Of a stretch of DNA of 58,319 nt, positions 1 through 58,319 are shown in pieces. Location of the stretch: NCBI RefSeq assembly GCF_000220565.1, contig NZ_AFPM01000077.1:1-58319 (forward strand), in the 5' to 3' direction. How positions within the stretch are numbered: position 1 is the first letter of the stretch; every line of letters starts with the position of its first letter. The DNA is from Oceanicola sp. S124 (GTDB lineage: Bacteria > Pseudomonadota > Alphaproteobacteria > Rhodobacterales > Rhodobacteraceae). The translations under genes and the position numbers were made by a program. The notes below the pieces were generated by a model. The model did not search any database and was not told the origin of the DNA. It worked only from the letters and a program-made list of their open reading frames with translations.

Positions 1-118
1 GATGGATCCGCGAGCCTCGTCGAAATGGCAGGGTTTAGCATCCCCGCAAGGGGCAGCGCGCCTCGGTTCTGCCGACCGTGCGGAAAGGATAGCGCCGCCC
101 CGCTGCCCAGGCAAGCGC

Positions 119-571
119 CTAGCGCAGGCTGGCCAGCAGACCCTCGGCGCAGTCCTCGATCAGGGCCAGGGTGCCGTCGAAGTCGCGGGTGTAATAGGGA
201 TCGGGCACCTCGCAGGTCCCGGCGAAGGCGCTGCCCGCCGGCAGGTAATCGGTGAACAGCTTCACCGGCGTCACGCTGCCCCGGGGCCGCTGTGCCTCGA
301 TATCCGCCAGGTTCTGCGGATCCATGGCAAGGATCAGGTCGAAGTCGTTGAAATCCTGACTGCGGATCTGGCGCGCGCGCAGCGCTGACATGTCGTAGCC
401 CCGCCCCCGCGCGGCCTGCTGCATGGGGCCGTAGGGCGGCTCTCCCACGTGCCAGTCGCCGGTGCCTGCGCTGTCCAGCACGAGGCCCGGCGCCCGGTCC
501 CGCATCACCGCCTCCGCCGAGGGAGAGCGGCAGATGTTGCCGAGGCAGACGAAAAGGATCGAGGTGGTCAT
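119..571 (-). CDS. Low molecular weight protein-tyrosine phosphatase
   Basis: A 150-residue protein of the low-molecular-weight phosphotyrosine phosphatase family, cytosolic, removing phosphate from tyrosine in proteins. The P-loop CLGNICRS lies at residues 9-16 (nucleophile Cys9, Arg15) and the general-acid loop DPYY near residue 125; both are intact, and the length is normal. The start MTTSILFVCLGN fits the family N-terminus. It is divergent from the sirtuin gene, with about 100 bp between them. An arsenate reductase of the same fold is possible, but the DPYY loop favours phosphatase. The physiological substrate cannot be told; such enzymes often act on tyrosine kinases of polysaccharide export, none of which is in view. 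Confidence 0.9.
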   Translation of the reverse strand: MTTSILFVCLGNICRSPSAEAVMRDRAPGLVLDSAGTGDWHVGEPPYGPMQQAARGRGYDMSALRARQIRSQDFNDFDLILAMDPQNLADIEAQRPRGSVTPVKLFTDYLPAGSAFAGTCEVPDPYYTRDFDGTLALIEDCAEGLLASLR

Positions 572-674
572 GGGCGCGCTCCTGCGGCAAGGTCCGCAGG
601 CAGGCTATGGGGCCGGGCCGGAAAGTGGAAGGCCAGACGGAAAGGCCGGACCGAAGGGCCAGAAGGAAGGGCAG

Positions 675-1370
675 ATGGAGAAGATCGTCATACTGACCGG
701 CGCCGGGATCTCGGCCGAGAGCGGGCTTGGCACCTTCCGTGATTCGGGCGGGCTCTGGGAACGGCACCGGATCGAGGACGTTGCCTCTCCCCAGGGATTC
801 GCCCGCGACCCTGGACTGGTGCAACGATTCTACAACGCCCGCCGCGCCGCGAGCGCCGAGGCCGTGCCGAATCCCGCCCATCTCGCCCTGGCCAGGCTGC
901 AGCGGGATTTTCCCGGCGAGGTGGTGCTGGTGACGCAGAACGTCGACGCGTTGCACGAGGCAGGCGGCGCGACCGGGGTGCTGCACATGCACGGCGAACT
1001 GGCCAGCGCGCTCTGTGCTGCCTGCGGCCACCGCTGGACAGCCCCCGCCGAGATGCGCGTCGCTGAGCCCTGCCCCGCCTGCTCTGCCCCCGCCGGCCGT
1101 CCCGACATCGTCTGGTTCGGCGAGATGCCCTACCACATGGACGAGATCCTGGCCCATCTCGAGACCTGCACCTGCTTCGCCGCCATCGGCACCTCGGGCA
1201 ATGTCTACCCCGCCGCCGGATTCGTGCAGATCGCCGACGCCGCAGGCGCCCATTGCGTCGAGCTGAACCTAGAGGCTTCCTCGGTGCGCAGCGACTTCGC
1301 AGAGGCGCGCGAAGGCAGGGCCTCGGAGATCGTGCCGCTCTGGGTCGACGAGATGCTGGCGGAGGGCTGA
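675..1370 (+). CDS. cobB: NAD-dependent protein deacylase, sirtuin class III (CobB-like)
   Basis: A 231-residue Sir2 protein that removes acyl groups from lysine using NAD. The NAD-binding GAGISAESG is at residues 9-17, followed by TQNVD and the catalytic His in HMHGEL. Two CxxC pairs (CAAC and CPAC) form the zinc site. FYNAR contains the Y-x-x-R pair that in SIRT5 and E. coli CobB accepts succinyl or malonyl lysine, so desuccinylation is plausible by inference. The frame is open further upstream, but the ATG at 675 has a purine-rich Shine-Dalgarno (aggaagg) just before it and gives the usual MEKIVILTGAG start. It is divergent from the phosphatase gene. Confidence 0.9.
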   Translation: MEKIVILTGAGISAESGLGTFRDSGGLWERHRIEDVASPQGFARDPGLVQRFYNARRAASAEAVPNPAHLALARLQRDFPGEVVLVTQNVDALHEAGGATGVLHMHGELASALCAACGHRWTAPAEMRVAEPCPACSAPAGRPDIVWFGEMPYHMDEILAHLETCTCFAAIGTSGNVYPAAGFVQIADAAGAHCVELNLEASSVRSDFAEAREGRASEIVPLWVDEMLAEG

Positions 1371-1404
1371 GCGCCCTGCCCCGGCGTCGCTCGGGCTGAG
1401 CCGG

Positions 1405-1521
1405 GGGCCTCCGGCGGCAGTATTTTCAGCCATCGGATAGGGGAAAGAGCCCCTTGTTCCCATCCGATGGCCAGAAATACTGCGGGGGAATCTCCGGCAC
1501 GGAGATGGGGGCAGAGCCCCC
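1405..1521. repeat. Dispersed multi-hairpin repeat, copy A
   Basis: The intergenic copy between cobB and rpmB. A 67-bp imperfect palindrome spans 1417-1483 (22-base arms, 20 matching, starting gcagtatttt). It is followed by a 6-bp hairpin tctccg-gca-cggaga at 1491-1505 and a second hairpin gggggc-aga-gccccc at 1507-1521. The same modules recur in reverse order near 5.7, 9.2, 13.0, 33.4 and 38.4 kb. Confidence 0.85.
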
Positions 1522-1535
1522 TCTTCCACCGCCCC

Positions 1536-1571
1536 CCAAAAGCAAACAGCCCCGCCGGATGGCAGGGCTGT
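1536..1571 (-). terminator. Intrinsic terminator of rpmB
   Basis: Read on the minus strand, ACAGCCC pairs with GGGCTGT (1565-1571 with 1546-1552), and the stem is followed by TTGCTTTT. It lies 24 bases past the rpmB stop. Confidence 0.75.
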
Positions 1572-1595
1572 CAAAATTTCAAGGGATCGAAAGGA

Positions 1596-1883
1596 TCAGG
1601 CCGAGGCCTGGACCTTGGCGATCTCTTTCTTGACCTTCAGGGCGGTGTCGGACAGCTCTGCGTCCTTCGCCTTCTCCAGGAACTTGTCGAGGCCACCGCG
1701 GTGGTCGACCGAGCGCAGGGCCGAAGCCGAGATGCGCAGCTTGATGTTACGGCCCAGGGCTTCCGAACGCAGCGAAACGTCGTTCAGGTTGGGCAGGAAA
1801 CGGCGGCGGGTCTTGTTGTTGGCGTGGCTGACGTTGTTGCCAGTCATCGGGCCTTTACCGGTCAGTTCGCAGCGGCGCGACAT
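1596..1883 (-). CDS. rpmB: 50S ribosomal protein L28
   Basis: Ribosomal protein L28, 95 residues, a component of the large subunit. The N-terminus [16 protein letters not shown] is the family signature, followed by the basic [11 protein letters not shown] segment, and the alphaproteobacterial length is matched. A Shine-Dalgarno gagga precedes the ATG by seven bases. It appears monocistronic, with its own terminator downstream. The upstream 230 bases to hrpB hold its promoter; a TATTGT on the minus strand near 1925-1930 could be the -10, but no good -35 is seen. Confidence 0.97.
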
Positions 1884-2118
1884 AGGTCTATCCTCGTCTG
1901 GTCAGAAGGGCAGTTCGCGCCCCGTACAATACAAACGGGCACCGCAATGGGCGGCGCCCTGAATCTCGTTGCGCGTCATTACGCGCTGCCGGGAGGGAGG
2001 TCAAGTGTTTCGCAACGATGACAGTCCCACCGCGACAGAGGGGCATCTGCGGCCGCGCCATTCTGCTGCAGAACCGCGTGGCCCTCATGGCCTTCGCTTC
2101 ACGCGCGCGGATCCGTGA

Positions 2119-4542
2119 TCATTGTCTTCGCTTGACGCGAAGGGTCGGATCCGCTTCGCGCGGATCCTCGGGCCAGGGGTGCTTCGGGTAGCGGCCGCGC
2201 ATGTCCTTGCGCACATCGGGGTAGGAATTCGTCCAGAATCCCGGGATGTCGCGGGTTACCTGCACCGGACGCCCTGCCGGAGAGAGCAGCGTCACCACCA
2301 GCGGACGGCCCGCCACGGTGGGATGGCGGGTCTGGCCGAACATCTCCTGCAGCCGCAGCGCAATGCCAGGAGCCTCGCCGGCGTAGTCGATGGCGATCTT
2401 GCGACCGAGCGGCGTGGTGAACTGCGCCGGGACCTCCCGGTCCAGCCTCTGCCCCTGATCCCAGTCAAGGCGCGCGCGCAGTGCGGGCAGCAGATCGAAT
2501 CGCTTCCACTCCTCGACGCTGCGCACACCGGTCAGATGCGGCAGCAGCCAGTCCCCGAGGCTGTCCATCAGGGCGGCCTCGGAAAAGTCCGGGAAGTCGC
2601 CGCCCATCATCCGCGCCCGGGCAAGGAACAGCTCTGCCGCTTTCGAGGGGAACAGCCCCAGCTCGCGCACCCCGTCCAGCATGGCTTCGGCCTGCATCTG
2701 CGGATCGACATCCTTCCAGGCGCGGTCACTGAGCGCGATGGCCCCCAGCCGCTCCTGCTCGCGCGCCAACACGCGGCGGTCGCGGCGGGACCATTCGCAC
2801 AGATGCACCGTCTCGATCCGCTCGGGGAAGAGCGTACGCAGCGCGGCCTCGTCGATCTGCACCGCCTGCCGGATCTTGGCCTCGCGCGGATCCCCATCCA
2901 GGTCGGTGGCCACGATCAGCCGCGCGCCTGCCAGCGGATCCTCAGGGGGCAGCACCGCCCCCTTGCCGCCCGACAGAAGGTAGCGCGGCGCCTCGCCCGG
3001 CCGACGCAGGCCGATGCGGTCGGGATAGGCCAGCGCGGCCATTTCGGCGGGCGCGAGATGCGCCTCCGGTCCGGCCTGACGGGCCAGGCGTTTGGCCTCG
3101 GTGCGGATGCGGGAGAGCGCTCCGGGATCAGCGCGGCTGTCACGCTCCCCGGCCAGGGCCTTCAGGCGCAGGGTCAGGTCCACCGGCGCGCCACGGTTCA
3201 TCGGATCGCGGTCGGCCAGCAGCGCGGCCAGCGGCGCGGCAGAAGGTCCGGCCAGCGCCAGCATATGCGCCAGGCGCGGGTGCAGCGGCAGCCCGGCCAG
3301 TGTGCGACCATGTTCGGTAATGCCATGGGCATCCAGCGCACCGAGAAGACGCAGCAGCGCCTGCGCCTCGCCATAGGCGCCTTCGGGTGGCTGCGTCAGG
3401 AAGGCCAGCTGGTCCGGCGCCGCGCCCCAGAGCGCCAGCTCCAGCACGAGGCCCGCAAGGTCCGCCGCCTCGATCTCGGCCGGGGGATAGGCGGGCAGCG
3501 CGCCCTCCTCGCCCTTTGTCCAGGCGCGGTAGCAGCGGCCCGGCGCGACACGTCCGGCGCGACCGGCGCGCTGATCGGCTTCGGCACGAGAGACCTTCTC
3601 GGTCACCAGCCGCGACATGCCTGCACCGGGATCGAAGCGGGCGCGGCGCGACAGCCCGGCGTCGACCACCGCCCGCACGTCCGGAATGGTCAGGGAGGTC
3701 TCGGCGATCGAGGTCGCCAGCACGATATTCCGCCCCTCGGCAGCAGGCTCCAGCGCAGCGCGCTGCTCGGCGAATTTCATTGCGCCGTAGAGCGGACGGA
3801 TCTGGCAGGTCTTCGGAACGCGGCCCTCCAGCAGCCCGGCAAGGCGGTTGATCTCTCCGGCACCGGGCAGGAAGACCAGCACCCCGGCCTCGGTTTCCTC
3901 GACCGCGTGCAGGACGAGGGCGGCGAGGTCGGGCCAGAGGTCGCGCCCCTTGCGCAGGGGCTTGCCGGCATGGACCAGCTCGACCGGGAAGGCCCGGCCC
4001 TCGGAGGTGACGACAGGCGCGCCGCCCATCAACTCGGCGACCGGCGCGGCATCCAGCGTGGCGGACATGGCGACGAGAATCAGGTCGTCGCGCAGCGCGC
4101 CCGCGATCTCGAGGCAGAGCGCCAGCCCGAGGTCGGCATTCAGCGAGCGTTCGTGGAATTCATCGAAGATCACCGCGCCCACACCGGAAAGCTCGGGGTC
4201 GGACTGGATCATCCGGGTCAGGATGCCCTCGGTGACGACTTCGATACGGGTCGCCTTGCCGACCTTCGCCTCGCCCCGTACCCGGTAGCCGACCGTTTCA
4301 CCGGCGCGTTCGCCGAGGCTCTGGGCCATCCGCTCGGCGGCGGCACGGGCCGCGAGGCGGCGGGGCTCCAGCATCAGGATACGGCCGCCGGTCAGAGCGG
4401 CGTCGAGCATCGCCAGCGGCACCCGCGTCGTCTTGCCCGCGCCGGGTGGCGCCTGCAGCACGGCGCGCCCCTTGGCGCGCAGCGCCGCGACCAGCTCTGG
4501 CAGGACATCGTCGATGGGCAGGCGGAAATCGGAAGAGCTCAT
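2119..4542 (-). CDS. hrpB: ATP-dependent RNA helicase HrpB
   Basis: An 807-residue DExH-box helicase of the HrpB family, whose precise role in RNA metabolism is poorly known in alphaproteobacteria. Walker A APPGAGKTT is at residues 31-39 and the Walker B box DEFH at 127-130. SATLD and the QRAGRAGR motif VI follow, then the HA2 region and the HrpB C-terminal domain ending in a basic tail. The frame runs upstream, but MSSSDFRLPIDDVLPEL is the usual start and gives a normal length; no clear Shine-Dalgarno is visible. It is divergent from meaB across 178 bp. Confidence 0.93.
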   Translation of the reverse strand: MSSSDFRLPIDDVLPELVAALRAKGRAVLQAPPGAGKTTRVPLAMLDAALTGGRILMLEPRRLAARAAAERMAQSLGERAGETVGYRVRGEAKVGKATRIEVVTEGILTRMIQSDPELSGVGAVIFDEFHERSLNADLGLALCLEIAGALRDDLILVAMSATLDAAPVAELMGGAPVVTSEGRAFPVELVHAGKPLRKGRDLWPDLAALVLHAVEETEAGVLVFLPGAGEINRLAGLLEGRVPKTCQIRPLYGAMKFAEQRAALEPAAEGRNIVLATSIAETSLTIPDVRAVVDAGLSRRARFDPGAGMSRLVTEKVSRAEADQRAGRAGRVAPGRCYRAWTKGEEGALPAYPPAEIEAADLAGLVLELALWGAAPDQLAFLTQPPEGAYGEAQALLRLLGALDAHGITEHGRTLAGLPLHPRLAHMLALAGPSAAPLAALLADRDPMNRGAPVDLTLRLKALAGERDSRADPGALSRIRTEAKRLARQAGPEAHLAPAEMAALAYPDRIGLRRPGEAPRYLLSGGKGAVLPPEDPLAGARLIVATDLDGDPREAKIRQAVQIDEAALRTLFPERIETVHLCEWSRRDRRVLAREQERLGAIALSDRAWKDVDPQMQAEAMLDGVRELGLFPSKAAELFLARARMMGGDFPDFSEAALMDSLGDWLLPHLTGVRSVEEWKRFDLLPALRARLDWDQGQRLDREVPAQFTTPLGRKIAIDYAGEAPGIALRLQEMFGQTRHPTVAGRPLVVTLLSPAGRPVQVTRDIPGFWTNSYPDVRKDMRGRYPKHPWPEDPREADPTLRVKRRQ

Positions 4543-4720
4543 GACGCCATATGCGCTGGTGGTGCGGGCAAGGTCCACCTCCTGCCTGTCTCCGTGTGCC
4601 AAATTGAGACGCGGAGGGACCACCGCCCACTTCATGCCCCCGCAGGTCCGCAAAGGCACGCCGCCGCCACTGGACGCGACGCCCCCGCAGCCGCTAGACC
4701 CGATGCAAACGGAGGGCCGC

Positions 4721-5698
4721 ATGGACATCACCCAGCTTGCAGAGCAGATCCGCCAAGGCGACCGCCGCGCGCTGGCGCGGGGCATCACGCTGGTCGAGAG
4801 CGGACGCGCCGATCACCGGGCGCAGGCGGCCCAGCTGCTGCAGGCCCTCTCGGCCTCTGGCAGGCAGGCGCTGCGCATCGGGCTGTCGGGCACGCCCGGC
4901 GTCGGCAAGTCGACCTTCATCGAGAGCTTCGGGATGATGTTGACGGAACGGGGCCTGAAGGTCGCCGTTCTGGCCGTCGATCCCTCGTCGGCCCGCACCG
5001 GAGGATCGATCCTGGGCGACAAGACCCGGATGCCGCGCCTGGCCCGCGCACCGGGCGCATATATCCGCCCCTCGCCCAGCCAGACCCACCTCGGCGGCAT
5101 CGCGCGGCGCTCGCGCGAGGCGGTGGCGTTGTGTGAGGCGGCGGGCTTTGACGTGGTGCTGATCGAGACGGTGGGCGTGGGGCAGTCGGAAACCGTGGTG
5201 GCCGAGATCAGCGATCTCTTCCTGCTGCTGCTGGCGCCGGCGGGCGGGGACGAGCTGCAGGGCGTGAAGCGCGGCATCATGGAGATGGCCGACATCATCC
5301 TGGTCAACAAGGCGGACGGCGACCTGAAGGCCACCGCCACCCGCACCTGCGCCGACTACGCCGGTGCCCTGCGCCTGCTGCGCAAACGGCCGCAGGACCC
5401 CGAGGGCTTCCCCAAGGCGATGATGGTCTCGGCACTGGAGGAGCAGGGGCTGGAACGCGCCTGGGAAGAGATGTGCTCGCTTGCCGACTGGCGCCGCACC
5501 GAGGGTCATCTCGCCCGCGCCCGCGCGGCACAAGCCCGCTACTGGTTCGCCGAAGAGGTCCGCCAGGCCCTGCTGGCGGAACTGGACCGCGGCACGGCGA
5601 AAGAGCAGATGGCGGAACTGGCCGGGAAGGTGGCGGCGGGCGCGCTGACGCCTTCGCTGGCGGCGGCGCGGATGCTGGAAACCCTGCGCGCGCGGTAA
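4721..5698 (+). CDS. meaB: Methylmalonyl-CoA mutase-associated GTPase MeaB
   Basis: A 325-residue G3E-type GTPase (MeaB/ArgK) that escorts the cobalamin cofactor to methylmalonyl-CoA mutase and protects the enzyme. Walker A GTPGVGKS is at residues 57-64, followed by the switch region DPSS, the ETVGVGQSE motif and the guanine-specifying NKAD. The ATG at 4721 follows the Shine-Dalgarno ggaggg at 4711; the longer open frame upstream has no support. The mutase gene is not in the window, but methylmalonyl-CoA epimerase (mce) lies at 25.5 kb. Together they suggest propionyl-CoA or ethylmalonyl-CoA pathway metabolism with dispersed genes. Confidence 0.93.
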   Translation: MDITQLAEQIRQGDRRALARGITLVESGRADHRAQAAQLLQALSASGRQALRIGLSGTPGVGKSTFIESFGMMLTERGLKVAVLAVDPSSARTGGSILGDKTRMPRLARAPGAYIRPSPSQTHLGGIARRSREAVALCEAAGFDVVLIETVGVGQSETVVAEISDLFLLLLAPAGGDELQGVKRGIMEMADIILVNKADGDLKATATRTCADYAGALRLLRKRPQDPEGFPKAMMVSALEEQGLERAWEEMCSLADWRRTEGHLARARAAQARYWFAEEVRQALLAELDRGTAKEQMAELAGKVAAGALTPSLAAARMLETLRAR

Positions 5699-5706
5699 GC
5701 GGGCAA

Positions 5707-5904
5707 GGGGGCGCTGCCCCCTCTTGAGCCCTTACGGTCTCAATTCACCCCCGGAGTACTTTCAGCCTGGTGATGATGCGGGACAGGGCCCGGAAAGGCG
5801 GCCTCCTTCTGCCATTTTGAGGGTCCGAGCCCTTCATTGAGAAGGGCGGGCGCCAGTTCGGGTGCGACCTGTTCCATTCTGAGGCCGGAAATGCTCCCGC
5901 CGGA
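5707..5904. repeat. Dispersed multi-hairpin repeat, copy B
   Basis: The modules in order: hairpin gggggc-gct-gccccc (5707-5721); a second hairpin ttgagccc/ggtctcaa (5724-5743, one mismatch); then the arm cccccggagtactttcagcc followed by tggtgatgat. A distant opposite arm (gaggccggaaatgctcccgc) is at 5881-5900. The centre is longer than in other copies. It fills most of the 482-base gap between meaB and argD, in which I see no gene. Confidence 0.75.
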
Positions 5905-6136
5905 GGCGGTGCAACCGCGCCACGCGCGGCGCGCCGCAATCCAGGACGCAGCATTTCCGCTGGGAAAGCCCCGCCGCCTGGGCTAAGCATCGCCCCATGA
6001 TCGCACGTATCGCAGATATTCTTCGACGCCGAAGCCTCTGAGACCCGCCTCCCGCAGGGAGCGCGGCTGCTGCTGATCCTGCGCCTGCTTCAACAAGGCG
6101 CGCCTTTCCCACCCTCGAAAACTTGACTTGGCCCGA

Positions 6137-6148
6137 GAGCACGTGCTC
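6137..6148. promoter_or_regulatory. 12-bp perfect palindrome upstream of argD
   Basis: GAGCACGTGCTC is a perfect palindrome ending 32 bases before the argD start. Its position would suit an operator in the argD leader or promoter. No known arginine regulator site matches it to my knowledge, so its function is open. Confidence 0.35.
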
Positions 6149-6180
6149 ATTCAGGGCCTCCCGTACCTGAAGGACTTCAG

Positions 6181-7368
6181 ATGATCCCTCCTGTTCTGCC
6201 GACCTACAATCGTGCGCCGCTTCATTTCGTGAAGGGCGAAGGCTCGTGGCTGATCGAGGAGGACGGGCGCCGATTCCTCGACATGGGGGCGGGCATTGCC
6301 GTCAATGCGCTCGGCCATGGCGACCCCGACCTGGTGGCGGCGCTGACCGAGCAGGGCCAGAAGCTCTGGCACCTCAGCAACCTCTACGAGATCCCGCAGC
6401 AGGAAGAGCTGGCCCGGCGGCTGGTCGAGGCGACCTTCGCCGATACGGTCTTCTTCACCAACTCGGGCACCGAGGCCATGGAGCTGGCGGTGAAGATGGC
6501 GCGGAAATACTGGTACGAGAGCGGCAAGCCCGAAAAGGTCGAGATCATCGCCTTCGACGGGGCTTTCCATGGCCGCTCTTCCGCCGCCATCGCCGCGGTG
6601 AACACCGAGAAGATGGTCAAGGGCTTCGGACCGCTGCTGCCCGGCTTCAAGCAGGCCAAATGGGGTGACTGGGAGGCGCTGGCCGCCCTGATCACCGACG
6701 AGACCGCCGCCGTGATCATCGAGCCGGTGCAGGGCGAGGGCGGCATCCGGCCGCTGGATCCCGCCGACCTGAAGGCCCTGCGGGCGCTCTGCGACGAAAA
6801 GGGCTGCCTGCTGATCCTCGACGAGGTGCAATGTGGCGTCGGCCGGACCGGAAAGCTGTTTGCCTACCAGTGGTCCTCGATCACCCCCGATATCATGATG
6901 GTCGCCAAGGGCATCGGCGGCGGCTTCCCGCTGGGCGCCGTGCTGGCGACCGAGGAGGCCGCCAAGGGCATGGTGGCGGGCACCCACGGCTCGACCTACG
7001 GCGGCAACCCGCTGGGTTGCGCCATCGGCAACGCGGTGATCCGCAAGGTGGCCGATGCGGCTTTCCTCGAAGAGGTCTCCCGCAAGGGCGCGCTGCTGCG
7101 GCAGAAGCTTGAGGGCCTCGTGGCCGAGAACCCCGAGGTCTTCGAGGCGGTGCGCGGCCAGGGCCTGATGATCGGGCTGAAGTGCAAGCTGCCCTGCGGC
7201 GAGGTCGTGCAGGCCGGTTACGGGGTCGAGCTGATCACCGTGCCCGCCGCCGACAACGTGGTGCGCCTGCTGCCGCCGCTGACCATCAGCGACGACGAGA
7301 TCGGCGAGGCCGTCTCGCGGCTGGACCGGGCCGCCAAGGCCGCCCTTGAAACGACGAAAGCCGGCTGA
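6181..7368 (+). CDS. argD: Acetylornithine aminotransferase
   Basis: A 395-residue class III PLP aminotransferase, converting N-acetylglutamate semialdehyde to N-acetylornithine in arginine synthesis (and possibly succinyl-diaminopimelate in lysine synthesis). Visible are the PLP phosphate contact SGTEAME, the EPVQGEGG segment, LDEVQCGVGRTG, and the Schiff-base lysine K243 in VAKGIGGGFPLG. The length is normal. The adjacent argF, 51 bases downstream on the same strand, supports the arginine role over other class III transaminases. A weak purine run (gaaggacttcag) precedes the ATG. Confidence 0.95.
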   Translation: MIPPVLPTYNRAPLHFVKGEGSWLIEEDGRRFLDMGAGIAVNALGHGDPDLVAALTEQGQKLWHLSNLYEIPQQEELARRLVEATFADTVFFTNSGTEAMELAVKMARKYWYESGKPEKVEIIAFDGAFHGRSSAAIAAVNTEKMVKGFGPLLPGFKQAKWGDWEALAALITDETAAVIIEPVQGEGGIRPLDPADLKALRALCDEKGCLLILDEVQCGVGRTGKLFAYQWSSITPDIMMVAKGIGGGFPLGAVLATEEAAKGMVAGTHGSTYGGNPLGCAIGNAVIRKVADAAFLEEVSRKGALLRQKLEGLVAENPEVFEAVRGQGLMIGLKCKLPCGEVVQAGYGVELITVPAADNVVRLLPPLTISDDEIGEAVSRLDRAAKAALETTKAG

Positions 7369-7419
7369 GCCTGCGCCAATCAGAGGGCGGGTCGCCGGGT
7401 GCGGCCCGCGAGAGACGAG

Positions 7420-8346
7420 ATGAAACACTTCCTGGATATCCACACAACCGACCCGGACGACCTGCGCTCGATGCTGGATCAGGCGCGGGCGATGAAGGTC
7501 GCGCGCGAGGGCCAGCCCAAGGGCATGCCCGACGAAATCCAGCCGCTGGCCGGTCGCATGGTGGCCCTGATCTTCGAGAAGCCCTCGACCCGGACCCGTG
7601 TCAGCTTCGACGTCGGCGTCCGCCAGATGGGCGGCCAGACCATGGTGCTGTCGGGCGGCGAGATGCAGCTGGGTCACGGCGAAAGCATCGCCGATACCGC
7701 CCGCGTGCTCAGCCGCTACGTGGACATGATCATGATCCGGACCAACGAGGAATCGATCCTGCACGAGCTGGCCGAACATGCCTCGGTGCCGGTGATCAAC
7801 GGGCTGACCAACGAAAGCCACCCCTGCCAGATCATGGCCGACGTGATGACCTATGAAGAGCATCGCGGCCCGATCAGGGGCAAGAAGGTGGTCTGGGTCG
7901 GCGATGGCAACAACGTCTGCGCCTCGATGCTGCACGCGGCGGGCCAGCTGGGGTTCGACGTGACATTCTCGGGGCCCATGCAGCTGGATCCCGATCCCAA
8001 GGCCATCGGCTTTGCCCGCGACCAGGGCAGCAACGTGGTGATCGAGCGCGATCCGTTCCGCGCCGTCGAGGGGGCCGACATCATCGTCGCCGATACCTGG
8101 GTGTCGATGCATGACGCGCAAAGCACCCGCGAGCGGCGCCACAACATGCTGCGCCCCTACCAGGTCAACACGCCCCTGATGCAGGCCGCCGGCGACCAGG
8201 CCGTCTTCATGCACTGCCTGCCCGCGCATCGCGGCGAGGAAGTGACCTCCGAGGTGATGGACGGGCCGCAGTCGGTGATCTTCGACGAGGCCGAGAACCG
8301 CCTGCACGCCCAGAAGGCCGTGATGCGCTGGTGCCTCGGGCTTTAG
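7420..8346 (+). CDS. argF: Ornithine carbamoyltransferase
   Basis: A 308-residue enzyme forming citrulline from ornithine and carbamoyl phosphate, cytosolic. The carbamoyl phosphate motif STRTR is at residues 56-60. HPCQ and the late HCLP motif carrying the active-site Cys are present; HCLP is diagnostic of ornithine rather than aspartate transcarbamoylases. A GTG at 7399 is in frame, but the ATG at 7420 with its agagacgag ribosome site gives the family start MKHFLDI. It is co-oriented with argD and probably co-transcribed. Confidence 0.96.
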
Positions 8347-8394
8347 GTCCCGGCACGTCATGCGCCGAGGCGGGGTCTGCAGGGCAATGATACC

Positions 8395-8422
8395 TTGTAA
8401 CTCCGCGCCCCGTGACTAGTAT
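8395..8422 (+). promoter_or_regulatory. Candidate sigma-70 promoter of gcrA
   Basis: A -35 TTGTAA (8395-8400) and a -10 TAGTAT (8417-8422) with 16 bases between, about 95 bases upstream of the gcrA start. The region is locally AT-richer than its surroundings. I see no GANTC methylation site in this promoter. Confidence 0.4.
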
Positions 8423-8518
8423 AGGGGACTGAATTCAGGGCGGGGCCCCTGCCGAAAGGCGGGCGGCCCCGCCCCCCGTGACCGCGGGCCGCGGCCGGAA
8501 CAAGGATTGGAGAGCGGA

Positions 8519-9091
8519 ATGTCCTGGACCGACGAACGCGTCGAGCTCTTGAAGAAGATGTGGTCGGAAGGCCAGTCGGCGAGCCAGATCGCCAAGGAAC
8601 TGGGCGGGGTGACCCGCAATGCGGTGATCGGCAAGGTGCATCGCCTCGGCCTGTCCAACCGCTCGGGCGGAGGCGCGCCGCAACCGGCGGCCGCCGCGCC
8701 CAAGGCGGAAGCCAAGGCCAAGCCCGCGCCCAAGCGCGAGGCCTCGCCGGCGCCCGAGCCGAAGCCCGAACCCGCGCCCCAGGCCGCGGCCCCGGCCCCG
8801 AGCCCGGCGCGCAAGGCGATCATCCCCGCCGGCCAGCCGCTGCCGCCGCAGCCCTCGGCCAACGAGATCAGCCCCGAGGCCCTCGCCAAGGTCAACGAGA
8901 TCGAGAAGAAGTCCAAGAAGCTGACGCTGATGGAACTGACCGAGCGGACCTGCAAATGGCCCGTCGGCGATCCGGCCACCGACGACTTCTGGTTCTGCGG
9001 CCTGCCTACCCAGCAGGGCAAACCCTATTGCGATGCCCATGTCGGCGTCGCCTTCCAGCCGATGTCCTCGCGCCGCGACCGCAAACGCTGA
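8519..9091 (+). CDS. gcrA: Cell cycle transcriptional regulator GcrA
   Basis: A 190-residue alphaproteobacterial regulator that binds sigma-70 and acts at GANTC sites methylated by CcrM. The N-terminal helix-turn-helix (MSWTDERVELLKKMW to HRLGLSNR, residues 1-48) is well conserved. An Ala/Pro/Lys-rich linker spans about 50-115, then a conserved C-terminal sigma-contact region. That region holds C145, C160, C171 and H174 in a spacing that could bind a metal. The ATG at 8519 has a ggagagcgg ribosome site; a TTG 12 bases earlier is in frame but less likely. It follows argF by 172 bases and probably has its own promoter. Confidence 0.95.
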   Translation: MSWTDERVELLKKMWSEGQSASQIAKELGGVTRNAVIGKVHRLGLSNRSGGGAPQPAAAAPKAEAKAKPAPKREASPAPEPKPEPAPQAAAPAPSPARKAIIPAGQPLPPQPSANEISPEALAKVNEIEKKSKKLTLMELTERTCKWPVGDPATDDFWFCGLPTQQGKPYCDAHVGVAFQPMSSRRDRKR

Positions 9092-9113
9092 GCTGATCGG
9101 TTATCGAGATGAG

Positions 9114-9138
9114 AAGAGCCCCCGCCGGGGCTCTTTTT
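9114..9138 (+). terminator. Intrinsic terminator of gcrA
   Basis: AAGAGCCCC pairs with GGGGCTCTT across a short loop and runs into TTTTT; it begins about 22 bases after the gcrA stop. Confidence 0.9.
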
Positions 9139-9151
9139 CGTTAGTGGGCTG

Positions 9152-9276
9152 CGGGGCTCTGCCCCGTCCGCCCGAGGCGGACTCCCCCGGAGTGTTTCCA
9201 GCCTATTTCCGGCCGTCGGATAGATGGAAGGGGCCCCTGCATCCGTTCGATGGCTGGAAATACTCCGCCGGAGGCG
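9152..9276. repeat. Dispersed multi-hairpin repeat, copy C
   Basis: The most complete copy. Hairpin cggggc-tct-gccccg is at 9152-9166; a second hairpin gtccgcc-cga-ggcggac, a perfect 7-bp stem, is at 9166-9182. Then come the arm cccccggagtgtttccagcc, a core with ggccgtcggat and atccgttcgatggc, and the opposite arm ggctggaaatactccgccgg. With the terminator it explains most of the 351-base gap between gcrA and the AsmA-like gene. I see nothing else there. Confidence 0.85.
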
Positions 9277-9442
9277 TCCTGCATCTGACCTTGGCGCAGG
9301 TGCCGAATCGAGGGCGACGGGGCATGAGACCTCGGAGGGTCTGCCTGGCCGCCGGCGACACTTGCCCGGATCGCTTCCCGGACATCTGGGCTCCGCCCGT
9401 TCGCGACTGAAACGGTCCCCCGGACCGTTTCCGGGACGTCGC

Positions 9443-11371
9443 TCACTTGAAAAGATTTTGCAGTTCGTTCTTCAGCTTGTCCTCAAGGCCGCGGCGGATC
9501 GCGTCCTCGCCGCTTTCGCCCTCTTCCCGCGAGACACCGAGCCGCTCCTGCAGTTCCGACTGCACACGATCCTTGGCGCGCTGCTCGACTTCTTCGCGGT
9601 CGATGTCGGCGTTGAGCTGGAGAGCGCGTTCGAGGTCCGGCAGGATCTGCGGGCTGGCCCAGGGGCCGCGGATGCGCACCGGGATCGCCAGGCCGCGCCC
9701 CTGGTCATCCTTCAGCGCCACCGGGGTGAAGAGATAGTTCAGGCTCTGCGCGCCGAGGTTCACCTGCCCTTCGCCGGTCGCGGTGATCGAGGCCAGCTGC
9801 ATGCGCAGGTCGTCGTTGCGCAGCACCCCGTCGGAGATCGTGAAACTGGCCGTGGTGGCGTCGAAGATCGTCGTGCCGCCCGAAACATCGCCGGAGCGGA
9901 ACAGCCGGTCGAGGTCGATGCCGGTGATCGTGCCGCGCCCGGTCTCGAGGCTGCCCGAGCCGGAAAGCGAGCTCATCCAGGCGGCAACGGACTGGCCGGA
10001 GGCGAGGAAGTTCAGCCGCGCGCCGGCGCTGCCGGTGAACCGGTCGATCCCGGCCAGCTCCCCCAGAAGGCGATTGAGGTCGACCCCATCGGCCGTGAGA
10101 TCGCCCCCGATCGACAGCCCGGCGCGGTTGTTCGCCACCAGCTGCCCGGTAACCGAGCCCCCGAAGACCGACAGCCGCCGGATCTGCGCCACGGCACGGG
10201 CACGCTCGATGCTGATGGTTGTCTGCAGGTCCTGCAATTGCGTCACGCCAAGCGCGACCGAGCCCGCGCTCAGGGCGATATCGCCCTCGATCAACCCGAG
10301 GGCCGAGGCGTCGATGGGCGCCCGGGACCAGCCCGTTGCGGCGCTGCCACCGCCGCCCGATCCGCCGCCGGTGAAGGGCGCCAGGTCAAGGCTTTGCGCC
10401 GTGATGCGGGCGGTGACCTGGGTCACCGCGCCGGGCAGAAGGTCGGCTTCGATGGCCGCCTGGTTGCCCGCGCCGCGCAGGGCGCCCTCGCGCAGGGCGA
10501 CGCGGCCATCGGGCGTCAGTGTCACCTGCCCGTCGAAGCCGAGGTCGCGCGACAAGGCGCCGGGCAAGTCCGCCGCCTCGCCCAGCACCGCCAGCAGCTT
10601 GCCCGCATCGCTGACCGAGAGCGACAGACGCCCCGTGGCCTCGGGCGCGATCCCCGCGCGCCCCTCGAAAGAGGCGGTGCCGCCCGGCGCCTCGAAGCGC
10701 ACCGACAGCGGTGAGACCTCGCCATCGAGGAAGCGGGCCGCCTGGGCCACCTGCCCCTCGCCGGTGATCGTGCCACCGGGCAGCGCCAGCTTCAGCGTCA
10801 TGTCGGCGGGGCCGGTGGCCTCGGGCAGCGACAGGGTAAGCTCAAGTCCCGAAAGGCGCTGATCACTGCCGGCGCGGGCATCGACATAGCGGATCTGGGC
10901 GTTGCGCACGAAGAGGGTTTCCAGCACCAGCGCATTGGTCTGGGCCCCCGTTTCAACCGAGGTCTGGGGGGCGGTCCCGCCGGAGGGCGTGGCGAACTGC
11001 CAGTTGACCTCGCCTTGCGCATTGCGTTCCAGCAGGATCTGCGGCGCCTCGGCGTCAAGCTCGGTGATGCGGATGTCACCGCCGAGCAGCGCCATCAGGT
11101 CGACGCCGATGGTCAGCGCCTCGGCCCGGAACATCGGCCCCTTGTCGGACCAGGGGGCGTTGGACAGGCTGACCGGGCCGGTCTGCACCCCAAGCGTGGG
11201 GTAGTAGCTGATACGGGTCTCGCCCGAGATTTCCAGCTGCCGGCCGGTACGGGCGGTCAGCTGGTCGGCGGCAAGCCGGGCAATCTTTTCGCCCGGCAGG
11301 GCGAACAGCGCCGCGACCAGCAGCAGGACGGCGACGACCAGCGCCCCGATTATCCTCATGATCCAACGCAT
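9443..11371 (-). CDS. AsmA family protein (inner-membrane-anchored, periplasmic)
   Basis: A 642-residue AsmA-like protein. One N-terminal membrane segment (about residues 5-25, IIGALVVAVLLLVAALFALP) is followed by a long beta-rich periplasmic part with the AsmA_2-type C-terminal region. Family members shape or transport lipids between membranes in Gram-negative bacteria; a specific role cannot be assigned here. The frame is open further upstream, but the ATG at 11371 has a gggaggcaggc ribosome site and puts the membrane segment at the start. It is divergent from rimO across 119 bp. Confidence 0.88.
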   Translation of the reverse strand: MRWIMRIIGALVVAVLLLVAALFALPGEKIARLAADQLTARTGRQLEISGETRISYYPTLGVQTGPVSLSNAPWSDKGPMFRAEALTIGVDLMALLGGDIRITELDAEAPQILLERNAQGEVNWQFATPSGGTAPQTSVETGAQTNALVLETLFVRNAQIRYVDARAGSDQRLSGLELTLSLPEATGPADMTLKLALPGGTITGEGQVAQAARFLDGEVSPLSVRFEAPGGTASFEGRAGIAPEATGRLSLSVSDAGKLLAVLGEAADLPGALSRDLGFDGQVTLTPDGRVALREGALRGAGNQAAIEADLLPGAVTQVTARITAQSLDLAPFTGGGSGGGGSAATGWSRAPIDASALGLIEGDIALSAGSVALGVTQLQDLQTTISIERARAVAQIRRLSVFGGSVTGQLVANNRAGLSIGGDLTADGVDLNRLLGELAGIDRFTGSAGARLNFLASGQSVAAWMSSLSGSGSLETGRGTITGIDLDRLFRSGDVSGGTTIFDATTASFTISDGVLRNDDLRMQLASITATGEGQVNLGAQSLNYLFTPVALKDDQGRGLAIPVRIRGPWASPQILPDLERALQLNADIDREEVEQRAKDRVQSELQERLGVSREEGESGEDAIRRGLEDKLKNELQNLFK

Positions 11372-11490
11372 TGCCTGCCTCCCTCTGTCTTCTGCGGCAA
11401 GGATAGCAGCCCCGCCCGGCGCGGCAAGCGCAGGCTGCGCGACAGGCACCTGCTGCGCGGGGGCTTCCCCTGCCCCGGGGCCTGCATTAT

Positions 11491-12894
11491 ATGCCGCCCA
11501 TGCAGAATCCGCCCGATCTTCGCCCCGATCTAGCCCCTGCCGCCCGCCTGGGCGACGGTCCCGCACGCCCCGGCCAGCCCTCGCTGGGCATGGTCTCTCT
11601 CGGCTGCCCGAAGGCGCTGGTGGACAGCGAGCGGATCCTGACCCGGCTGCGCGCCGAGGGCTATGCGATCAGCCCGGACTACACCGGCGCCGATGCGGTG
11701 ATCGTCAACACCTGCGGGTTTCTCGACAGCGCCAAGGCGGAAAGCCTCGAGGCCATCGGCGAGGCGCTGAAGGAAAACGGCCGGGTGATCGTCACCGGCT
11801 GCCTCGGCGCGGAGCCCGAGTACATCACAGGCGTGCACCCCAAGGTGCTGGCCGTCACCGGCCCGCATCAGTACGAGCAGGTGCTGGATGCCGTCCATGC
11901 CGCCGTGCCGCCCGATCCCGATCCCTTCGTCGATCTGCTGCCCGCTTCGGGGGTCAGCCTGACGCCGCGCCACTACAGCTACCTGAAGATCTCGGAGGGC
12001 TGTAACCACAAGTGCAAGTTCTGCATCATCCCGGACATGCGCGGCAAGCTGGTCTCCCGGCCCGCCCATGCGGTGCTGCGCGAGGCCGAGAAGCTGGTCG
12101 AGGCAGGGGTGAAGGAGCTGCTGGTGATCAGCCAGGACACCTCGGCCTATGGGGTGGACCGCAAGCATGACCTGCACCCCTGGAAGGGCGAGGAGGTCAA
12201 GAGCCACATCCTGGATCTGAGCCGCGAGATGGCCCAGCTTGGCGCCTGGGTGCGGCTGCATTACGTCTACCCCTATCCCCATGTGCGCAACCTGATCCCG
12301 CTGATGGCGGATCCCGCGAACGGTCTGCTGCCCTACCTGGACATCCCCTTCCAGCACGGCCACCCGGACGTGCTGAAGCGCATGGCCCGCCCTGCCGCCA
12401 GCGCCAGGACCCTGGACGAGATCGCCGCCTGGCGCGCCGATTGCCCCGACATCACCCTGCGCTCGACCTTCATCGTCGGCTATCCGGGTGAGACCGAGGC
12501 CGAGTTCCAGTACCTGCTGGACTGGCTGGACGAGGCGCAGCTGGATCGCGTCGGCTGCTTCCAGTACGAGAATGTCGCCGGGGCGCGCTCGGCCGATCTG
12601 CCCGACCATGTGCCGGACGAGGTGAAGCAGGACCGCTGGAACCGCTTCATGGAGAAGGCCCAGGCGATCTCCGAGGCGAAGCTTGAGGCCAAGGTGGGCA
12701 AGCGGTTGCAGGTCATCGTGGATGAGCTGGACGGCGACGGCGCCACCTGCCGCACCTGGGCCGATGCGCCCGAGATCGACGGCAATCTCTTCATCGACGA
12801 GGATTTCGAGGATCTGAAGCCCGGCGACATCCTTGAGGTCGAGGTGGACGAGGCCAGCGAATACGACCTCTGGGGCAAGCGCCTGCGCAACTGA
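11491..12894 (+). CDS. rimO: Ribosomal protein uS12 methylthiotransferase RimO
   Basis: A 467-residue radical-SAM methylthiotransferase that adds a methylthio group to an aspartate of ribosomal protein S12. The N-terminal UPF0004 domain carries the three cluster cysteines C39, C75 and C104. The radical-SAM C-x3-C-x2-C is at C171, C175 and C178, and a TRAM domain closes the protein (about 400-467). The [15 protein letters not shown] stretch and overall order match RimO rather than MiaB. The N-terminus is about 30 residues longer than usual; starts at 11491 or 11500 are both possible, without a clear ribosome site. Confidence 0.94.
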
Positions 12895-12976
12895 GCGCGG
12901 GTGCAGAACGGACGCGGCAGCGCGGACGGGCCGGGCTCGATGCCCGGGCCGGGCGCACGCCGGTCGATCCGGGCAA

Positions 12977-13061
12977 GGGGGGCGCTGCCCCCCGTCTCCG
13001 TACCGGAGACTCCCCCCGCAGTATTTTCAGCCATCGGATAGGGGCAAGGGGTGCCCCTGGC
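12977..13061. repeat. Dispersed multi-hairpin repeat, copy E (single arm)
   Basis: Hairpin ggggggc-gct-gcccccc (12977-12993) is immediately followed by hairpin gtctccg-tac-cggagac (12994-13010, perfect 7 bp). Then comes the arm ccccccgcagtattttcagc with catcggat, ending in ggggcaaggggtgcccc. Only one half of the long palindrome is present. It lies between the convergent rimO and photolyase genes. Confidence 0.85.
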
Positions 13062-13078
13062 CGCCGTCATGCGTTTCG

Positions 13079-14629
13079 TCAGACCGGATCGCCGGCGGAG
13101 AGGCGGGTGAGGAAGCGTTCGGCCTCGGACAGGATCGTGGCGCGTCTGTCTTCGGCCATGCGGTCCCAGGTGCTGTAGATCCGGCCCATCCGGTGATTCT
13201 GCTCGAACCTCTCGCGGTGACGGGTCAGGAAGTGCCAGTAGAGCAGGTTGAAGGGACAGGCGCCCTCGCCGGTCTTCCGGGTCGCCGAATAGGCGCAACC
13301 CTGGCAGTAGTCGGACATCTTCGCGATGTAGTTGGCGCTGGAGACATAGGGTTTGGAGGCGATGACGCCGCCGTCTGCGAACTGGCTCATGCCTACCGTG
13401 TTCGGGGCCTCGACCCATTCGAAGGCGTCGACATAGACCGAGAGATACCATTCGTGCACCTCGGCCGGGTTGATCCCCGCCAGCAGGGCGAAGTTGCCCG
13501 TCACCATCAGGCGCTGGATGTGATGCGCATAGCCCAGGCGTTGCGTCTGGCCGATGGCCGCCGACAGGCAGGCCATCTGGGTCGGCGCGCCCCAGTAGAG
13601 TGGCGGCAAAGCGCGCTGGTGGTTCAGCGCGTTGCGGCGCGGATAGTCCGGTCCTTCGAGGAAGTAGATCCCGCGCACGTATTCGCGCCAGCCTATGACC
13701 TGGCGAATGAAGCCCTCGGCCGAATTCAGCGGCACTTCACCGGCTTCCCAGGCGGCCTGCACCGCGTCACAGACCTCTCGCGCATCGAGAAGGCCGAGGT
13801 TGAGGGCGGGCGAGATCAGCGCGTGGTTCAGATAGGCATCGTCGCTGAGCATGGCGTCCTGGTAGCGGCCGAACCCGGCCAGCCGGGTCGAGACGAAATG
13901 GCTCAGCGCGCGGCGTGCCTGGGTCCGTGTGACCGGCAGATCGAAGGGATGCAGGTCGCCGAAGTTTTCGCCGAAGCGGTCGCCGACGAGGTCCAGCACC
14001 TCTTCGGTGATCGCATCGGGCGTGAAGGACATGGGGCCTGCGCGGAACAGGTCCGCGCCGCCCTTCGGGGGGCCCGCGCGGTTGTCGTGATCGAAGTTCC
14101 ACTGATCCCCGGCGGGGCTGTCGCCCTGCATCAGATAGCCCGTCTCGCGGCGCATCTCGCGGTAGAAATACTCCATCCGCAGCGACTTGCGGCCCTCGGC
14201 CCAGCTCTCGAAACGGGCGTGGGAAGCGAGGAAACGGTCGTCTTCCTGCATATCAATGTCCAGCGGCAGGTCGCGAAGGGCCTCGATCAGGCGCCATTCG
14301 CCGGGCTCTGTGGCCAGCACCCGGGTGGTGCCTGCCTCTTCGGCGCGGCGCAGCAGTTCGGCGGGGATCGAGCCGGCGTTGTCCGGATCATCGAGGCGGG
14401 TATAGGCGACCTCCCAACCGGCCGTGCGCAGCTCTTCGGCAAAGTGGCGCATGGCCGAGAGCACCAGGGCGATCTTCTTCGGGTGATGCGGCACATAGCC
14501 GGTCTCGGAGGCGACCTCGGCCATCACCACCCTGTCGCGGGCGGGATCGGCGGCGCGCAGGGCCGCGAGGTCGGGCGAGAGCTGATCGCCGAGGACCAGG
14601 ACGAGGCAGGCGGGTGTGCGGGCGGTCAT
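13079..14629 (-). CDS. Iron-sulfur cryptochrome/photolyase (CryB/PhrB type, FeS-BCP)
   Basis: A 516-residue bacterial cryptochrome/(6-4) photolyase with FAD and a 4Fe-4S cluster. The N-terminal alpha/beta domain begins LVLVLGDQL. The four cluster cysteines are C354, C442, C445 and C458 (YCQGC and GACPFN), at almost the same positions as in Agrobacterium PhrB (C350, C438, C441, C454). It either repairs (6-4) photoproducts under blue light or, like Rhodobacter CryB, affects photosynthesis gene control; sequence alone does not decide. The start at 14629 gives the normal length; longer frame upstream lacks homology. The ribosome site is weak. Confidence 0.92.
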   Translation of the reverse strand: MTARTPACLVLVLGDQLSPDLAALRAADPARDRVVMAEVASETGYVPHHPKKIALVLSAMRHFAEELRTAGWEVAYTRLDDPDNAGSIPAELLRRAEEAGTTRVLATEPGEWRLIEALRDLPLDIDMQEDDRFLASHARFESWAEGRKSLRMEYFYREMRRETGYLMQGDSPAGDQWNFDHDNRAGPPKGGADLFRAGPMSFTPDAITEEVLDLVGDRFGENFGDLHPFDLPVTRTQARRALSHFVSTRLAGFGRYQDAMLSDDAYLNHALISPALNLGLLDAREVCDAVQAAWEAGEVPLNSAEGFIRQVIGWREYVRGIYFLEGPDYPRRNALNHQRALPPLYWGAPTQMACLSAAIGQTQRLGYAHHIQRLMVTGNFALLAGINPAEVHEWYLSVYVDAFEWVEAPNTVGMSQFADGGVIASKPYVSSANYIAKMSDYCQGCAYSATRKTGEGACPFNLLYWHFLTRHRERFEQNHRMGRIYSTWDRMAEDRRATILSEAERFLTRLSAGDPV

Positions 14630-14989
14630 GTGGGCACTACGTGGCGGCGGGCCGGGCGGTTCACTCTGGCGCGCACATCGTCGGGCCCCAAGGCCAGTCG
14701 CGGGCCTGCCAGGGCCTGCCGGGGGCGGAAACGAGAGCACCGGCACGGGATCTCTCCCGCGCCGGTGCCTGCGCCATCCGGGCCGGTCGCCATGACCCTG
14801 TCCGACCGCGCCCTCCTGCGGTGCGGACAGTCGACCTTGCCCCACTGGCGGATCCCGGCGCCCCTTCCCCAAGAGGCGGTCCGGAAGTCTGTCCCTGGAC
14901 TTTTATCCTCGCCGACCCCGCCGGTCGCCGAGCTGTCCGTCGTGCCCGTCCCGGTGCCTCCCGCAAGGCGACCCGGACGGGGTCTTTGG
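14630..14989. other. Intergenic region without a gene
   Basis: A 360-base stretch between the photolyase start and the first DUF6455 stop. Open frames here are GC-driven and have no recognisable product. The only clear structure is the hairpin at 14737-14768, described separately. Confidence 0.6.
14737..14768 (-). terminator. Terminator-like hairpin after the DUF6455 pair
   Basis: GCACCGGC and GCCGGTGC enclose a second 5-bp stem (cggga/tcccg). On the minus strand it is followed by TCTCGTTTCC, a weak T-run. It is about 220 bases downstream of the DUF6455 genes, so assignment is tentative. Confidence 0.4.
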
Positions 14990-15244
14990 CTACTTGCCGT
15001 GCGGCGCGCGGGCGAACCAGCCTGCGTTGCGGCAATAGCCCGGTGTCACATGCGCCTTGGCATGGGCGGCCTGCCACTGGCCGCAGGCGCCGGCTTCGCG
15101 GCAGGAGGCGCAGCGCAGCACCGCCGTGCGGTAGGCCGAAACCGAGGCCTCGTCATGGGCCATCCGGTCCAGATCCACCCCGATGCGTTCGGCCATGCCG
15201 GTCATCAGGTCCATGTGCTTGTCGAGCTTGCTGAACAGTCCCAT
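14990..15244 (-). CDS. DUF6455 family small cysteine-rich protein (second of pair)
   Basis: An 84-residue protein with no signal peptide. Four cysteines C45, C48, C54 and C71 form C-x2-C-x5-C-x16-C, the last within CRNA. The neighbouring gene has the same pattern, so the two are tandem paralogues; their identity is low outside the cysteine core. DUF6455 has no established function; the cysteines could bind iron-sulfur, zinc or haem (inference). The ATG at 15244 follows ggggagagg; a GTG three bases earlier is in frame. It lies 33 bases downstream of its partner, in one transcript driven by the FNR-type promoter. Confidence 0.8.
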   Translation of the reverse strand: MGLFSKLDKHMDLMTGMAERIGVDLDRMAHDEASVSAYRTAVLRCASCREAGACGQWQAAHAKAHVTPGYCRNAGWFARAPHGK

Positions 15245-15277
15245 CACGGCCTCTCCCCGCTTGCTGCCGGCCCGTCC

Positions 15278-15535
15278 TCAGAGCCCGGCAAAGATCATTG
15301 CATTCCGGCAGCCGGGCATTGCCCGGTCGCGCGGCAGTTCTTCCAGTTCGCCAGACCGCAGCCAGCGGCAGCAGGCGTCCGTCTTGTCGCAGCCTCGGCA
15401 GCGCTCGACCATGGTGGCCCAGCCCTCTGCATCCAGCCGGCCCAGGGCCATGGCCCCGGCCGGATCGCAGCCGAGGCTCTTCGCCATCCGCTGCACCAGC
15501 CAGTAGTGCGTCACCTGATCGCCTTTCGGTGTCAT
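15278..15535 (-). CDS. DUF6455 family small cysteine-rich protein (first of pair)
   Basis: An 85-residue cytosolic protein. C46, C49, C55 and C76 follow the same C-x2-C-x5-C...CRNA pattern as the downstream gene, with an extra C56 and C23. The ATG at 15535 has a ggaggg ribosome site ten bases upstream; the frame extends upstream without support. It is the first gene after the FNR-type promoter at 15574-15622, so expression is expected to rise when oxygen falls. Function is unknown; an oxygen- or redox-linked metal-binding role is an inference from the cysteines and the promoter. Confidence 0.82.
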   Translation of the reverse strand: MTPKGDQVTHYWLVQRMAKSLGCDPAGAMALGRLDAEGWATMVERCRGCDKTDACCRWLRSGELEELPRDRAMPGCRNAMIFAGL

Positions 15536-15573
15536 AGAGCCGCCCTCCGAACCCACCGGATCCTCTCCGGTCT

Positions 15574-15622
15574 GAAAGGGAGATTAGCGCCGCAGCACCG
15601 GCGTCGCCTTGATCTGGGTCAA
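15574..15622 (-). promoter_or_regulatory. Class II FNR/FnrL-type promoter of the DUF6455 pair
   Basis: TTGATCTGGGTCAA (15609-15622) matches the FNR-family pattern TTGAT-N4-GTCAA. On the minus strand a -10 hexamer TAATCT lies at 15581-15586. If transcription starts at 15574, the box is centred at -41.5, exactly the spacing of class II FNR activation. The predicted leader is 38 bases and includes the ribosome site of the first gene. The SLC13 gene on the other side is transcribed toward this site and ends before it, so it is not the target. Confidence 0.7.
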
Positions 15623-15662
15623 GTTCCCCGTTCTTGGGCAGAACCCATGGCGCCCGCCCGGC

Positions 15663-17435
15663 TCAGAGCGGCCAGAACACCAGGATGAGGGGGATGGAGA
15701 CCGCGACCACCAGCAGTTCCAGCGGCAGGCCCATGCGCCAGTAGTCGCCGAACCGGTAGCCCCCCGGGCCCAGCACGAGGGTGTTGTTCTTGTGCCCGAT
15801 GGGGGTGAGGAAGGCCGCCGAGGCGGCGACCGCCACCGCCATCAGGAAGGGGTCGGGCGAAACATCGAAGCTGCGCGCCATCGAGATCCCGATGGGGGCG
15901 GCGACAATCGCCGTGGCGGTGTTGTTCAACACGTCCGAGAGGGTCATCGTCACCACCATCAGCGCGGTCAGCACGGCCCAGGCCGGCCAGCCTCCGGTCA
16001 GCGCGACGAGGCCATTGGCGATCAGCTCGGTGCCGCCCGAGGTTTCCAGCGCCGCCCCCAGCGGGATCATCGAGCCGAGCAGCACCACCACCGGCCATTC
16101 TATGTGGTCGTAAAGCTCATCCAGAGGGACGACGCGCATCAGCAGGTAGGCGATGACCACGAAGCCGAGCGCGACCGGCAGGTGAACCACCCCGAGACTG
16201 GCGGCCAGCACCGCGCCGCCGAACAACGCGATGGCGGCCCAGGTCTTGGTGTTCTCGGTCACCGCAAGGCCACGGTCGGCCAGGGTCAGGCAGCCCAGCC
16301 AGTCGGCCACCTGGGCGCCCGTGTCCTTGGGCACCAGCAGCAGCAGCTGGTCCCCCGGCTGGATCTGCGTGCGGCGCACCTGCTTGGTGATCCGCCGGCC
16401 CTGCCGCGAGATCCCCAGCAGCACCGCCCGGTGCCGCCACGAGACGCCGACCGCCTGCGCCGTCTTGCCGGCGATCCGCGCATCTCTCGGCACCACGACC
16501 TCCAGCACGTCCAGCCCCTCGCCCGCCGCCTTCAGCTTGTCCTCGCGGCTGTTGTCCGAGAAGGCCAGGTTCAGCGCGGTGCGGAATTCGTCCAGCGCCT
16601 CGGGCACCGCCTCGAGCACCAGCGCGTCGCCGGCGCGCAGCTCGCTGTTGCGGGCCTGGCCGTAGAGGCGTTCGCCGTCGCGGATCAGGCCCAGCACGGC
16701 GACGTCGCATTTCTCGGCCTCCTCGTAGGTCTCGTAGAGACGGCGACCGACCCACTTGCTGTCTTCGGGCACCGTCAGTTCTGCCACGTATTGCGCCAGC
16801 GCCCCTTCCGAGAGCGCCTCGCCCTCCTGGCGCGGGATCAGCCGCCAGCCGATCAGCGCGACGAAGGCCAGCCCGGCGATGGCCGTCAGCCCGCCGACCG
16901 GGGCGAAGTCGAACATGCTGAAGCCCTCGCCCAGACTCTCCGCCCGGATCGACGAGATCAGGATGTTGGGCGGCGTGCCGATCAGGGTCGCCATGCCGCC
17001 GAGGATGGTGGCGAAGGAAAGCGGCATCAGCGACAGCCCCGGCGCCCGCCCGGCCTTGCGCGCGGTCTGGATATCGACCGGCATCAGCAGCGCCAGCGCC
17101 GCCACGTTGTTCATGAAGGCCGACAGGACCCCGCCGATCCCGCCCATCAGCGCGATATGCCCGCCAAGGGGGCGGGCCGCGTTCACCAGCGTCCGGGTGA
17201 TCAGGTAGACCGCCCCCGAGCGCACCAGCCCCGCCGAGACCACCAGCACCAGCGCCACGATCAGCGTCGCCTCGTGACCGAAGCCCGAGAAGATCTCCTC
17301 GTAGGGCACGACGCCCGTGACCCCGGCCACCATCAGGGCGCTGAAGGCCACCACGTCATAGCGGAAGCGACCCCAGAGCAGCAGGGCGAAGACGGCAATG
17401 AAAAGAGAGAAGAGGATGATCTGATCGCTGGTCAT
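15663..17435 (-). CDS. SLC13-family transporter with two RCK_C domains
   Basis: A 590-residue inner-membrane carrier of the SLC13/DASS (citrate transporter-like) superfamily. Hydrophobic segments fill residues 1-195 and 400-590. Between them are two TrkA-C (RCK_C) domains at about 205-295 and 305-390, as in SAC1-like and bacterial anion permeases. Conserved loops LIGTPPNI and TPIGHKNN carry the sodium/substrate hairpin positions. The substrate (sulfate, dicarboxylate or other anion) is not predictable. A paralogue of the same layout is at 30403-32181. The start is as chosen by the frame; the ribosome site is weak. Confidence 0.88.
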   Translation of the reverse strand: MTSDQIILFSLFIAVFALLLWGRFRYDVVAFSALMVAGVTGVVPYEEIFSGFGHEATLIVALVLVVSAGLVRSGAVYLITRTLVNAARPLGGHIALMGGIGGVLSAFMNNVAALALLMPVDIQTARKAGRAPGLSLMPLSFATILGGMATLIGTPPNILISSIRAESLGEGFSMFDFAPVGGLTAIAGLAFVALIGWRLIPRQEGEALSEGALAQYVAELTVPEDSKWVGRRLYETYEEAEKCDVAVLGLIRDGERLYGQARNSELRAGDALVLEAVPEALDEFRTALNLAFSDNSREDKLKAAGEGLDVLEVVVPRDARIAGKTAQAVGVSWRHRAVLLGISRQGRRITKQVRRTQIQPGDQLLLLVPKDTGAQVADWLGCLTLADRGLAVTENTKTWAAIALFGGAVLAASLGVVHLPVALGFVVIAYLLMRVVPLDELYDHIEWPVVVLLGSMIPLGAALETSGGTELIANGLVALTGGWPAWAVLTALMVVTMTLSDVLNNTATAIVAAPIGISMARSFDVSPDPFLMAVAVAASAAFLTPIGHKNNTLVLGPGGYRFGDYWRMGLPLELLVVAVSIPLILVFWPL

Positions 17436-17760
17436 GAAGCGACAATAGCGCGGGGCCGGACAAGGTCACGGGAAATGGCAGCGCTTCCGCGATTTCCCGC
17501 GAAAGGCCCCGGCGAGGCCCCGCGCGCGCACCACCCGCGAGACCCTCTGCACGACCCGGCCCCCTTCCCCCGCGCAGGGCCCTTCCGGGCGCCGCGTTCT
17601 GTCGCCTGCTGCGTCGCTGGCATGCGTTGCCCCCGGCCCGGCCCCTCCGGCCAGGACCTCGCGCCTCGTTCTTCCGCCTTCCCCCACCAGCCACCTTGCG
17701 GCCATGGGTGCCTGTGCCTTATAGAGGCGCGACCGAATTCATACGAGACTGGAGGCACCG
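17436..17760. other. Intergenic region with the yebC leader
   Basis: A 325-base divergent gap between the SLC13 gene and yebC. It contains no convincing gene. A ggagg ribosome site sits just before yebC, and TTATAG around 17718-17723 might be its -10 element. Confidence 0.5.
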
Positions 17761-18501
17761 ATGGCCGGCCACTCTAAATGGGCGAACATCCAGCACCGCA
17801 AGGGTCGGCAGGACGCCGCCCGTTCGAAGCTTTTCTCGAAGCTTTCGAAGGAAATCACCGTGGCCGCCAAGATGGGCGACCCGGACCCCGAAAAGAACCC
17901 CCGCCTGCGCATGGCGGTGAAGGAAGCCAAGTCCAGCTCCGTCCCCAAGGACGTGATCGACCGCGCGATCAAGAAGTCGCAGGCCGGCGAGGGCGATGAC
18001 TACGAAGAGATCCGCTACGAGGGCTACGGCCCCAATGGCGTTGCGGTGATCGTCGAGGCGATGACCGACAACCGCAACCGGACCGCCTCGAACGTGCGCT
18101 CGACCTTCTCCAAGAACGGCGGCAACCTGGGCGAGACCGGCTCGGTCGGCTTCATGTTCGAGCGCAAGGGCGAGGTGGTCTACCCCGCTTCCGTGGGCGA
18201 TGCCGATGACGTCATGATGGCGGCCATCGAAGCTGGTGCGGAAGACGTGGAAAGCTCGGAAGAGGGCCATGTGGTCTACTGCCTCGACACCGACCTCAAC
18301 GAGGTGGCAACGGCGCTCGAGGCCCAGCTGGGCGAAAGCGCGTCGACCAAGCTGATCTGGAAGCCCACCACCACCACCGAGCTGGACCTGGAGGGCATGC
18401 AGAAGCTGATGAAGCTGATCGACGCCCTGGAAGACGACGATGACGTGCAGCGCGTCACCGCCAACTTCGAAGCCTCCGACGAGGTGATGGAACAGCTCTG
18501 A
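17761..18501 (+). CDS. yebC: YebC/PmpR family (TACO1-like) regulatory or translation protein
   Basis: A 246-residue protein of the YebC/TACO1 family, three-domain cytosolic proteins reported either as transcription regulators or as factors easing translation of proline stretches. The family start [15 protein letters not shown], the segment [14 protein letters not shown] and the acidic third domain are all intact. The Shine-Dalgarno ggagg lies eight bases upstream. No ruvC or ruvAB genes adjoin, although in many bacteria yebC is next to them. It ends in a strong intrinsic terminator. Confidence 0.95.
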
Positions 18502-18523
18502 GCCGTTCCCGACCGCAAGATGT

Positions 18524-18560
18524 GAAACGCCCCGGCGCCAGAAGGTGCCGGGGCGTTTTC
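18524..18560 (+). terminator. Intrinsic terminator of yebC
   Basis: AAACGCCCCGGC pairs with GCCGGGGCGTTT over an 8-9 base loop, ending in TTTTCC. It is 22 bases after the stop. Confidence 0.9.
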
Positions 18561-18624
18561 CTCGTTGCGGCAGGCGGGCCCGCCGGTGTTGCCCGGGCGA
18601 TGCCTATACAGGTCGCCGCCAGTC

Positions 18625-19323
18625 TCAGCCGGTGCAGGTCAGCACGAGGGCATGGCTGTTCGGGTTGATGTCCTTCTGGATGAAGCCTTCGACCTTGCCG
18701 TCGACGCTGAAGTCATGGGGCCGGTCGTAGGTGTACCAGGTCTCTTCACCGTCCTCGGTGAACGTCTCGCTTTCGCCGTAGTAGTAGAAGTAGTCCAGGC
18801 GGGTCCTCGGCAGGTAGGCCACCTCGCCGCGCTTCAGCCGATACCACGAGGCCATCTGCCAGCGACCGTCCAGGTCCTGGTAGCGCAGGGCGACGAAGAT
18901 GTCGTAGTTGCATTCGGTGGCCATGCGGATCTGGTAGCGGTCGTCATCGCCGTAGGTGGTCTCGCAGCTGACCGAATGGGAATAGGTCGAGTCGCCACGG
19001 CTGAACGTCACCTGGTGCGACTCGAAGTTGTAGTCGGAAGAGACCGAGGGCATGCGGTGGTCGCAGCGCCAGACCCGGCCCTTGTCGAAGGCGTAGAACT
19101 CGAATTCGCCCTCATTGGTGGTGAAGAGGTAATATTCCTCGCCGGGCTCGAACACGTAGTACCCCTCGGTCTGTTCGTTGCCCGAGGTGTCTATGTAATT
19201 CACCGCAACGCGCACGGTGTCAGAGCATTCGTTCTCGAAATAGACATCCGTCGCATGGGCCTGCCCCGGGCGCAAGGTGGCCAGAAGCATCAGGGCGGCG
19301 GCGGCCAGCATGGATTTCGGCAT
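18625..19323 (-). CDS. Secreted protein with two DUF1036-like repeats
   Basis: A 232-residue exported protein: a signal peptide (residues 1-25, hydrophobic AAAALMLLATL, cut after AHA or nearby), then two homologous halves. Each has a cysteine-led strand (ENECSDTVRVAVNY and ATECNYDIFVALRY), an aromatic Y/W segment, a GE-x2-YL turn and an aromatic FEFYAF or YFYYYG strand. This pattern resembles DUF1036, a small periplasmic domain usually present once. Other cysteines could form disulfides. The ribosome site aaggga precedes the ATG. Function is unknown. Confidence 0.75.
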   Translation of the reverse strand: MPKSMLAAAALMLLATLRPGQAHATDVYFENECSDTVRVAVNYIDTSGNEQTEGYYVFEPGEEYYLFTTNEGEFEFYAFDKGRVWRCDHRMPSVSSDYNFESHQVTFSRGDSTYSHSVSCETTYGDDDRYQIRMATECNYDIFVALRYQDLDGRWQMASWYRLKRGEVAYLPRTRLDYFYYYGESETFTEDGEETWYTYDRPHDFSVDGKVEGFIQKDINPNSHALVLTCTG

Positions 19324-19347
19324 ATCAATCCCTTAACTGAAAAGGTT

Positions 19348-19370
19348 CCCGGGGCCGCCGTGGCCCCGGG
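19348..19370 (-). terminator. Terminator downstream of the MORN gene
   Basis: CCCGGGGCC pairs with GGCCCCGGG over five bases; on the minus strand it is followed by aaccttttcag. It lies 25 bases upstream of the DUF1036-like start and about 190 bases past the MORN stop, so it would insulate the two genes. Confidence 0.65.
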
Positions 19371-19556
19371 TGCCGTCCCAGAAAAGGCCGGCGGGCCGGT
19401 CCTGTCAAATGACAGGCGCCGTCATGGCTGCCGGTTCCTGAATGCCCTTGCAAAAATGTCGTCGCCACGGGCGCCCTGTCCGGCGCTGGGGGCCAGGGGA
19501 CGGCGGGCGGGGCGAGGCTCCGGCACGGAGCGAGCGCCGTGCCCGTCCCAGGTACG

Positions 19557-20972
19557 TCACTGACTGGCCGCGCCCTCTTCCAGCACGCCGCCGACCCAGG
19601 TCCCCGAGAGGACTTCGCCGCTGGCATAGGTCAGCGTGCCCTGGCCCTCGCGACGACCCTCGACGAAATCACCCTCGTAGACATCGCCGTTCTTGTAGGT
19701 CGCGACGCCCTTCCCGGTCATCTCGCCCGCCGCCCAGTCGCCCTCGTAGGTGAAGCCGTCGGGCATGGTGATCTTGCCGGCCCCGTCCCTGAGACCGGCC
19801 TTGAATCCGCCCTCGTAGACCATGCCGTCGGGATAGGTGGCCTTGCCCTCACCATCGCGCTGGCCCTCGGCCCAGTTGCCTTCGTAGACATAGCCCTCGC
19901 CGTCGCGCATCACGCCGTAGCCGTGGTTCTGCGCTGCCTTGAAGCTGCCCTCGTAGGTCAGCCCAGAGGGGAAGGTCGCGACGCCCTCGCCCTCGATCAC
20001 GCCGGCCTTCCAGTCGCCCTCGTAGGTCGCGCCGTCGGGATAGGTGATCTTGCCGCGCCCGTCCGCCAGGTCGCCGGCGAACTGCCCCGCGTAGACCGAG
20101 CCGTCGGGATAGGTCACCTGCCCGTCCCCCGAGATCTTGCCGGCCCGCCACTGGCCTTCGTAGCGATAGCCGTCGGCGCCGGTGAAGGTCCCCTGCCCCT
20201 CGCGCTGATCGGCGACGAAGCTGCCCTGGTAGACATCGCCATTGGCATAGGTCACCCGGCCCTCGCCCTCGCGCTGACCGGCCACCAGGGTGCCTTCGTA
20301 GATGTCGCCATTGGCCTGGGTCAGCTTGCCCTGGCCCTCGATCTGGCCTTCGACCCAGTCGCCCTCGTAGGTCAGCCCATCGGCCATGACCAGGGTGCCC
20401 GTGCCGTCGCGCTGGCCGCCGCTGATGCCGCCCTCGTAAATGGAGCCGTCGGGATAGGTGATCTTGCCCTGCCCCTCCTTCACGCCATTGACCCAGTCGC
20501 CATCGTAGACATAGCCGTCGGGGTTCTCCATCCGGCCGCGCCCATGGTGCATGGCGTTGCGGAAGGCGCCCTCGTAGCGCACCCCGTTGGCATAGTCCGC
20601 GATGCCCTGGCCGGTGATCTTGCCGTCGACCCAGGCGCCCTCGTAGGTGCCCCCGTCCGAGAAGGTGATCTTGCCGAATCCTTCGGGCTTTCCCTTGGCA
20701 AATTCGCCTTCGTAAACCGAGCCATTGGGGAAGGCGGCACGGCCCTGGCCGCGGATCTCTCCCGCCACCCAGTCGCCGGTGTACTCGTAGCCATTGGGCA
20801 GCCGGTAGGTTCCGAAACCGTCCTGGAGACCGTCCTTGAAGGTGCCCTCGTAGACCCCGCCATCCTCGTACTGCTTGGTCTGTACCGAGCCGTCCTGCGC
20901 CAGCGCGATACCTGCCACGGATGCCAGACCGACCGTCCCGGCAAACAGAAAGCTTCTCAGAACCTGAACCAT
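19557..20972 (-). CDS. Secreted MORN-repeat protein (18 repeats)
   Basis: A 471-residue exported protein. A signal peptide (about residues 1-26, ending ALAQ) is followed by 18 consecutive MORN repeats of 23 residues (YEGxW-x5-GxG-x4-xxG), then a partial nineteenth. Nothing else is fused. MORN sheets bind lipids or serve as scaffolds; in this family many bacterial copies are exported. The underlying DNA has a 69-base period. Shine-Dalgarno agggaga precedes the ATG. It is separated from the DUF1036-like gene by a terminator, so the two need not be co-transcribed. Specific function is unknown. Confidence 0.9.
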   Translation of the reverse strand: MVQVLRSFLFAGTVGLASVAGIALAQDGSVQTKQYEDGGVYEGTFKDGLQDGFGTYRLPNGYEYTGDWVAGEIRGQGRAAFPNGSVYEGEFAKGKPEGFGKITFSDGGTYEGAWVDGKITGQGIADYANGVRYEGAFRNAMHHGRGRMENPDGYVYDGDWVNGVKEGQGKITYPDGSIYEGGISGGQRDGTGTLVMADGLTYEGDWVEGQIEGQGKLTQANGDIYEGTLVAGQREGEGRVTYANGDVYQGSFVADQREGQGTFTGADGYRYEGQWRAGKISGDGQVTYPDGSVYAGQFAGDLADGRGKITYPDGATYEGDWKAGVIEGEGVATFPSGLTYEGSFKAAQNHGYGVMRDGEGYVYEGNWAEGQRDGEGKATYPDGMVYEGGFKAGLRDGAGKITMPDGFTYEGDWAAGEMTGKGVATYKNGDVYEGDFVEGRREGQGTLTYASGEVLSGTWVGGVLEEGAASQ

Positions 20973-21171
20973 GGTTTCTCCCTGAACCCGCCTTCGCTGG
21001 GCGCCGACACTGCGATCGGGCGGCCTTGCTGGTTTGGGCGAAACCTATGCGAGGGATATCGCAGGGGCAACGCCTTTCACCAAATCGCCTTTTCCTCGGC
21101 AGGTCTGGCGGCTAAGCAGGCGCAAAGGCCCTGCGGGGCCGTCAGGCAGCGCGGCCAGCAAGGAGGCAGCC

Positions 21172-22830
21172 ATGGCAGACAGGTTCCGGATCACCCTGGC
21201 GCAGCTCGACGCCACAGTGGGCGACATCGACGGCAATGCCGAGAAGGCCTTCGCCGCATGGCAGAAGGGTCGCGAGGCCGGTGCCGACCTCGTCTGCCTG
21301 CCCGAGATGTTCATCACCGGCTACCAGACCCAGGACCTGATCCTGAAGCCGGTGTTCCACCAGGCCGCAATGGCCGCGATCGAGGCCCTGGCCGCGCAAT
21401 GCGCCGAGGGCCCGGCCCTGGCCATCGGCGGCCCCTGGATCGAGGGCACCGGCCTCTACAACGCCTACCACCTCTGCCAGGGCGGCCGCGTCACCGGACG
21501 GGCGCTGAAGCACGACCGGCCCAACGACACCGTCTTCGACGAGGTGCGTCTCTACGAAAGCGGTCCCCTGGGCGGGCCGCTTTCGGTCGGCGACATCCGC
21601 ATCGGCTTCCCGGTCTGCGAGGACGCCTGGCATCCCGATGTCGCCGACACCCTGGCCGAGACCGGGGCCGAGGTCCTGATCGTGCCCAATGGCTCGCCCT
21701 ATGCGCGCCACAAGATGGAAACCCGGCAGAACCACATGGTCGCCCGGGTGGTCGAGACCGGCCTGCCGCTGGTCTACCTCAACCTCGTCGGCGGCCAGGA
21801 CGACCAAGTCTTCGACGGCGGCAGCTTCGGGCTGAACCCCGGCGGCGCCCTTGCCTTCCAGATGCCGGTGTTCGACGAGGCAATCTCTCATGTCGACCTC
21901 GAGCGCGGTGCCGAAGGCTGGCGCATCGCCGGGGCCGAGAAGGCTCATGTGCCCGACGAATGGGAACAAGATTACCGTTGCATGGTCGAGGCCCTGTGCG
22001 GCTACTGCCGCAAGACCGGCTTCAGCAAGGTCCTGCTGGGCATGTCCGGCGGCATCGATTCGGCGCTGGTTGCCACCATCGCCGCCGATGCCCTCGGGCC
22101 CGAAAACGTGCGCTGCGTGATGCTGCCCTCGGAATATACCTCTGATCATTCGCTCGAGGATGCCGAGGCCTGCGCCAAGGCGCTCGGCTGCCATTACGAC
22201 TATGTCCCGATCTCCGGCCCCCGCGCTGCCGTGACCGAGGCGCTGGCGCCGCTGTTTGACGGCCTCGCCGCCGATCTGACCGAGGAAAACATCCAGTCCC
22301 GCCTGCGCGGCGTGCTGCTGATGGCGCTGTCGAACAAGTTCGGGGAAATGCTGCTGACCACCGGCAACAAGTCCGAGGTCGCGGTCGGCTACGCGACGAT
22401 CTACGGCGACATGGCGGGCGGCTACAACCCGATCAAGGATCTGTACAAGACCCGCGTCTTCGAGACCTGCCGCTGGCGCAACCGCCATCACCGCGACTGG
22501 ATGCTGGCGCCGCGCGGAGAGGTCGTGCCGCCGCGCATCATCTCTAAACCGCCCTCGGCCGAGCTGCGCCCGGATCAGAAGGACAGCGATTCGCTGCCCG
22601 ACTACCCGGTGCTGGATGCCATCCTCGACCTGCTGGTCGACCAGGATGCCTCGGTCGCCGATTGCGTCGAGGCAGGCTTTGCCCATGACGACGTGAAGAA
22701 GGTCGAGCGGCTGATCTACCTGTCGGAATACAAGCGCTTCCAGTCCGCACCCGGCGCCCGGCTGACCGACCGCGCCTTCTGGCTGGACCGCCGCTATCCC
22801 ATCGCCAACCGCTGGCGCGACAAGGGATGA
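21172..22830 (+). CDS. nadE: Glutamine-dependent NAD+ synthetase
   Basis: A 552-residue two-domain enzyme making NAD from nicotinate adenine dinucleotide with glutamine as nitrogen donor. The N-terminal nitrilase-type glutaminase has the triad E45, K113 and C149 (in FPVCEDAWHPD). The synthetase domain starts near 265, with the PP-loop SGGIDS at 292-297. This is the long, glutamine-using form. The ATG at 21172 follows aaggagg; the frame upstream is non-homologous. Confidence 0.96.
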   Translation: MADRFRITLAQLDATVGDIDGNAEKAFAAWQKGREAGADLVCLPEMFITGYQTQDLILKPVFHQAAMAAIEALAAQCAEGPALAIGGPWIEGTGLYNAYHLCQGGRVTGRALKHDRPNDTVFDEVRLYESGPLGGPLSVGDIRIGFPVCEDAWHPDVADTLAETGAEVLIVPNGSPYARHKMETRQNHMVARVVETGLPLVYLNLVGGQDDQVFDGGSFGLNPGGALAFQMPVFDEAISHVDLERGAEGWRIAGAEKAHVPDEWEQDYRCMVEALCGYCRKTGFSKVLLGMSGGIDSALVATIAADALGPENVRCVMLPSEYTSDHSLEDAEACAKALGCHYDYVPISGPRAAVTEALAPLFDGLAADLTEENIQSRLRGVLLMALSNKFGEMLLTTGNKSEVAVGYATIYGDMAGGYNPIKDLYKTRVFETCRWRNRHHRDWMLAPRGEVVPPRIISKPPSAELRPDQKDSDSLPDYPVLDAILDLLVDQDASVADCVEAGFAHDDVKKVERLIYLSEYKRFQSAPGARLTDRAFWLDRRYPIANRWRDKG

Positions 22831-22990
22831 TCGCTGACGCGGAAGGGGCTGATCGCTGGCGCGCCCTGGGGCTGGCCCACGGGGACTGATCGCGCTTGCC
22901 CGCAGCCAAAAACGACCTGCGCCGCGTCGCAATCGGCGCAGCGCTGCACCGGCTTCCGCCCTAGGAGAGCCTTCTTTCGAGGACTTCTCC

Positions 22991-23542
22991 ATGATTGCCT
23001 TCCACCAGATCGACGCCGCCTTCTCCCCCGCCGAATGTGCCCAGCTTGTCGAGATCTCTCGGGCCGCGCCCTCGCAGGACGCCGGGCTGGTGCGCGCCGG
23101 GCGTGACCACAACCTGCGCCGCGCCGATCTGACCTGGGTCGACGACCTGCCCGAGACGGCCTGGGTCATGGACCGGCTGATCGACCTGGTGCGCCAGGCC
23201 AATCGCACGGTCTTCGACTTCGACCTGCAGGACTTCTCCGAATCGCCGCAGATCGCCCGCTACGGGGCCGAGCGCGAGGGCCACTTCGGCTGGCATTCCG
23301 ACATCGGCGACAGCCCGCTGGCGGCACGGCGCAAGCTGACCCTGGTCACCCAGCTGTCCGAGGATGGCGCCTACGACGGCGGCACGCTCGAAGTCTGGAT
23401 GAACGCCAATGTTGCCACCGCCCCGCTGAAACAGGGCACCGCGGTGCTTTTCCCCTCCTTCGCGCTGCACCGGGTCCTGCCGGTGACCGAGGGAGAGCGG
23501 TTCTCTCTGACCGTCTGGGCGCACGGACCGGCCTTCCGCTAG
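22991..23542 (+). CDS. 2OG-Fe(II) oxygenase, PKHD-type prolyl hydroxylase-like
   Basis: A 183-residue dioxygenase of the prolyl-4-hydroxylase fold. Iron ligands are H102 and D104 (WHSDIGD) and H160 (ALHRV); R170 would hold the 2-oxoglutarate carboxylate. It would use iron, oxygen and 2-oxoglutarate to hydroxylate a protein or small molecule; the substrate is unknown. It is shorter than typical PiuC proteins (about 225). It sits between nadE and wrbA on the same strand, with gaps of 160 and 114 bases, so co-transcription is uncertain. Confidence 0.85.
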   Translation: MIAFHQIDAAFSPAECAQLVEISRAAPSQDAGLVRAGRDHNLRRADLTWVDDLPETAWVMDRLIDLVRQANRTVFDFDLQDFSESPQIARYGAEREGHFGWHSDIGDSPLAARRKLTLVTQLSEDGAYDGGTLEVWMNANVATAPLKQGTAVLFPSFALHRVLPVTEGERFSLTVWAHGPAFR

Positions 23543-23656
23543 GAATACTCCGGCCGGTACGTGCGCTGAAGCACAGGCACTCTGCTATTCCAAGACTTTT
23601 CGTGCGCGAGAACGGGGGCTACCTGAGGCTCAAACGCCAAACCAGGAGTCTTCCAA

Positions 23657-24250
23657 ATGAGCGCCCCCAAGATCGCAATCGTCTACTACTCCACCTACGG
23701 CACCAACCATGCCGTCGCCGAGGAAGCTGCCCGCGCCGCCCGTGAGGCCGGCGCCGAAGTGCGCGTGCTGCGCATCCCCGAGACCGCCCCCCAGTCCGTC
23801 GTCGAGACCCAGGACGCCTGGAAGGCACACCTGGAAGCCACCAGCGACGTGCCGAATGCCACGCCGGACGACATGTCCTGGGCCGATGGTTACTTCTTCG
23901 CCTTCCCGACCCGCTTCGGCTCGGCTCCCTCGCAGGTCCGCGCCTTCATCGACACCCTGGGCGGTGTCTGGTCGCAGGGCGGCCTGGCCAACAAGACCGT
24001 CACCGCCTCGACCTCGGCCGGCAACACCCACGGCGGCCAGGAAGGCACGCTGCTGACCTTCTACCCGACCGTCATGCACTGGGGTGCGATCATCGTCGCC
24101 CCGGGCTTCACCGATGAGTCGATCGGTGCCGCCGGCGGCAACCCCTACGGCTACTCGGCCACCCCCGGCGCCTTCGACGAGAAAGGCAAGGCCGCCGTGG
24201 CCCACCAGGCCAAGCGCCTGGTCGAAGTCACCGCCAAGCTGAACGGCTGA
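23657..24250 (+). CDS. wrbA: NAD(P)H:quinone oxidoreductase, WrbA family
   Basis: A 197-residue flavodoxin-fold quinone reductase. The FMN phosphate loop [11 protein letters not shown] is at residues 12-22, with FPTRFGS and [12 protein letters not shown] following, the last typical of WrbA. It reduces quinones by two electrons and is linked to oxidative stress. Length is normal. The ribosome site aggag lies nine bases before the ATG. A large hairpin just after the stop may end its transcript. Confidence 0.93.
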
Positions 24251-24256
24251 ACCACA

Positions 24257-24293
24257 GCGGCGATCCGGGGCCCCTCGGCCCCGTGTTCGCCGC
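24257..24293 (+). terminator. Terminator-like hairpin after wrbA
   Basis: GCGGCGA pairs with TCGCCGC, and inside it CGGGGCC pairs with GGCCCCG over a CCTC loop. There is no T-run, so termination efficiency is uncertain. The rest of the 379-base gap to 24629 holds no gene I can support. Confidence 0.5.
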
Positions 24294-24629
24294 GACACGG
24301 GCCACCGCGCAGGGCCTTGGTACGGGGCCGCCGCGCAACTCCACCGTGCAGGGCCGTCATAGTGGCCCACCATACTCGCCCGCCCCGGCTTCTCTCCGGG
24401 TCGGGCCTCCGGATCCGGGCCGACGTGCTCCCTCGTCGCGGCCCGGTCCTTCTTCCGCAAAAGGTGGAAGCGCAGGGCGCGGAACGGTCTCCGGACCTTC
24501 CGCGCTTGTCGCGTCTCTTGGACACGCACGCACCCCCGCAGCTGGATCTCCCTTCCCGAGGGGGAGGCGGGACCGGAGGAAACTGACGCCGGGATCCTGC
24601 CCCGAAGCGGTGGCCCGACACCTCTCGCC

Positions 24630-25337
24630 TCAGATCGCCATCCTTTGACCGATCCTCTGCTGCAACAGCCCGGCCAGGCGCGCCAGTTCCGAGCGTAGCG
24701 GGGGCCCCTTTCCGCGCAGCGCCTCAAGCGCTTCGGCGGCATCGACAAGCTCGTCGTCGCCGGCGCAATGGGCCACACCGCGCAGGAACTGGCCGAGATA
24801 GGCCAGCATGTCGGCATCCGACGCCTCCTGCAGCAGTTCCGCCGCATGGGCCATGTCGTCCTTGTAGGCCACCGGATCGGGCTCGATCGGATCCGACGGC
24901 AGCGCTCTTGGCCCCGACAGCCGGTATTCCTGCGGCATGTGCGACAGGATCTCGGCCTGGAAGGCGGCAAGGCTGGTCAGCGGCTTGGCAAAGAAGCACT
25001 GTGCCCCGGCCTCGCGCGCCGTTTCCTCGGCGCCGGAATCGCCCGACATCGCCGCCACCACGCCCAGCTTAGCCCCGCCGCGCGTCAGCTCGACGATCAG
25101 CTCGGCCCCCGAGCCGTCCGGCAGCCCCAGATCCACCACCGCCACCGAGGGCCGGTAGACCTGCAGGTGCCGTCGCGCCGACTTCAGGCAATCCGCCCGC
25201 CGGATCCGCGCGCCAGACCGCAGGCAAAGCAGGCGCAGCGCCTCCGAGGCGTAAAGACTGTCCTCGACCACCAGGACGGTCAGGCCCAGCATGGGCCGGC
25301 TGGCGGTCGGAGAGGCGAATGTGTCGAGCGGTTCCAT
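24630..25337 (-). CDS. Orphan response-regulator receiver protein with helical C-terminus
   Basis: A 235-residue protein. A receiver domain spans about 18-135 with acidic E25/D26, the phospho-accepting D69 (VVDLGLPDGSG), S98 and K118 (AKP). The remaining 90 residues are predicted helical, with no DNA-binding motif, no GGDEF/EAL and no clear histidine phosphotransfer signature, although an isolated H occurs in GVAHCAGD. No histidine kinase is nearby. It could be a single-domain output or a phosphate-sharing protein; I do not recognise the C-terminal domain. The start has an aggaac ribosome site. Confidence 0.82.
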   Translation of the reverse strand: MEPLDTFASPTASRPMLGLTVLVVEDSLYASEALRLLCLRSGARIRRADCLKSARRHLQVYRPSVAVVDLGLPDGSGAELIVELTRGGAKLGVVAAMSGDSGAEETAREAGAQCFFAKPLTSLAAFQAEILSHMPQEYRLSGPRALPSDPIEPDPVAYKDDMAHAAELLQEASDADMLAYLGQFLRGVAHCAGDDELVDAAEALEALRGKGPPLRSELARLAGLLQQRIGQRMAI

Positions 25338-25534
25338 GATGTTCCTGACATTTCCGCGCCGTTCGGGCGCTGTCTCAGGCTAGGCGCGACAGGATGAACG
25401 CCACGTTAATTCCACCGCCCCGCACAGCTGCGACCGCAGGGCGCCTTGCGCGCCGGCGCTCTCCCGGGTGATAACCGCGGCAGGAAAGCGCCCTGCCGCC
25501 GGAACGCTCCGGCCGGGGCCGGGAGGAGACCACC

Positions 25535-25939
25535 ATGATCGGACGCCTGAACCACGTCGCCATCGCCGTGCCCGACCTCGAGGCCGCGGCGGCGCAGTAC
25601 CGCACGACCCTCGGGGCCGAGGTCGGCGCGCCGCAGGACGAGCCGGACCACGGCGTCACCGTGGTCTTCATCACCCTGCCCAACACAAAGATCGAGCTGC
25701 TCTACCCGCTGGGAGAGGGCTCTCCGATCACGGGCTTCCTGGAAAAGAACCCCTCTGGCGGGATCCACCACATCTGCTACGAGGTCGAGGATATCCTCGC
25801 TGCCCGCGATCACCTGCTGGCCGAGGGCGCGCGGGTGCTGGGCGGCGGAGAGCCGAAGATCGGCGCACATGGCAAACCGGTGCTGTTCCTGCATCCCAAG
25901 GACTTCAACGGCACCCTTATCGAACTGGAGCAGGTCTGA
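25535..25939 (+). CDS. mce: Methylmalonyl-CoA epimerase
   Basis: A 134-residue vicinal-oxygen-chelate protein that interconverts the (2S) and (2R) forms of methylmalonyl-CoA. Metal ligands fit H7 (LNHVAIAV), H79 (GGIHHIC) and E130 (LIELEQV). Length is normal. A gggaggag ribosome site precedes the ATG. It works with propionyl-CoA carboxylase and the B12-dependent mutase that MeaB (4.7 kb) serves. The DUF1467 gene overlaps its stop by one base. Confidence 0.93.
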   Translation: MIGRLNHVAIAVPDLEAAAAQYRTTLGAEVGAPQDEPDHGVTVVFITLPNTKIELLYPLGEGSPITGFLEKNPSGGIHHICYEVEDILAARDHLLAEGARVLGGGEPKIGAHGKPVLFLHPKDFNGTLIELEQV

Positions 25940-26220
25940 TGGGCATCACCTCGGGATTCGTCCTTTACGCGGTCATCTGGTGGATGACACTGCTATGCAT
26001 CGCACCGCTGCGCCTGAAGACCCAGGCCGACGTCGGCAAGGTGGTGGCGGGCACGCAGTCCGGCTCGCTGGAGGTGCACAACCTGCGCCCCAAGCTCTGG
26101 ATCGCCACCGGCATTGCAACGGTCCTTTTCGCCATCGCGGCGACGATCATCCTGTCGGGCTGGATCACCATCGAGGACATGGACTGGTGGGGCCGCCTGG
26201 AGTCGACCGTCCCGCGCTGA
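25939..26220 (+). CDS. DUF1467 family membrane protein
   Basis: A 93-residue protein with two membrane helices (about residues 5-24 and 55-78) and a short loop rich in charged residues between. It starts inside the mce stop codon (TGATG overlap), indicating translational coupling. DUF1467 has no assigned function; its linkage to mce recurs in Rhodobacterales as I recall it. It is shorter than the threshold of many gene callers but clearly real. Confidence 0.85.
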   Translation: MGITSGFVLYAVIWWMTLLCIAPLRLKTQADVGKVVAGTQSGSLEVHNLRPKLWIATGIATVLFAIAATIILSGWITIEDMDWWGRLESTVPR

Positions 26221-26312
26221 GCGCACAGACAGGCACCGAACGAGCCCCCGCGATTTCGGATGCCGGGGCTATCCCCGGAGCCAGTCCGGAAATCCTGTCC
26301 TGCACCAACGAG

Positions 26313-26350
26313 AGACCCCGCCGCAGCCGGCAGGCTGGGCGGGGGCTTTT
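26313..26350. terminator. Terminator between convergent DUF1467 and EI24 genes
   Basis: GACCCCGCCGCAGCC pairs with GGCTGGGCGGGGGC (one bulge) over a GGCA loop, followed by CTTTTCGG on the plus strand. It can serve mce-DUF1467 and perhaps the opposite gene. Confidence 0.7.
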
Positions 26351-26367
26351 CGGTCCTCCCGACGGGC

Positions 26368-27075
26368 TCAGGCGCGTTTCGCGGCGAGCCCATGGAAGAT
26401 GTGGGTGAAGGTCGCAGCCCCCAGGATCGGCACCACCAGGTTCAGGATCGGCACGGTCAGCGGAATCGCCATCAGGATGCCCCCGGCCCAGATCGTCAGC
26501 ATGTGCCGCTTGCGCAGCTGGTTGGCGCCCTCGCGGCCCAGTCGGCGCATGGCGGCCAGGGTGAAGTATTCCCGCCCCAGCAGGTAGCCGTTCAGCCCCC
26601 AGAAGATGAAGGGCGCGAAGGGGGCGAGGAAGATGTAGAAGACCAGCGCCACCATGTTGGCAAGCAGGATCACCCCGAGGAAGCTGACGGTATCGGTCAG
26701 CCCCTCGATGAAGCCCACGCCCTCGACATGGGGCAGGCCCGGATAGTGACGGTCCTCGACCGCCTCGGCCACCTGGTCGAGGTACATCGAGGTGATCGCC
26801 GAGGCCACCGGCACCATCAGGAAGACCGAGGCCAGCATCATCGCCAGCAGACCGCCCGCCGCTGCCAGGTCGTTCAGCCAGGAGACCTCTCCGATCCAGG
26901 GCAGGCTGGCGTCGTCCCCGATGACCCAGCCGATCCCGGCCCAGGTGATCCAGCAGGCGCCGATCAGCAGCGCCAGGGTCAGGCCGACCCCGATGAACAG
27001 CACCCGTCGAAACCGCGGATCCCCGGTCTGGCCGAGGGCACGGAAGAAGCCGGAAAGGATCAGGCCGAAATCCAC
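26368..27075 (-). CDS. EI24 domain-containing (CysZ-like) membrane protein
   Basis: A 235-residue inner-membrane protein with about five to six hydrophobic segments, of the EI24 family to which sulfate permease CysZ belongs. No other sulfate assimilation gene is nearby, so transport of sulfate is only one possibility. The start is GTG at 27075 with aaggagat upstream; the gene begins 16 bases before the nitroreductase ends, indicating an operon with coupled translation. A similar pairing with a nitroreductase occurs in related genomes as I recall. Confidence 0.82.
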   Translation of the reverse strand: MDFGLILSGFFRALGQTGDPRFRRVLFIGVGLTLALLIGACWITWAGIGWVIGDDASLPWIGEVSWLNDLAAAGGLLAMMLASVFLMVPVASAITSMYLDQVAEAVEDRHYPGLPHVEGVGFIEGLTDTVSFLGVILLANMVALVFYIFLAPFAPFIFWGLNGYLLGREYFTLAAMRRLGREGANQLRKRHMLTIWAGGILMAIPLTVPILNLVVPILGAATFTHIFHGLAAKRA

Positions 27076-27638
27076 GTGGTGATCTCCTTGAGGTCGGGGC
27101 GGGGGCGTTCCGGCGGGGCGACCTGCTCGGTGCCCAGGTAGATCAGCCCGGCGAGGCTTTCATGGGCGGCAAGGCCCAGGCCCTCCTGCAGGAACTCCCG
27201 GTCGAAGCAGTGCCAGCCGGTCAGCCAGTTGGCGCCCCAACCCGAGGCCAGGCCCGCGTTGACCAGCGCCAGGCAGACGGCTCCGGCGGAATAGGTCTGT
27301 TCGATGGCCGGAATCTTGTCCGAGGCCTTGGGGCTTTCGACGACCGCGATGCAGGTCACGCCGTCCTCGAACTGCTTCACCGCCTTGGCGATGTCCTGAT
27401 CGCTCTTGCCCAGTGCCGCGCCACGGGTGCCGACCAGCTTGCCCAGGCGGTCGAAGGCGGCGCCCTCGATCACGATGAAGCGCCAGGGCTCCAGCTTGCC
27501 ATGATCGGGCGTGCGGGCGCCGGCGGTCAGGATCACCTCCAGCTCATCGCGCGAGGGGCCGGGGGCGGCCAGGGTCTTGGCGGGACGCGAGCGGCGGCTC
27601 AGCAGGAAGTCCAGGGCGGCCTGGTTGCGGTCGGGCAT
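27060..27638 (-). CDS. Nitroreductase family protein (YdjA-like)
   Basis: A 192-residue FMN-dependent NAD(P)H oxidoreductase. The N-terminal RRSRPAK, the segment GARTPDHGKLEPWRF and the late GWGANWLTG match the small YdjA/TdsD branch of nitroreductases. It would be a homodimer in the cytosol; physiological substrate unknown. The ATG at 27638 follows caggagatcg. It overlaps the EI24 gene by 16 bases. Confidence 0.9.
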   Translation of the reverse strand: MPDRNQAALDFLLSRRSRPAKTLAAPGPSRDELEVILTAGARTPDHGKLEPWRFIVIEGAAFDRLGKLVGTRGAALGKSDQDIAKAVKQFEDGVTCIAVVESPKASDKIPAIEQTYSAGAVCLALVNAGLASGWGANWLTGWHCFDREFLQEGLGLAAHESLAGLIYLGTEQVAPPERPRPDLKEITTWISA

Positions 27639-27728
27639 GTCGATCTCCTGTCTAGGTCGCAGGACATGTCGGCCCTCGGCGCCGGGGTTTCAAGCTGAAA
27701 TCCCCTTCAGGAGAAGCCTTTGTCGTTT

Positions 27729-28850
27729 CTACAAAAGCCGCGCCGCCATATCGCCGACCAGCCCCGAGAAGAAGGCCCGCGCAGCCTGCCCCGGCTGGCG
27801 GATGGCCACCGTCTGCGCCATCGGATCCGGTACCACCCGGTCCGAGCCCGAGAGCACCTCGAGCACCCGGTGGCCGCAGAAGGGCACATAGACCTCGGAG
27901 TAGCCGCCCTCGTGAACCAGCAGCAGCCGCCCCTCGCAAAGCCGGTCCGCCGCCTGCAGCAGCTGCGCGGTCATGGCACCGAAGGTCTCGGCGGTGCAGA
28001 GCATCCGGGCGATCGGATCGAAGATGCCGGCGTCGAAGCCGCAGGCGACGATGATCACGTCGGGCCTGTAGCCGTCGAGGGCGGGCAGGACGATGCGCTC
28101 CATCACCTCGAGGTAGGTGTCGTGACCGGCGCCCGGCGGCAGGGGGATGTTCATGTTGAACCCCTCGCCCGCGCCGCGCCCCCGATCGGCGATATCGCCG
28201 GTGTCCAGCGGGTAGTTCTTTTCCTGGTGGATCGAGATGGTCAGCACGTCGTCGCGTTCGTAGAAGATATGTTCGGTGCCGTTGCCATGGTGGACATCCC
28301 AGTCGATGACCGCGACCCGGCCCGCCTCGCCGCGCGCCTTGGCCGCCTCGATGGCGATGGCGATATTGGCCAGCAGGCAGAAGCCGTTCGGCCAGTCGGG
28401 CAGACAGTGGTGCCCCGGCGGACGCGACAGCGCATAGGCATTCCGCACCCGCCCTGCCATGATGTCGGCCAGCGCCGCGCTGGCCAGCCCAGCCGACAGC
28501 GCCGCGATTTCATAGCCGCCCTGACCGAAGGGGGTACGCAGGCCCAGCTCTCCGCCGCCGGCGTCCGACATGGCCTTGAAGGCATCGAGGTAGCTTTCTG
28601 GATGCACCCGCAACAGGTCTTCGCGGCTGGCCTCGGGCGCCGAGAACAGCGCGAGGTCGGCGGTGATCCCCGAGACATCCATCAGGTTCTTCAGCCGCCG
28701 CTTGGTCTCGGGGCTTTCGGGCAGGCCACCGGCGGCCATGGGCTGCACGAAGCCGCCGACCGGCAGGGTCAGCGCGTAGTTCCCGCCCGAATGCCAGAAG
28801 CAGCGTTCATCCCAGTAGAAGCCGGTCTTGGGGGTGCCCTCGGTTGACAT
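27729..28850 (-). CDS. Histone deacetylase family (class II-like) deacetylase
   Basis: A 373-residue zinc amidohydrolase of the HDAC superfamily, resembling bacterial acetylpolyamine or acetoin-utilisation type enzymes. The active-site pair H147-H148 is in RPPGHHC. Zinc ligands D185 and H187 are in DWDVHHGNGT and D273 in ACGFDAG; HEGGY follows near the end. All catalytic residues are present. Bacteria have no histones, so the substrate is likely an acetylated polyamine, amine or protein. The ATG at 28850 follows ggaggcacg. A sirtuin at 675-1370 is the second deacylase in the window. Confidence 0.9.
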   Translation of the reverse strand: MSTEGTPKTGFYWDERCFWHSGGNYALTLPVGGFVQPMAAGGLPESPETKRRLKNLMDVSGITADLALFSAPEASREDLLRVHPESYLDAFKAMSDAGGGELGLRTPFGQGGYEIAALSAGLASAALADIMAGRVRNAYALSRPPGHHCLPDWPNGFCLLANIAIAIEAAKARGEAGRVAVIDWDVHHGNGTEHIFYERDDVLTISIHQEKNYPLDTGDIADRGRGAGEGFNMNIPLPPGAGHDTYLEVMERIVLPALDGYRPDVIIVACGFDAGIFDPIARMLCTAETFGAMTAQLLQAADRLCEGRLLLVHEGGYSEVYVPFCGHRVLEVLSGSDRVVPDPMAQTVAIRQPGQAARAFFSGLVGDMAARLL

Positions 28851-28940
28851 GGTCGTGCCTCCTGGTGTCTGTCCCGGCTCAGACTGGTCCGGCACCCGCC
28901 CGGACGCAAGCCCCTGCCACCCTGATCCCGCCGGAGCCCC

Positions 28941-29207
28941 ATGGCACGCGACATTCCCGATCTCAGCCCGCTGGCCCGGACCGGGACCGAGATCGCGGTC
29001 AGGGTCACCCCCAGGGCCTCGCGCGACCGGATCACCCGCGAGGCCGACGGGACGATCCGCGTCTACGTCACCACACCGCCCGAGGACGGCAAGGCCAACG
29101 AGGCGGTGCGCAGGCTGCTGGCAAAGGCCCTGGGGCTGGCGAAGTCACGGCTCAGCCTGGTGCGGGGCCAGACGGCGCGGGACAAGCTGTTCCGGGTCGA
29201 GGGCTGA
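28941..29207 (+). CDS. DUF167 (YggU) family protein
   Basis: An 88-residue small cytosolic protein of the DUF167/UPF0235 family: VRVTPRASRDR near the start and PPEDGKANEAV in the middle are the signatures. Biochemical function is unknown. It faces away from the HDAC-family gene (90-base gap) and ends three bases from the convergent next gene. Confidence 0.9.
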   Translation: MARDIPDLSPLARTGTEIAVRVTPRASRDRITREADGTIRVYVTTPPEDGKANEAVRRLLAKALGLAKSRLSLVRGQTARDKLFRVEG

Positions 29208-29209
29208 CG

Positions 29210-29449
29210 TCAGCCGCCCGTGCGAACGGTCTGGTAGGTACCCTCGGGCAGGTTCAGCGCCGCCGCCAGGTCCCGCAGCTGCGCCATCGACAGGGTGATC
29301 TTCTGCATCTGGTCGGTGCGGGCGTCGTACTGCTCGACGGTGATGCACTCCTCGAAGGCGTTGATCACAACGTCTTCCTGCAAGGGAACGGAACCGTCAT
29401 CCACGAGGGTGACGATGGTGCAGTCGAATTCGTGTTCGATGGTAAACAT
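29210..29449 (-). CDS. Conserved hypothetical acidic protein
   Basis: A 79-residue acidic protein without signal peptide or membrane segment, starting MFTIEHEFDCTIVTLVDD. A beta strand pair is followed by two helices. I do not recognise a named family. It is convergent with DUF167, with only two bases between the stops. The ribosome site is weak. Codon use is like that of the neighbours, supporting a real gene. Confidence 0.65.
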   Translation of the reverse strand: MFTIEHEFDCTIVTLVDDGSVPLQEDVVINAFEECITVEQYDARTDQMQKITLSMAQLRDLAAALNLPEGTYQTVRTGG

Positions 29450-29580
29450 GATCGTTTCAGGGTACCCGCTGGCAAGACGGCGTCAATCACCCGTTACGGC
29501 TTCTGCCCGCCGCCCCCTGCAATCGGCGTTCTCTTGCGCTATATGCAGAACTGACCCTTTCGAATCCGGCCCTGCCCTGA

Positions 29581-30324
29581 ATGTTCCGAGTTTCCCCAGC
29601 CCGCTTCCTGCGCCCGCTCGCAGTCCTTGCCACTGCCCTCATTCTCGCTGGCTGCGACCTGCCGCAGGCGGTGGTGACGCCCGCCCCCTCCGACCCTGCC
29701 GACACCCCAGCCCGCCTCGGCCCCGAGGCGGCGGCACGTCAGTTCGCCCAGGTGGTCGAGACCGTCGAACCCGAGATCGAGCGCTATTGCCGCGCCCGCC
29801 GGGCCGATCAGCGGTGCGCCTTCAAGATCGCCATCGACCATCGCCGGCGCAGCGCGCCCAATGCCTTCCAGACCCTCGGCGCGGACGGGCAGCCGGTGAT
29901 CATCTTCACCCTGGCGCTGATCGCCGACATGCGGAACCCCGACGAGCTGGCCTTCGTCATGGCCCATGAGGCCAGCCACCACATCCTGGACCATCTCGGC
30001 CAGCAGCGCCGCTACGCCGAGCAGGGCGCACGCGAATATGCCGAGGTGGCCGCGCGCTCGGGCGCCTCGCAGGCAGCGGTCCGCCGCGCCTCCGAGATGG
30101 GGGCGGCCTTCACGGCGCGCAGCTACTCGCGCCAGTTCGAGCTTCAGGCAGATGCGCTCGGCACCCGGATCGCCACGACGGCGGGCTACGATCCGCTGCG
30201 CGGGGCCCAGTATTTCAACCGCATTCCAGACCCCGGCCAGGAGTTTCTCGGCACCCATCCCCCCAACAAGGAGCGCATGGACACCGTCCGGCGCGTCCTG
30301 GCCCAGATGTCGGCCGGGGTCTGA
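29581..30324 (+). CDS. M48 family zinc metalloprotease, lipoprotein
   Basis: A 247-residue lipoprotein: signal with lipobox LAGC, lipidated C25. The catalytic domain has HEASH (H129, E130, H133) and the third ligand E187 in ELQAD. It belongs to the M48C group, as in LoiP or BepA without the TPR part, which degrade misfolded outer-membrane or periplasmic proteins. It would be anchored in the outer membrane because the residue after the lipidated Cys is Asp only in retained proteins: here C25 is followed by D26, so inner-membrane retention is actually possible by the E. coli rule. Target unknown. Confidence 0.88.
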   Translation: MFRVSPARFLRPLAVLATALILAGCDLPQAVVTPAPSDPADTPARLGPEAAARQFAQVVETVEPEIERYCRARRADQRCAFKIAIDHRRRSAPNAFQTLGADGQPVIIFTLALIADMRNPDELAFVMAHEASHHILDHLGQQRRYAEQGAREYAEVAARSGASQAAVRRASEMGAAFTARSYSRQFELQADALGTRIATTAGYDPLRGAQYFNRIPDPGQEFLGTHPPNKERMDTVRRVLAQMSAGV

Positions 30325-30344
30325 CGCAAACAGGATCTGAACTG

Positions 30345-30376
30345 AAAAGGGGCCGCACTGACTGTGCGGCCCCTTT
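30345..30376. terminator. Bidirectional terminator between M48 and SLC13 genes
   Basis: AAAGGGGCCGCAC pairs with GTGCGGCCCCTTT over five bases. It is flanked by A-rich and T-rich ends, so it can work for both convergent genes. Confidence 0.9.
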
Positions 30377-30402
30377 GTCGTTGCACGGTCTCCCCGGTCG
30401 GG

Positions 30403-32181
30403 TCAGAGCGACCAGAACAACGGGATCACCGCGCTGACCACCAGCCCCATGGTCAGGTTCAGCGGTATCCCGATCTTCATGAAATCGGTGAAGCGGTAGC
30501 CTCCCGGGCCGTATACCAGCATGTTGGTCTGGTAGCCGATCGGCGTGGCGAAACTGGCCGAGGCAGCGATCATCACCGCCACCACCAGCGGCCGCGCGTC
30601 GATCCCCATGGCCTGCGCCAGACCGACGGCAATCGGCGTCATCACCACGGCCACGGCATTGTTCGAGACCAGCTCGGTCAGGATCGAGGTCAGCAGGTAG
30701 ATGGCCCAGATGATCAGGAACCCCGGCAGCTCGGACATGAGCGGGGCAATGACCCTGACGATCATCTCGACGGCGCCTGTGTGTTCCAGCGCCGCACCGA
30801 TGGCCAGCATCGAGAAGATCATCGCCAGCAAACGCCCGTCGACGAAGGCGAAGGCCTCGTCCGCATCGACGCAGCGGGTCACCAGCACCAGCGCCACCGC
30901 CAGGACCGACAGCAGCAGGATCGGCGCCACGCCGAAGCCCGCCAGCACCACGATGCCGAGGATCGCGGCAATGGCGATCGGCGCCTGGGCGCGGCGGTAG
31001 GCCTGTTCGGTGGGCTGGGCCACGTCGACCATGTCCATCTCGCGCGCCAGGCGCTTGATGTCCTCGGGCGCGCCTTCCAGCAGCAGCGTATCCCCGACAC
31101 GCACCACCAGCTCGTCCAGCAGGCGGCCGATGTTCTGGTTCCGCCGGTGCGCGGCAATCGGGTAGACGCCATAGCGCCGCCGCAGCCGCATCGAGCCGAG
31201 CGAACGTCCGACCATCTTGCACCCCGGGGTGATCAGCACCTCGACCGTCGTGGTCTCGACCGCGCTGACCTGGTCCATGCGCTTCAGGCTGCGGTCGCGC
31301 TGCAGGCTGAGAAGCTCGGAGATCTGGCTGCGCAGCACGACGCGGTCGCCGACCTCGAGCACGACGCCCTTCAGGTTGCGCCTGAGCGAGACATCGCCCC
31401 GGATCACGTCGATCAGCCGCACGCCCTCGCGCTTGAACAGCTGCACGCCGGTCACCTCGCGGCCCACCAGGTTGCTGTCGGGGGGAATGACGGCCTCGGT
31501 GAAGAACTTCATCCGCGAGCGGTCCGACAGCATCGAGGCGAGGGATTCGCGCTTCGGCAGCAGGAAGCGGCCGGCGACCGCCAGGTAGAGGCAGCCCCAG
31601 GCGACGACGATCAGCCCGATGGGGGTGACCTCGAAGATGCCGAAGGGCTCAAGCCCCTGGGCCCGGGCGACGCCGTCGACCAGCAGGTTGGTCGAGGTGC
31701 CGATCAGGGTCAGCGTGCCGCCCATGATCGCAGCATAGGACAGCGGGATCAGCAGCTTGGACGGCAGGATGTCCAGCGTCTTGGCCATCTGCACGAAGAC
31801 CGGGATCATCACCACCACGACGGGCGTATTCGACACGATCGCCGAAGAGCCCAGCACGAAGGCAAAGAGCGCCGCCAGCGCCAGCAGCGGCCGTTTGCCC
31901 GCCTGGGCGGTGGCGATCCGGGTAAAGCCCTCCAGCGCGCCGGTCCGCACCAGCGCCCCCATCACAAGGAACATCGCGGCGATGGTCCAGGGCGCCGGGT
32001 TCGACAGCACCCCGAGCGCCAGGTCATAGGGCAGCAGCCCGGTCAGCAGCATCACCGAGACACCCGAGATCGCCACCACCTCGGTCGGATAGGTTTCCCG
32101 GACGAAGAGGATGAACATCACCAGGACCACCGCAAGGGCCAGCAGCCCCGCTGTCGATCCGGTCAAGTATTGCGCCAGCAT
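30403..32181 (-). CDS. SLC13-family transporter with two RCK_C domains (paralogue 2)
   Basis: A 592-residue inner-membrane carrier of the same layout as 15663-17435: membrane segments up to about 200, two TrkA-C domains (about 212-300 and 308-390), and membrane segments again to the end. LIGTSTNL and TPIGYQTNM are the paired substrate loops. The C-terminus PGGYRFTDFMKIG closely matches PGGYRFGDYWRMG of the paralogue. Substrate unknown. A gaggaga ribosome site precedes the ATG. Confidence 0.88.
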   Translation of the reverse strand: MLAQYLTGSTAGLLALAVVLVMFILFVRETYPTEVVAISGVSVMLLTGLLPYDLALGVLSNPAPWTIAAMFLVMGALVRTGALEGFTRIATAQAGKRPLLALAALFAFVLGSSAIVSNTPVVVVMIPVFVQMAKTLDILPSKLLIPLSYAAIMGGTLTLIGTSTNLLVDGVARAQGLEPFGIFEVTPIGLIVVAWGCLYLAVAGRFLLPKRESLASMLSDRSRMKFFTEAVIPPDSNLVGREVTGVQLFKREGVRLIDVIRGDVSLRRNLKGVVLEVGDRVVLRSQISELLSLQRDRSLKRMDQVSAVETTTVEVLITPGCKMVGRSLGSMRLRRRYGVYPIAAHRRNQNIGRLLDELVVRVGDTLLLEGAPEDIKRLAREMDMVDVAQPTEQAYRRAQAPIAIAAILGIVVLAGFGVAPILLLSVLAVALVLVTRCVDADEAFAFVDGRLLAMIFSMLAIGAALEHTGAVEMIVRVIAPLMSELPGFLIIWAIYLLTSILTELVSNNAVAVVMTPIAVGLAQAMGIDARPLVVAVMIAASASFATPIGYQTNMLVYGPGGYRFTDFMKIGIPLNLTMGLVVSAVIPLFWSL

Positions 32182-32410
32182 CAGGACCTGTCTCCTCGGG
32201 CAAAATCTTCTGCGCTTTGCGTGATTTAGGCGGCCCCGCAGGCACCACGCAAGTCCCGGATGCGCCCCGCAGCCCCGTCACGGTCCGTCACGCTGCGGCG
32301 ATGGCCTCCCTGGCTGCGGATCAGGCACGACCTGAGCCATGCCCGCAGGCAGGCCCCGGGCCGCAGCGGATCACGCCAGATCAAGCCGGGTTCAGATCAC
32401 GCGGGCCAAA

Positions 32411-33232
32411 TCACACGGGGCCAGGACCGGAGGGCGCCAGCCGCCCCCCCTGTCGTACCATCTCGACGCGGGTCGCGCGACCCGTCCGGTCGTCGGTCTC
32501 GACATAGAGCCCCGAGACGGTGGCCTCGCCCTCGGCCGGGGTGAACCGGCCCTTGGCCATGCCGGTGACGAAGCGGCGCAGCGGCTCCGCCTTGTCCATG
32601 CCGATGACCGAGTCGTAGTCGCCGGTCATGCCCGCATCGGACTGGAAGGCGGTGCCGCGCGGCAGGATCTGCGCATCGCCCGTCGGCACATGGGTATGCG
32701 TCCCGACCACGACCGAGGCCCGCCCGTCACAGAAATGCCCCATGGCCATCTTCTCGGAGGTCGCCTCGCAGTGCACGTCGACCAGCGCCGCCTGCACCAG
32801 CCCGCCCATGGGGTACTTGCGCAGCACCGCATCGACATGGCTGAAGGGGTCCTCGAAGGGGCGCTTCATGAAGACCTGGCCCAGCACCTGCATCACCAGC
32901 ACCTTGCGCCCGCCAGGGGCCTCGAAGACCCGCGCCCCGACGCCGGGGCATTCCTTGGCGTAGTTCAGGGGCCGCAGGATGCGCTTCTCGCTCTCGATGG
33001 CCTGCAGCATGTCCTTCTGGTCGAAGGCATGGTCGCCCAGCGTCACCACGTCCGCGCCCGCGTCCAGGATCAGCTTCGCATGGGCACCGGTCAGCCCGGC
33101 CCCATGGCTGGCATTCTCGCCATTGACCACGACGAAATCCAGCCGCCAAGCCGCACGCAGCTTCGGCAGCCACTCCTCGATGGCGGCCCGCCCGGCGCGC
33201 CCCATCACATCTCCGAGAAACATCATCCGCAT
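32411..33232 (-). CDS. TIGR00282 / YmdB-like metallophosphoesterase
   Basis: A 273-residue dinuclear-metal phosphoesterase: MFLGDVMGRAG, NGENASHGAGLT, TLGDHAFD, and THTHVPTGDAQILP cover the metal ligands. The Bacillus relative YmdB cleaves 2',3'-cyclic nucleotides and affects gene expression; whether this copy does so is not known. The frame is open upstream, but the ATG at 33232 gives MRMMFLGD, the family start. The ribosome site is weak. Confidence 0.9.
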   Translation of the reverse strand: MRMMFLGDVMGRAGRAAIEEWLPKLRAAWRLDFVVVNGENASHGAGLTGAHAKLILDAGADVVTLGDHAFDQKDMLQAIESEKRILRPLNYAKECPGVGARVFEAPGGRKVLVMQVLGQVFMKRPFEDPFSHVDAVLRKYPMGGLVQAALVDVHCEATSEKMAMGHFCDGRASVVVGTHTHVPTGDAQILPRGTAFQSDAGMTGDYDSVIGMDKAEPLRRFVTGMAKGRFTPAEGEATVSGLYVETDDRTGRATRVEMVRQGGRLAPSGPGPV

Positions 33233-33363
33233 GGCGCCAAGCCCTATGCCCCCGCCGCGCCGGAGGCAAGTGTTTCGCACCCCCGGGCGGCCGCCCCCGC
33301 TGCCCGCCCGACGCAGCAGCGCACCCTGCCCCTCCGGATTTGCCCGGCCGGATTGCCTCTGGC

Positions 33364-33466
33364 GGGAGGCGTTCCAGCCCTCGGATGGCTGCAAGAGACC
33401 CTTGTCCCATCACCAGGCTAAAAGTACTCTGGGGGGAGGCCCGCAGGGCCGGGGGGCAAAGCCCCC
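33364..33466. repeat. Dispersed multi-hairpin repeat, copy D
   Basis: Reverse orientation. The left part gcgttccagccctcggatgg; the right arm ccatcaccaggctaaaagta; hairpin ggccc-gca-gggcc (33438-33450); hairpin gggggc-aaa-gccccc (33452-33466). It occupies the 261-base gap between the amidase stop and the phosphoesterase start. Confidence 0.8.
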
Positions 33467-33493
33467 TCTGCCCCGTCAGGGGCAAGGCCCCGG

Positions 33494-34204
33494 TCACCCT
33501 CGGCCCGCAGCAAAGCGCGCGGCGATGTCCCGGGCAGCGATGCGATCGGCCGCGCTTTCACCGCCACGCGCCCAGGGGCGGAAGCGCAGGCGGAAGGCCT
33601 GCAGGGCCAGGGCCATGTCATCACTCGGATAGCCGATCCTTGCCAGGTCCTCTGCCAGGTCGCCCTCGGCGGCCGCCTGCGCATCGGGCCATACCGACAG
33701 CCCCTGCCGGGCCAGCCGGCGCCAGTCGAACTTCGGCCCGGGATCGGTCTTGCGTCCGGGGGCCATGTCGGAATGGGCGATCACCCCCTCGGGCGGGATC
33801 CGCCAGCGCGCCAGGATGCCACGCAGCAGCGCCTCCAGCCGGGCCATCTGCGGCTCGGCGTAGGGGTTGGGGGCCGGATTGGCCAGCTCGATGCCGATCG
33901 AGCGGGAGTTGACATCGCCGCGCCCACCCCAGCTTCCGGCGCCGGCGTGCCAGGCCCGGGCCCGCTCATCGACAAGCTGCCAGAGACGGCCATCCTCGGC
34001 GATCAGGTAATGGGCCGAGACCGGTGCCTCGAAAGTGGCGTCGCAGAGCCGCTCCAGCGCAGCCTCGGCGCTCTGCATGGCCGTGTGATGCAGGACGACC
34101 AGCCCGGGCCGCAGCCCGTCGCGCCGGTCGCCATGGTTCGGCGAGGGATGCCAGAGCGCCCCGGGCGCACCGATGCGCCCCGGAGCCCCGGCCGCCCCGC
34201 TCAT
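33494..34204 (-). CDS. N-acetylmuramoyl-L-alanine amidase (AmpD-like, amidase_2)
   Basis: A 236-residue zinc amidase that cleaves the bond between muramic acid and the stem peptide. Zinc ligands fit the first H of LHHTAM and those of AHSDMAPGRKTDPG, the AmpD-type signature. No signal peptide is visible, so a cytosolic recycling role on anhydromuropeptides is likely. The start MSGAAGAPG at 34204 is four bases after the stop of the excalibur lipoprotein gene, so the two form an operon; a longer frame overlaps that gene. Confidence 0.88.
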   Translation of the reverse strand: MSGAAGAPGRIGAPGALWHPSPNHGDRRDGLRPGLVVLHHTAMQSAEAALERLCDATFEAPVSAHYLIAEDGRLWQLVDERARAWHAGAGSWGGRGDVNSRSIGIELANPAPNPYAEPQMARLEALLRGILARWRIPPEGVIAHSDMAPGRKTDPGPKFDWRRLARQGLSVWPDAQAAAEGDLAEDLARIGYPSDDMALALQAFRLRFRPWARGGESAADRIAARDIAARFAAGRG

Positions 34205-34208
34205 CCGA

Positions 34209-34985
34209 TCAGTTCCCGGCCCGGGCCGCCTTGCGGAAGGGTGCCGGATCCCAGGTGCAGGCGAAGCCGTCGCCATCGGGGTCGATCCCCAGCCGATCGC
34301 GCTGCGGTCCGCCCTTGGCGAGGAAATCGGCCTGCGCCATGTCGGGCGAGGGATAGCTGCCGCAGTTGCGGGTATAGCGCGCCTCGGCGTTCAGCAGGCC
34401 CATGCGGCTGTAGAGCGGCGTGCCGACGGCATGGCTGGTCTGCAGCGCATAGGCGGCCAGGTTGGGCCGGGTCTCGGTCCGTTCGGGCAGCGCCTCGGGC
34501 TGCACCTGCTCGTAGCGCTGGCGGTTCTCCTGGATGAACTCGCGGTCCTCGGCGATCGAGCGCTGCGCGTCCACCGCGGCAAAGTCGTTCTCGGCCGAGA
34601 TGCCCAGCGAATTCACCGCCTCGGGCGGCGGGTTCGAGGGCGAGGCCTCGAGAGGGGCCTGGCCGGTGCCAAGGGCGCCCATCAGCGCGGCCTGGGTATC
34701 CGCGGCCAGCGCCTCGGCGCTGTCGGGGTCGCCCGCGCGGGCGCTGGTGGTCGCGGCCCCCGGCGGCAGGGCGTCGATGGCAGAGAGCGGGGCGCCGGCA
34801 GCGCCCGGCAGCGCCTGGGACGAAACCTGCGCCGGCGGCGCGATGGTCTGCGCCTGAAGCTGGGCTTCACGCTGCTGCTGATAGGATTGGTAATCTCCGA
34901 AACCCACGCCCGCCGCGCTGTCGGGCACGGCAGGGGCACAGGAGGCAAGGCCCAGAAGGGCCATGGCCAGGGTCAGTTCGCGCAT
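34209..34985 (-). CDS. Lipoprotein with C-terminal excalibur calcium-binding domain
   Basis: A 258-residue lipoprotein: lipobox LASC with lipid Cys16. A long, Ala/Pro/Gln-rich, probably disordered stretch spans about 30-190. An excalibur domain (about 205-250) has the paired cysteines of RNCGSY and DGFACTW and the calcium loop DPDGDG. It is in operon with the amidase, suggesting a cell-wall role; calcium binding is inferred from the motif. Its function is not established. Confidence 0.85.
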   Translation of the reverse strand: MRELTLAMALLGLASCAPAVPDSAAGVGFGDYQSYQQQREAQLQAQTIAPPAQVSSQALPGAAGAPLSAIDALPPGAATTSARAGDPDSAEALAADTQAALMGALGTGQAPLEASPSNPPPEAVNSLGISAENDFAAVDAQRSIAEDREFIQENRQRYEQVQPEALPERTETRPNLAAYALQTSHAVGTPLYSRMGLLNAEARYTRNCGSYPSPDMAQADFLAKGGPQRDRLGIDPDGDGFACTWDPAPFRKAARAGN

Positions 34986-35078
34986 GTCACTCTCTCGCTC
35001 TGCGGCAGGTCCATACTGGCGCGCATGGCGCGCCCCCTCAAGCGGGGATGCGCCGTTGCCCGGACCACGGCAGGCGGA

Positions 35079-36566
35079 TTACCACCATTTCGCCGGCTTG
35101 GAAACAAACCCTGCCGCACGTTCCAGCACATAGGCGGTGTTCAGCAGATCGCCCTCTTCCCAGGGGCGGCCGATCAGCTGCAGTCCGAGGGGCAGGCCCC
35201 GCTTGTCGACACCGGCAGGAACCGAGATCCCGGGCAGGCCTGCCAGGTTCACCGTCACGGTGAAGACGTCGTTGAGATACATCTGCACCGGATCGGCCTC
35301 GGCCATCTCGCCCAGGCCGAAGGCCGCCGAGGGCGTGGCCGGGGTCAGGATCGCATCGACCCCCGCCGCGAAGGCATCATCGAAGTCCTTCTTGATCAGG
35401 GCACGAACCTTGCGGGCGCGGTTGTAATAGGCGTCGTAGAAGCCTGCGGACAGCACGTAGGTGCCGACCATGACGCGGCGCTGTACCTCGTGGCCGAAGC
35501 CCTCGGCGCGGGTCTTCTCGTACATCTCGGTGATGCCGTCGCCAGCCGCCAGCTTGGCGCGGTGGCCGTAGCGGACACCGTCGTAGCGGGCCAGGTTCGA
35601 CGAGGCCTCAGCCGGCGCGATCACGTAGTAGGCCGGCAGGGCGTACTTGGTGTGGGGCAGCGAGATATCGACGACCTTGGCGCCTGCATCCGCCAGCATC
35701 TCCTTGCCGCGGGTCCAGAGCTGGTCGATTTCCTCGGGCATGCCGTCGAGGCGGTATTCCTTGGGGATACCGATCGTCTTGCCCCGGATATCGCCGGTCA
35801 GCGCCGCTTCGAAATCGGGCACCGGGAAGTCGACCGAGGTCGAATCCTTGGGATCATGAGAGCACATGGCCTGCAGCATGATCGCCGAATCGCGCACGTC
35901 CTTGGTCATCGGGCCTGCCTGGTCCAGCGAGCTGGCAAAGGCGATGATCCCCCAGCGGGAGCAGCGGCCATAGGTCGGCTTGATGCCGGTGATGCCGGTG
36001 AAGGCCGCAGGCTGGCGGATCGAGCCGCCGGTATCGGTGCCGGTAGCACCCAGGCAGAGGTCTGCCGAGACCGCCGAGGCCGAACCGCCGGAGGAACCGC
36101 CCGGCGTCAGCGCGGTGTCGTCATTGCCGCGGCGCCAAGGGTTCACGGCATTGCCGTAGCAGGAGGTCTCGTTCGAGCTGCCCATGGCGAATTCATCCAT
36201 GTTCAGCTTGCCCAGCATCACGGCGCCGGCGTCGAAGAGGTTCTGGCTGACGGTCGATTCATACTCGGGCTTGAAGCCTTCGAGGATGTTCGAGGCGGCC
36301 TGCGAGGGCACGCCCTTGGTGCAGAAGAGATCCTTGATGCCCAGCGGGATGCCGCAGAGCGCGGGCGCATCACCGGCGGCGATGCGGGCATCGGCGGCCT
36401 TGGCCTGCTCCAGCGCCAGCTCGGGCGTCTTGTGCACGAAGGCGTTCAGCGCGTCGGCGGCGTCGATGGCGGCCAGGCAGCTTTCGGTCAGCGCGGTCGA
36501 GGTCGTCTCGCCGGCCTTCAGCGCGTCGCGGGCCTGGGCGATGGTCAGTTTGTTCAGCTCGGTCAT
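35079..36566 (-). CDS. gatA: Aspartyl/glutamyl-tRNA amidotransferase subunit A
   Basis: A 495-residue amidase subunit of GatCAB, which turns Glu-tRNA(Gln) (and sometimes Asp-tRNA(Asn)) into the amide form using ammonia from glutamine. The Ser-cisSer-Lys triad lies in [20 protein letters not shown] and [13 protein letters not shown]. Length is normal. It is 39 bases downstream of gatC. gatB is not in the window. Confidence 0.97.
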
Positions 36567-36605
36567 GTCGTCTCGCCTCTCTTGAACGGGCGTTGTGGCC
36601 TGGTC

Positions 36606-36893
36606 TTACTCGACCACCTTGGGGACGGCGAAGAAGCCTTCGCGGGCATCGGGGGCATTGGCCAGGATCTTGTCCTGCTGACCGCCTTCGGTCACCACGT
36701 CCTCGCGCCGTTTCAGCCGCATGGGCGTGACCGAGGTCATCGGCTCGACGCCCTCGACATCGACCTCGTTCAGCTGCTCGATGAAGCCGAGGATGGTGTT
36801 GAACTCTTCCGCCAGCGCGGGCAGCGCGTCCTCTTCCACCTTGATGCGGGCGAGTTTCGCCACTTTCGCGGCGGTTGCCTTGTCGATCGACAT
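36606..36893 (-). CDS. gatC: Aspartyl/glutamyl-tRNA amidotransferase subunit C
   Basis: A 95-residue belt subunit of GatCAB. The helix pair starting MSIDKATAAKVAKLARI and the later DVEGVEPMTSV are typical. The start at 36893 follows aggagcatcc; longer frames are not supported. It is the first gene of gatCA. Confidence 0.95.
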   Translation of the reverse strand: MSIDKATAAKVAKLARIKVEEDALPALAEEFNTILGFIEQLNEVDVEGVEPMTSVTPMRLKRREDVVTEGGQQDKILANAPDAREGFFAVPKVVE

Positions 36894-36924
36894 CGGATGC
36901 TCCTGGTTCTGGATCGGGTCGGGT

Positions 36925-37596
36925 TTAGCGCCCGCGCGCCTTGCCCGCAAGCACATGCAGCGCCTGATGGCGGCGCCAGGTCTCGATCATCCAGGCCAGC
37001 ATCACCGCATTCAGCACATGCCACAGGAAATGCGTCCCGATGCCAGCCGTCGAGCCGCAGGTCAGCTCATCCGCCGAGCGGAAGGTGAGCGAGAGCGTCA
37101 GCAGCCCCGCCCCGATGAACAGCCCCCGCGCGGTCTGCGGCTTCCAGTGGCGCAGCACCCCGCCGTAGAGGGCGATCAGCAGCGGCACCGGCAGGTAGGG
37201 GGCGCTGACACCATAGAGCGGCAATTTCGCGAAAAGCGGCGTGGTCAGCGCGGCGAAGGGCAGGAAGGCGGCGGCGATCAGCCCCGCCAGCCAGACCGGC
37301 CGTTCAAGGAAGTCACGGGTGGCGGCGAAGATGTAGATCAGGATGAAGGCGAGGATAGGCAGGGTATCGGCCAGGCTGGACCAGCTGTTTGCCAGGGTGT
37401 GGAACAGGCCCGAGCCGATGCCGATCACGAAGAGCACTGCCGCCAGCAGCTGCCCCGTGCCCTGCCCCTTCACCCGGGGCCAGACCCAGATCGCGGCCAG
37501 CAGGAAGGCGAGGTTGGTCAGCGCGTTCAGCGGCTCGGCCCAGAGACCGGGGCCGAGGCGTTCGCAGTAGGCATCTATCGGGCGGGTCCAGTCCAA
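36925..37596 (-). CDS. Ceramidase-like (CREST superfamily) membrane hydrolase
   Basis: A 223-residue protein with about seven membrane helices, of the alkaline ceramidase/PAQR/Per1 superfamily. The full zinc-hydrolase pattern is visible: S62-x3-H66-x10-D77 (SGLFHT...D) and H189-x3-H193 (HFLWH). The spacing equals that of human ACER3 (S77, H81, D92, H217, H221). The substrate may be an amide-linked lipid; bacteria of this group make ornithine and other aminolipids, but that is inference. No ATG is available: the TTG at 37596 gives MDWTRPIDAYCERLG with gaaggaaag upstream. It lies 31 bases downstream of nothing and 31 bases upstream of gatC, so co-transcription with gatCA is possible. Confidence 0.82.
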   Translation of the reverse strand: MDWTRPIDAYCERLGPGLWAEPLNALTNLAFLLAAIWVWPRVKGQGTGQLLAAVLFVIGIGSGLFHTLANSWSSLADTLPILAFILIYIFAATRDFLERPVWLAGLIAAAFLPFAALTTPLFAKLPLYGVSAPYLPVPLLIALYGGVLRHWKPQTARGLFIGAGLLTLSLTFRSADELTCGSTAGIGTHFLWHVLNAVMLAWMIETWRRHQALHVLAGKARGR

Positions 37597-37685
37597 GGGG
37601 CTTTCCTTCGTCTCTCTGGGCGCTAGGCTCTGGGCCGATATGGCCGGGCATGGACAGGCTCGGCGCAATGACCTGGAGGTTCAAG

Positions 37686-38378
37686 ATGAAACTGATCTGG
37701 CTCGGACATGGCTCTTTCCGGCTCGAGATCGCGGACAAGGTTCTGCTGCTCGATCCCTTCCTGGGCGGAAACCCGATGCTGCCCGACGAGAAGCGCGCCG
37801 AGGCCATCGCCGGCGCGACGCATATCTTTTGCACCCATGGCCATGGCGATCACCTGTCGGATGTCGGTCCCGTGGCGAAGGAGCTGGGCATCCCGGTCTT
37901 CGGCATGGTCGAGCTGATGAAATACGTCGCCGACAAGTTCGGCGTCGAGACCACCGGCTTCAACAAGGGCGGCACGGTGGATATCGGCGGGGTGAAGGTG
38001 ACCATGGTCAATGCCACGCATTCGTCCTCGACCGAGGGGCCGGACGGGCCGGTCTACCTGGGCACCGAATCGGGCTTCATCATCGAGGGCGAGGGCCGGG
38101 CGATCTACTTCTCGGGCGATACCGACGTGATGGCGGACATGAAGATCTTCCACGATCTGCACGAGCCCGACATCGGCATTCTCTGCGCGGGGGGCCATTA
38201 CACGATGGACATGAAGCGGGCGGCCTATGCGGCGAAGACCTTCTTCGACTTCAAGACGGTCATCCCCATGCACTACCGCACCTTCCCGCTGCTGGAGCAG
38301 AACGCGGATGTGCTGAAGGCCGGGCTGCCCGGGGTCGAGGTGATCGAGCCCCAGGTGCTGGAGGCCATCGAGCTTTGA
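37686..38378 (+). CDS. UPF0173 family metal-dependent hydrolase
   Basis: A 230-residue metallo-beta-lactamase-fold protein. Metal ligands sit in THGHGDHLSD, and further ones in NATHSS, SGDTDV and PMHYRTFP. The length and motifs fit UPF0173, hydrolases of unknown substrate. The ATG at 37686 follows ctggaggtt; an in-frame ATG 18 bases upstream is less likely. It is divergent from the ceramidase-like gene across 89 bp. Confidence 0.9.
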   Translation: MKLIWLGHGSFRLEIADKVLLLDPFLGGNPMLPDEKRAEAIAGATHIFCTHGHGDHLSDVGPVAKELGIPVFGMVELMKYVADKFGVETTGFNKGGTVDIGGVKVTMVNATHSSSTEGPDGPVYLGTESGFIIEGEGRAIYFSGDTDVMADMKIFHDLHEPDIGILCAGGHYTMDMKRAAYAAKTFFDFKTVIPMHYRTFPLLEQNADVLKAGLPGVEVIEPQVLEAIEL

Positions 38379-38384
38379 GAGGTC

Positions 38385-38462
38385 GCGGGGGGCTCTGCCC
38401 CGCTCCGCTACGCGGAGTCCCCCGGAGTACTTCCAGCCTGGTGATGATCAAGGGGGCCCGGT
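38385..38462. repeat. Dispersed multi-hairpin repeat, copy F
   Basis: Hairpin gcgggg(gg)c-tct-gccccgc (38385-38403), hairpin ctccgc-tac-gcggag (38403-38417), then the arm cccccggagtacttccagcc and tggtgatgatcaagggggcc. Only one half of the long palindrome is present. It fills the gap after the UPF0173 gene. Confidence 0.85.
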
Positions 38463-38516
38463 GGCGGGCGCCGGGCCGTCAGGCGCGACGCAGGCGCGGT
38501 TCCAGACCTCCCAGTT

Positions 38517-38864
38517 TCAGACTTCCCAGTCGTCAGCGGCCCGCAGGGCGCCGATGGCCATCCAGCGGGCCCGGGCGCGGGCGATGCGGCTGTCTCCCCA
38601 GGTCTTGAAGACCGCGTCGAATCCCTCGCAGGTCACGTTCTCGGCCTGGATGTCGCCGCGCAGGTTGGTGCCGTTGTCCATGTCCCACATGGACAGCGTG
38701 CAATGAACCGTTGGCGGGCTGAGGTAGGGCTCGGAAAAGGCCACATGGCGGCGGCGTTCACGCGGGCCCGTGCCGGTCCACATGTCCCCCTCGTCCTGGA
38801 AATCGGAAAACAGGACGACCTCTCCGTCGTCCACACCGATGCAATGGGAAGTCAGTTTCTTCAT
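38517..38864 (-). CDS. H-type lectin domain protein
   Basis: A 115-residue protein consisting almost only of an H-type lectin domain (FSDFQDEGDMWTG through FKTWGDSRIARARARWMAIG), the fold of snail agglutinin that binds N-acetylgalactosamine. No signal peptide is seen, so the location is unclear. The ATG at 38864 is chosen as the first Met before the domain; a ggacgag run precedes it. It lies 225 bases downstream of atpC, beyond its terminator. Biological role unknown. Confidence 0.8.
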   Translation of the reverse strand: MKKLTSHCIGVDDGEVVLFSDFQDEGDMWTGTGPRERRRHVAFSEPYLSPPTVHCTLSMWDMDNGTNLRGDIQAENVTCEGFDAVFKTWGDSRIARARARWMAIGALRAADDWEV

Positions 38865-39039
38865 CTCGTCCGATCTTCTGGCTCTGGGCGCCAACATGAC
38901 CGTTCCCGGCACCTTTGCGAAGCCCTCGGCGGCAAAAAAGTTCGCACCCGTAGGGTCTTGCCGGGAGGCCATGGCCGGATCAAAGCGGGGAGGTGTTGAG
39001 AAGTGGTTTCCACGCCCCGCATTGCGCGGGGCTGAACGC

Positions 39040-39070
39040 AAAAGGCCCCGGCGCGATGCCGGGGCCTTCT
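39040..39070 (-). terminator. Intrinsic terminator of the atp operon
   Basis: Read on the minus strand, AAGGCCCCGGC pairs with GCCGGGGCCTT, followed by TTGCG. It lies 20 bases after the atpC stop. Confidence 0.9.
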
Positions 39071-39089
39071 GAAACCGGATGGTCCGGGA

Positions 39090-39518
39090 TCACTCGATGT
39101 GGTTCGCGTGGTCCGGGTCCAGGCCGATATGGGTGCCCATGGCAACCATGTCGGCCAGCAGCTTGCCGGCACGGGCGACCGCGTTGTCGTCGGTCGCGTC
39201 CTTCCAGGCGTTGTGCGCTTCCTTGACCCAATCGTTCAGCACGTCCTGAGTCATCTCTTTCTGGTGCAGGGCACGTTCGGCGAGGACGGTGACGCCCTCG
39301 GCCGAAATCTCGGCGAAACCGCCGGAGACGACGTAATCGTCCTCTCCGTCCGGGCCCTTGAGGTGCAGCACACCGGGGCGCAGGGTGGTGATCATCGGCG
39401 CATGCCCGGGCATGGCCGTCAGATCCCCTTCCTCTCCCGGAATCTGCGCCTCGCTCACCGGGCCGGAGACGAGGCTCCGTTCCGGCGAGACAAGGGAGAA
39501 GTCCATGGTGTTTGCCAT
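39090..39518 (-). CDS. atpC: F1 ATP synthase epsilon subunit
   Basis: A 142-residue epsilon subunit of the central stalk. The beta-sandwich domain (LVSPERSLVSG, GEEGDLTAMPGHAPMIT, LRPGVL) spans about 8-90, followed by the helical hairpin. It is last in the operon, 12 bases after atpD. The ATG at 39518 follows aaggtag; an in-frame ATG at 39506 is possible. Confidence 0.97.
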   Translation of the reverse strand: MANTMDFSLVSPERSLVSGPVSEAQIPGEEGDLTAMPGHAPMITTLRPGVLHLKGPDGEDDYVVSGGFAEISAEGVTVLAERALHQKEMTQDVLNDWVKEAHNAWKDATDDNAVARAGKLLADMVAMGTHIGLDPDHANHIE

Positions 39519-39530
39519 CAGATTGCTACC

Positions 39531-40970
<1,440 letters not shown>

Positions 40971-41840
40971 TTAGAGCGCCTCGGCGCCCGAAATGATTTC
41001 GATCAGCTCGTTGGTGATGACCGCCTGACGCGAGCGGTTGTACTCGATGGTCAGCTTGTCGATCATCTCGCCAGCGTTGCGGGTCGCGTTGTCCATGGCG
41101 GACATCCGGGCACCCTGCTCCGAGGCAGCGTTTTCCAGCAGGGCCGCGAAGATCTGGGTCGCCACGCCACGGGGGAGCAGCTCTTCCAGGATCTCGGCCT
41201 CGCCGGGCTCGTAGTCGTAGTCGGTGGCCGGGCCGTCCGTCGCATCGAACTGGGCCGGGATCACCTGCAGGGCACGGGGCTTCTGCGTGACGACGTTCTC
41301 GAACTCGGCGTAGAACAGCGTGGCCACGTCGAAGGCGCCGTCCTCGAAGGAGGACAGCAGCTTCGCCGCGATGGCCTGCGCATTGGCATAGCCCACGTTC
41401 TTCACGTCGCTCAGGTCGACGTGATCGACGAAGAGATCGCCATAGGTGCGCTTCAGCTGCTCACGGCCCTTCTTGCCGACGGTGAGGATCTTCACCGTCT
41501 TGCCTTCGGCCTTGAGCTTCGCGGCATGGGTCCGCGCCAGCTTCACGATATTGGCGTTGAAACCGCCGCAGAGGCCGCGTTCCGCGGTCAGAACGACCAG
41601 CAGATGCACGTCATCCTTGCCGGTCCCCTTCAGCAGGAGCGGTGCGGTATCCGACCCGCCCACCGAGGATGCAAGCTGGCCGAGAACCGCGCTGAAACGT
41701 TCCGCGTAGGGGCGGGACGCTTCGGCGGCCTCCTGCGCGCGGCGAAGTTTCGCCGCGGCAACCATCTGCATGGCCTTGGTGATCTTGCGGGTCGACTTGA
41801 CCGACTCGATCCTGTTCTTGAGGTCCTTCAGAGAAGGCAT
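40971..41840 (-). CDS. atpG: F1 ATP synthase gamma subunit
   Basis: A 289-residue rotor shaft subunit. The N-terminal helix [20 protein letters not shown] and the C-terminal [18 protein letters not shown] are the conserved coiled coil inside the alpha3beta3 ring; ERGLCGGFN is the middle signature. The ribosome site gggaggtaa is strong. Confidence 0.99.
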
Positions 41841-41857
41841 GTGTTACCTCCCTAGGC

Positions 41858-43396
41858 TCAGGCGAAGTCTGCTGCGAACTCGTCCAGCACGGCCTTCAGC
41901 TTGTCAGCGGGTTCACCCTTGATCTTGGGATCCTCGTTGGTGATCCAGGCCAGGACGTCCGCCTTCTTGTTGCGCAGGAAGGACAGAAGTTCCGCCTCGT
42001 AGCGGCCGACTTCGGAAACCGGGACCTTGTCCAGGTAGCCGTTGGTGCCGGCAAAGATCACGCAGACGATCTCGGCGTTGGTCAGGGGCTGATACTGGGG
42101 CTGCTTCATCAGCTCGGTCAGACGGGCGCCACGGGCCAGCAGACGCTGGGTCGAGGCATCCAGGTCGGAACCGAACTGGGCGAAGGCGGCCATCTCGCGG
42201 TACTGGGCGAGCGACAGTTTCACCGGGCCGGCAACCGAGGACATCGCCTTGGTCTGGGCGGACGAACCGACGCGCGACACCGACAGACCGGTGTTCACGG
42301 CGGGGCGGATGCCCTGGTAGAACAGCTCGGTTTCCAGGAAGATCTGGCCGTCGGTGATCGAGATCACGTTGGTCGGGATGAAGGCAGACACGTCGCCGCC
42401 CTGGGTTTCGATGATCGGCAGAGCCGTCAGCGAGCCGGCGCCGAAGTCTTCGTTCAGCTTGGCCGAACGTTCCAGCAGACGGGAGTGGAGGTAGAACACG
42501 TCGCCCGGGTAGGCTTCACGGCCCGGCGGACGGCGCAGCAGCAGGGACATCTGGCGGTAGGCCACGGCCTGCTTGGAGAGGTCATCGTAGATGATCAGGG
42601 CGTGCTTGCCGTTGTCGCGGAAGTACTCGGCCATCGCGGTCGCGGTGTAGGGGGCCAGGTACTGCATCGGCGCCGGGTCAGAGGCGGTTGCGGCGATGAC
42701 GACCGAATATTCGATCGCGCCGGTCTCTTCCAGCTTCTTCACCAGCTGCGCCACGGTGGAACGCTTCTGGCCGACAGCCACGTAGACGCAGTAGAGCTTC
42801 TTGCTCTCGTCGTCGCCGGCGGCGTCGTTGTAGGACTTCTGGTTCAGGATCGCGTCGAGCGCCACGGCGGTCTTGCCGGTCTGACGGTCGCCGATGATCA
42901 GTTCCCGCTGGCCACGGCCGATCGGGATCATGGCGTCGACGGACTTCAGGCCGGTGGCCATCGGTTCGTGAACGGATTTACGGGGAATGATGCCCGGCGC
43001 CTTCACGTCGGCGATGCGACGCTCGATGCCTTCGATCGGGCCCTTGCCGTCCAGCGGGTTGCCCAGACCGTCGACGACGCGACCCAGCAGGGCGGGGCCT
43101 GCGGGAACGTCCACGATCGAGTTGGTGCGCTTGACGGTATCGCCTTCCTTGATGTCACGGTCGGAGCCGAAGATCACGACGCCGACGTTGTCGGCTTCGA
43201 GGTTCAGCGCCATGCCCATGATACCACCGGGGAACTCGACCATCTCGCCCGCCTGGACGCTGTCGAGGCCGTGGACACGGGCAATACCGTCACCGACGGA
43301 CAGCACCCGGCCGACTTCGGCCACTTCGGCCTCCTGGCCAAAGTTCTTGATCTGCTCCTTGAGGATAGCAGAAATTTCGGCTGCTTGGACTCCCAT
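41858..43396 (-). CDS. atpA: F1 ATP synthase alpha subunit
   Basis: A 512-residue non-catalytic nucleotide-binding subunit. Walker A GDRQTGKT, the [10 protein letters not shown] and [17 protein letters not shown] segments are conserved. Its ATG directly follows the TAA of atpH with no spacing, so translation is coupled. Confidence 0.99.
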
Positions 43397-43957
43397 TTAT
43401 CCGACCTCTTTCATGACATTCTGGAGGGAGTTGAGCTTGGAGCGGATCGACGTGTCGATCATCCGGGACCCAACCTTGACGACGAGACCACCGATGAGCG
43501 TTTCATCGACGGCAGTATTCAGGGCCACCTGCTTGCCGACGGATGCGGCGAGGGCGGCAGAGAGCTGTGCCTGCTCTTCATCGGAGAGCGGCTTGGCAGA
43601 GATCACCTCTGCGGTCACTTCGCCCTTCTCTTCTGCCAGCAGCTCCTTCAGGCGCAGGCAGTACTGCGGCAGCACGAAGAGGCGGCGCTTCTGGGCCATC
43701 AGGCCCAGGGCATTGCGGGAGACAGGCTTGAGCCCGAGGGCTTCGGCCAGGGCGAGGATCGCCTTCTCCTGGTCTTCGCGCGAATAGATCGGCGAAGAGA
43801 TCATCTCGTTCAGGTCTTCGCTGGAAGCCAGGGCTTCGGCCAGATCCGTGACGTTGGTTTCAAGTTCTTTCAGCTTGCCGTTTTCGCGCGCGATGTCGAA
43901 GACGGCCTGAGCATAGCGCGAGGCGATGCCGTAGGAGATCGAAGCTGGTTCGGACAC
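43397..43957 (-). CDS. atpH: F1 ATP synthase delta subunit
   Basis: A 186-residue subunit linking F1 to the peripheral stalk. The start MSEPASISYGIASRYAQAVFD and the C-terminal LIGGLVVKVGSRMIDTSI are typical. The start is a GTG at 43957, six bases after ggaagg; another GTG at 43963 is adjacent to that site and so unlikely. It is the first gene of atpHAGDC. As usual in this group, the Fo genes lie elsewhere. Confidence 0.97.
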   Translation of the reverse strand: MSEPASISYGIASRYAQAVFDIARENGKLKELETNVTDLAEALASSEDLNEMISSPIYSREDQEKAILALAEALGLKPVSRNALGLMAQKRRLFVLPQYCLRLKELLAEEKGEVTAEVISAKPLSDEEQAQLSAALAASVGKQVALNTAVDETLIGGLVVKVGSRMIDTSIRSKLNSLQNVMKEVG

Positions 43958-44492
43958 GTCCACCCTTCCGATTTTCGGCCCCGTCCGGGCGAGTGGCCGG
44001 CGCAGGGGGTTTGCAGCCCTGACATATCAGAGCATCAAAATCGGTGGGGGTGTAGCAGAGGCCACACCACCCATCAACCCGCTTGAAGACCCTAGTGACC
44101 CGGCCAAGCGCCTTGTTTTTCAGTGCCTTCCGCGAAGATTGACGCTTTTTCGAGCCGATTTGCCGCGGTGCCCTGCACCAAAGCACAAGTATTTGTTCAC
44201 CTTTTTGGGATTCGCCTTGCATGGGGTCTCATGCTTAGTCAAAGATTCGCCGCCTCAAAGGCCCTCGCAAGGTTTTCACCTTGCCCCGGGGACAGGGCCT
44301 GGAACGGCTCTTCGGCTGCGGATGGAACGGCCGGACAGGGGTCATCCTGTTGCCGCAGAGCACCAGAACCCCGGGCTTTGTGGCGAAAATGCGGCAGAAC
44401 AATCTGTTTCCACGCTCAAGCCATTGTCGCAACGCCGGAATCCGCGATCCTCGCCACAGGCATATTCGCCCGGAAACGCGAGAGACACTTTC
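43958..44492. other. Divergent intergenic region between atpH and the repeat protein
   Basis: A 535-base gap carrying the promoters of the atp operon and of the repeat-protein gene. No gene is evident. The sequence GATTCGCC occurs twice 35 bases apart (44209 and 44244), each holding a GANTC site for CcrM methylation. A small inverted repeat gcatg/catgc (44218-44233) sits between them. Confidence 0.5.
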
Positions 44493-46037
44493 ATGGAATT
44501 GCTTGCCCTGATGCTTCTGCCGCTGCTGGCCGGCCTGGCCATCTGGGATGGCGACGACTCGGAAGATACTCCCGAGGACAGCGGCGACGACACCCTTGAA
44601 CCGCCTTCGGGCGAAGGCGATCTGCTGGACACGCCCGCGCAGGACCTTCTGATGCAGGCGCTGCTGCCCGGCGCCTCCGGCTTCGTCGACCTGGACGAGG
44701 ACGAGGTGCATCTGGGCACGGCCGGCGATGACGCGGATGTCTTCACCGGCGAGGGCACGGCGCAGGGCCTGGCCGGCAAGGATACCTATGTCGGCCTCGA
44801 CCAGGCATCGGTCTATGGCGGCAGCGGCGATGACGACGTCATGGCCCTGGAAGAGGCCCGGGCCTATGGCGGGGCCGGCAACGACTTCGGGCTGGCGACG
44901 GGCGAGGCCGGGGTGCGCGGCGGTGACGGCGATGACAGCATCGGCGCCTACGACCATGCCACCGGACATGGTGATGCGGGCAATGACACGCTCTTTGCCG
45001 GGGAAGGCAGCGGTGACGGCTACATTCCCGGCGGTGTCGCCTCGATCTACGGCGGCGCGGGCAATGACGTCCTTGCCGCGAATGACCGCACCAGCGCCTA
45101 TGGCGGACTGAACGAGGACCTGATGGTGGGCAGCGAGTCGGCCTCTCTCTATGGCGGCTACGGCGAGGATTCCCTGGACCTCTACGACGATGCAAGGGGA
45201 TGGGGCGGCGCCGGAGCGGACCGCATCTATGCCGAGGACACCACCCTTGGCCGGGGCGGCAGCGGTGACGACACGCTGCATGGCGCGGGCCAGGCCAGGC
45301 TCTACGGTGAAGACGGCGACGACCTGCTGGGGGTCTCGGCCGAACTGGGCGGCGGCATGGCCTCGCTCTATGGCGGGGCCGGCGCGGACTACCTCTACGG
45401 TGACGACAGCGTGTCGGGCTATGGCGGGCTGAACGAGGACATCCTGTTCGGCAACGACCAGGCCACGATGTCGGGCGGCTACGGCGAAGACACCCTCAGC
45501 CTGGCCGACGGCGCGACCGGTTACGGCGGCGCGGGCGATGACCTGCTGGTGGCGGACGATCAGGCCGAGGCGCATGGCGGCTCCGGCGACGACAACCTCG
45601 TGGGGCGCGGCCAGACCGTGCTCTATGGTGGCGAGGGCGCGGACCAGCTGCTGGTCTACGGCGAGGCGCGGGCCCATGGCGGCGCGAGCGCGGACACCTT
45701 CCTGGTGCCGCAGAGCTCGTTGCAGTCAGAGGCGGACTATGACGCGCTTGGCAGTGGCGCCGACTACATCCGCGACATGGGGGTGATCGAGGATTTCGAG
45801 GGCGGCGAAGACGTGCTTCAGGTCGAACTGCCGGACGGCCTCACGCTGTCTGCCGCCAGCGTGCAGATCCTGGATGGCGCCGCAGAGGGCTACGTGGATA
45901 TCGAGATCACGCTCTCGGAAGGGTCTGGCGAGGATATCGTCCAGGTGATCACCGTCTCGGAGGCCGGGGGGATCACCCTGGACGACGTGATCCTGCTGCA
46001 ATCCGACGGGACAAGCGCGGCCGCCTCGACGCTCTAG
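44493..46037 (+). CDS. Glycine/aspartate-rich calcium-binding repeat protein (RTX-like)
   Basis: A 514-residue protein. The N-terminus has a hydrophobic anchor or signal (residues 2-18, ELLALMLLPLLAGLAIW) and an acidic linker to about 65. Then come roughly 16 RTX-like units of 17 residues (YGGxGxDxL plus eight), not the canonical nine, to about 410; a non-repeat C-terminal domain follows. Six consecutive units (45048-45368) recur as a block at 45369-45674. The Asp/Gly loops should bind calcium. No type I secretion genes are in view. The ATG at 44493 has a weak gagaga site; the frame upstream is noncoding in style. Confidence 0.82.
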   Translation: MELLALMLLPLLAGLAIWDGDDSEDTPEDSGDDTLEPPSGEGDLLDTPAQDLLMQALLPGASGFVDLDEDEVHLGTAGDDADVFTGEGTAQGLAGKDTYVGLDQASVYGGSGDDDVMALEEARAYGGAGNDFGLATGEAGVRGGDGDDSIGAYDHATGHGDAGNDTLFAGEGSGDGYIPGGVASIYGGAGNDVLAANDRTSAYGGLNEDLMVGSESASLYGGYGEDSLDLYDDARGWGGAGADRIYAEDTTLGRGGSGDDTLHGAGQARLYGEDGDDLLGVSAELGGGMASLYGGAGADYLYGDDSVSGYGGLNEDILFGNDQATMSGGYGEDTLSLADGATGYGGAGDDLLVADDQAEAHGGSGDDNLVGRGQTVLYGGEGADQLLVYGEARAHGGASADTFLVPQSSLQSEADYDALGSGADYIRDMGVIEDFEGGEDVLQVELPDGLTLSAASVQILDGAAEGYVDIEITLSEGSGEDIVQVITVSEAGGITLDDVILLQSDGTSAAASTL

Positions 46038-46133
46038 CAAAAGCCGTCAAGCCGCGCCCCTCGGCCCGAGCCGGCGGCCAGCCGGCCATCGGGCCCGAGC
46101 GGCTTGGGAAAAGCCGGGTTCGGGGTTCGGCAG

Positions 46134-46220
46134 AGGTGGATTGCATCCACCCTACGCTGCGGCCCGGTCTGCTCTTGCGCGCGGAGCGCGGCCCAGGCGT
46201 AGGGTGGATGCAATCCACCT
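46134..46220. repeat. Nested perfect inverted repeat with 24-bp arms
   Basis: The arms 46134-46157 and 46197-46220 are perfect complements. Each arm begins or ends with a smaller palindrome, ggtggattgcatccacc (or ggtggatgcaatccacc). A 39-base loop contains gcgcgcggagcgcgg. It lies between two convergent genes, so it can act as a bidirectional terminator. The gtagggtgg core resembles a small repeat scattered in many bacterial genomes. Confidence 0.85.
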
Positions 46221-46253
46221 GCCGCCCGGGGCCGCCTGCTGCGTGCCGGGACC

Positions 46254-47024
46254 TCAGGTTTCGCCCCTTTGCCGGGCCCGCGCCGTTTCCGGCTTCGGCG
46301 CGGTCAGCCCCTCCAGCACCCGCAGGCCGGACTTGGCGCGCACCTTCTCGCCCGGGCCGGTCGGCGCCTGGACCCTCTTGCTGGCCTCGACCATCAGCAC
46401 GCCGCCCGAGAGCACCGCCGAGACATGGCCCCCGAAGCTTTCCCAGAACCGCGCGGTCTTGCGCCAGAAGCGTCGCGCCGAGGGCGGCTGGTAGAGCGTG
46501 TGCTGATGCCGTTCTGGCAGGAAGCTGTGCCGCTTCAGCTGCGCTTCCAGCTGGCCCTGGCTGTAGGGCCGCCCGTAGCCGAAGGGCGTGCGGTCCGAGC
46601 GCGACCAGAGCCCGGAGCGGTGCGGCACGATGAACAGCGCCTTGCCGCCGGGGCCCAGCACGCGGAAGCATTCCTCCAGCAGGTCCGAGGGCCGCTCGCT
46701 GGTTTCCAGCCCGTGCATGACGACCAGCTTGTCGACCATGCCGGTGTCCACCGGCCAGCAGGTCTCTTCGCAGAGAACCGAGACATTGGGCATCGCCGCC
46801 GGCCAGGGCATCACCCCCTGCGGCGCCGGCATCAGCGCGATGACGCGTCTTGCATCGGGCAGATAGGGACGCAACAGCGGGACTGCAAATCCGTAGCCCA
46901 GCACGGTCTGGCCCTGGGCCTCGGGCCAGAACTCCTGCACCCGCCCACGAATATTGGCCTGGGCCGCGCGACCGAGGGTCGAGCGGTAGTAGAAATTGCG
47001 CAGATCCTGAACATCCAGGTGCAT
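46254..47024 (-). CDS. Class I SAM-dependent methyltransferase
   Basis: A 256-residue methyltransferase of Rossmann fold. [11 protein letters not shown] is a variant of the usual SAM motif I (GxGxG), with VMHGLETS as motif post-II and [19 protein letters not shown] as motif III. The C-terminal part is basic and poorly conserved. The substrate is unknown. The start at 47024 is the first Met before the domain, 60 bases from the divergent gloB. Confidence 0.85.
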
Positions 47025-47084
47025 TGCAAGCCGCCCTGCGATCGGTTTCACTCCCCGACAATACCAAGTGCTAAGGAAATGACC

Positions 47085-47855
47085 ATGGCCCTCGCCCTCG
47101 TCACCATCCCCTGTCTGTCCGACAACTACGCCTACCTGCTGCATGACGGGACCTCCGGCGAGACCGCCCTGGTCGACGTGCCCGAAGCCGCGCCGATCCT
47201 GGCCGCCCTCGCCGAGCGCGGCTGGCGGCTGAGCCATGTCTGGCTGACCCATCACCACGACGACCACGTGCAGGGCCTGCCCGAGATCCTGGCGGCCTTC
47301 CCCGAGGCCCGTGTCACCGGCGCCCGCGCCGACCAGCACCGGCTGCCGAAACTGGACCTCGCCGTCGAGGAGGGTGACCGGCTGTGCCTGGGCGGTGAAC
47401 AGGGCCGCGTGCTGGACGTCTCGGGCCACACCCTCGGCCACCTGGCCTTCCACTTCCCCGACAGCGACATCGCCTTCACCGCCGACAGCCTGATGGCCTT
47501 CGGCTGCGGCCGCGTCTTCGAGGGCACCTTCCCGCAGATGTACCAGAGCCTGCGCAAGCTGGCCGCCCTGCCCCCCCGCACCCGAATCTGTTCGGGGCAT
47601 GAATACACCCTGTCCAATGCGAAATTCGCCAGGACGATTGAACCGGAGAATTCCGCGCTTATATCGCGTCTTGACGCCGTCGAGGCCGCAAGGGCCGCCG
47701 GACGGCCGACCGTTCCGTCACTGCTTTCCGAAGAACTGGCCACCAACCCCTTCCTGCGCGCCGATCAGCCCGGTGTCGCGGCGAACATGGGCCTTCCCAG
47801 CGCCGATCCGGCCGAGGTCTTCGCCGAGATCCGCCGCCGCAAGGACGCCTTCTGA
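47085..47855 (+). CDS. gloB: Hydroxyacylglutathione hydrolase (glyoxalase II)
   Basis: A 256-residue metallo-beta-lactamase-fold enzyme that hydrolyses S-lactoylglutathione to lactate and glutathione. Metal motif THHHDDH is followed by [21 protein letters not shown], and SGHEYTLSN. An in-frame ATG lies six bases earlier, but spacing from aagga favours 47085. It completes the glyoxalase pathway together with a glyoxalase I not in view. Confidence 0.95.
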
Positions 47856-48023
47856 ATCACCGTTAGGGGACGATTCGGCAGGGCCTGGCCGGGAAATGTG
47901 ATCGCGCGGTCGCAGAAAACCCTTGAAGAGCGGTCAGGATCGACCAAACTTTAAGACTATGAGGCCATGGTTGGATCTGGGGCCCACTCCCCGCTCCGCC
48001 ACAGATCGAAAAGGAGCACCGCA

Positions 48024-50360
<2,337 letters not shown>

Positions 50361-50740
50361 GGCCCGCAGCCGGCACGACATCGTAGGGGCGGGGTACTCC
50401 CCGCCCCTCCTTCTACGTCTCAGGGCCACCTGCCGATGCAGGCAGCACCTTCGTCCTGCGGCCCCGGGCAGGTCAATGGGCGGGGTGCCGCGCCAGTCTC
50501 GCGCAGCCGGTGGCCCCGGCTGAGCAGGGCAGGCTTGCGTCGTCACCTGCCGCGCCCGGGCCCCCGGGGTCACCTGCCGCGCCCGGGCCCCCGCGTCATG
50601 CCCCAAGACCCGGACCGCCCGAGATGCCCCTGCCTGCCTTTCACCCACCCGCCGCTTGCCTTCAGACTGTGGCCTCATCAGCCGTGTCGCTGCCCACCGT
50701 GCCCCAGCCCAGCGGGCTCCGGATCCGACGGCAACGGCCC
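50361..50740. other. Intergenic region: terminator and tandem direct repeat
   Basis: A 380-base gap. Besides the clpA terminator, a 24-base unit beginning gtcacctgccgcgcccgggc is repeated at 50542-50565 and 50569-50592 (period 27). Part of the gap could code for an N-terminal extension of the M23 protein if an upstream start is used, but I consider that unlikely. Confidence 0.55.
50385..50412 (+). terminator. Intrinsic terminator of clpA
   Basis: AGGGGCGGGG pairs perfectly with CCCCGCCCCT over TACT, followed by CCTTCT. It is 24 bases past the stop. Confidence 0.85.
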
Positions 50741-51736
50741 GTGGCCCCCCTGCCCGCCCGTCTGCTGCGTCTCTCCCTCCTCTCCCTGCTGCCATTCTCC
50801 CTGCTGCCCGGAGCGGCCGAAGCTGAGGCCCCGCGCCTCGCACTCCCACTCGACTGCCAGCCGGGTCGGGACTGTTTCCTGCAGAACTACGTCGATCACG
50901 CCCCCGGCCCCGACGCGCAGGACTTCACCTGCGGCCCGCTCTCTTACGACGACCACCGGGGGACGGATTTCGCCCTGCCCTCCCTCGCCGCGATGGAGGC
51001 CGGGGTGCAGGTGCGCGCCGCCGCGCCGGGCATCGTGACGGGGCGGCGCGACGGCATGATCGACCGCCTCTACGCGCCCGACGAGGATGCCCGCATCGAC
51101 GGGCGGGACTGCGGCAACGGCGTGGTCATCGACCATGGTGCGGGTTGGGTCACGCAGTATTGCCATATGCGGCAGGGCTCCGTCGTGGTCCGCGAGGGGC
51201 AGGAGGTCACGGCCGGCACGCCCCTCGGCCTCGTCGGCCTCTCGGGCCGCAGCCAGTTTCCCCACCTGCATCTCTCGGTGCGCAAGGATGGCGCCGATGT
51301 CGATCCCTTCGCGCCCGATGGCGCGGAAACCTGCGGGCCGCGCGGCGCCCCGCTCTGGTCCGAACCGCTGGATTACGTGCCCGGCGGCCTGATTTCCCTC
51401 GGCTTTCTCGATGCCTTGCCCGACTTCGCGCAGGTCCGTGCCGGCAGTGCGACCCGGGCCAGCCTGCCCTCCGACGCCCCGGCGCTGGTGCTCTGGGCCT
51501 TTGCCTTCGGGGTGAGACAGGGCGATGTGCTGCGCCTCGACATCCGCGCGCCGGACGGGCCCTGGCAATCCCAGGATTTCACGCTCGACCGGACCCAGGC
51601 CCAGCTTTTCCGCGCCACCGGCAAGCGGTTGCGCCAGCCGCTGCCGCCGGGCCTCTATACCGGGCGCGCGGCGCTGATCCGTGACGGAGAGATCCTTTCG
51701 CAACGCACCGGCGCGGTCCAGATCCGCGCTGACTAG
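50741..51736 (+). CDS. Exported M23 family metallopeptidase
   Basis: A 331-residue protein with a signal peptide (MAPLPARLLRLSLLSLLPF, cleaved near AEAEA). The M23 domain has zinc ligands in HRGTD (H and D) and HLHLSV (HxH), with the accessory H in QYCHM. All ligands are present, so it should cut peptidoglycan cross-bridges; the C-terminal 120 residues are a beta domain I do not recognise. The GTG start at 50741 is inferred from the signal peptide; a ribosome site is not clear, and starts at 50624 or 50698 are possible. Its stop shares CTAG with the convergent stator-like gene. Confidence 0.82.
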   Translation: MAPLPARLLRLSLLSLLPFSLLPGAAEAEAPRLALPLDCQPGRDCFLQNYVDHAPGPDAQDFTCGPLSYDDHRGTDFALPSLAAMEAGVQVRAAAPGIVTGRRDGMIDRLYAPDEDARIDGRDCGNGVVIDHGAGWVTQYCHMRQGSVVVREGQEVTAGTPLGLVGLSGRSQFPHLHLSVRKDGADVDPFAPDGAETCGPRGAPLWSEPLDYVPGGLISLGFLDALPDFAQVRAGSATRASLPSDAPALVLWAFAFGVRQGDVLRLDIRAPDGPWQSQDFTLDRTQAQLFRATGKRLRQPLPPGLYTGRAALIRDGEILSQRTGAVQIRAD

Positions 51737-54309
51737 CGTTCGGTCAGCTTCAGTTCGATGCGGCGGTTGGCGGCCAGCGCGGCGGGGCTGTCGCCCTCCT
51801 CGATGGGCTGGTACTCGCCAAAGCCATTGGCCGAGAGGTTGCGCGGGCTGATGCCCAGCTCGATCATGTAGCGCACGACCGAGAGGGCGCGGGCCTGCGA
51901 CAGCTCCCAGTTGTCGGCGAATTCGCCGCCGCCGGTCAGCGGCACCTTGTCGGTATGCCCGTCCACGCGGATGATCCAGTCGATGCCGTCGGGGATCTCG
52001 GAGGCCACCTGCCGCAGGATCCCGGCGATCTGGGCGATCTGGTCCCGGCCCTCGGGCGAGAGCTGCGCACGGGCCGGGGCGAAAAGCACCTCGGAGGAAA
52101 AGACGAAGCGGTCGCCGACAATGCGCACCCCGTCCTGCCCGGCAAGGATCTGGCGCATCCGGCCGAAGAAGTCCGAACGGTACTGCGACAGCTCCTGCTT
52201 CTCGGCCTCGAGCCGCCGCGCCTCGGCGGCAAGGCGGCGGGCCTCCTCCTCGGCGCGCTGGCGCTCCTTGCGTTCCAGCGCCGCGGCACGGGCGAGGGCC
52301 GCGTTCAGATCCTGCCCCAGGCTGTCGATCTGCACCTGGCTGGCCGCCTCGCGGTCCTTGTAGTCATCCAGCAGCGACTGCAGCGAGGCCAGCTGCGTGC
52401 GCAGCGCCGCCACCTGCTGGTTCAGCAGGGCCGAGCGCCGCGCGGCCTCGGCGCTCTGCGCCTCTTCCTGCTCCAGCGCGCGATTGGCCTGAGACAGCAG
52501 GATCTGCCGCTGCTCGGCCTCCGAGAGCTGCGCCGCCGCATCTTCCTCGGCCCGGATCTTGGCCGCCAGCGCCGCGGCCAGTTGCCGCCGCAGGTCCTCG
52601 CGGTCGGTCGAGGCGCTTTCGGCGGCCTCCTTCGCGGCCAGCGCCTCGGCCAGGCGACGCTGGATCGAGGCCAGCTCTTCGCCGTGCCGGGTTTCATCCT
52701 CGGCAAGCTGGGTCTGGGTGCGGGTCAGCGTGGCTTCCAGCGCACGCAGCTTCTGTTGCAACTCGCCGATGGTGGCCTGACGTGCCTCGGCCATGTCCTG
52801 CAGGCGGGCCATGTCGGCCTCGAGTGCCTGGTTGTCGGCCATCAGCGCCTCGGCCTGGTCGCCGCCTTCCAGGGCCGCGCTCAGCCGGTCCGACAAGCCG
52901 GTCTTCTCGGCCTCGGCCCGGGCCAATGCAGCCTCAAGCGCGACGATCCGCAGACGCACCTGTTCCAGCGCATCGACCTGGCCGTCGTTCCGTGCGGCCG
53001 CCGCGTCCAGCTCTGCGACCAGCTCGGCTTCGCGGGCCGCGGCCTCGGCGCGCAGGCGGTCGATCTCGGCCTGCATCTCGTCGCGGGTGGCCTCGGTGGC
53101 GGTCTCGGCCTGCTCGGCACGGGCGCGGGCGGCGGCGGTCTGATCCTGCGCGCTCGCAAGCTCCTCGCGCAGCGAGGCCACCTGGCCGCGCGCCGCGTCA
53201 CGGTCGCCCTCGGCGCCTGTCAGCGCGCGCTCCAGCACGCCAAGCCGCGCCTCCATCTCGGCCAGCTTCGACTCGCGGTCCTCGACATCTGCCAGCGCAT
53301 CCGCCAGCGCCGCTTCCAGACGCGAAAGCTGGCCGAAGCTGGCCTGGCGGCCTTCTTCCGCCTCGGCCAGGCGCTGCTGCGTGCGCGCCAGCTCGTCCGA
53401 GGTCTGCCCGGCCAGCGCCGTCGCCTCGTCACGCGCCAGCAGGGCGGCCATCAGGCGTTCGTCGAGGTCATCGGCGGCCGCCTCGGCGGCGGCAAGCTGG
53501 GTCAGGGTCTCTTCGGCCTGGCGGCGCTGCTCTTCCAGCGCAAGGGTCATCGCGGTCAGCTCGTCCTGCGAGTCCTTCAGCCGCGCGCGCAGCGCCTCGG
53601 CGGCGGCAGCTTCGGCAATGCGGGCGGCCTCTTCCTCGGAGAGCTGGCTTTGCAGGTCATCGACCTGCGCGGTCAGACCGGCGCCAAGGCTGCGGGCATC
53701 GTCGCGTTCGCTCCGCAGGCTTTCCACCAGCGCTTCCAGCGCCTCGCGGCGGGCGGCGGCCAGGCGGGCCTGCTCTTCCTGCTCGCTGATCTCGCTGCGC
53801 GCCTGCGACAGCGCCAGTTGCAGGGCCTCCTGTTCGCCGATCAGGCGCTGCTGTTCGCCCTGCAGATCGGCGACCTGGGCGCGGGCATCGTCACGCTGCG
53901 CCAGCAGGCCAGAGACCTGGGCCTCGAAGTCGGTGATCCGCGCATTGGCATCGGCAAGGCCCGCCTGCGCCGCGTCCCGCTGCTGGGTCAGCGAGGCAAT
54001 CAGCGCCGTCTGCTGGTCCAGCCGCTGCTGGCGGTCGTCCAGGGTGGCGTTCAGGGTGCCGACTTCCTCGGTCAGCCGGGCCGAGCGGTCGCGTTCCAGC
54101 CCGAGGGCCTGGGACAGGGCGGCAAGGTCGGCGGTCAGGTCGTCCAGCTCGTTTTCCTGCCCGGTGATGGTCTCCTGAAGGGTGAACTGCACCACCATGA
54201 AGATGGTCAGCACGAACATCAGCACCATAAGCAGCCCGGTCATCGCATCGACGAAGCCGGGCCAGATATTGGCCTGCAGCCGGGCGCCGGATCTGCGCGT
54301 CAGGGCCAT
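51733..54309 (-). CDS. MotB/OmpA-like protein with giant periplasmic coiled coil
   Basis: An 858-residue inner-membrane protein. A single N-terminal membrane helix (about 16-42) carries D21 in WPGFVDAMTGLL, matching the proton-carrying aspartate of MotB. A coiled coil, rich in Ala, Glu, Arg and Gln, covers about 45-705. A C-terminal OmpA/MotB peptidoglycan-binding domain (about 725-858) holds D783, D787 and R807 in VDGHTD and LSQAR. It begins three bases after the stop of the MotA/ExbB-like gene, so the two are coupled and must form one complex. Such proteins are annotated generically as peptidoglycan-binding; function is unknown. Confidence 0.88.
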   Translation of the reverse strand: MALTRRSGARLQANIWPGFVDAMTGLLMVLMFVLTIFMVVQFTLQETITGQENELDDLTADLAALSQALGLERDRSARLTEEVGTLNATLDDRQQRLDQQTALIASLTQQRDAAQAGLADANARITDFEAQVSGLLAQRDDARAQVADLQGEQQRLIGEQEALQLALSQARSEISEQEEQARLAAARREALEALVESLRSERDDARSLGAGLTAQVDDLQSQLSEEEAARIAEAAAAEALRARLKDSQDELTAMTLALEEQRRQAEETLTQLAAAEAAADDLDERLMAALLARDEATALAGQTSDELARTQQRLAEAEEGRQASFGQLSRLEAALADALADVEDRESKLAEMEARLGVLERALTGAEGDRDAARGQVASLREELASAQDQTAAARARAEQAETATEATRDEMQAEIDRLRAEAAAREAELVAELDAAAARNDGQVDALEQVRLRIVALEAALARAEAEKTGLSDRLSAALEGGDQAEALMADNQALEADMARLQDMAEARQATIGELQQKLRALEATLTRTQTQLAEDETRHGEELASIQRRLAEALAAKEAAESASTDREDLRRQLAAALAAKIRAEEDAAAQLSEAEQRQILLSQANRALEQEEAQSAEAARRSALLNQQVAALRTQLASLQSLLDDYKDREAASQVQIDSLGQDLNAALARAAALERKERQRAEEEARRLAAEARRLEAEKQELSQYRSDFFGRMRQILAGQDGVRIVGDRFVFSSEVLFAPARAQLSPEGRDQIAQIAGILRQVASEIPDGIDWIIRVDGHTDKVPLTGGGEFADNWELSQARALSVVRYMIELGISPRNLSANGFGEYQPIEEGDSPAALAANRRIELKLTER

Positions 54310-54312
54310 GGA

Positions 54313-55494
54313 TCAGCCGTCCCGTTCCGGGTGGGCGCGCGCATGGGTCAGCAGCCGCGACAGGGCCGCGATATCGGTGCGCAGCTCGGCCATGGTCTCG
54401 TGGCGGCCGGCACTGATCTCCTCGAGGATGCGCAGCAGCTGCACGTCCATCGAGCGCAGGCGCATGCGGCTTTCGGCATCCAGCCCCTCGGCCAGCCCCT
54501 GTTCCATCAGCTTTTCCAGCAGGGCTTCCTGCTGGTCGGCCAGCCGCATCATCGCATCGGCGGTCTGGCCCGAGGACGTGTTCTGCGCCGCCATGCGGTC
54601 GGTCAGCCGTTCGATCGTGTCGGCCAGGGTCGACAGCTTGCTGTCGACCTCGGCGCGCGCCGCGTCAGAGCGGATGAACATCTCCTGCAGGCGGGCCATC
54701 TGCTCGCCCATGTTGTCGAGCACTGTCACCAGCATCGAATCGCTGGTGCCGTCCTCGCTGTCCGACAGGCCCAGCCGGGTGATGGTCGACATCCACTCTT
54801 CCAGCTCACGGTAAAAGCGGTTCTGACCGTGGCCGGCAAACAGCTCCAGCAGGCCAACGACGAGCGACCCGGCAAGACCGATCAGCGACGAGGCGAAGGC
54901 CACGCCCATGCCGCCAAGCTGCGCCTCGAGGCCGGTCATCAGCCGGCTGAAGACCGACGTTCCCGCCTCGCCGTCCTGCGGCGCAAGCGAGCGGATGGTG
55001 TCGACCACCGCGGGCACGGTGGTGGCGAGACCGTAGAAGGTGCCGAGCAGCCCGAGGAAGATCAGCAGCGAGGTCAGGTAGCGCGTGATCTCGCGCGCCT
55101 CGTCGATCCGGGTGGCGACGGAATCGAGGATCGAGGTTGCGGAGGTCGACGAGATCTGCATCCGCCGGTCGCTGCGCCCCAGCAGGGTGGCCAGCGGGGT
55201 CAGCAGGCGGGGCGCATTGCCCGCCGCCTCGCCGTCGCGGGTCTGGGCGAAGCGTTCGATCCAGCGCACCGAAGAGATCAGCTGCGCCACCTGCCAGAAA
55301 CAGGCCAGCACGCCGATGAAGAAGACGAAGGCGATGAAGCCGTTCAGGTAGGGGTTGGCCTCGAAGACCGGCATCAGGCTGGGGCCGACGAATACCGTGC
55401 CGACGGCGCAGAGACCAAGCACGCCGAGCATCAGCAGGATCTGGCGGATCGGTTGGGAAAACTGCGGAGCGGCCTCGCTCTCACTATGAGCCAT
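54313..55494 (-). CDS. MotA/TolQ/ExbB-family proton channel protein
   Basis: A 393-residue inner-membrane protein with four predicted helices at about 17-38, 52-73, 139-160 and 195-220. TM3 holds the GLLGTFYGL signature of MotA/TolQ/ExbB, and a soluble segment lies between TM2 and TM3. A cytoplasmic, partly coiled tail covers 225-393. It should form the pentameric proton channel around the single-helix partner encoded three bases downstream. It lacks the torque-charged loop of flagellar MotA, and no flagellar or tol/exb genes are near. It follows the ChaC-type gene by 66 bases on the same strand. Confidence 0.88.
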   Translation of the reverse strand: MAHSESEAAPQFSQPIRQILLMLGVLGLCAVGTVFVGPSLMPVFEANPYLNGFIAFVFFIGVLACFWQVAQLISSVRWIERFAQTRDGEAAGNAPRLLTPLATLLGRSDRRMQISSTSATSILDSVATRIDEAREITRYLTSLLIFLGLLGTFYGLATTVPAVVDTIRSLAPQDGEAGTSVFSRLMTGLEAQLGGMGVAFASSLIGLAGSLVVGLLELFAGHGQNRFYRELEEWMSTITRLGLSDSEDGTSDSMLVTVLDNMGEQMARLQEMFIRSDAARAEVDSKLSTLADTIERLTDRMAAQNTSSGQTADAMMRLADQQEALLEKLMEQGLAEGLDAESRMRLRSMDVQLLRILEEISAGRHETMAELRTDIAALSRLLTHARAHPERDG

Positions 55495-55560
55495 CAGGAC
55501 GGTCCCGGATGTGGTTTCGTTGCCCGGACTCTAGGGGGTTTCGCCTTGAAGAAAAAGGGC

Positions 55561-56085
55561 TTATCCGCGCAAATTGCGCACCCTCGCGGCCAGCCACGTC
55601 AATTCCTCGTCGCCCAGCCCCAGCTCTTCCAGATGCGCCGCGGTGTTGAGCAGATATTCGGCGTTCGGCCCCATGCCACCCCGGGCGCGGGCGATGATCT
55701 GCGCCTGCTCCTCCAGCGGCAGGCCGCCGCAATATTGCCGGTGCTGCGGGTCGATCACATATGCCAGCGCCTCGATCCGGCGCCCGTCGGCAAGCTCCAG
55801 CGGGACCTGCGTCTCGACATAGGCCGAAGAGATCAGCTCGCGCTCGCGCAGGTAGGCCAGCACCTTGTCGGCCTCGTGGTCGGCGGCGCGCAGGGCCAGC
55901 CCGGTGCAGCCTGCGCCGCCCTCGGCATCCAGCGCCAGCACCAGCCCCGGCTCCTCCTCCGAGCCGCGATGGTGGATCGAGGTCATGCAGAACGAGCGCC
56001 GGTAGCCGGTCAGGTGGGCCACCACACTTTCCGCCGGCGTGAAGCCGGGTTTCCACAGCAGCGAACCGTAGCCGAAGACCCACAT
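55561..56085 (-). CDS. chaC: ChaC-type gamma-glutamylcyclotransferase
   Basis: A 174-residue enzyme that splits glutathione into 5-oxoproline and Cys-Gly. The substrate loop FGYGSL is at residues 4-9, and RGSEEEPG includes the expected catalytic glutamate. The length matches ChaC2-like proteins. It is divergent from the DUF2125 gene (65 bp) and upstream of the stator-like pair, with which it might be co-transcribed. Confidence 0.92.
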   Translation of the reverse strand: MWVFGYGSLLWKPGFTPAESVVAHLTGYRRSFCMTSIHHRGSEEEPGLVLALDAEGGAGCTGLALRAADHEADKVLAYLRERELISSAYVETQVPLELADGRRIEALAYVIDPQHRQYCGGLPLEEQAQIIARARGGMGPNAEYLLNTAAHLEELGLGDEELTWLAARVRNLRG

Positions 56086-56150
56086 GGTGATATTTCCCTT
56101 TGTCCTGCCCCCCTGTAAACATCAGCCCGAGGCAGAGGTGAAGGGGCCCC

Positions 56151-57155
56151 ATGAAACGTCTTTTGATCGTGATCGCGCTGCTGGCCGCGCTGTGGTCGGG
56201 CTACTGGTGGATCGGGGCCTCGCGGCTGCAGGACGAGGCGACCGGCTGGATGGCGGCGCGCCGCGCCGAGGGCTGGCAGCTGGACCATGCGGATTTCGGC
56301 GTCACCGGCTTTCCCAACCGCTTCGACATGGTCTGGCGGAACCTCGCGGTGGCCGACCCCGACAGCGGGCTGGCCGTCGAGCTGCCCGAGTTCGCCATCT
56401 TCGCCCTGTCCTACAAGCCCAACCATGTCATCGCCGCCTGGCCGCAGACTTTCGGCCTGCGCACCCTCGAGGATCGTTTCCAGATCCAGAGCGAGACCAT
56501 GCGCGCCTCGCTGGTGATGAAGCCCAATACCGCGCTGGAGTTGCAGCGGGCCCAGTTCACCCTCGACCGGCTGCAACTGGACAAGCCCGGTCAGCCCGCC
56601 TTCGCGGGCAGTGGCCCGCTCAGCCTGGCCATGATGCAGGACGAGGCAGAGGAAGCGCGCTACCGGCTGGGCCTCTCGGCCGAGGCGGTGAAGCTGCCCG
56701 AGGGGGTCGTGGCGCGGATGGCCGCGGACAAGGGCCTGCCCGAGCAGATCCGTGCGCTGACGCTGGATGCCCATGTCACCTTCGAGCGCCCATGGGACAT
56801 CCACGCCCTGCAGGACGCCCGCCCGCAGCCGCGCCGGGTCGAACTGCACCAGGCCCGCGCCGAATGGGGAGAGCTGATGCTGCAGCTTTCTGCCGACCTT
56901 GACGTGGATGCCGGCGGCGTGCCGCGCGGCGATGTGCATGTGCAGGCGCGCAACTGGCGCGAGATGCTGCAGATGGCGGTCAACCTCGGGGCGCTGGATG
57001 AGCGGCTGGCCCAGACCGCCGAAAGGGCGCTCAGCTCGATGGCGGGGATGGGCGGCAATCCGAACAGCCTCGACCTGTCGCTGACACTGGAGGACGGGCG
57101 GATCTGGCTGGGCTTCATCCCGCTGGGCCCCGCTCCGCGGATCGAGCTGCGCTAA
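56151..57155 (+). CDS. DUF2125 domain-containing exported protein
   Basis: A 334-residue protein with an N-terminal signal or anchor (residues 3-22, RLLIVIALLAALWSGYWWIG). It is then a beta-rich DUF2125 domain, with the conserved GFPNRFD near residue 54. It is probably periplasmic and tethered to the inner membrane. Function is unknown. It is convergent with the extensin-like gene, seven bases between stops. Confidence 0.88.
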   Translation: MKRLLIVIALLAALWSGYWWIGASRLQDEATGWMAARRAEGWQLDHADFGVTGFPNRFDMVWRNLAVADPDSGLAVELPEFAIFALSYKPNHVIAAWPQTFGLRTLEDRFQIQSETMRASLVMKPNTALELQRAQFTLDRLQLDKPGQPAFAGSGPLSLAMMQDEAEEARYRLGLSAEAVKLPEGVVARMAADKGLPEQIRALTLDAHVTFERPWDIHALQDARPQPRRVELHQARAEWGELMLQLSADLDVDAGGVPRGDVHVQARNWREMLQMAVNLGALDERLAQTAERALSSMAGMGGNPNSLDLSLTLEDGRIWLGFIPLGPAPRIELR

Positions 57156-57162
57156 GCCGCGC

Positions 57163-58044
57163 CTACTGGCAGTAGCTGCCCGAGCGGTAGCGCGCCGTGT
57201 CGAAGTGGAAGTGATCCCTGTGCAGGGCATTGGCCTCGGGTCCAAGAACCGTGCCGAAGGGACCGCAGGCAGCCGCATGGGCGCGTTCGAGGATCCGGCC
57301 TTTTCGCCCGCTGCCCCAGTCGTCCAGCACCACGAGGTCCTTACCGTTGTTCAACCGGATGGCGGCGATGTCCACCGCCCTGCCCTTGCCGTGCTCGGAG
57401 ATCCGCGCGCCCTTGCGGTTGTTGCGTGGCCGGCAGGCATAGTGGGCGACCACGCGCAGCTCTCGCACCCCGCCGCCATAGCCCTTGACCGCGCGCGACA
57501 GGCCGCCGTCCACCCAGGTCTTCAACGCCCGGGCGGTGGTGCAATCCATCACCGCATGGGTGGACAGCGCCACCCCCGAGACCGATTGCAGGCGGATCGC
57601 GTTCTCGATCCCGCAGCCGGAGGTGTCCGAGGTGACCCGGCCGATCTCGACCCCCTGCAGCGAGAGGTCGCCGCAGACCGCGCCCTGCCTGCGCCGCGCC
57701 TCGACGGCGCGCGCCTGCTGCACCACCGTCGCCGGACGCAGCCGGGGCCGCAGGGAGCTGCCGGTGGCCGTCGGCAGGTCGGGCACCCGCAGCGCGACGC
57801 CGAGCGTTTCCGCCCGCCCCGGATCGCGGGGGCGCGACAGGGCCTGCCGGGCGATCTCCATGGCGATATCGCGCTGGACGAAGACTTCGGCGGGCAGCAC
57901 CACGCCCTTCACCGTCTGCCCCCGCGCGACGGGACGCAGCGAGGCATCGGGGGCCAGCTTCGGGGCCACCTGCGCAAGCAGGGCACCGGCGGCCAGGGTG
58001 AGCCCCGCAAGGAGACCCGCCGCGGCCAGCCGGCGCGCGCTCAT
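57163..58044 (-). CDS. Extensin-like family protein (LAS-type peptidase fold)
   Basis: A 293-residue exported protein: a signal peptide (about 1-25), a variable linker, and a C-terminal extensin-like domain (about 115-293). SEHGKGRAVD supplies H-x6-D and HRDHFHFD the third ligand, as in LAS metallopeptidases of peptidoglycan. Four or more cysteines suggest disulfides. Its ATG overlaps the stop of the upstream dehydrogenase gene (ATGA), so the pair is coupled. Enzymatic action on peptidoglycan is inferred. Confidence 0.88.
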   Translation of the reverse strand: MSARRLAAAGLLAGLTLAAGALLAQVAPKLAPDASLRPVARGQTVKGVVLPAEVFVQRDIAMEIARQALSRPRDPGRAETLGVALRVPDLPTATGSSLRPRLRPATVVQQARAVEARRRQGAVCGDLSLQGVEIGRVTSDTSGCGIENAIRLQSVSGVALSTHAVMDCTTARALKTWVDGGLSRAVKGYGGGVRELRVVAHYACRPRNNRKGARISEHGKGRAVDIAAIRLNNGKDLVVLDDWGSGRKGRILERAHAAACGPFGTVLGPEANALHRDHFHFDTARYRSGSYCQ

Positions 58045-58319
58045 TTGCGCACCGCTCCGCGGCCGAAGTCCGGCGCATCGGTGTCCTGGCCCGCCTCGAT
58101 GATGCTGCGCCGAATGGCGCGGGTGCGAGTGAAGTAATCGTGCAGCAGGTCACCGTCGTCGCGCCGGATCGCCCGTTGCAGGCGGAACAGCTCTTCGGTG
58201 AAGCGCTGAAGGATCTCCAGCGTCGCCTGCTTGTTCGACAGGAAGACGTCGCGCCACATGGTCGGATCGCTGGCGGCGATCCGGGTGAAGTCACGGAAAC
58301 CGGCGGCGGAGTACTTGAT
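58041..58319 (-). CDS. tyrC: Prephenate/arogenate dehydrogenase, C-terminal part (cut by window edge)
   Basis: The final 92 residues of a TyrA/TyrC-type dehydrogenase of tyrosine synthesis, starting IKYSAAGFRDFTRIAASD at the window edge. The segment AGFRDFTRIAASDPTMWRDVFLSN is the conserved dimerisation region of this family. The NAD-binding domain lies outside the window. The stop overlaps the start of the extensin-like gene by four bases. Confidence 0.88.
   Translation of the reverse strand: MKYSAAGFRDFTRIAASDPTMWRDVFLSNKQATLEILQRFTEELFRLQRAIRRDDGDLLHDYFTRTRAIRRSIIEAGQDTDAPDFGRGAVRK

Follow-up and report, generated by a model that had tools for sequence, protein, structure and literature searches.

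A pair of adjacent genes in Oceanicola sp. S124 resembles the stator of an ion-driven membrane motor, and it raises the question of what kind of machine would carry a periplasmic rod that is longer than the periplasm is wide, how that rod is arranged, and what it might drive. The window analyzed here is the whole stretch of 58,319 nucleotides of contig NZ_AFPM01000077.1, with both open reading frames (ORFs) on the minus strand. A previous sequence-only reading had described a stator-like pair whose periplasmic coiled coil is oversized and which has no known partner among its neighbors; our analysis supports this description and adds that the pair is neither TolQR nor a flagellar stator.

The gene pair and its features

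The features of the locus are as follows.

55561 to 56085, minus strand: chaC (gamma-glutamylcyclotransferase), upstream on the same strand; conserved neighbor, only a candidate for membership in the system
54313 to 55494, minus strand: MotA/TolQ/ExbB/ZorA-like subunit, 393 amino acids, with four predicted membrane-spanning helices and a cytoplasmic C-terminal tail (ORF, model, and fold matches)
55243 to 55449, minus strand: predicted helices 1 and 2 of the MotA-like subunit, residues 16 to 84 (AlphaFold2 secondary structure)
54763 to 55149, minus strand: predicted helices assigned to TM3 and TM4, residues 116 to 244 (conserved GLLGTFYGL and FASSL stretches; AlphaFold2)
54337 to 54744, minus strand: cytoplasmic tail helices, residues 251 to 386 (conserved tip DAESRMRLRSxDxQxLRILEE; AlphaFold2)
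51733 to 54309, minus strand: MotB-like long-rod subunit, 858 amino acids (ORF and NCBIfam PRK09039.1-1)
54178 to 54264, minus strand: N-terminal membrane helix, residues 16 to 44 (WPGFVD at residues 16 to 21; D21 at 54247 to 54249)
53440 to 54174, minus strand: proximal rod, residues 46 to 290; sequence conserved in Rhodobacterales
52585 to 53439, minus strand: middle rod, residues 291 to 575; hypervariable in length, mostly missing in loci L046 and L048
52186 to 52584, minus strand: distal rod, residues 576 to 708; sequence conserved as far as YRSDFF
51763 to 52086, minus strand: OmpA-type peptidoglycan-binding domain, residues 742 to 849 (Pfam E value, 1.7e-16)
50510 to 51736, plus strand: M23 peptidase gene, convergent, overlapping the end of the rod gene by 4 bases; frequent neighbor, only a candidate for membership

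The two ORFs are separated by three bases (54310 to 54312), as had been noted. The rod subunit has the single N-terminal membrane helix bearing an aspartate (WPGFVD) that is expected of a B subunit in this superfamily; the predicted hydrophobic helix begins at residue 16, with D21 near its start, and the best solved relatives of the OmpA domain by sequence are MotB-type domains, which bears out the MotB-style aspartate and the peptidoglycan-binding domain named in the sequence-only reading. The coiled coil of about 650 residues that it placed between them is also borne out, with residues 46 to 690 containing no proline, 23% alanine, and 14% leucine, and a hydrophobic periodicity of 3.505 residues. 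Heptad threading scored 0.381 per residue, compared with 0.197 (standard deviation, 0.010) in 30 shuffles. The earlier estimate of about 95 nm for a single, straight rod holds, at about 99 nm with 0.1485 nm per residue, and the window locus is a long-rod member of a family that also includes short members with rods of about 17 nm. The rod subunit belongs to a named but uncharacterized NCBIfam family (PRK09039.1-1, a model of 627 positions; 792.2 bits against a cutoff of 388), annotated as "peptidoglycan -binding protein" with no function given, and only the rod side of the pair has a curated name. Of the companion models of 342 to 350 positions, PRK09039.1-2 scored 348 bits against a cutoff of 305, and PRK09039.1-3 to -5 scored below their cutoffs.

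The AlphaFold2 model of the MotA-like subunit is of moderate confidence (pLDDT, 69; pTM, 0.48) and predicts a helical cytoplasmic C-terminal tail of about 140 residues, the tip of which is conserved. The first 46 Foldseek matches in the PDB were all TolQ, ExbB, or ZorA chains, with weak E values of 5.8e-3 to 0.11. With VIA, Z scores were 11.8 for TolQ (rmsd 3.6 over 193 residues), 10.1 for ZorA, and 9.4 for MotA, but a designed three-helix bundle scored 10.3, and values below 13 may be generic for helical bundles. At the sequence level, the protein matched nothing in Pfam at an E value of 0.01 and, at an E value of 0.1 in NCBIfam, only NF033917 and no MotA, tolQ, or exbB model; a profile search of PDB sequences with its alignment returned only coiled-coil look-alikes. 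An hhalign comparison with the TolQ of the same genome aligned the same GLxGT stretch, at a probability of only 3.7%, and that with its MotA reached 0.6%, so that neither is informative. That GldL, AglR, and others do not appear in the match lists carries no weight. At moderate model confidence, the model comparisons assign the protein the TolQ/ExbB/ZorA fold expected of the A subunit in this superfamily.

Relation to known motor systems

The nearest flanking genes are clpA, M23, chaC, DUF2125, and extensin (Pfam), in an order that is conserved among relatives. A scan of eight flanking ORFs (44.2 to 58.0 kb, two of the eight without any match) recognized none as a Tol, Ton, or flagellar gene, in agreement with the previous reading. 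Since tolQ, tolB, pal, and flagellar motA of the same genome lie on other contigs, as does a ybgF-like gene, the pair is a third machine beside Tol and the flagellar motor. An ordinary TolQR with tolAB-pal elsewhere, a possibility that the sequence-only reading had raised, is ruled out by the separate tolQ, tolB, pal, and ybgF-like genes, and a flagellar stator is ruled out by the MotA1 gene at another locus.

The likeness to TolQR-TolA consists of the A-subunit fold, a proposed envelope role, and a long helical periplasmic reach. Domain II of TolA is given as 110 to 335 residues (PMC12204202), whereas here the channel partner itself provides a reach of 140 to 1273 residues, and its C terminus is an OmpA domain, not a TolR/ExbD C-terminal fold. 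With flagellar MotAB, the pair shares a four-helix A subunit and a B subunit with a membrane aspartate and an OmpA domain; it differs in that no MotA model matches and that the rod replaces the short plug and linker, and MotB-type models scored below cutoff on the rod subunit (MotD, 76.4 of 283 bits; MotS, 66.7 of 264; MotB, 64.3 of 300).

ZorAB likewise combines this A fold and a helical cytoplasmic tail with a B subunit that bears an aspartate in the membrane and an OmpA-type domain. PADLOC reported ZorA1 (36.4 bits) for the MotA-like protein and, at the OmpA end of the rod subunit, ZorB3 (83.9 bits). The present system adds a periplasmic rod, is encoded by core genes, and has no recognized Zor effector beside it (no ZorC/ZorD or ZorE gene among the immediate flanks by Pfam); the ZorA model NF033917 gave 12.9 bits against a cutoff of 500. 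Membership in the Zorya defense system is thereby ruled out. The "reversed Zorya" arrangement proposed earlier is right in placing the long rod in the periplasm but overlooked the predicted tail of the MotA-like subunit, about 140 residues long, compared with residues 237 to 696 modeled as a rod in one ZorA (PMC11890865).

Conservation of the gene pair

The MotA-like protein was matched in 120 of the 121 genomes sampled from the order (Rhodobacterales, drawn wholly from one family), at 49 to 69% identity to that of the window, and the pair was found in 160 of 241 genomes of the class sample. It is thus core in its order sample and class-wide in Alphaproteobacteria. The rod gene directly follows the MotA-like gene in 234 of 241 loci examined; the remaining seven lack a usable rod gene by our rule (L095, cut by a contig end; L270, which carries WPSFVD; and L199, L201, L241, L250, and L252). 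The membrane-helix aspartate is present in 234 of 234 loci, which were selected by a pattern that requires it, and also in L270, which this pattern did not catch. Counts based on 231 loci leave out L103 and L231, whose abnormal C-terminal anchors probably reflect broken frames; these loci still count in the tail control, identity thinning, segment spacings, tail pattern, and upstream-gene counts, and the pairs L103/L104 and L229/L231 were excluded from rod-length comparisons. L264, which lacks a distal anchor, was likewise dropped. Eighty of the Rhodobacterales loci are the best 80 of 215, and some genomes may be present in both Rhodobacterales collections, for which distinct-length and identity-thinned counts allow; the 113 other loci take in three from outside the class (L274 to L276). 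A rough tail pattern was present in 116 of 120 Rhodobacterales loci and 69 of 113 others, the 44 apparent absences being an overcount, as at least L221 and L224 are plainly tailed.

In 85 of the 113 loci outside Rhodobacterales, but in none of the 120 Rhodobacterales loci, a gene for a secreted protein directly precedes the motor. Its product usually has a proline-rich linker (3 to 24% proline across the stop-to-stop frame) and terminates in a short OmpA-like end. A profile of this end, searched in the genome of Oceanicola sp. S124 and 10 relatives, found only OmpA-type matches, none better than an E value of 3e-10, which we take to be generic. Loci that lack this candidate partner do not have longer rods (medians, 273 residues with and 218 without; P = 0.057), so the data do not support a trade-off of partner against rod length.

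Rod length changes mostly by coiled-coil repeats

Across 231 loci, the membrane aspartate and the wall domain are 140 to 1273 residues apart, about a ninefold range. The loci outside Rhodobacterales have 56 distinct spacings, of which 33 equal 3 modulo 7 (P about 9e-14). Within Rhodobacterales (120 loci), the distal anchor was found in 86 loci, and the distal segment equals 2 modulo 7 in 85 of them; the proximal anchor was found in 113, and the proximal segment equals 5 modulo 7 in 99 of them. The lock is looser in the middle segment. For 32 reciprocal-nearest pairs of unequal length, the difference is a multiple of 7 in 15 (P = 1e-5) and 0, 3, or 4 modulo 7 in 28; half-heptad steps of 3 or 4 residues are the second commonest class of change, and near relatives show single clean 7-residue indels. 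Proline is absent from 223 of 231 rods. As a control, the tail of the MotA-like subunit shows no heptad lock in its length. A role of the rod as a precise ruler is ruled out by L049 and L083, each known from a single draft contig, which differ by 564 rod residues with MotA-like proteins that are 86% identical. Because lengths change mostly by whole or half coiled-coil repeats, these data suggest that rod continuity matters more than rod length.

Discussion

The data directly support the gene pair and its fold match, the aspartate and the OmpA domain, the signature of continuity, and the conservation. On balance, we think it probable that these belong to an ion-driven motor of the 5:2 type that is class-wide in Alphaproteobacteria and has a continuous, wall-anchored rod. 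Five MotA-like subunits would ring two rod subunits, each carrying protons by its D21, and both rod chains would run on as one unbroken parallel coiled coil as far as two OmpA domains, which hold on to the peptidoglycan. Proton flow would turn ring and rod against each other, and because the rod is anchored in the wall, torque may pass to the cytoplasm via the conserved ring tail or be kept as twist and tension along the wall. The process served would most likely be envelope or septum and pole remodeling, and the pair may thus act as a proton motive force-driven envelope or division motor. In Rhodobacterales, the rod would have to run roughly parallel to the wall, because it is longer than the periplasm is wide, as a stiff tether of nearly free length and fixed heptad phase. 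More tentatively, the axle could be a stiff single coiled coil of 40 to 185 nm lying along the wall in the periplasm and working as a torsion bar or sweeping lever; if the torsion-bar reading is true, the output is torque or twist delivered along the wall and not reach across the periplasm, and selection preserves an unbroken coil but leaves its length free to drift. The heptad lock speaks for coil continuity, not for torque. A periodic length constraint has also been described for the unrelated Smc arms, a force- or signal-transmitting coiled coil (PMC5344682), which by that account function in particular length regimes only, whereas here length is nearly free.

It is conceivable, though we consider it rather unlikely, that the complex is a sensor and not an engine, in which case the state of the wall would pull or twist the phase-locked rod, gate ions, and signal through the tail as in a Zorya-like relay. 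The conserved tip of the tail would fit such a role, the signaling coiled coils of sensor kinases, likewise unrelated proteins, are described as showing heptad periodicity of linker length (PMC6798134), and for Zorya the proposed trigger is the binding of peptidoglycan by ZorB, with the ZorA tail being needed (PMC11890865). However, the present gene is core in its order and no island gene, no Zor effector was recognized in the flanking ORFs scanned, and the tail pattern is missing from the 44 other loci noted above, an overcount of absences.

How the rod is accommodated had been left as a choice between folding back, bundling, and lying along the wall. The heptad-locked length changes, single-heptad steps, and absent prolines favor the last, one continuous coiled coil rather than hairpins, with the AlphaFold monomer, which folds residues 410 to 565 or so back with some of its best local confidence there, on the other side. 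We regard it as unlikely that the rod folds back or bundles to a true reach of a few tens of nanometers that fits the periplasm. The monomer model breaks at 197 to 207, 338 to 346, and 482 to 485, but it offers no second chain for pairing. At the first break, lengths in alignment A2 are 33, 26, or 19 (heptad steps) in 29 of 30 relatives and 30 in one; at the second they are mixed (35 in 17 of 30, otherwise 33, 32, 29, 18, or 0), as hairpins would allow; at the third, the Gly-Gly at 482 and 483 is lost even in the nearest relatives (SE), although 24 of the 120 Rhodobacterales rods and 14 of the 113 other rods do contain a Gly-Gly. VIA aligned residues 413 to 565 of the rod model with the p85 iSH2 coil and residues 417 to 557 with a stretch of the dynein motor chain, both of which are antiparallel coils, yet L046 (Pseudooceanicola marinus) lacks residues 416 to 540, and a growing antiparallel hairpin needs paired 14-residue changes where single 7s are seen. 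The VIA matches of the rod model are coiled-coil look-alikes.

That the quantization is mutational rather than selected, with near-repeats favoring 21-base slippage indels, appears improbable: distal heptads do look duplicated (RRLxxEARRLEAE type), but Tandem Repeats Finder detected no 21-base array in the window rod gene, and half-heptad steps, which slippage does not favor, rank second. Least probable is a passive wall anchor, with rods merely tethering the inner membrane to peptidoglycan around a vestigial channel, as the peptidoglycan-binding name borne by the rod side alone might imply, since the WPGFVD aspartate is kept in every rod gene found (by a pattern that selects for it), the MotA-like protein is well conserved across the order sample, and the rod gene so regularly follows it.

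A motor-type pair is thus present in nearly every genome of the order sample and in about two-thirds of the class sample. A passage in PMC12505986 states that nonflagellar relatives lack an OmpA-type B subunit, to which, as worded there, this pair is an apparent exception. The heptad-locked, length-free rod also provides an experimental handle that could separate transmission of torque or signal from mere tethering. In the open-license literature searched, we found no study of the pair, unless the one in K. hansenii, a candidate that by size would be a short-rod member, belongs to the same family. This alphaproteobacterium without flagella has neighboring motA (four transmembrane helices, 348 amino acids) and motB (OmpA-like, 321 amino acids) genes, of sizes that fit the present family. 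Their overexpression is reported to give long cells in septate chains with polar GFP foci (PMC6570709), which would be in line with the envelope or division role proposed here; that study treated the pair as a motility gene, and another strain has yielded disruption mutants (PMC7347698).

The motor pair and its fold

The motor pair comprises two ORFs:

54313-55494, reverse strand, MotA-like ORF, 393 aa
51733-54309, reverse strand, rod-gene ORF, 858 aa

Three bases separate them, and residues 742-849 of the rod protein form an OmpA domain (Pfam, 1.7e-16), in agreement with the adjacent stator-like genes and the peptidoglycan-binding domain on the second protein described in the sequence-only reading. 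The rod protein matches NCBIfam PRK09039.1-1, "peptidoglycan -binding protein" (792 bits; cut-off, 388). The MotA-like protein has no Pfam match at a threshold E of 0.01 and only weak ZorA-type matches (NCBIfam, E 0.038; PADLOC, E 6e-10). Its AlphaFold2 model (48-row alignment, pLDDT 69, pTM 0.48) has long helices at 16-46, 48-84, 116-168, and 178-244 and tail helices at 251-331 and 340-386. In a Foldseek comparison with the PDB, rows 1-46 were all TolQ, ExbB, or ZorA (E 5.8e-3 to 0.11), and VIA Z values were 11.8 for TolQ, 10.1 for ZorA, and 9.4 for MotA; for comparison, a designed three-helix bundle reached 10.3. These scores for the model are moderate; the assignment of the predicted structure to the TolQ/ExbB/ZorA-type fold appears good because the top Foldseek rows are uniform and the gene is paired with one for an Asp-helix/OmpA protein.

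The tail end of the MotA-like protein is conserved in Rhodobacterales (ESRMRLRS..LRILEE..GR..ELR), with a variant outside this order (SRxHLRNLD..RLLEE..GR..ELRSEIKLLARTIAA), and is the likely cytoplasmic contact. A rough tail pattern was found in 116/120 Rhodobacterales and 69/113 other loci, counts that lie below the real share since plain cases (loci L221 and L224) are missed. Some relatives have much shorter tails.

The genome carries its own tolQ (TIGR02796, 275.7 bits; cut-off, 221), tolB, pal, a ybgF-like gene (90.0 bits; cut-off, 90.1), and flagellar motA (TIGR03818, 372 bits; cut-off, 304), all on other contigs. The pair is thus neither the Tol system, an ordinary TolQR with tolAB-pal elsewhere having been named as an alternative at the outset, nor the flagellar stator. 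No second copy of the MotA-like protein was found in this genome (assembly 91.7% complete).

Rod length and heptad phase

Rod length was counted from the membrane Asp (D21 in the window protein) to the first Phe of the YRSDFF motif, just ahead of the OmpA domain. Of 241 loci, 234 had the rod gene and 233 both anchors; two (L103 and L231) were then dropped, leaving 231, since their C-terminal anchor is abnormal, which points to a probable break in the rod gene or an error in its assembly. Their removal altered the counts slightly, took out two locus pairs (L103/L104 and L229/L231), and left the overall assessment as it was; the thinned, control, segment, and tail-pattern counts include both loci. 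Lengths were 297-1273 residues (median, 486) in Rhodobacterales (n = 119, in part from the best 80 of 215 loci found) and 140-752 (median, 262) in the other group (n = 112, including three loci outside the class Alphaproteobacteria), a span of about 17 to 185 nm over all loci, computed at 0.1485 nm per residue.

In the other group, rod length modulo 7 is 3 in 77/112 loci, and the 56 distinct lengths place 33 in class 3, 13 in class 0, 6 in class 6, and 4 in the rest (largest class, p about 9e-14 after a factor of 7; this and all rod-length p-values are guides, because the loci are related and so not independent). Of the periods from 2.5 to 20, 3.5 is the strongest (z 34), as it is in Rhodobacterales (z 13.6), where 92 distinct lengths place 26 in class 3, 20 in class 6, 16 in class 0, 12 in class 2, and 18 in the rest (chi-square p 7e-5; largest class p 0.003). 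The largest class stayed the same when loci were thinned so that their MotA-like proteins shared less than 60, 70, or 80% identity, with 45/66, 62/91, and 70/100 in the other group and 10/18, 14/41, and 20/72 in Rhodobacterales. A variable stretch of the MotA-like tail from the same genomes, used as a control, had no favoured class (151/233 with both anchors; 23 distinct lengths).

Rhodobacterales rods are kept in sequence at about 46-290 and 576-708 and are variable between. The proximal rod (Asp to a proximal motif, undetected in 7/120) is 5 mod 7 in 99/113 loci, with values of 187-502. The distal rod, counted to Phe from a distal motif (undetected in 34/120), is 2 mod 7 in 85/86, with lengths of 58, 72, 79, 86, 93, and 100 and a single exception of 97. 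The middle is looser (classes 0, 3, and 6 in 57/80), and its length correlates with total rod length (r = 0.98; the 80/120 loci with both inner anchors). Rod length is nearly free; heptad phase is constrained.

Close relatives differ in single steps: the rod of the near relative L044 has one 7-residue insertion relative to that of the window, and the locus pairs L081/L084 and L068/L107 each show one 7-residue difference. In more distant comparisons with the window, step sizes are mixed (L048, deletions of 7, 21, 7, 59, 134, and 7 and an insertion of 14; L046, deletions of 70, 21, and 125 and an insertion of 4). Rod length is identical in 25 of 57 reciprocal-nearest pairs; in the 32 that differ, the difference is a multiple of 7 in 15 (p 1e-5) and 0, 3, or 4 mod 7 in 28. 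The rods of L049 and L083 are 564 residues apart with MotA-like proteins 86% identical, which would mean either that rods lengthen or shrink very quickly or that a draft contig is mis-assembled.

A continuous or a folded rod

The coiled coil of about 650 residues read from the sequence held up: residues 46-690 contain no proline and 23% alanine, the hydrophobic periodicity is 3.505 residues, and 46-705 follow a single heptad register with three shifts (near 414, 483, and 680), threading at 0.381 per residue against 0.197 +/- 0.010 for 30 shuffles. Half-heptad steps of 3 or 4 are stammers and stutters (PMC6798134). Steps of 7 and of 3 or 4 are what a continuous coiled-coil seam would tolerate, while loops would change by ones and antiparallel hairpins would need paired changes. 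The rod would therefore most simply be one continuous coiled coil from the membrane to the wall domain.

The AlphaFold model of the rod monomer (pLDDT 67.7) instead shows a locally broken, partly folded-back chain, with breaks at 197-207, 338-346, and 482-485; its residues 410-565, with some of the model's highest local confidence, superpose on the p85 iSH2 coil and a dynein stretch. We discount this fold-back because the chain was modelled without its partner, even the closest relatives do not conserve the Gly-Gly at 482-483, a congener (L046, Pseudooceanicola marinus) lacks residues 416-540, and alignment lengths at 197-207 move in 7s in 29/30 sequences. Lengths at 338-346 do not move in 7s and Gly-Gly occurs in 24/120 Rhodobacterales rods; the continuous coil may therefore have local breaks. 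Of the earlier proposal that the rod must fold back, bundle, or lie along the wall, the last course is favoured by the heptad-step lengths and hairpins are disfavoured, yet the modelled monomer does break.

The periplasm is usually about 20-30 nm wide. The shortest rods (~17 nm) could reach from the inner membrane to the wall, and Rhodobacterales rods (~40 nm upward) must run along the periplasm because they exceed this width. TolA domain II (110-335 residues) is likewise thought to have excess reach (PMC12204202). Periodic length constraints are described for Smc arms, where they were interpreted as force transmission (PMC5344682), and for sensor-kinase linkers (PMC6798134). By analogy, rod continuity fits torque or signal transmission; the same heptad locking might, however, arise in whatever continuous coil is under selection.

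Related systems in the literature

In Komagataeibacter hansenii, which lacks flagella, a motA/motB pair (348 and 321 aa) gave longer cells, septate chains, and wider-spreading colonies on overexpression and a polar or bipolar GFP signal (PMC6570709), and its disruption in a different strain gave denser cellulose (PMC7347698). This pair may belong to the short-rod branch, which it fits in sizes, topology, and organism. According to a survey of MotAB relatives, non-flagellar B subunits are without OmpA homology (PMC12505986), a rule to which the rod subunit is an apparent exception. Among open-licence papers, two with unrelated titles mention PRK09039, and none on the rod-length pattern was found. 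The motor pair encodes a motor-type machine that is real and widespread but has received little study, and what is new here is a rod free in length yet locked in phase.

Distribution and neighbourhood

The MotA-like protein is present in 120/121 order-sample genomes, every one from a single family, with main matches at 49-69% identity to that of the window. Among named relatives, Pseudooceanicola antarcticus and a Rhodobacteraceae MAG come closest (95-96%). The sole genome with no detectable match (G006) is rated 100% complete. A profile built from this protein (A1) matched 160/241 class-sample and 71/249 phylum-sample genomes, 64 of the latter 71 inside the class and 7 outside it (5 strong, 2 weak). 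One or two in-frame stop codons lie inside the match in two order-sample genomes (G024 and G115) and nine class-sample genomes (G351, G294, G221, G305, G263, G298, G230, G258, and G169), and may reflect tail shortening, gene breakage, or a reading-frame artefact.

By Pfam, the genes that flank the pair within the window are clpA, M23 peptidase, chaC, DUF2125, and extensin genes; the M23 peptidase ORF runs convergently to the rod gene, and the two overlap terminally by 4 bases (51733-51736). Across Rhodobacterales, where neighbour conservation had been proposed as a check, the order is extensin, DUF2125, chaC, motor pair, M23, and clpA, complete in 32/109 loci listed and incomplete or truncated in the remainder. 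Other members of the class have a different block, with a secreted protein bearing an OmpA-like end (confirmed in all 8 proteins tried) upstream of the pair. Ahead of it lie what we take, from reading the sequences, to be an IMPase-type gene, efp, and thiE, and what is presumably an ABC transporter gene then follows on the opposite strand. The upstream protein is a candidate periplasmic partner of the motor pair. A gene for such a secreted-looking protein directly precedes the pair in 85/113 non-Rhodobacterales and 0/120 Rhodobacterales loci. Its linker is usually proline-rich and its OmpA-like end truncated (e.g., L165:2834-4075:+; loci L162-L281), and a VxVN/VxVD-type box lies near the start in 55/86.
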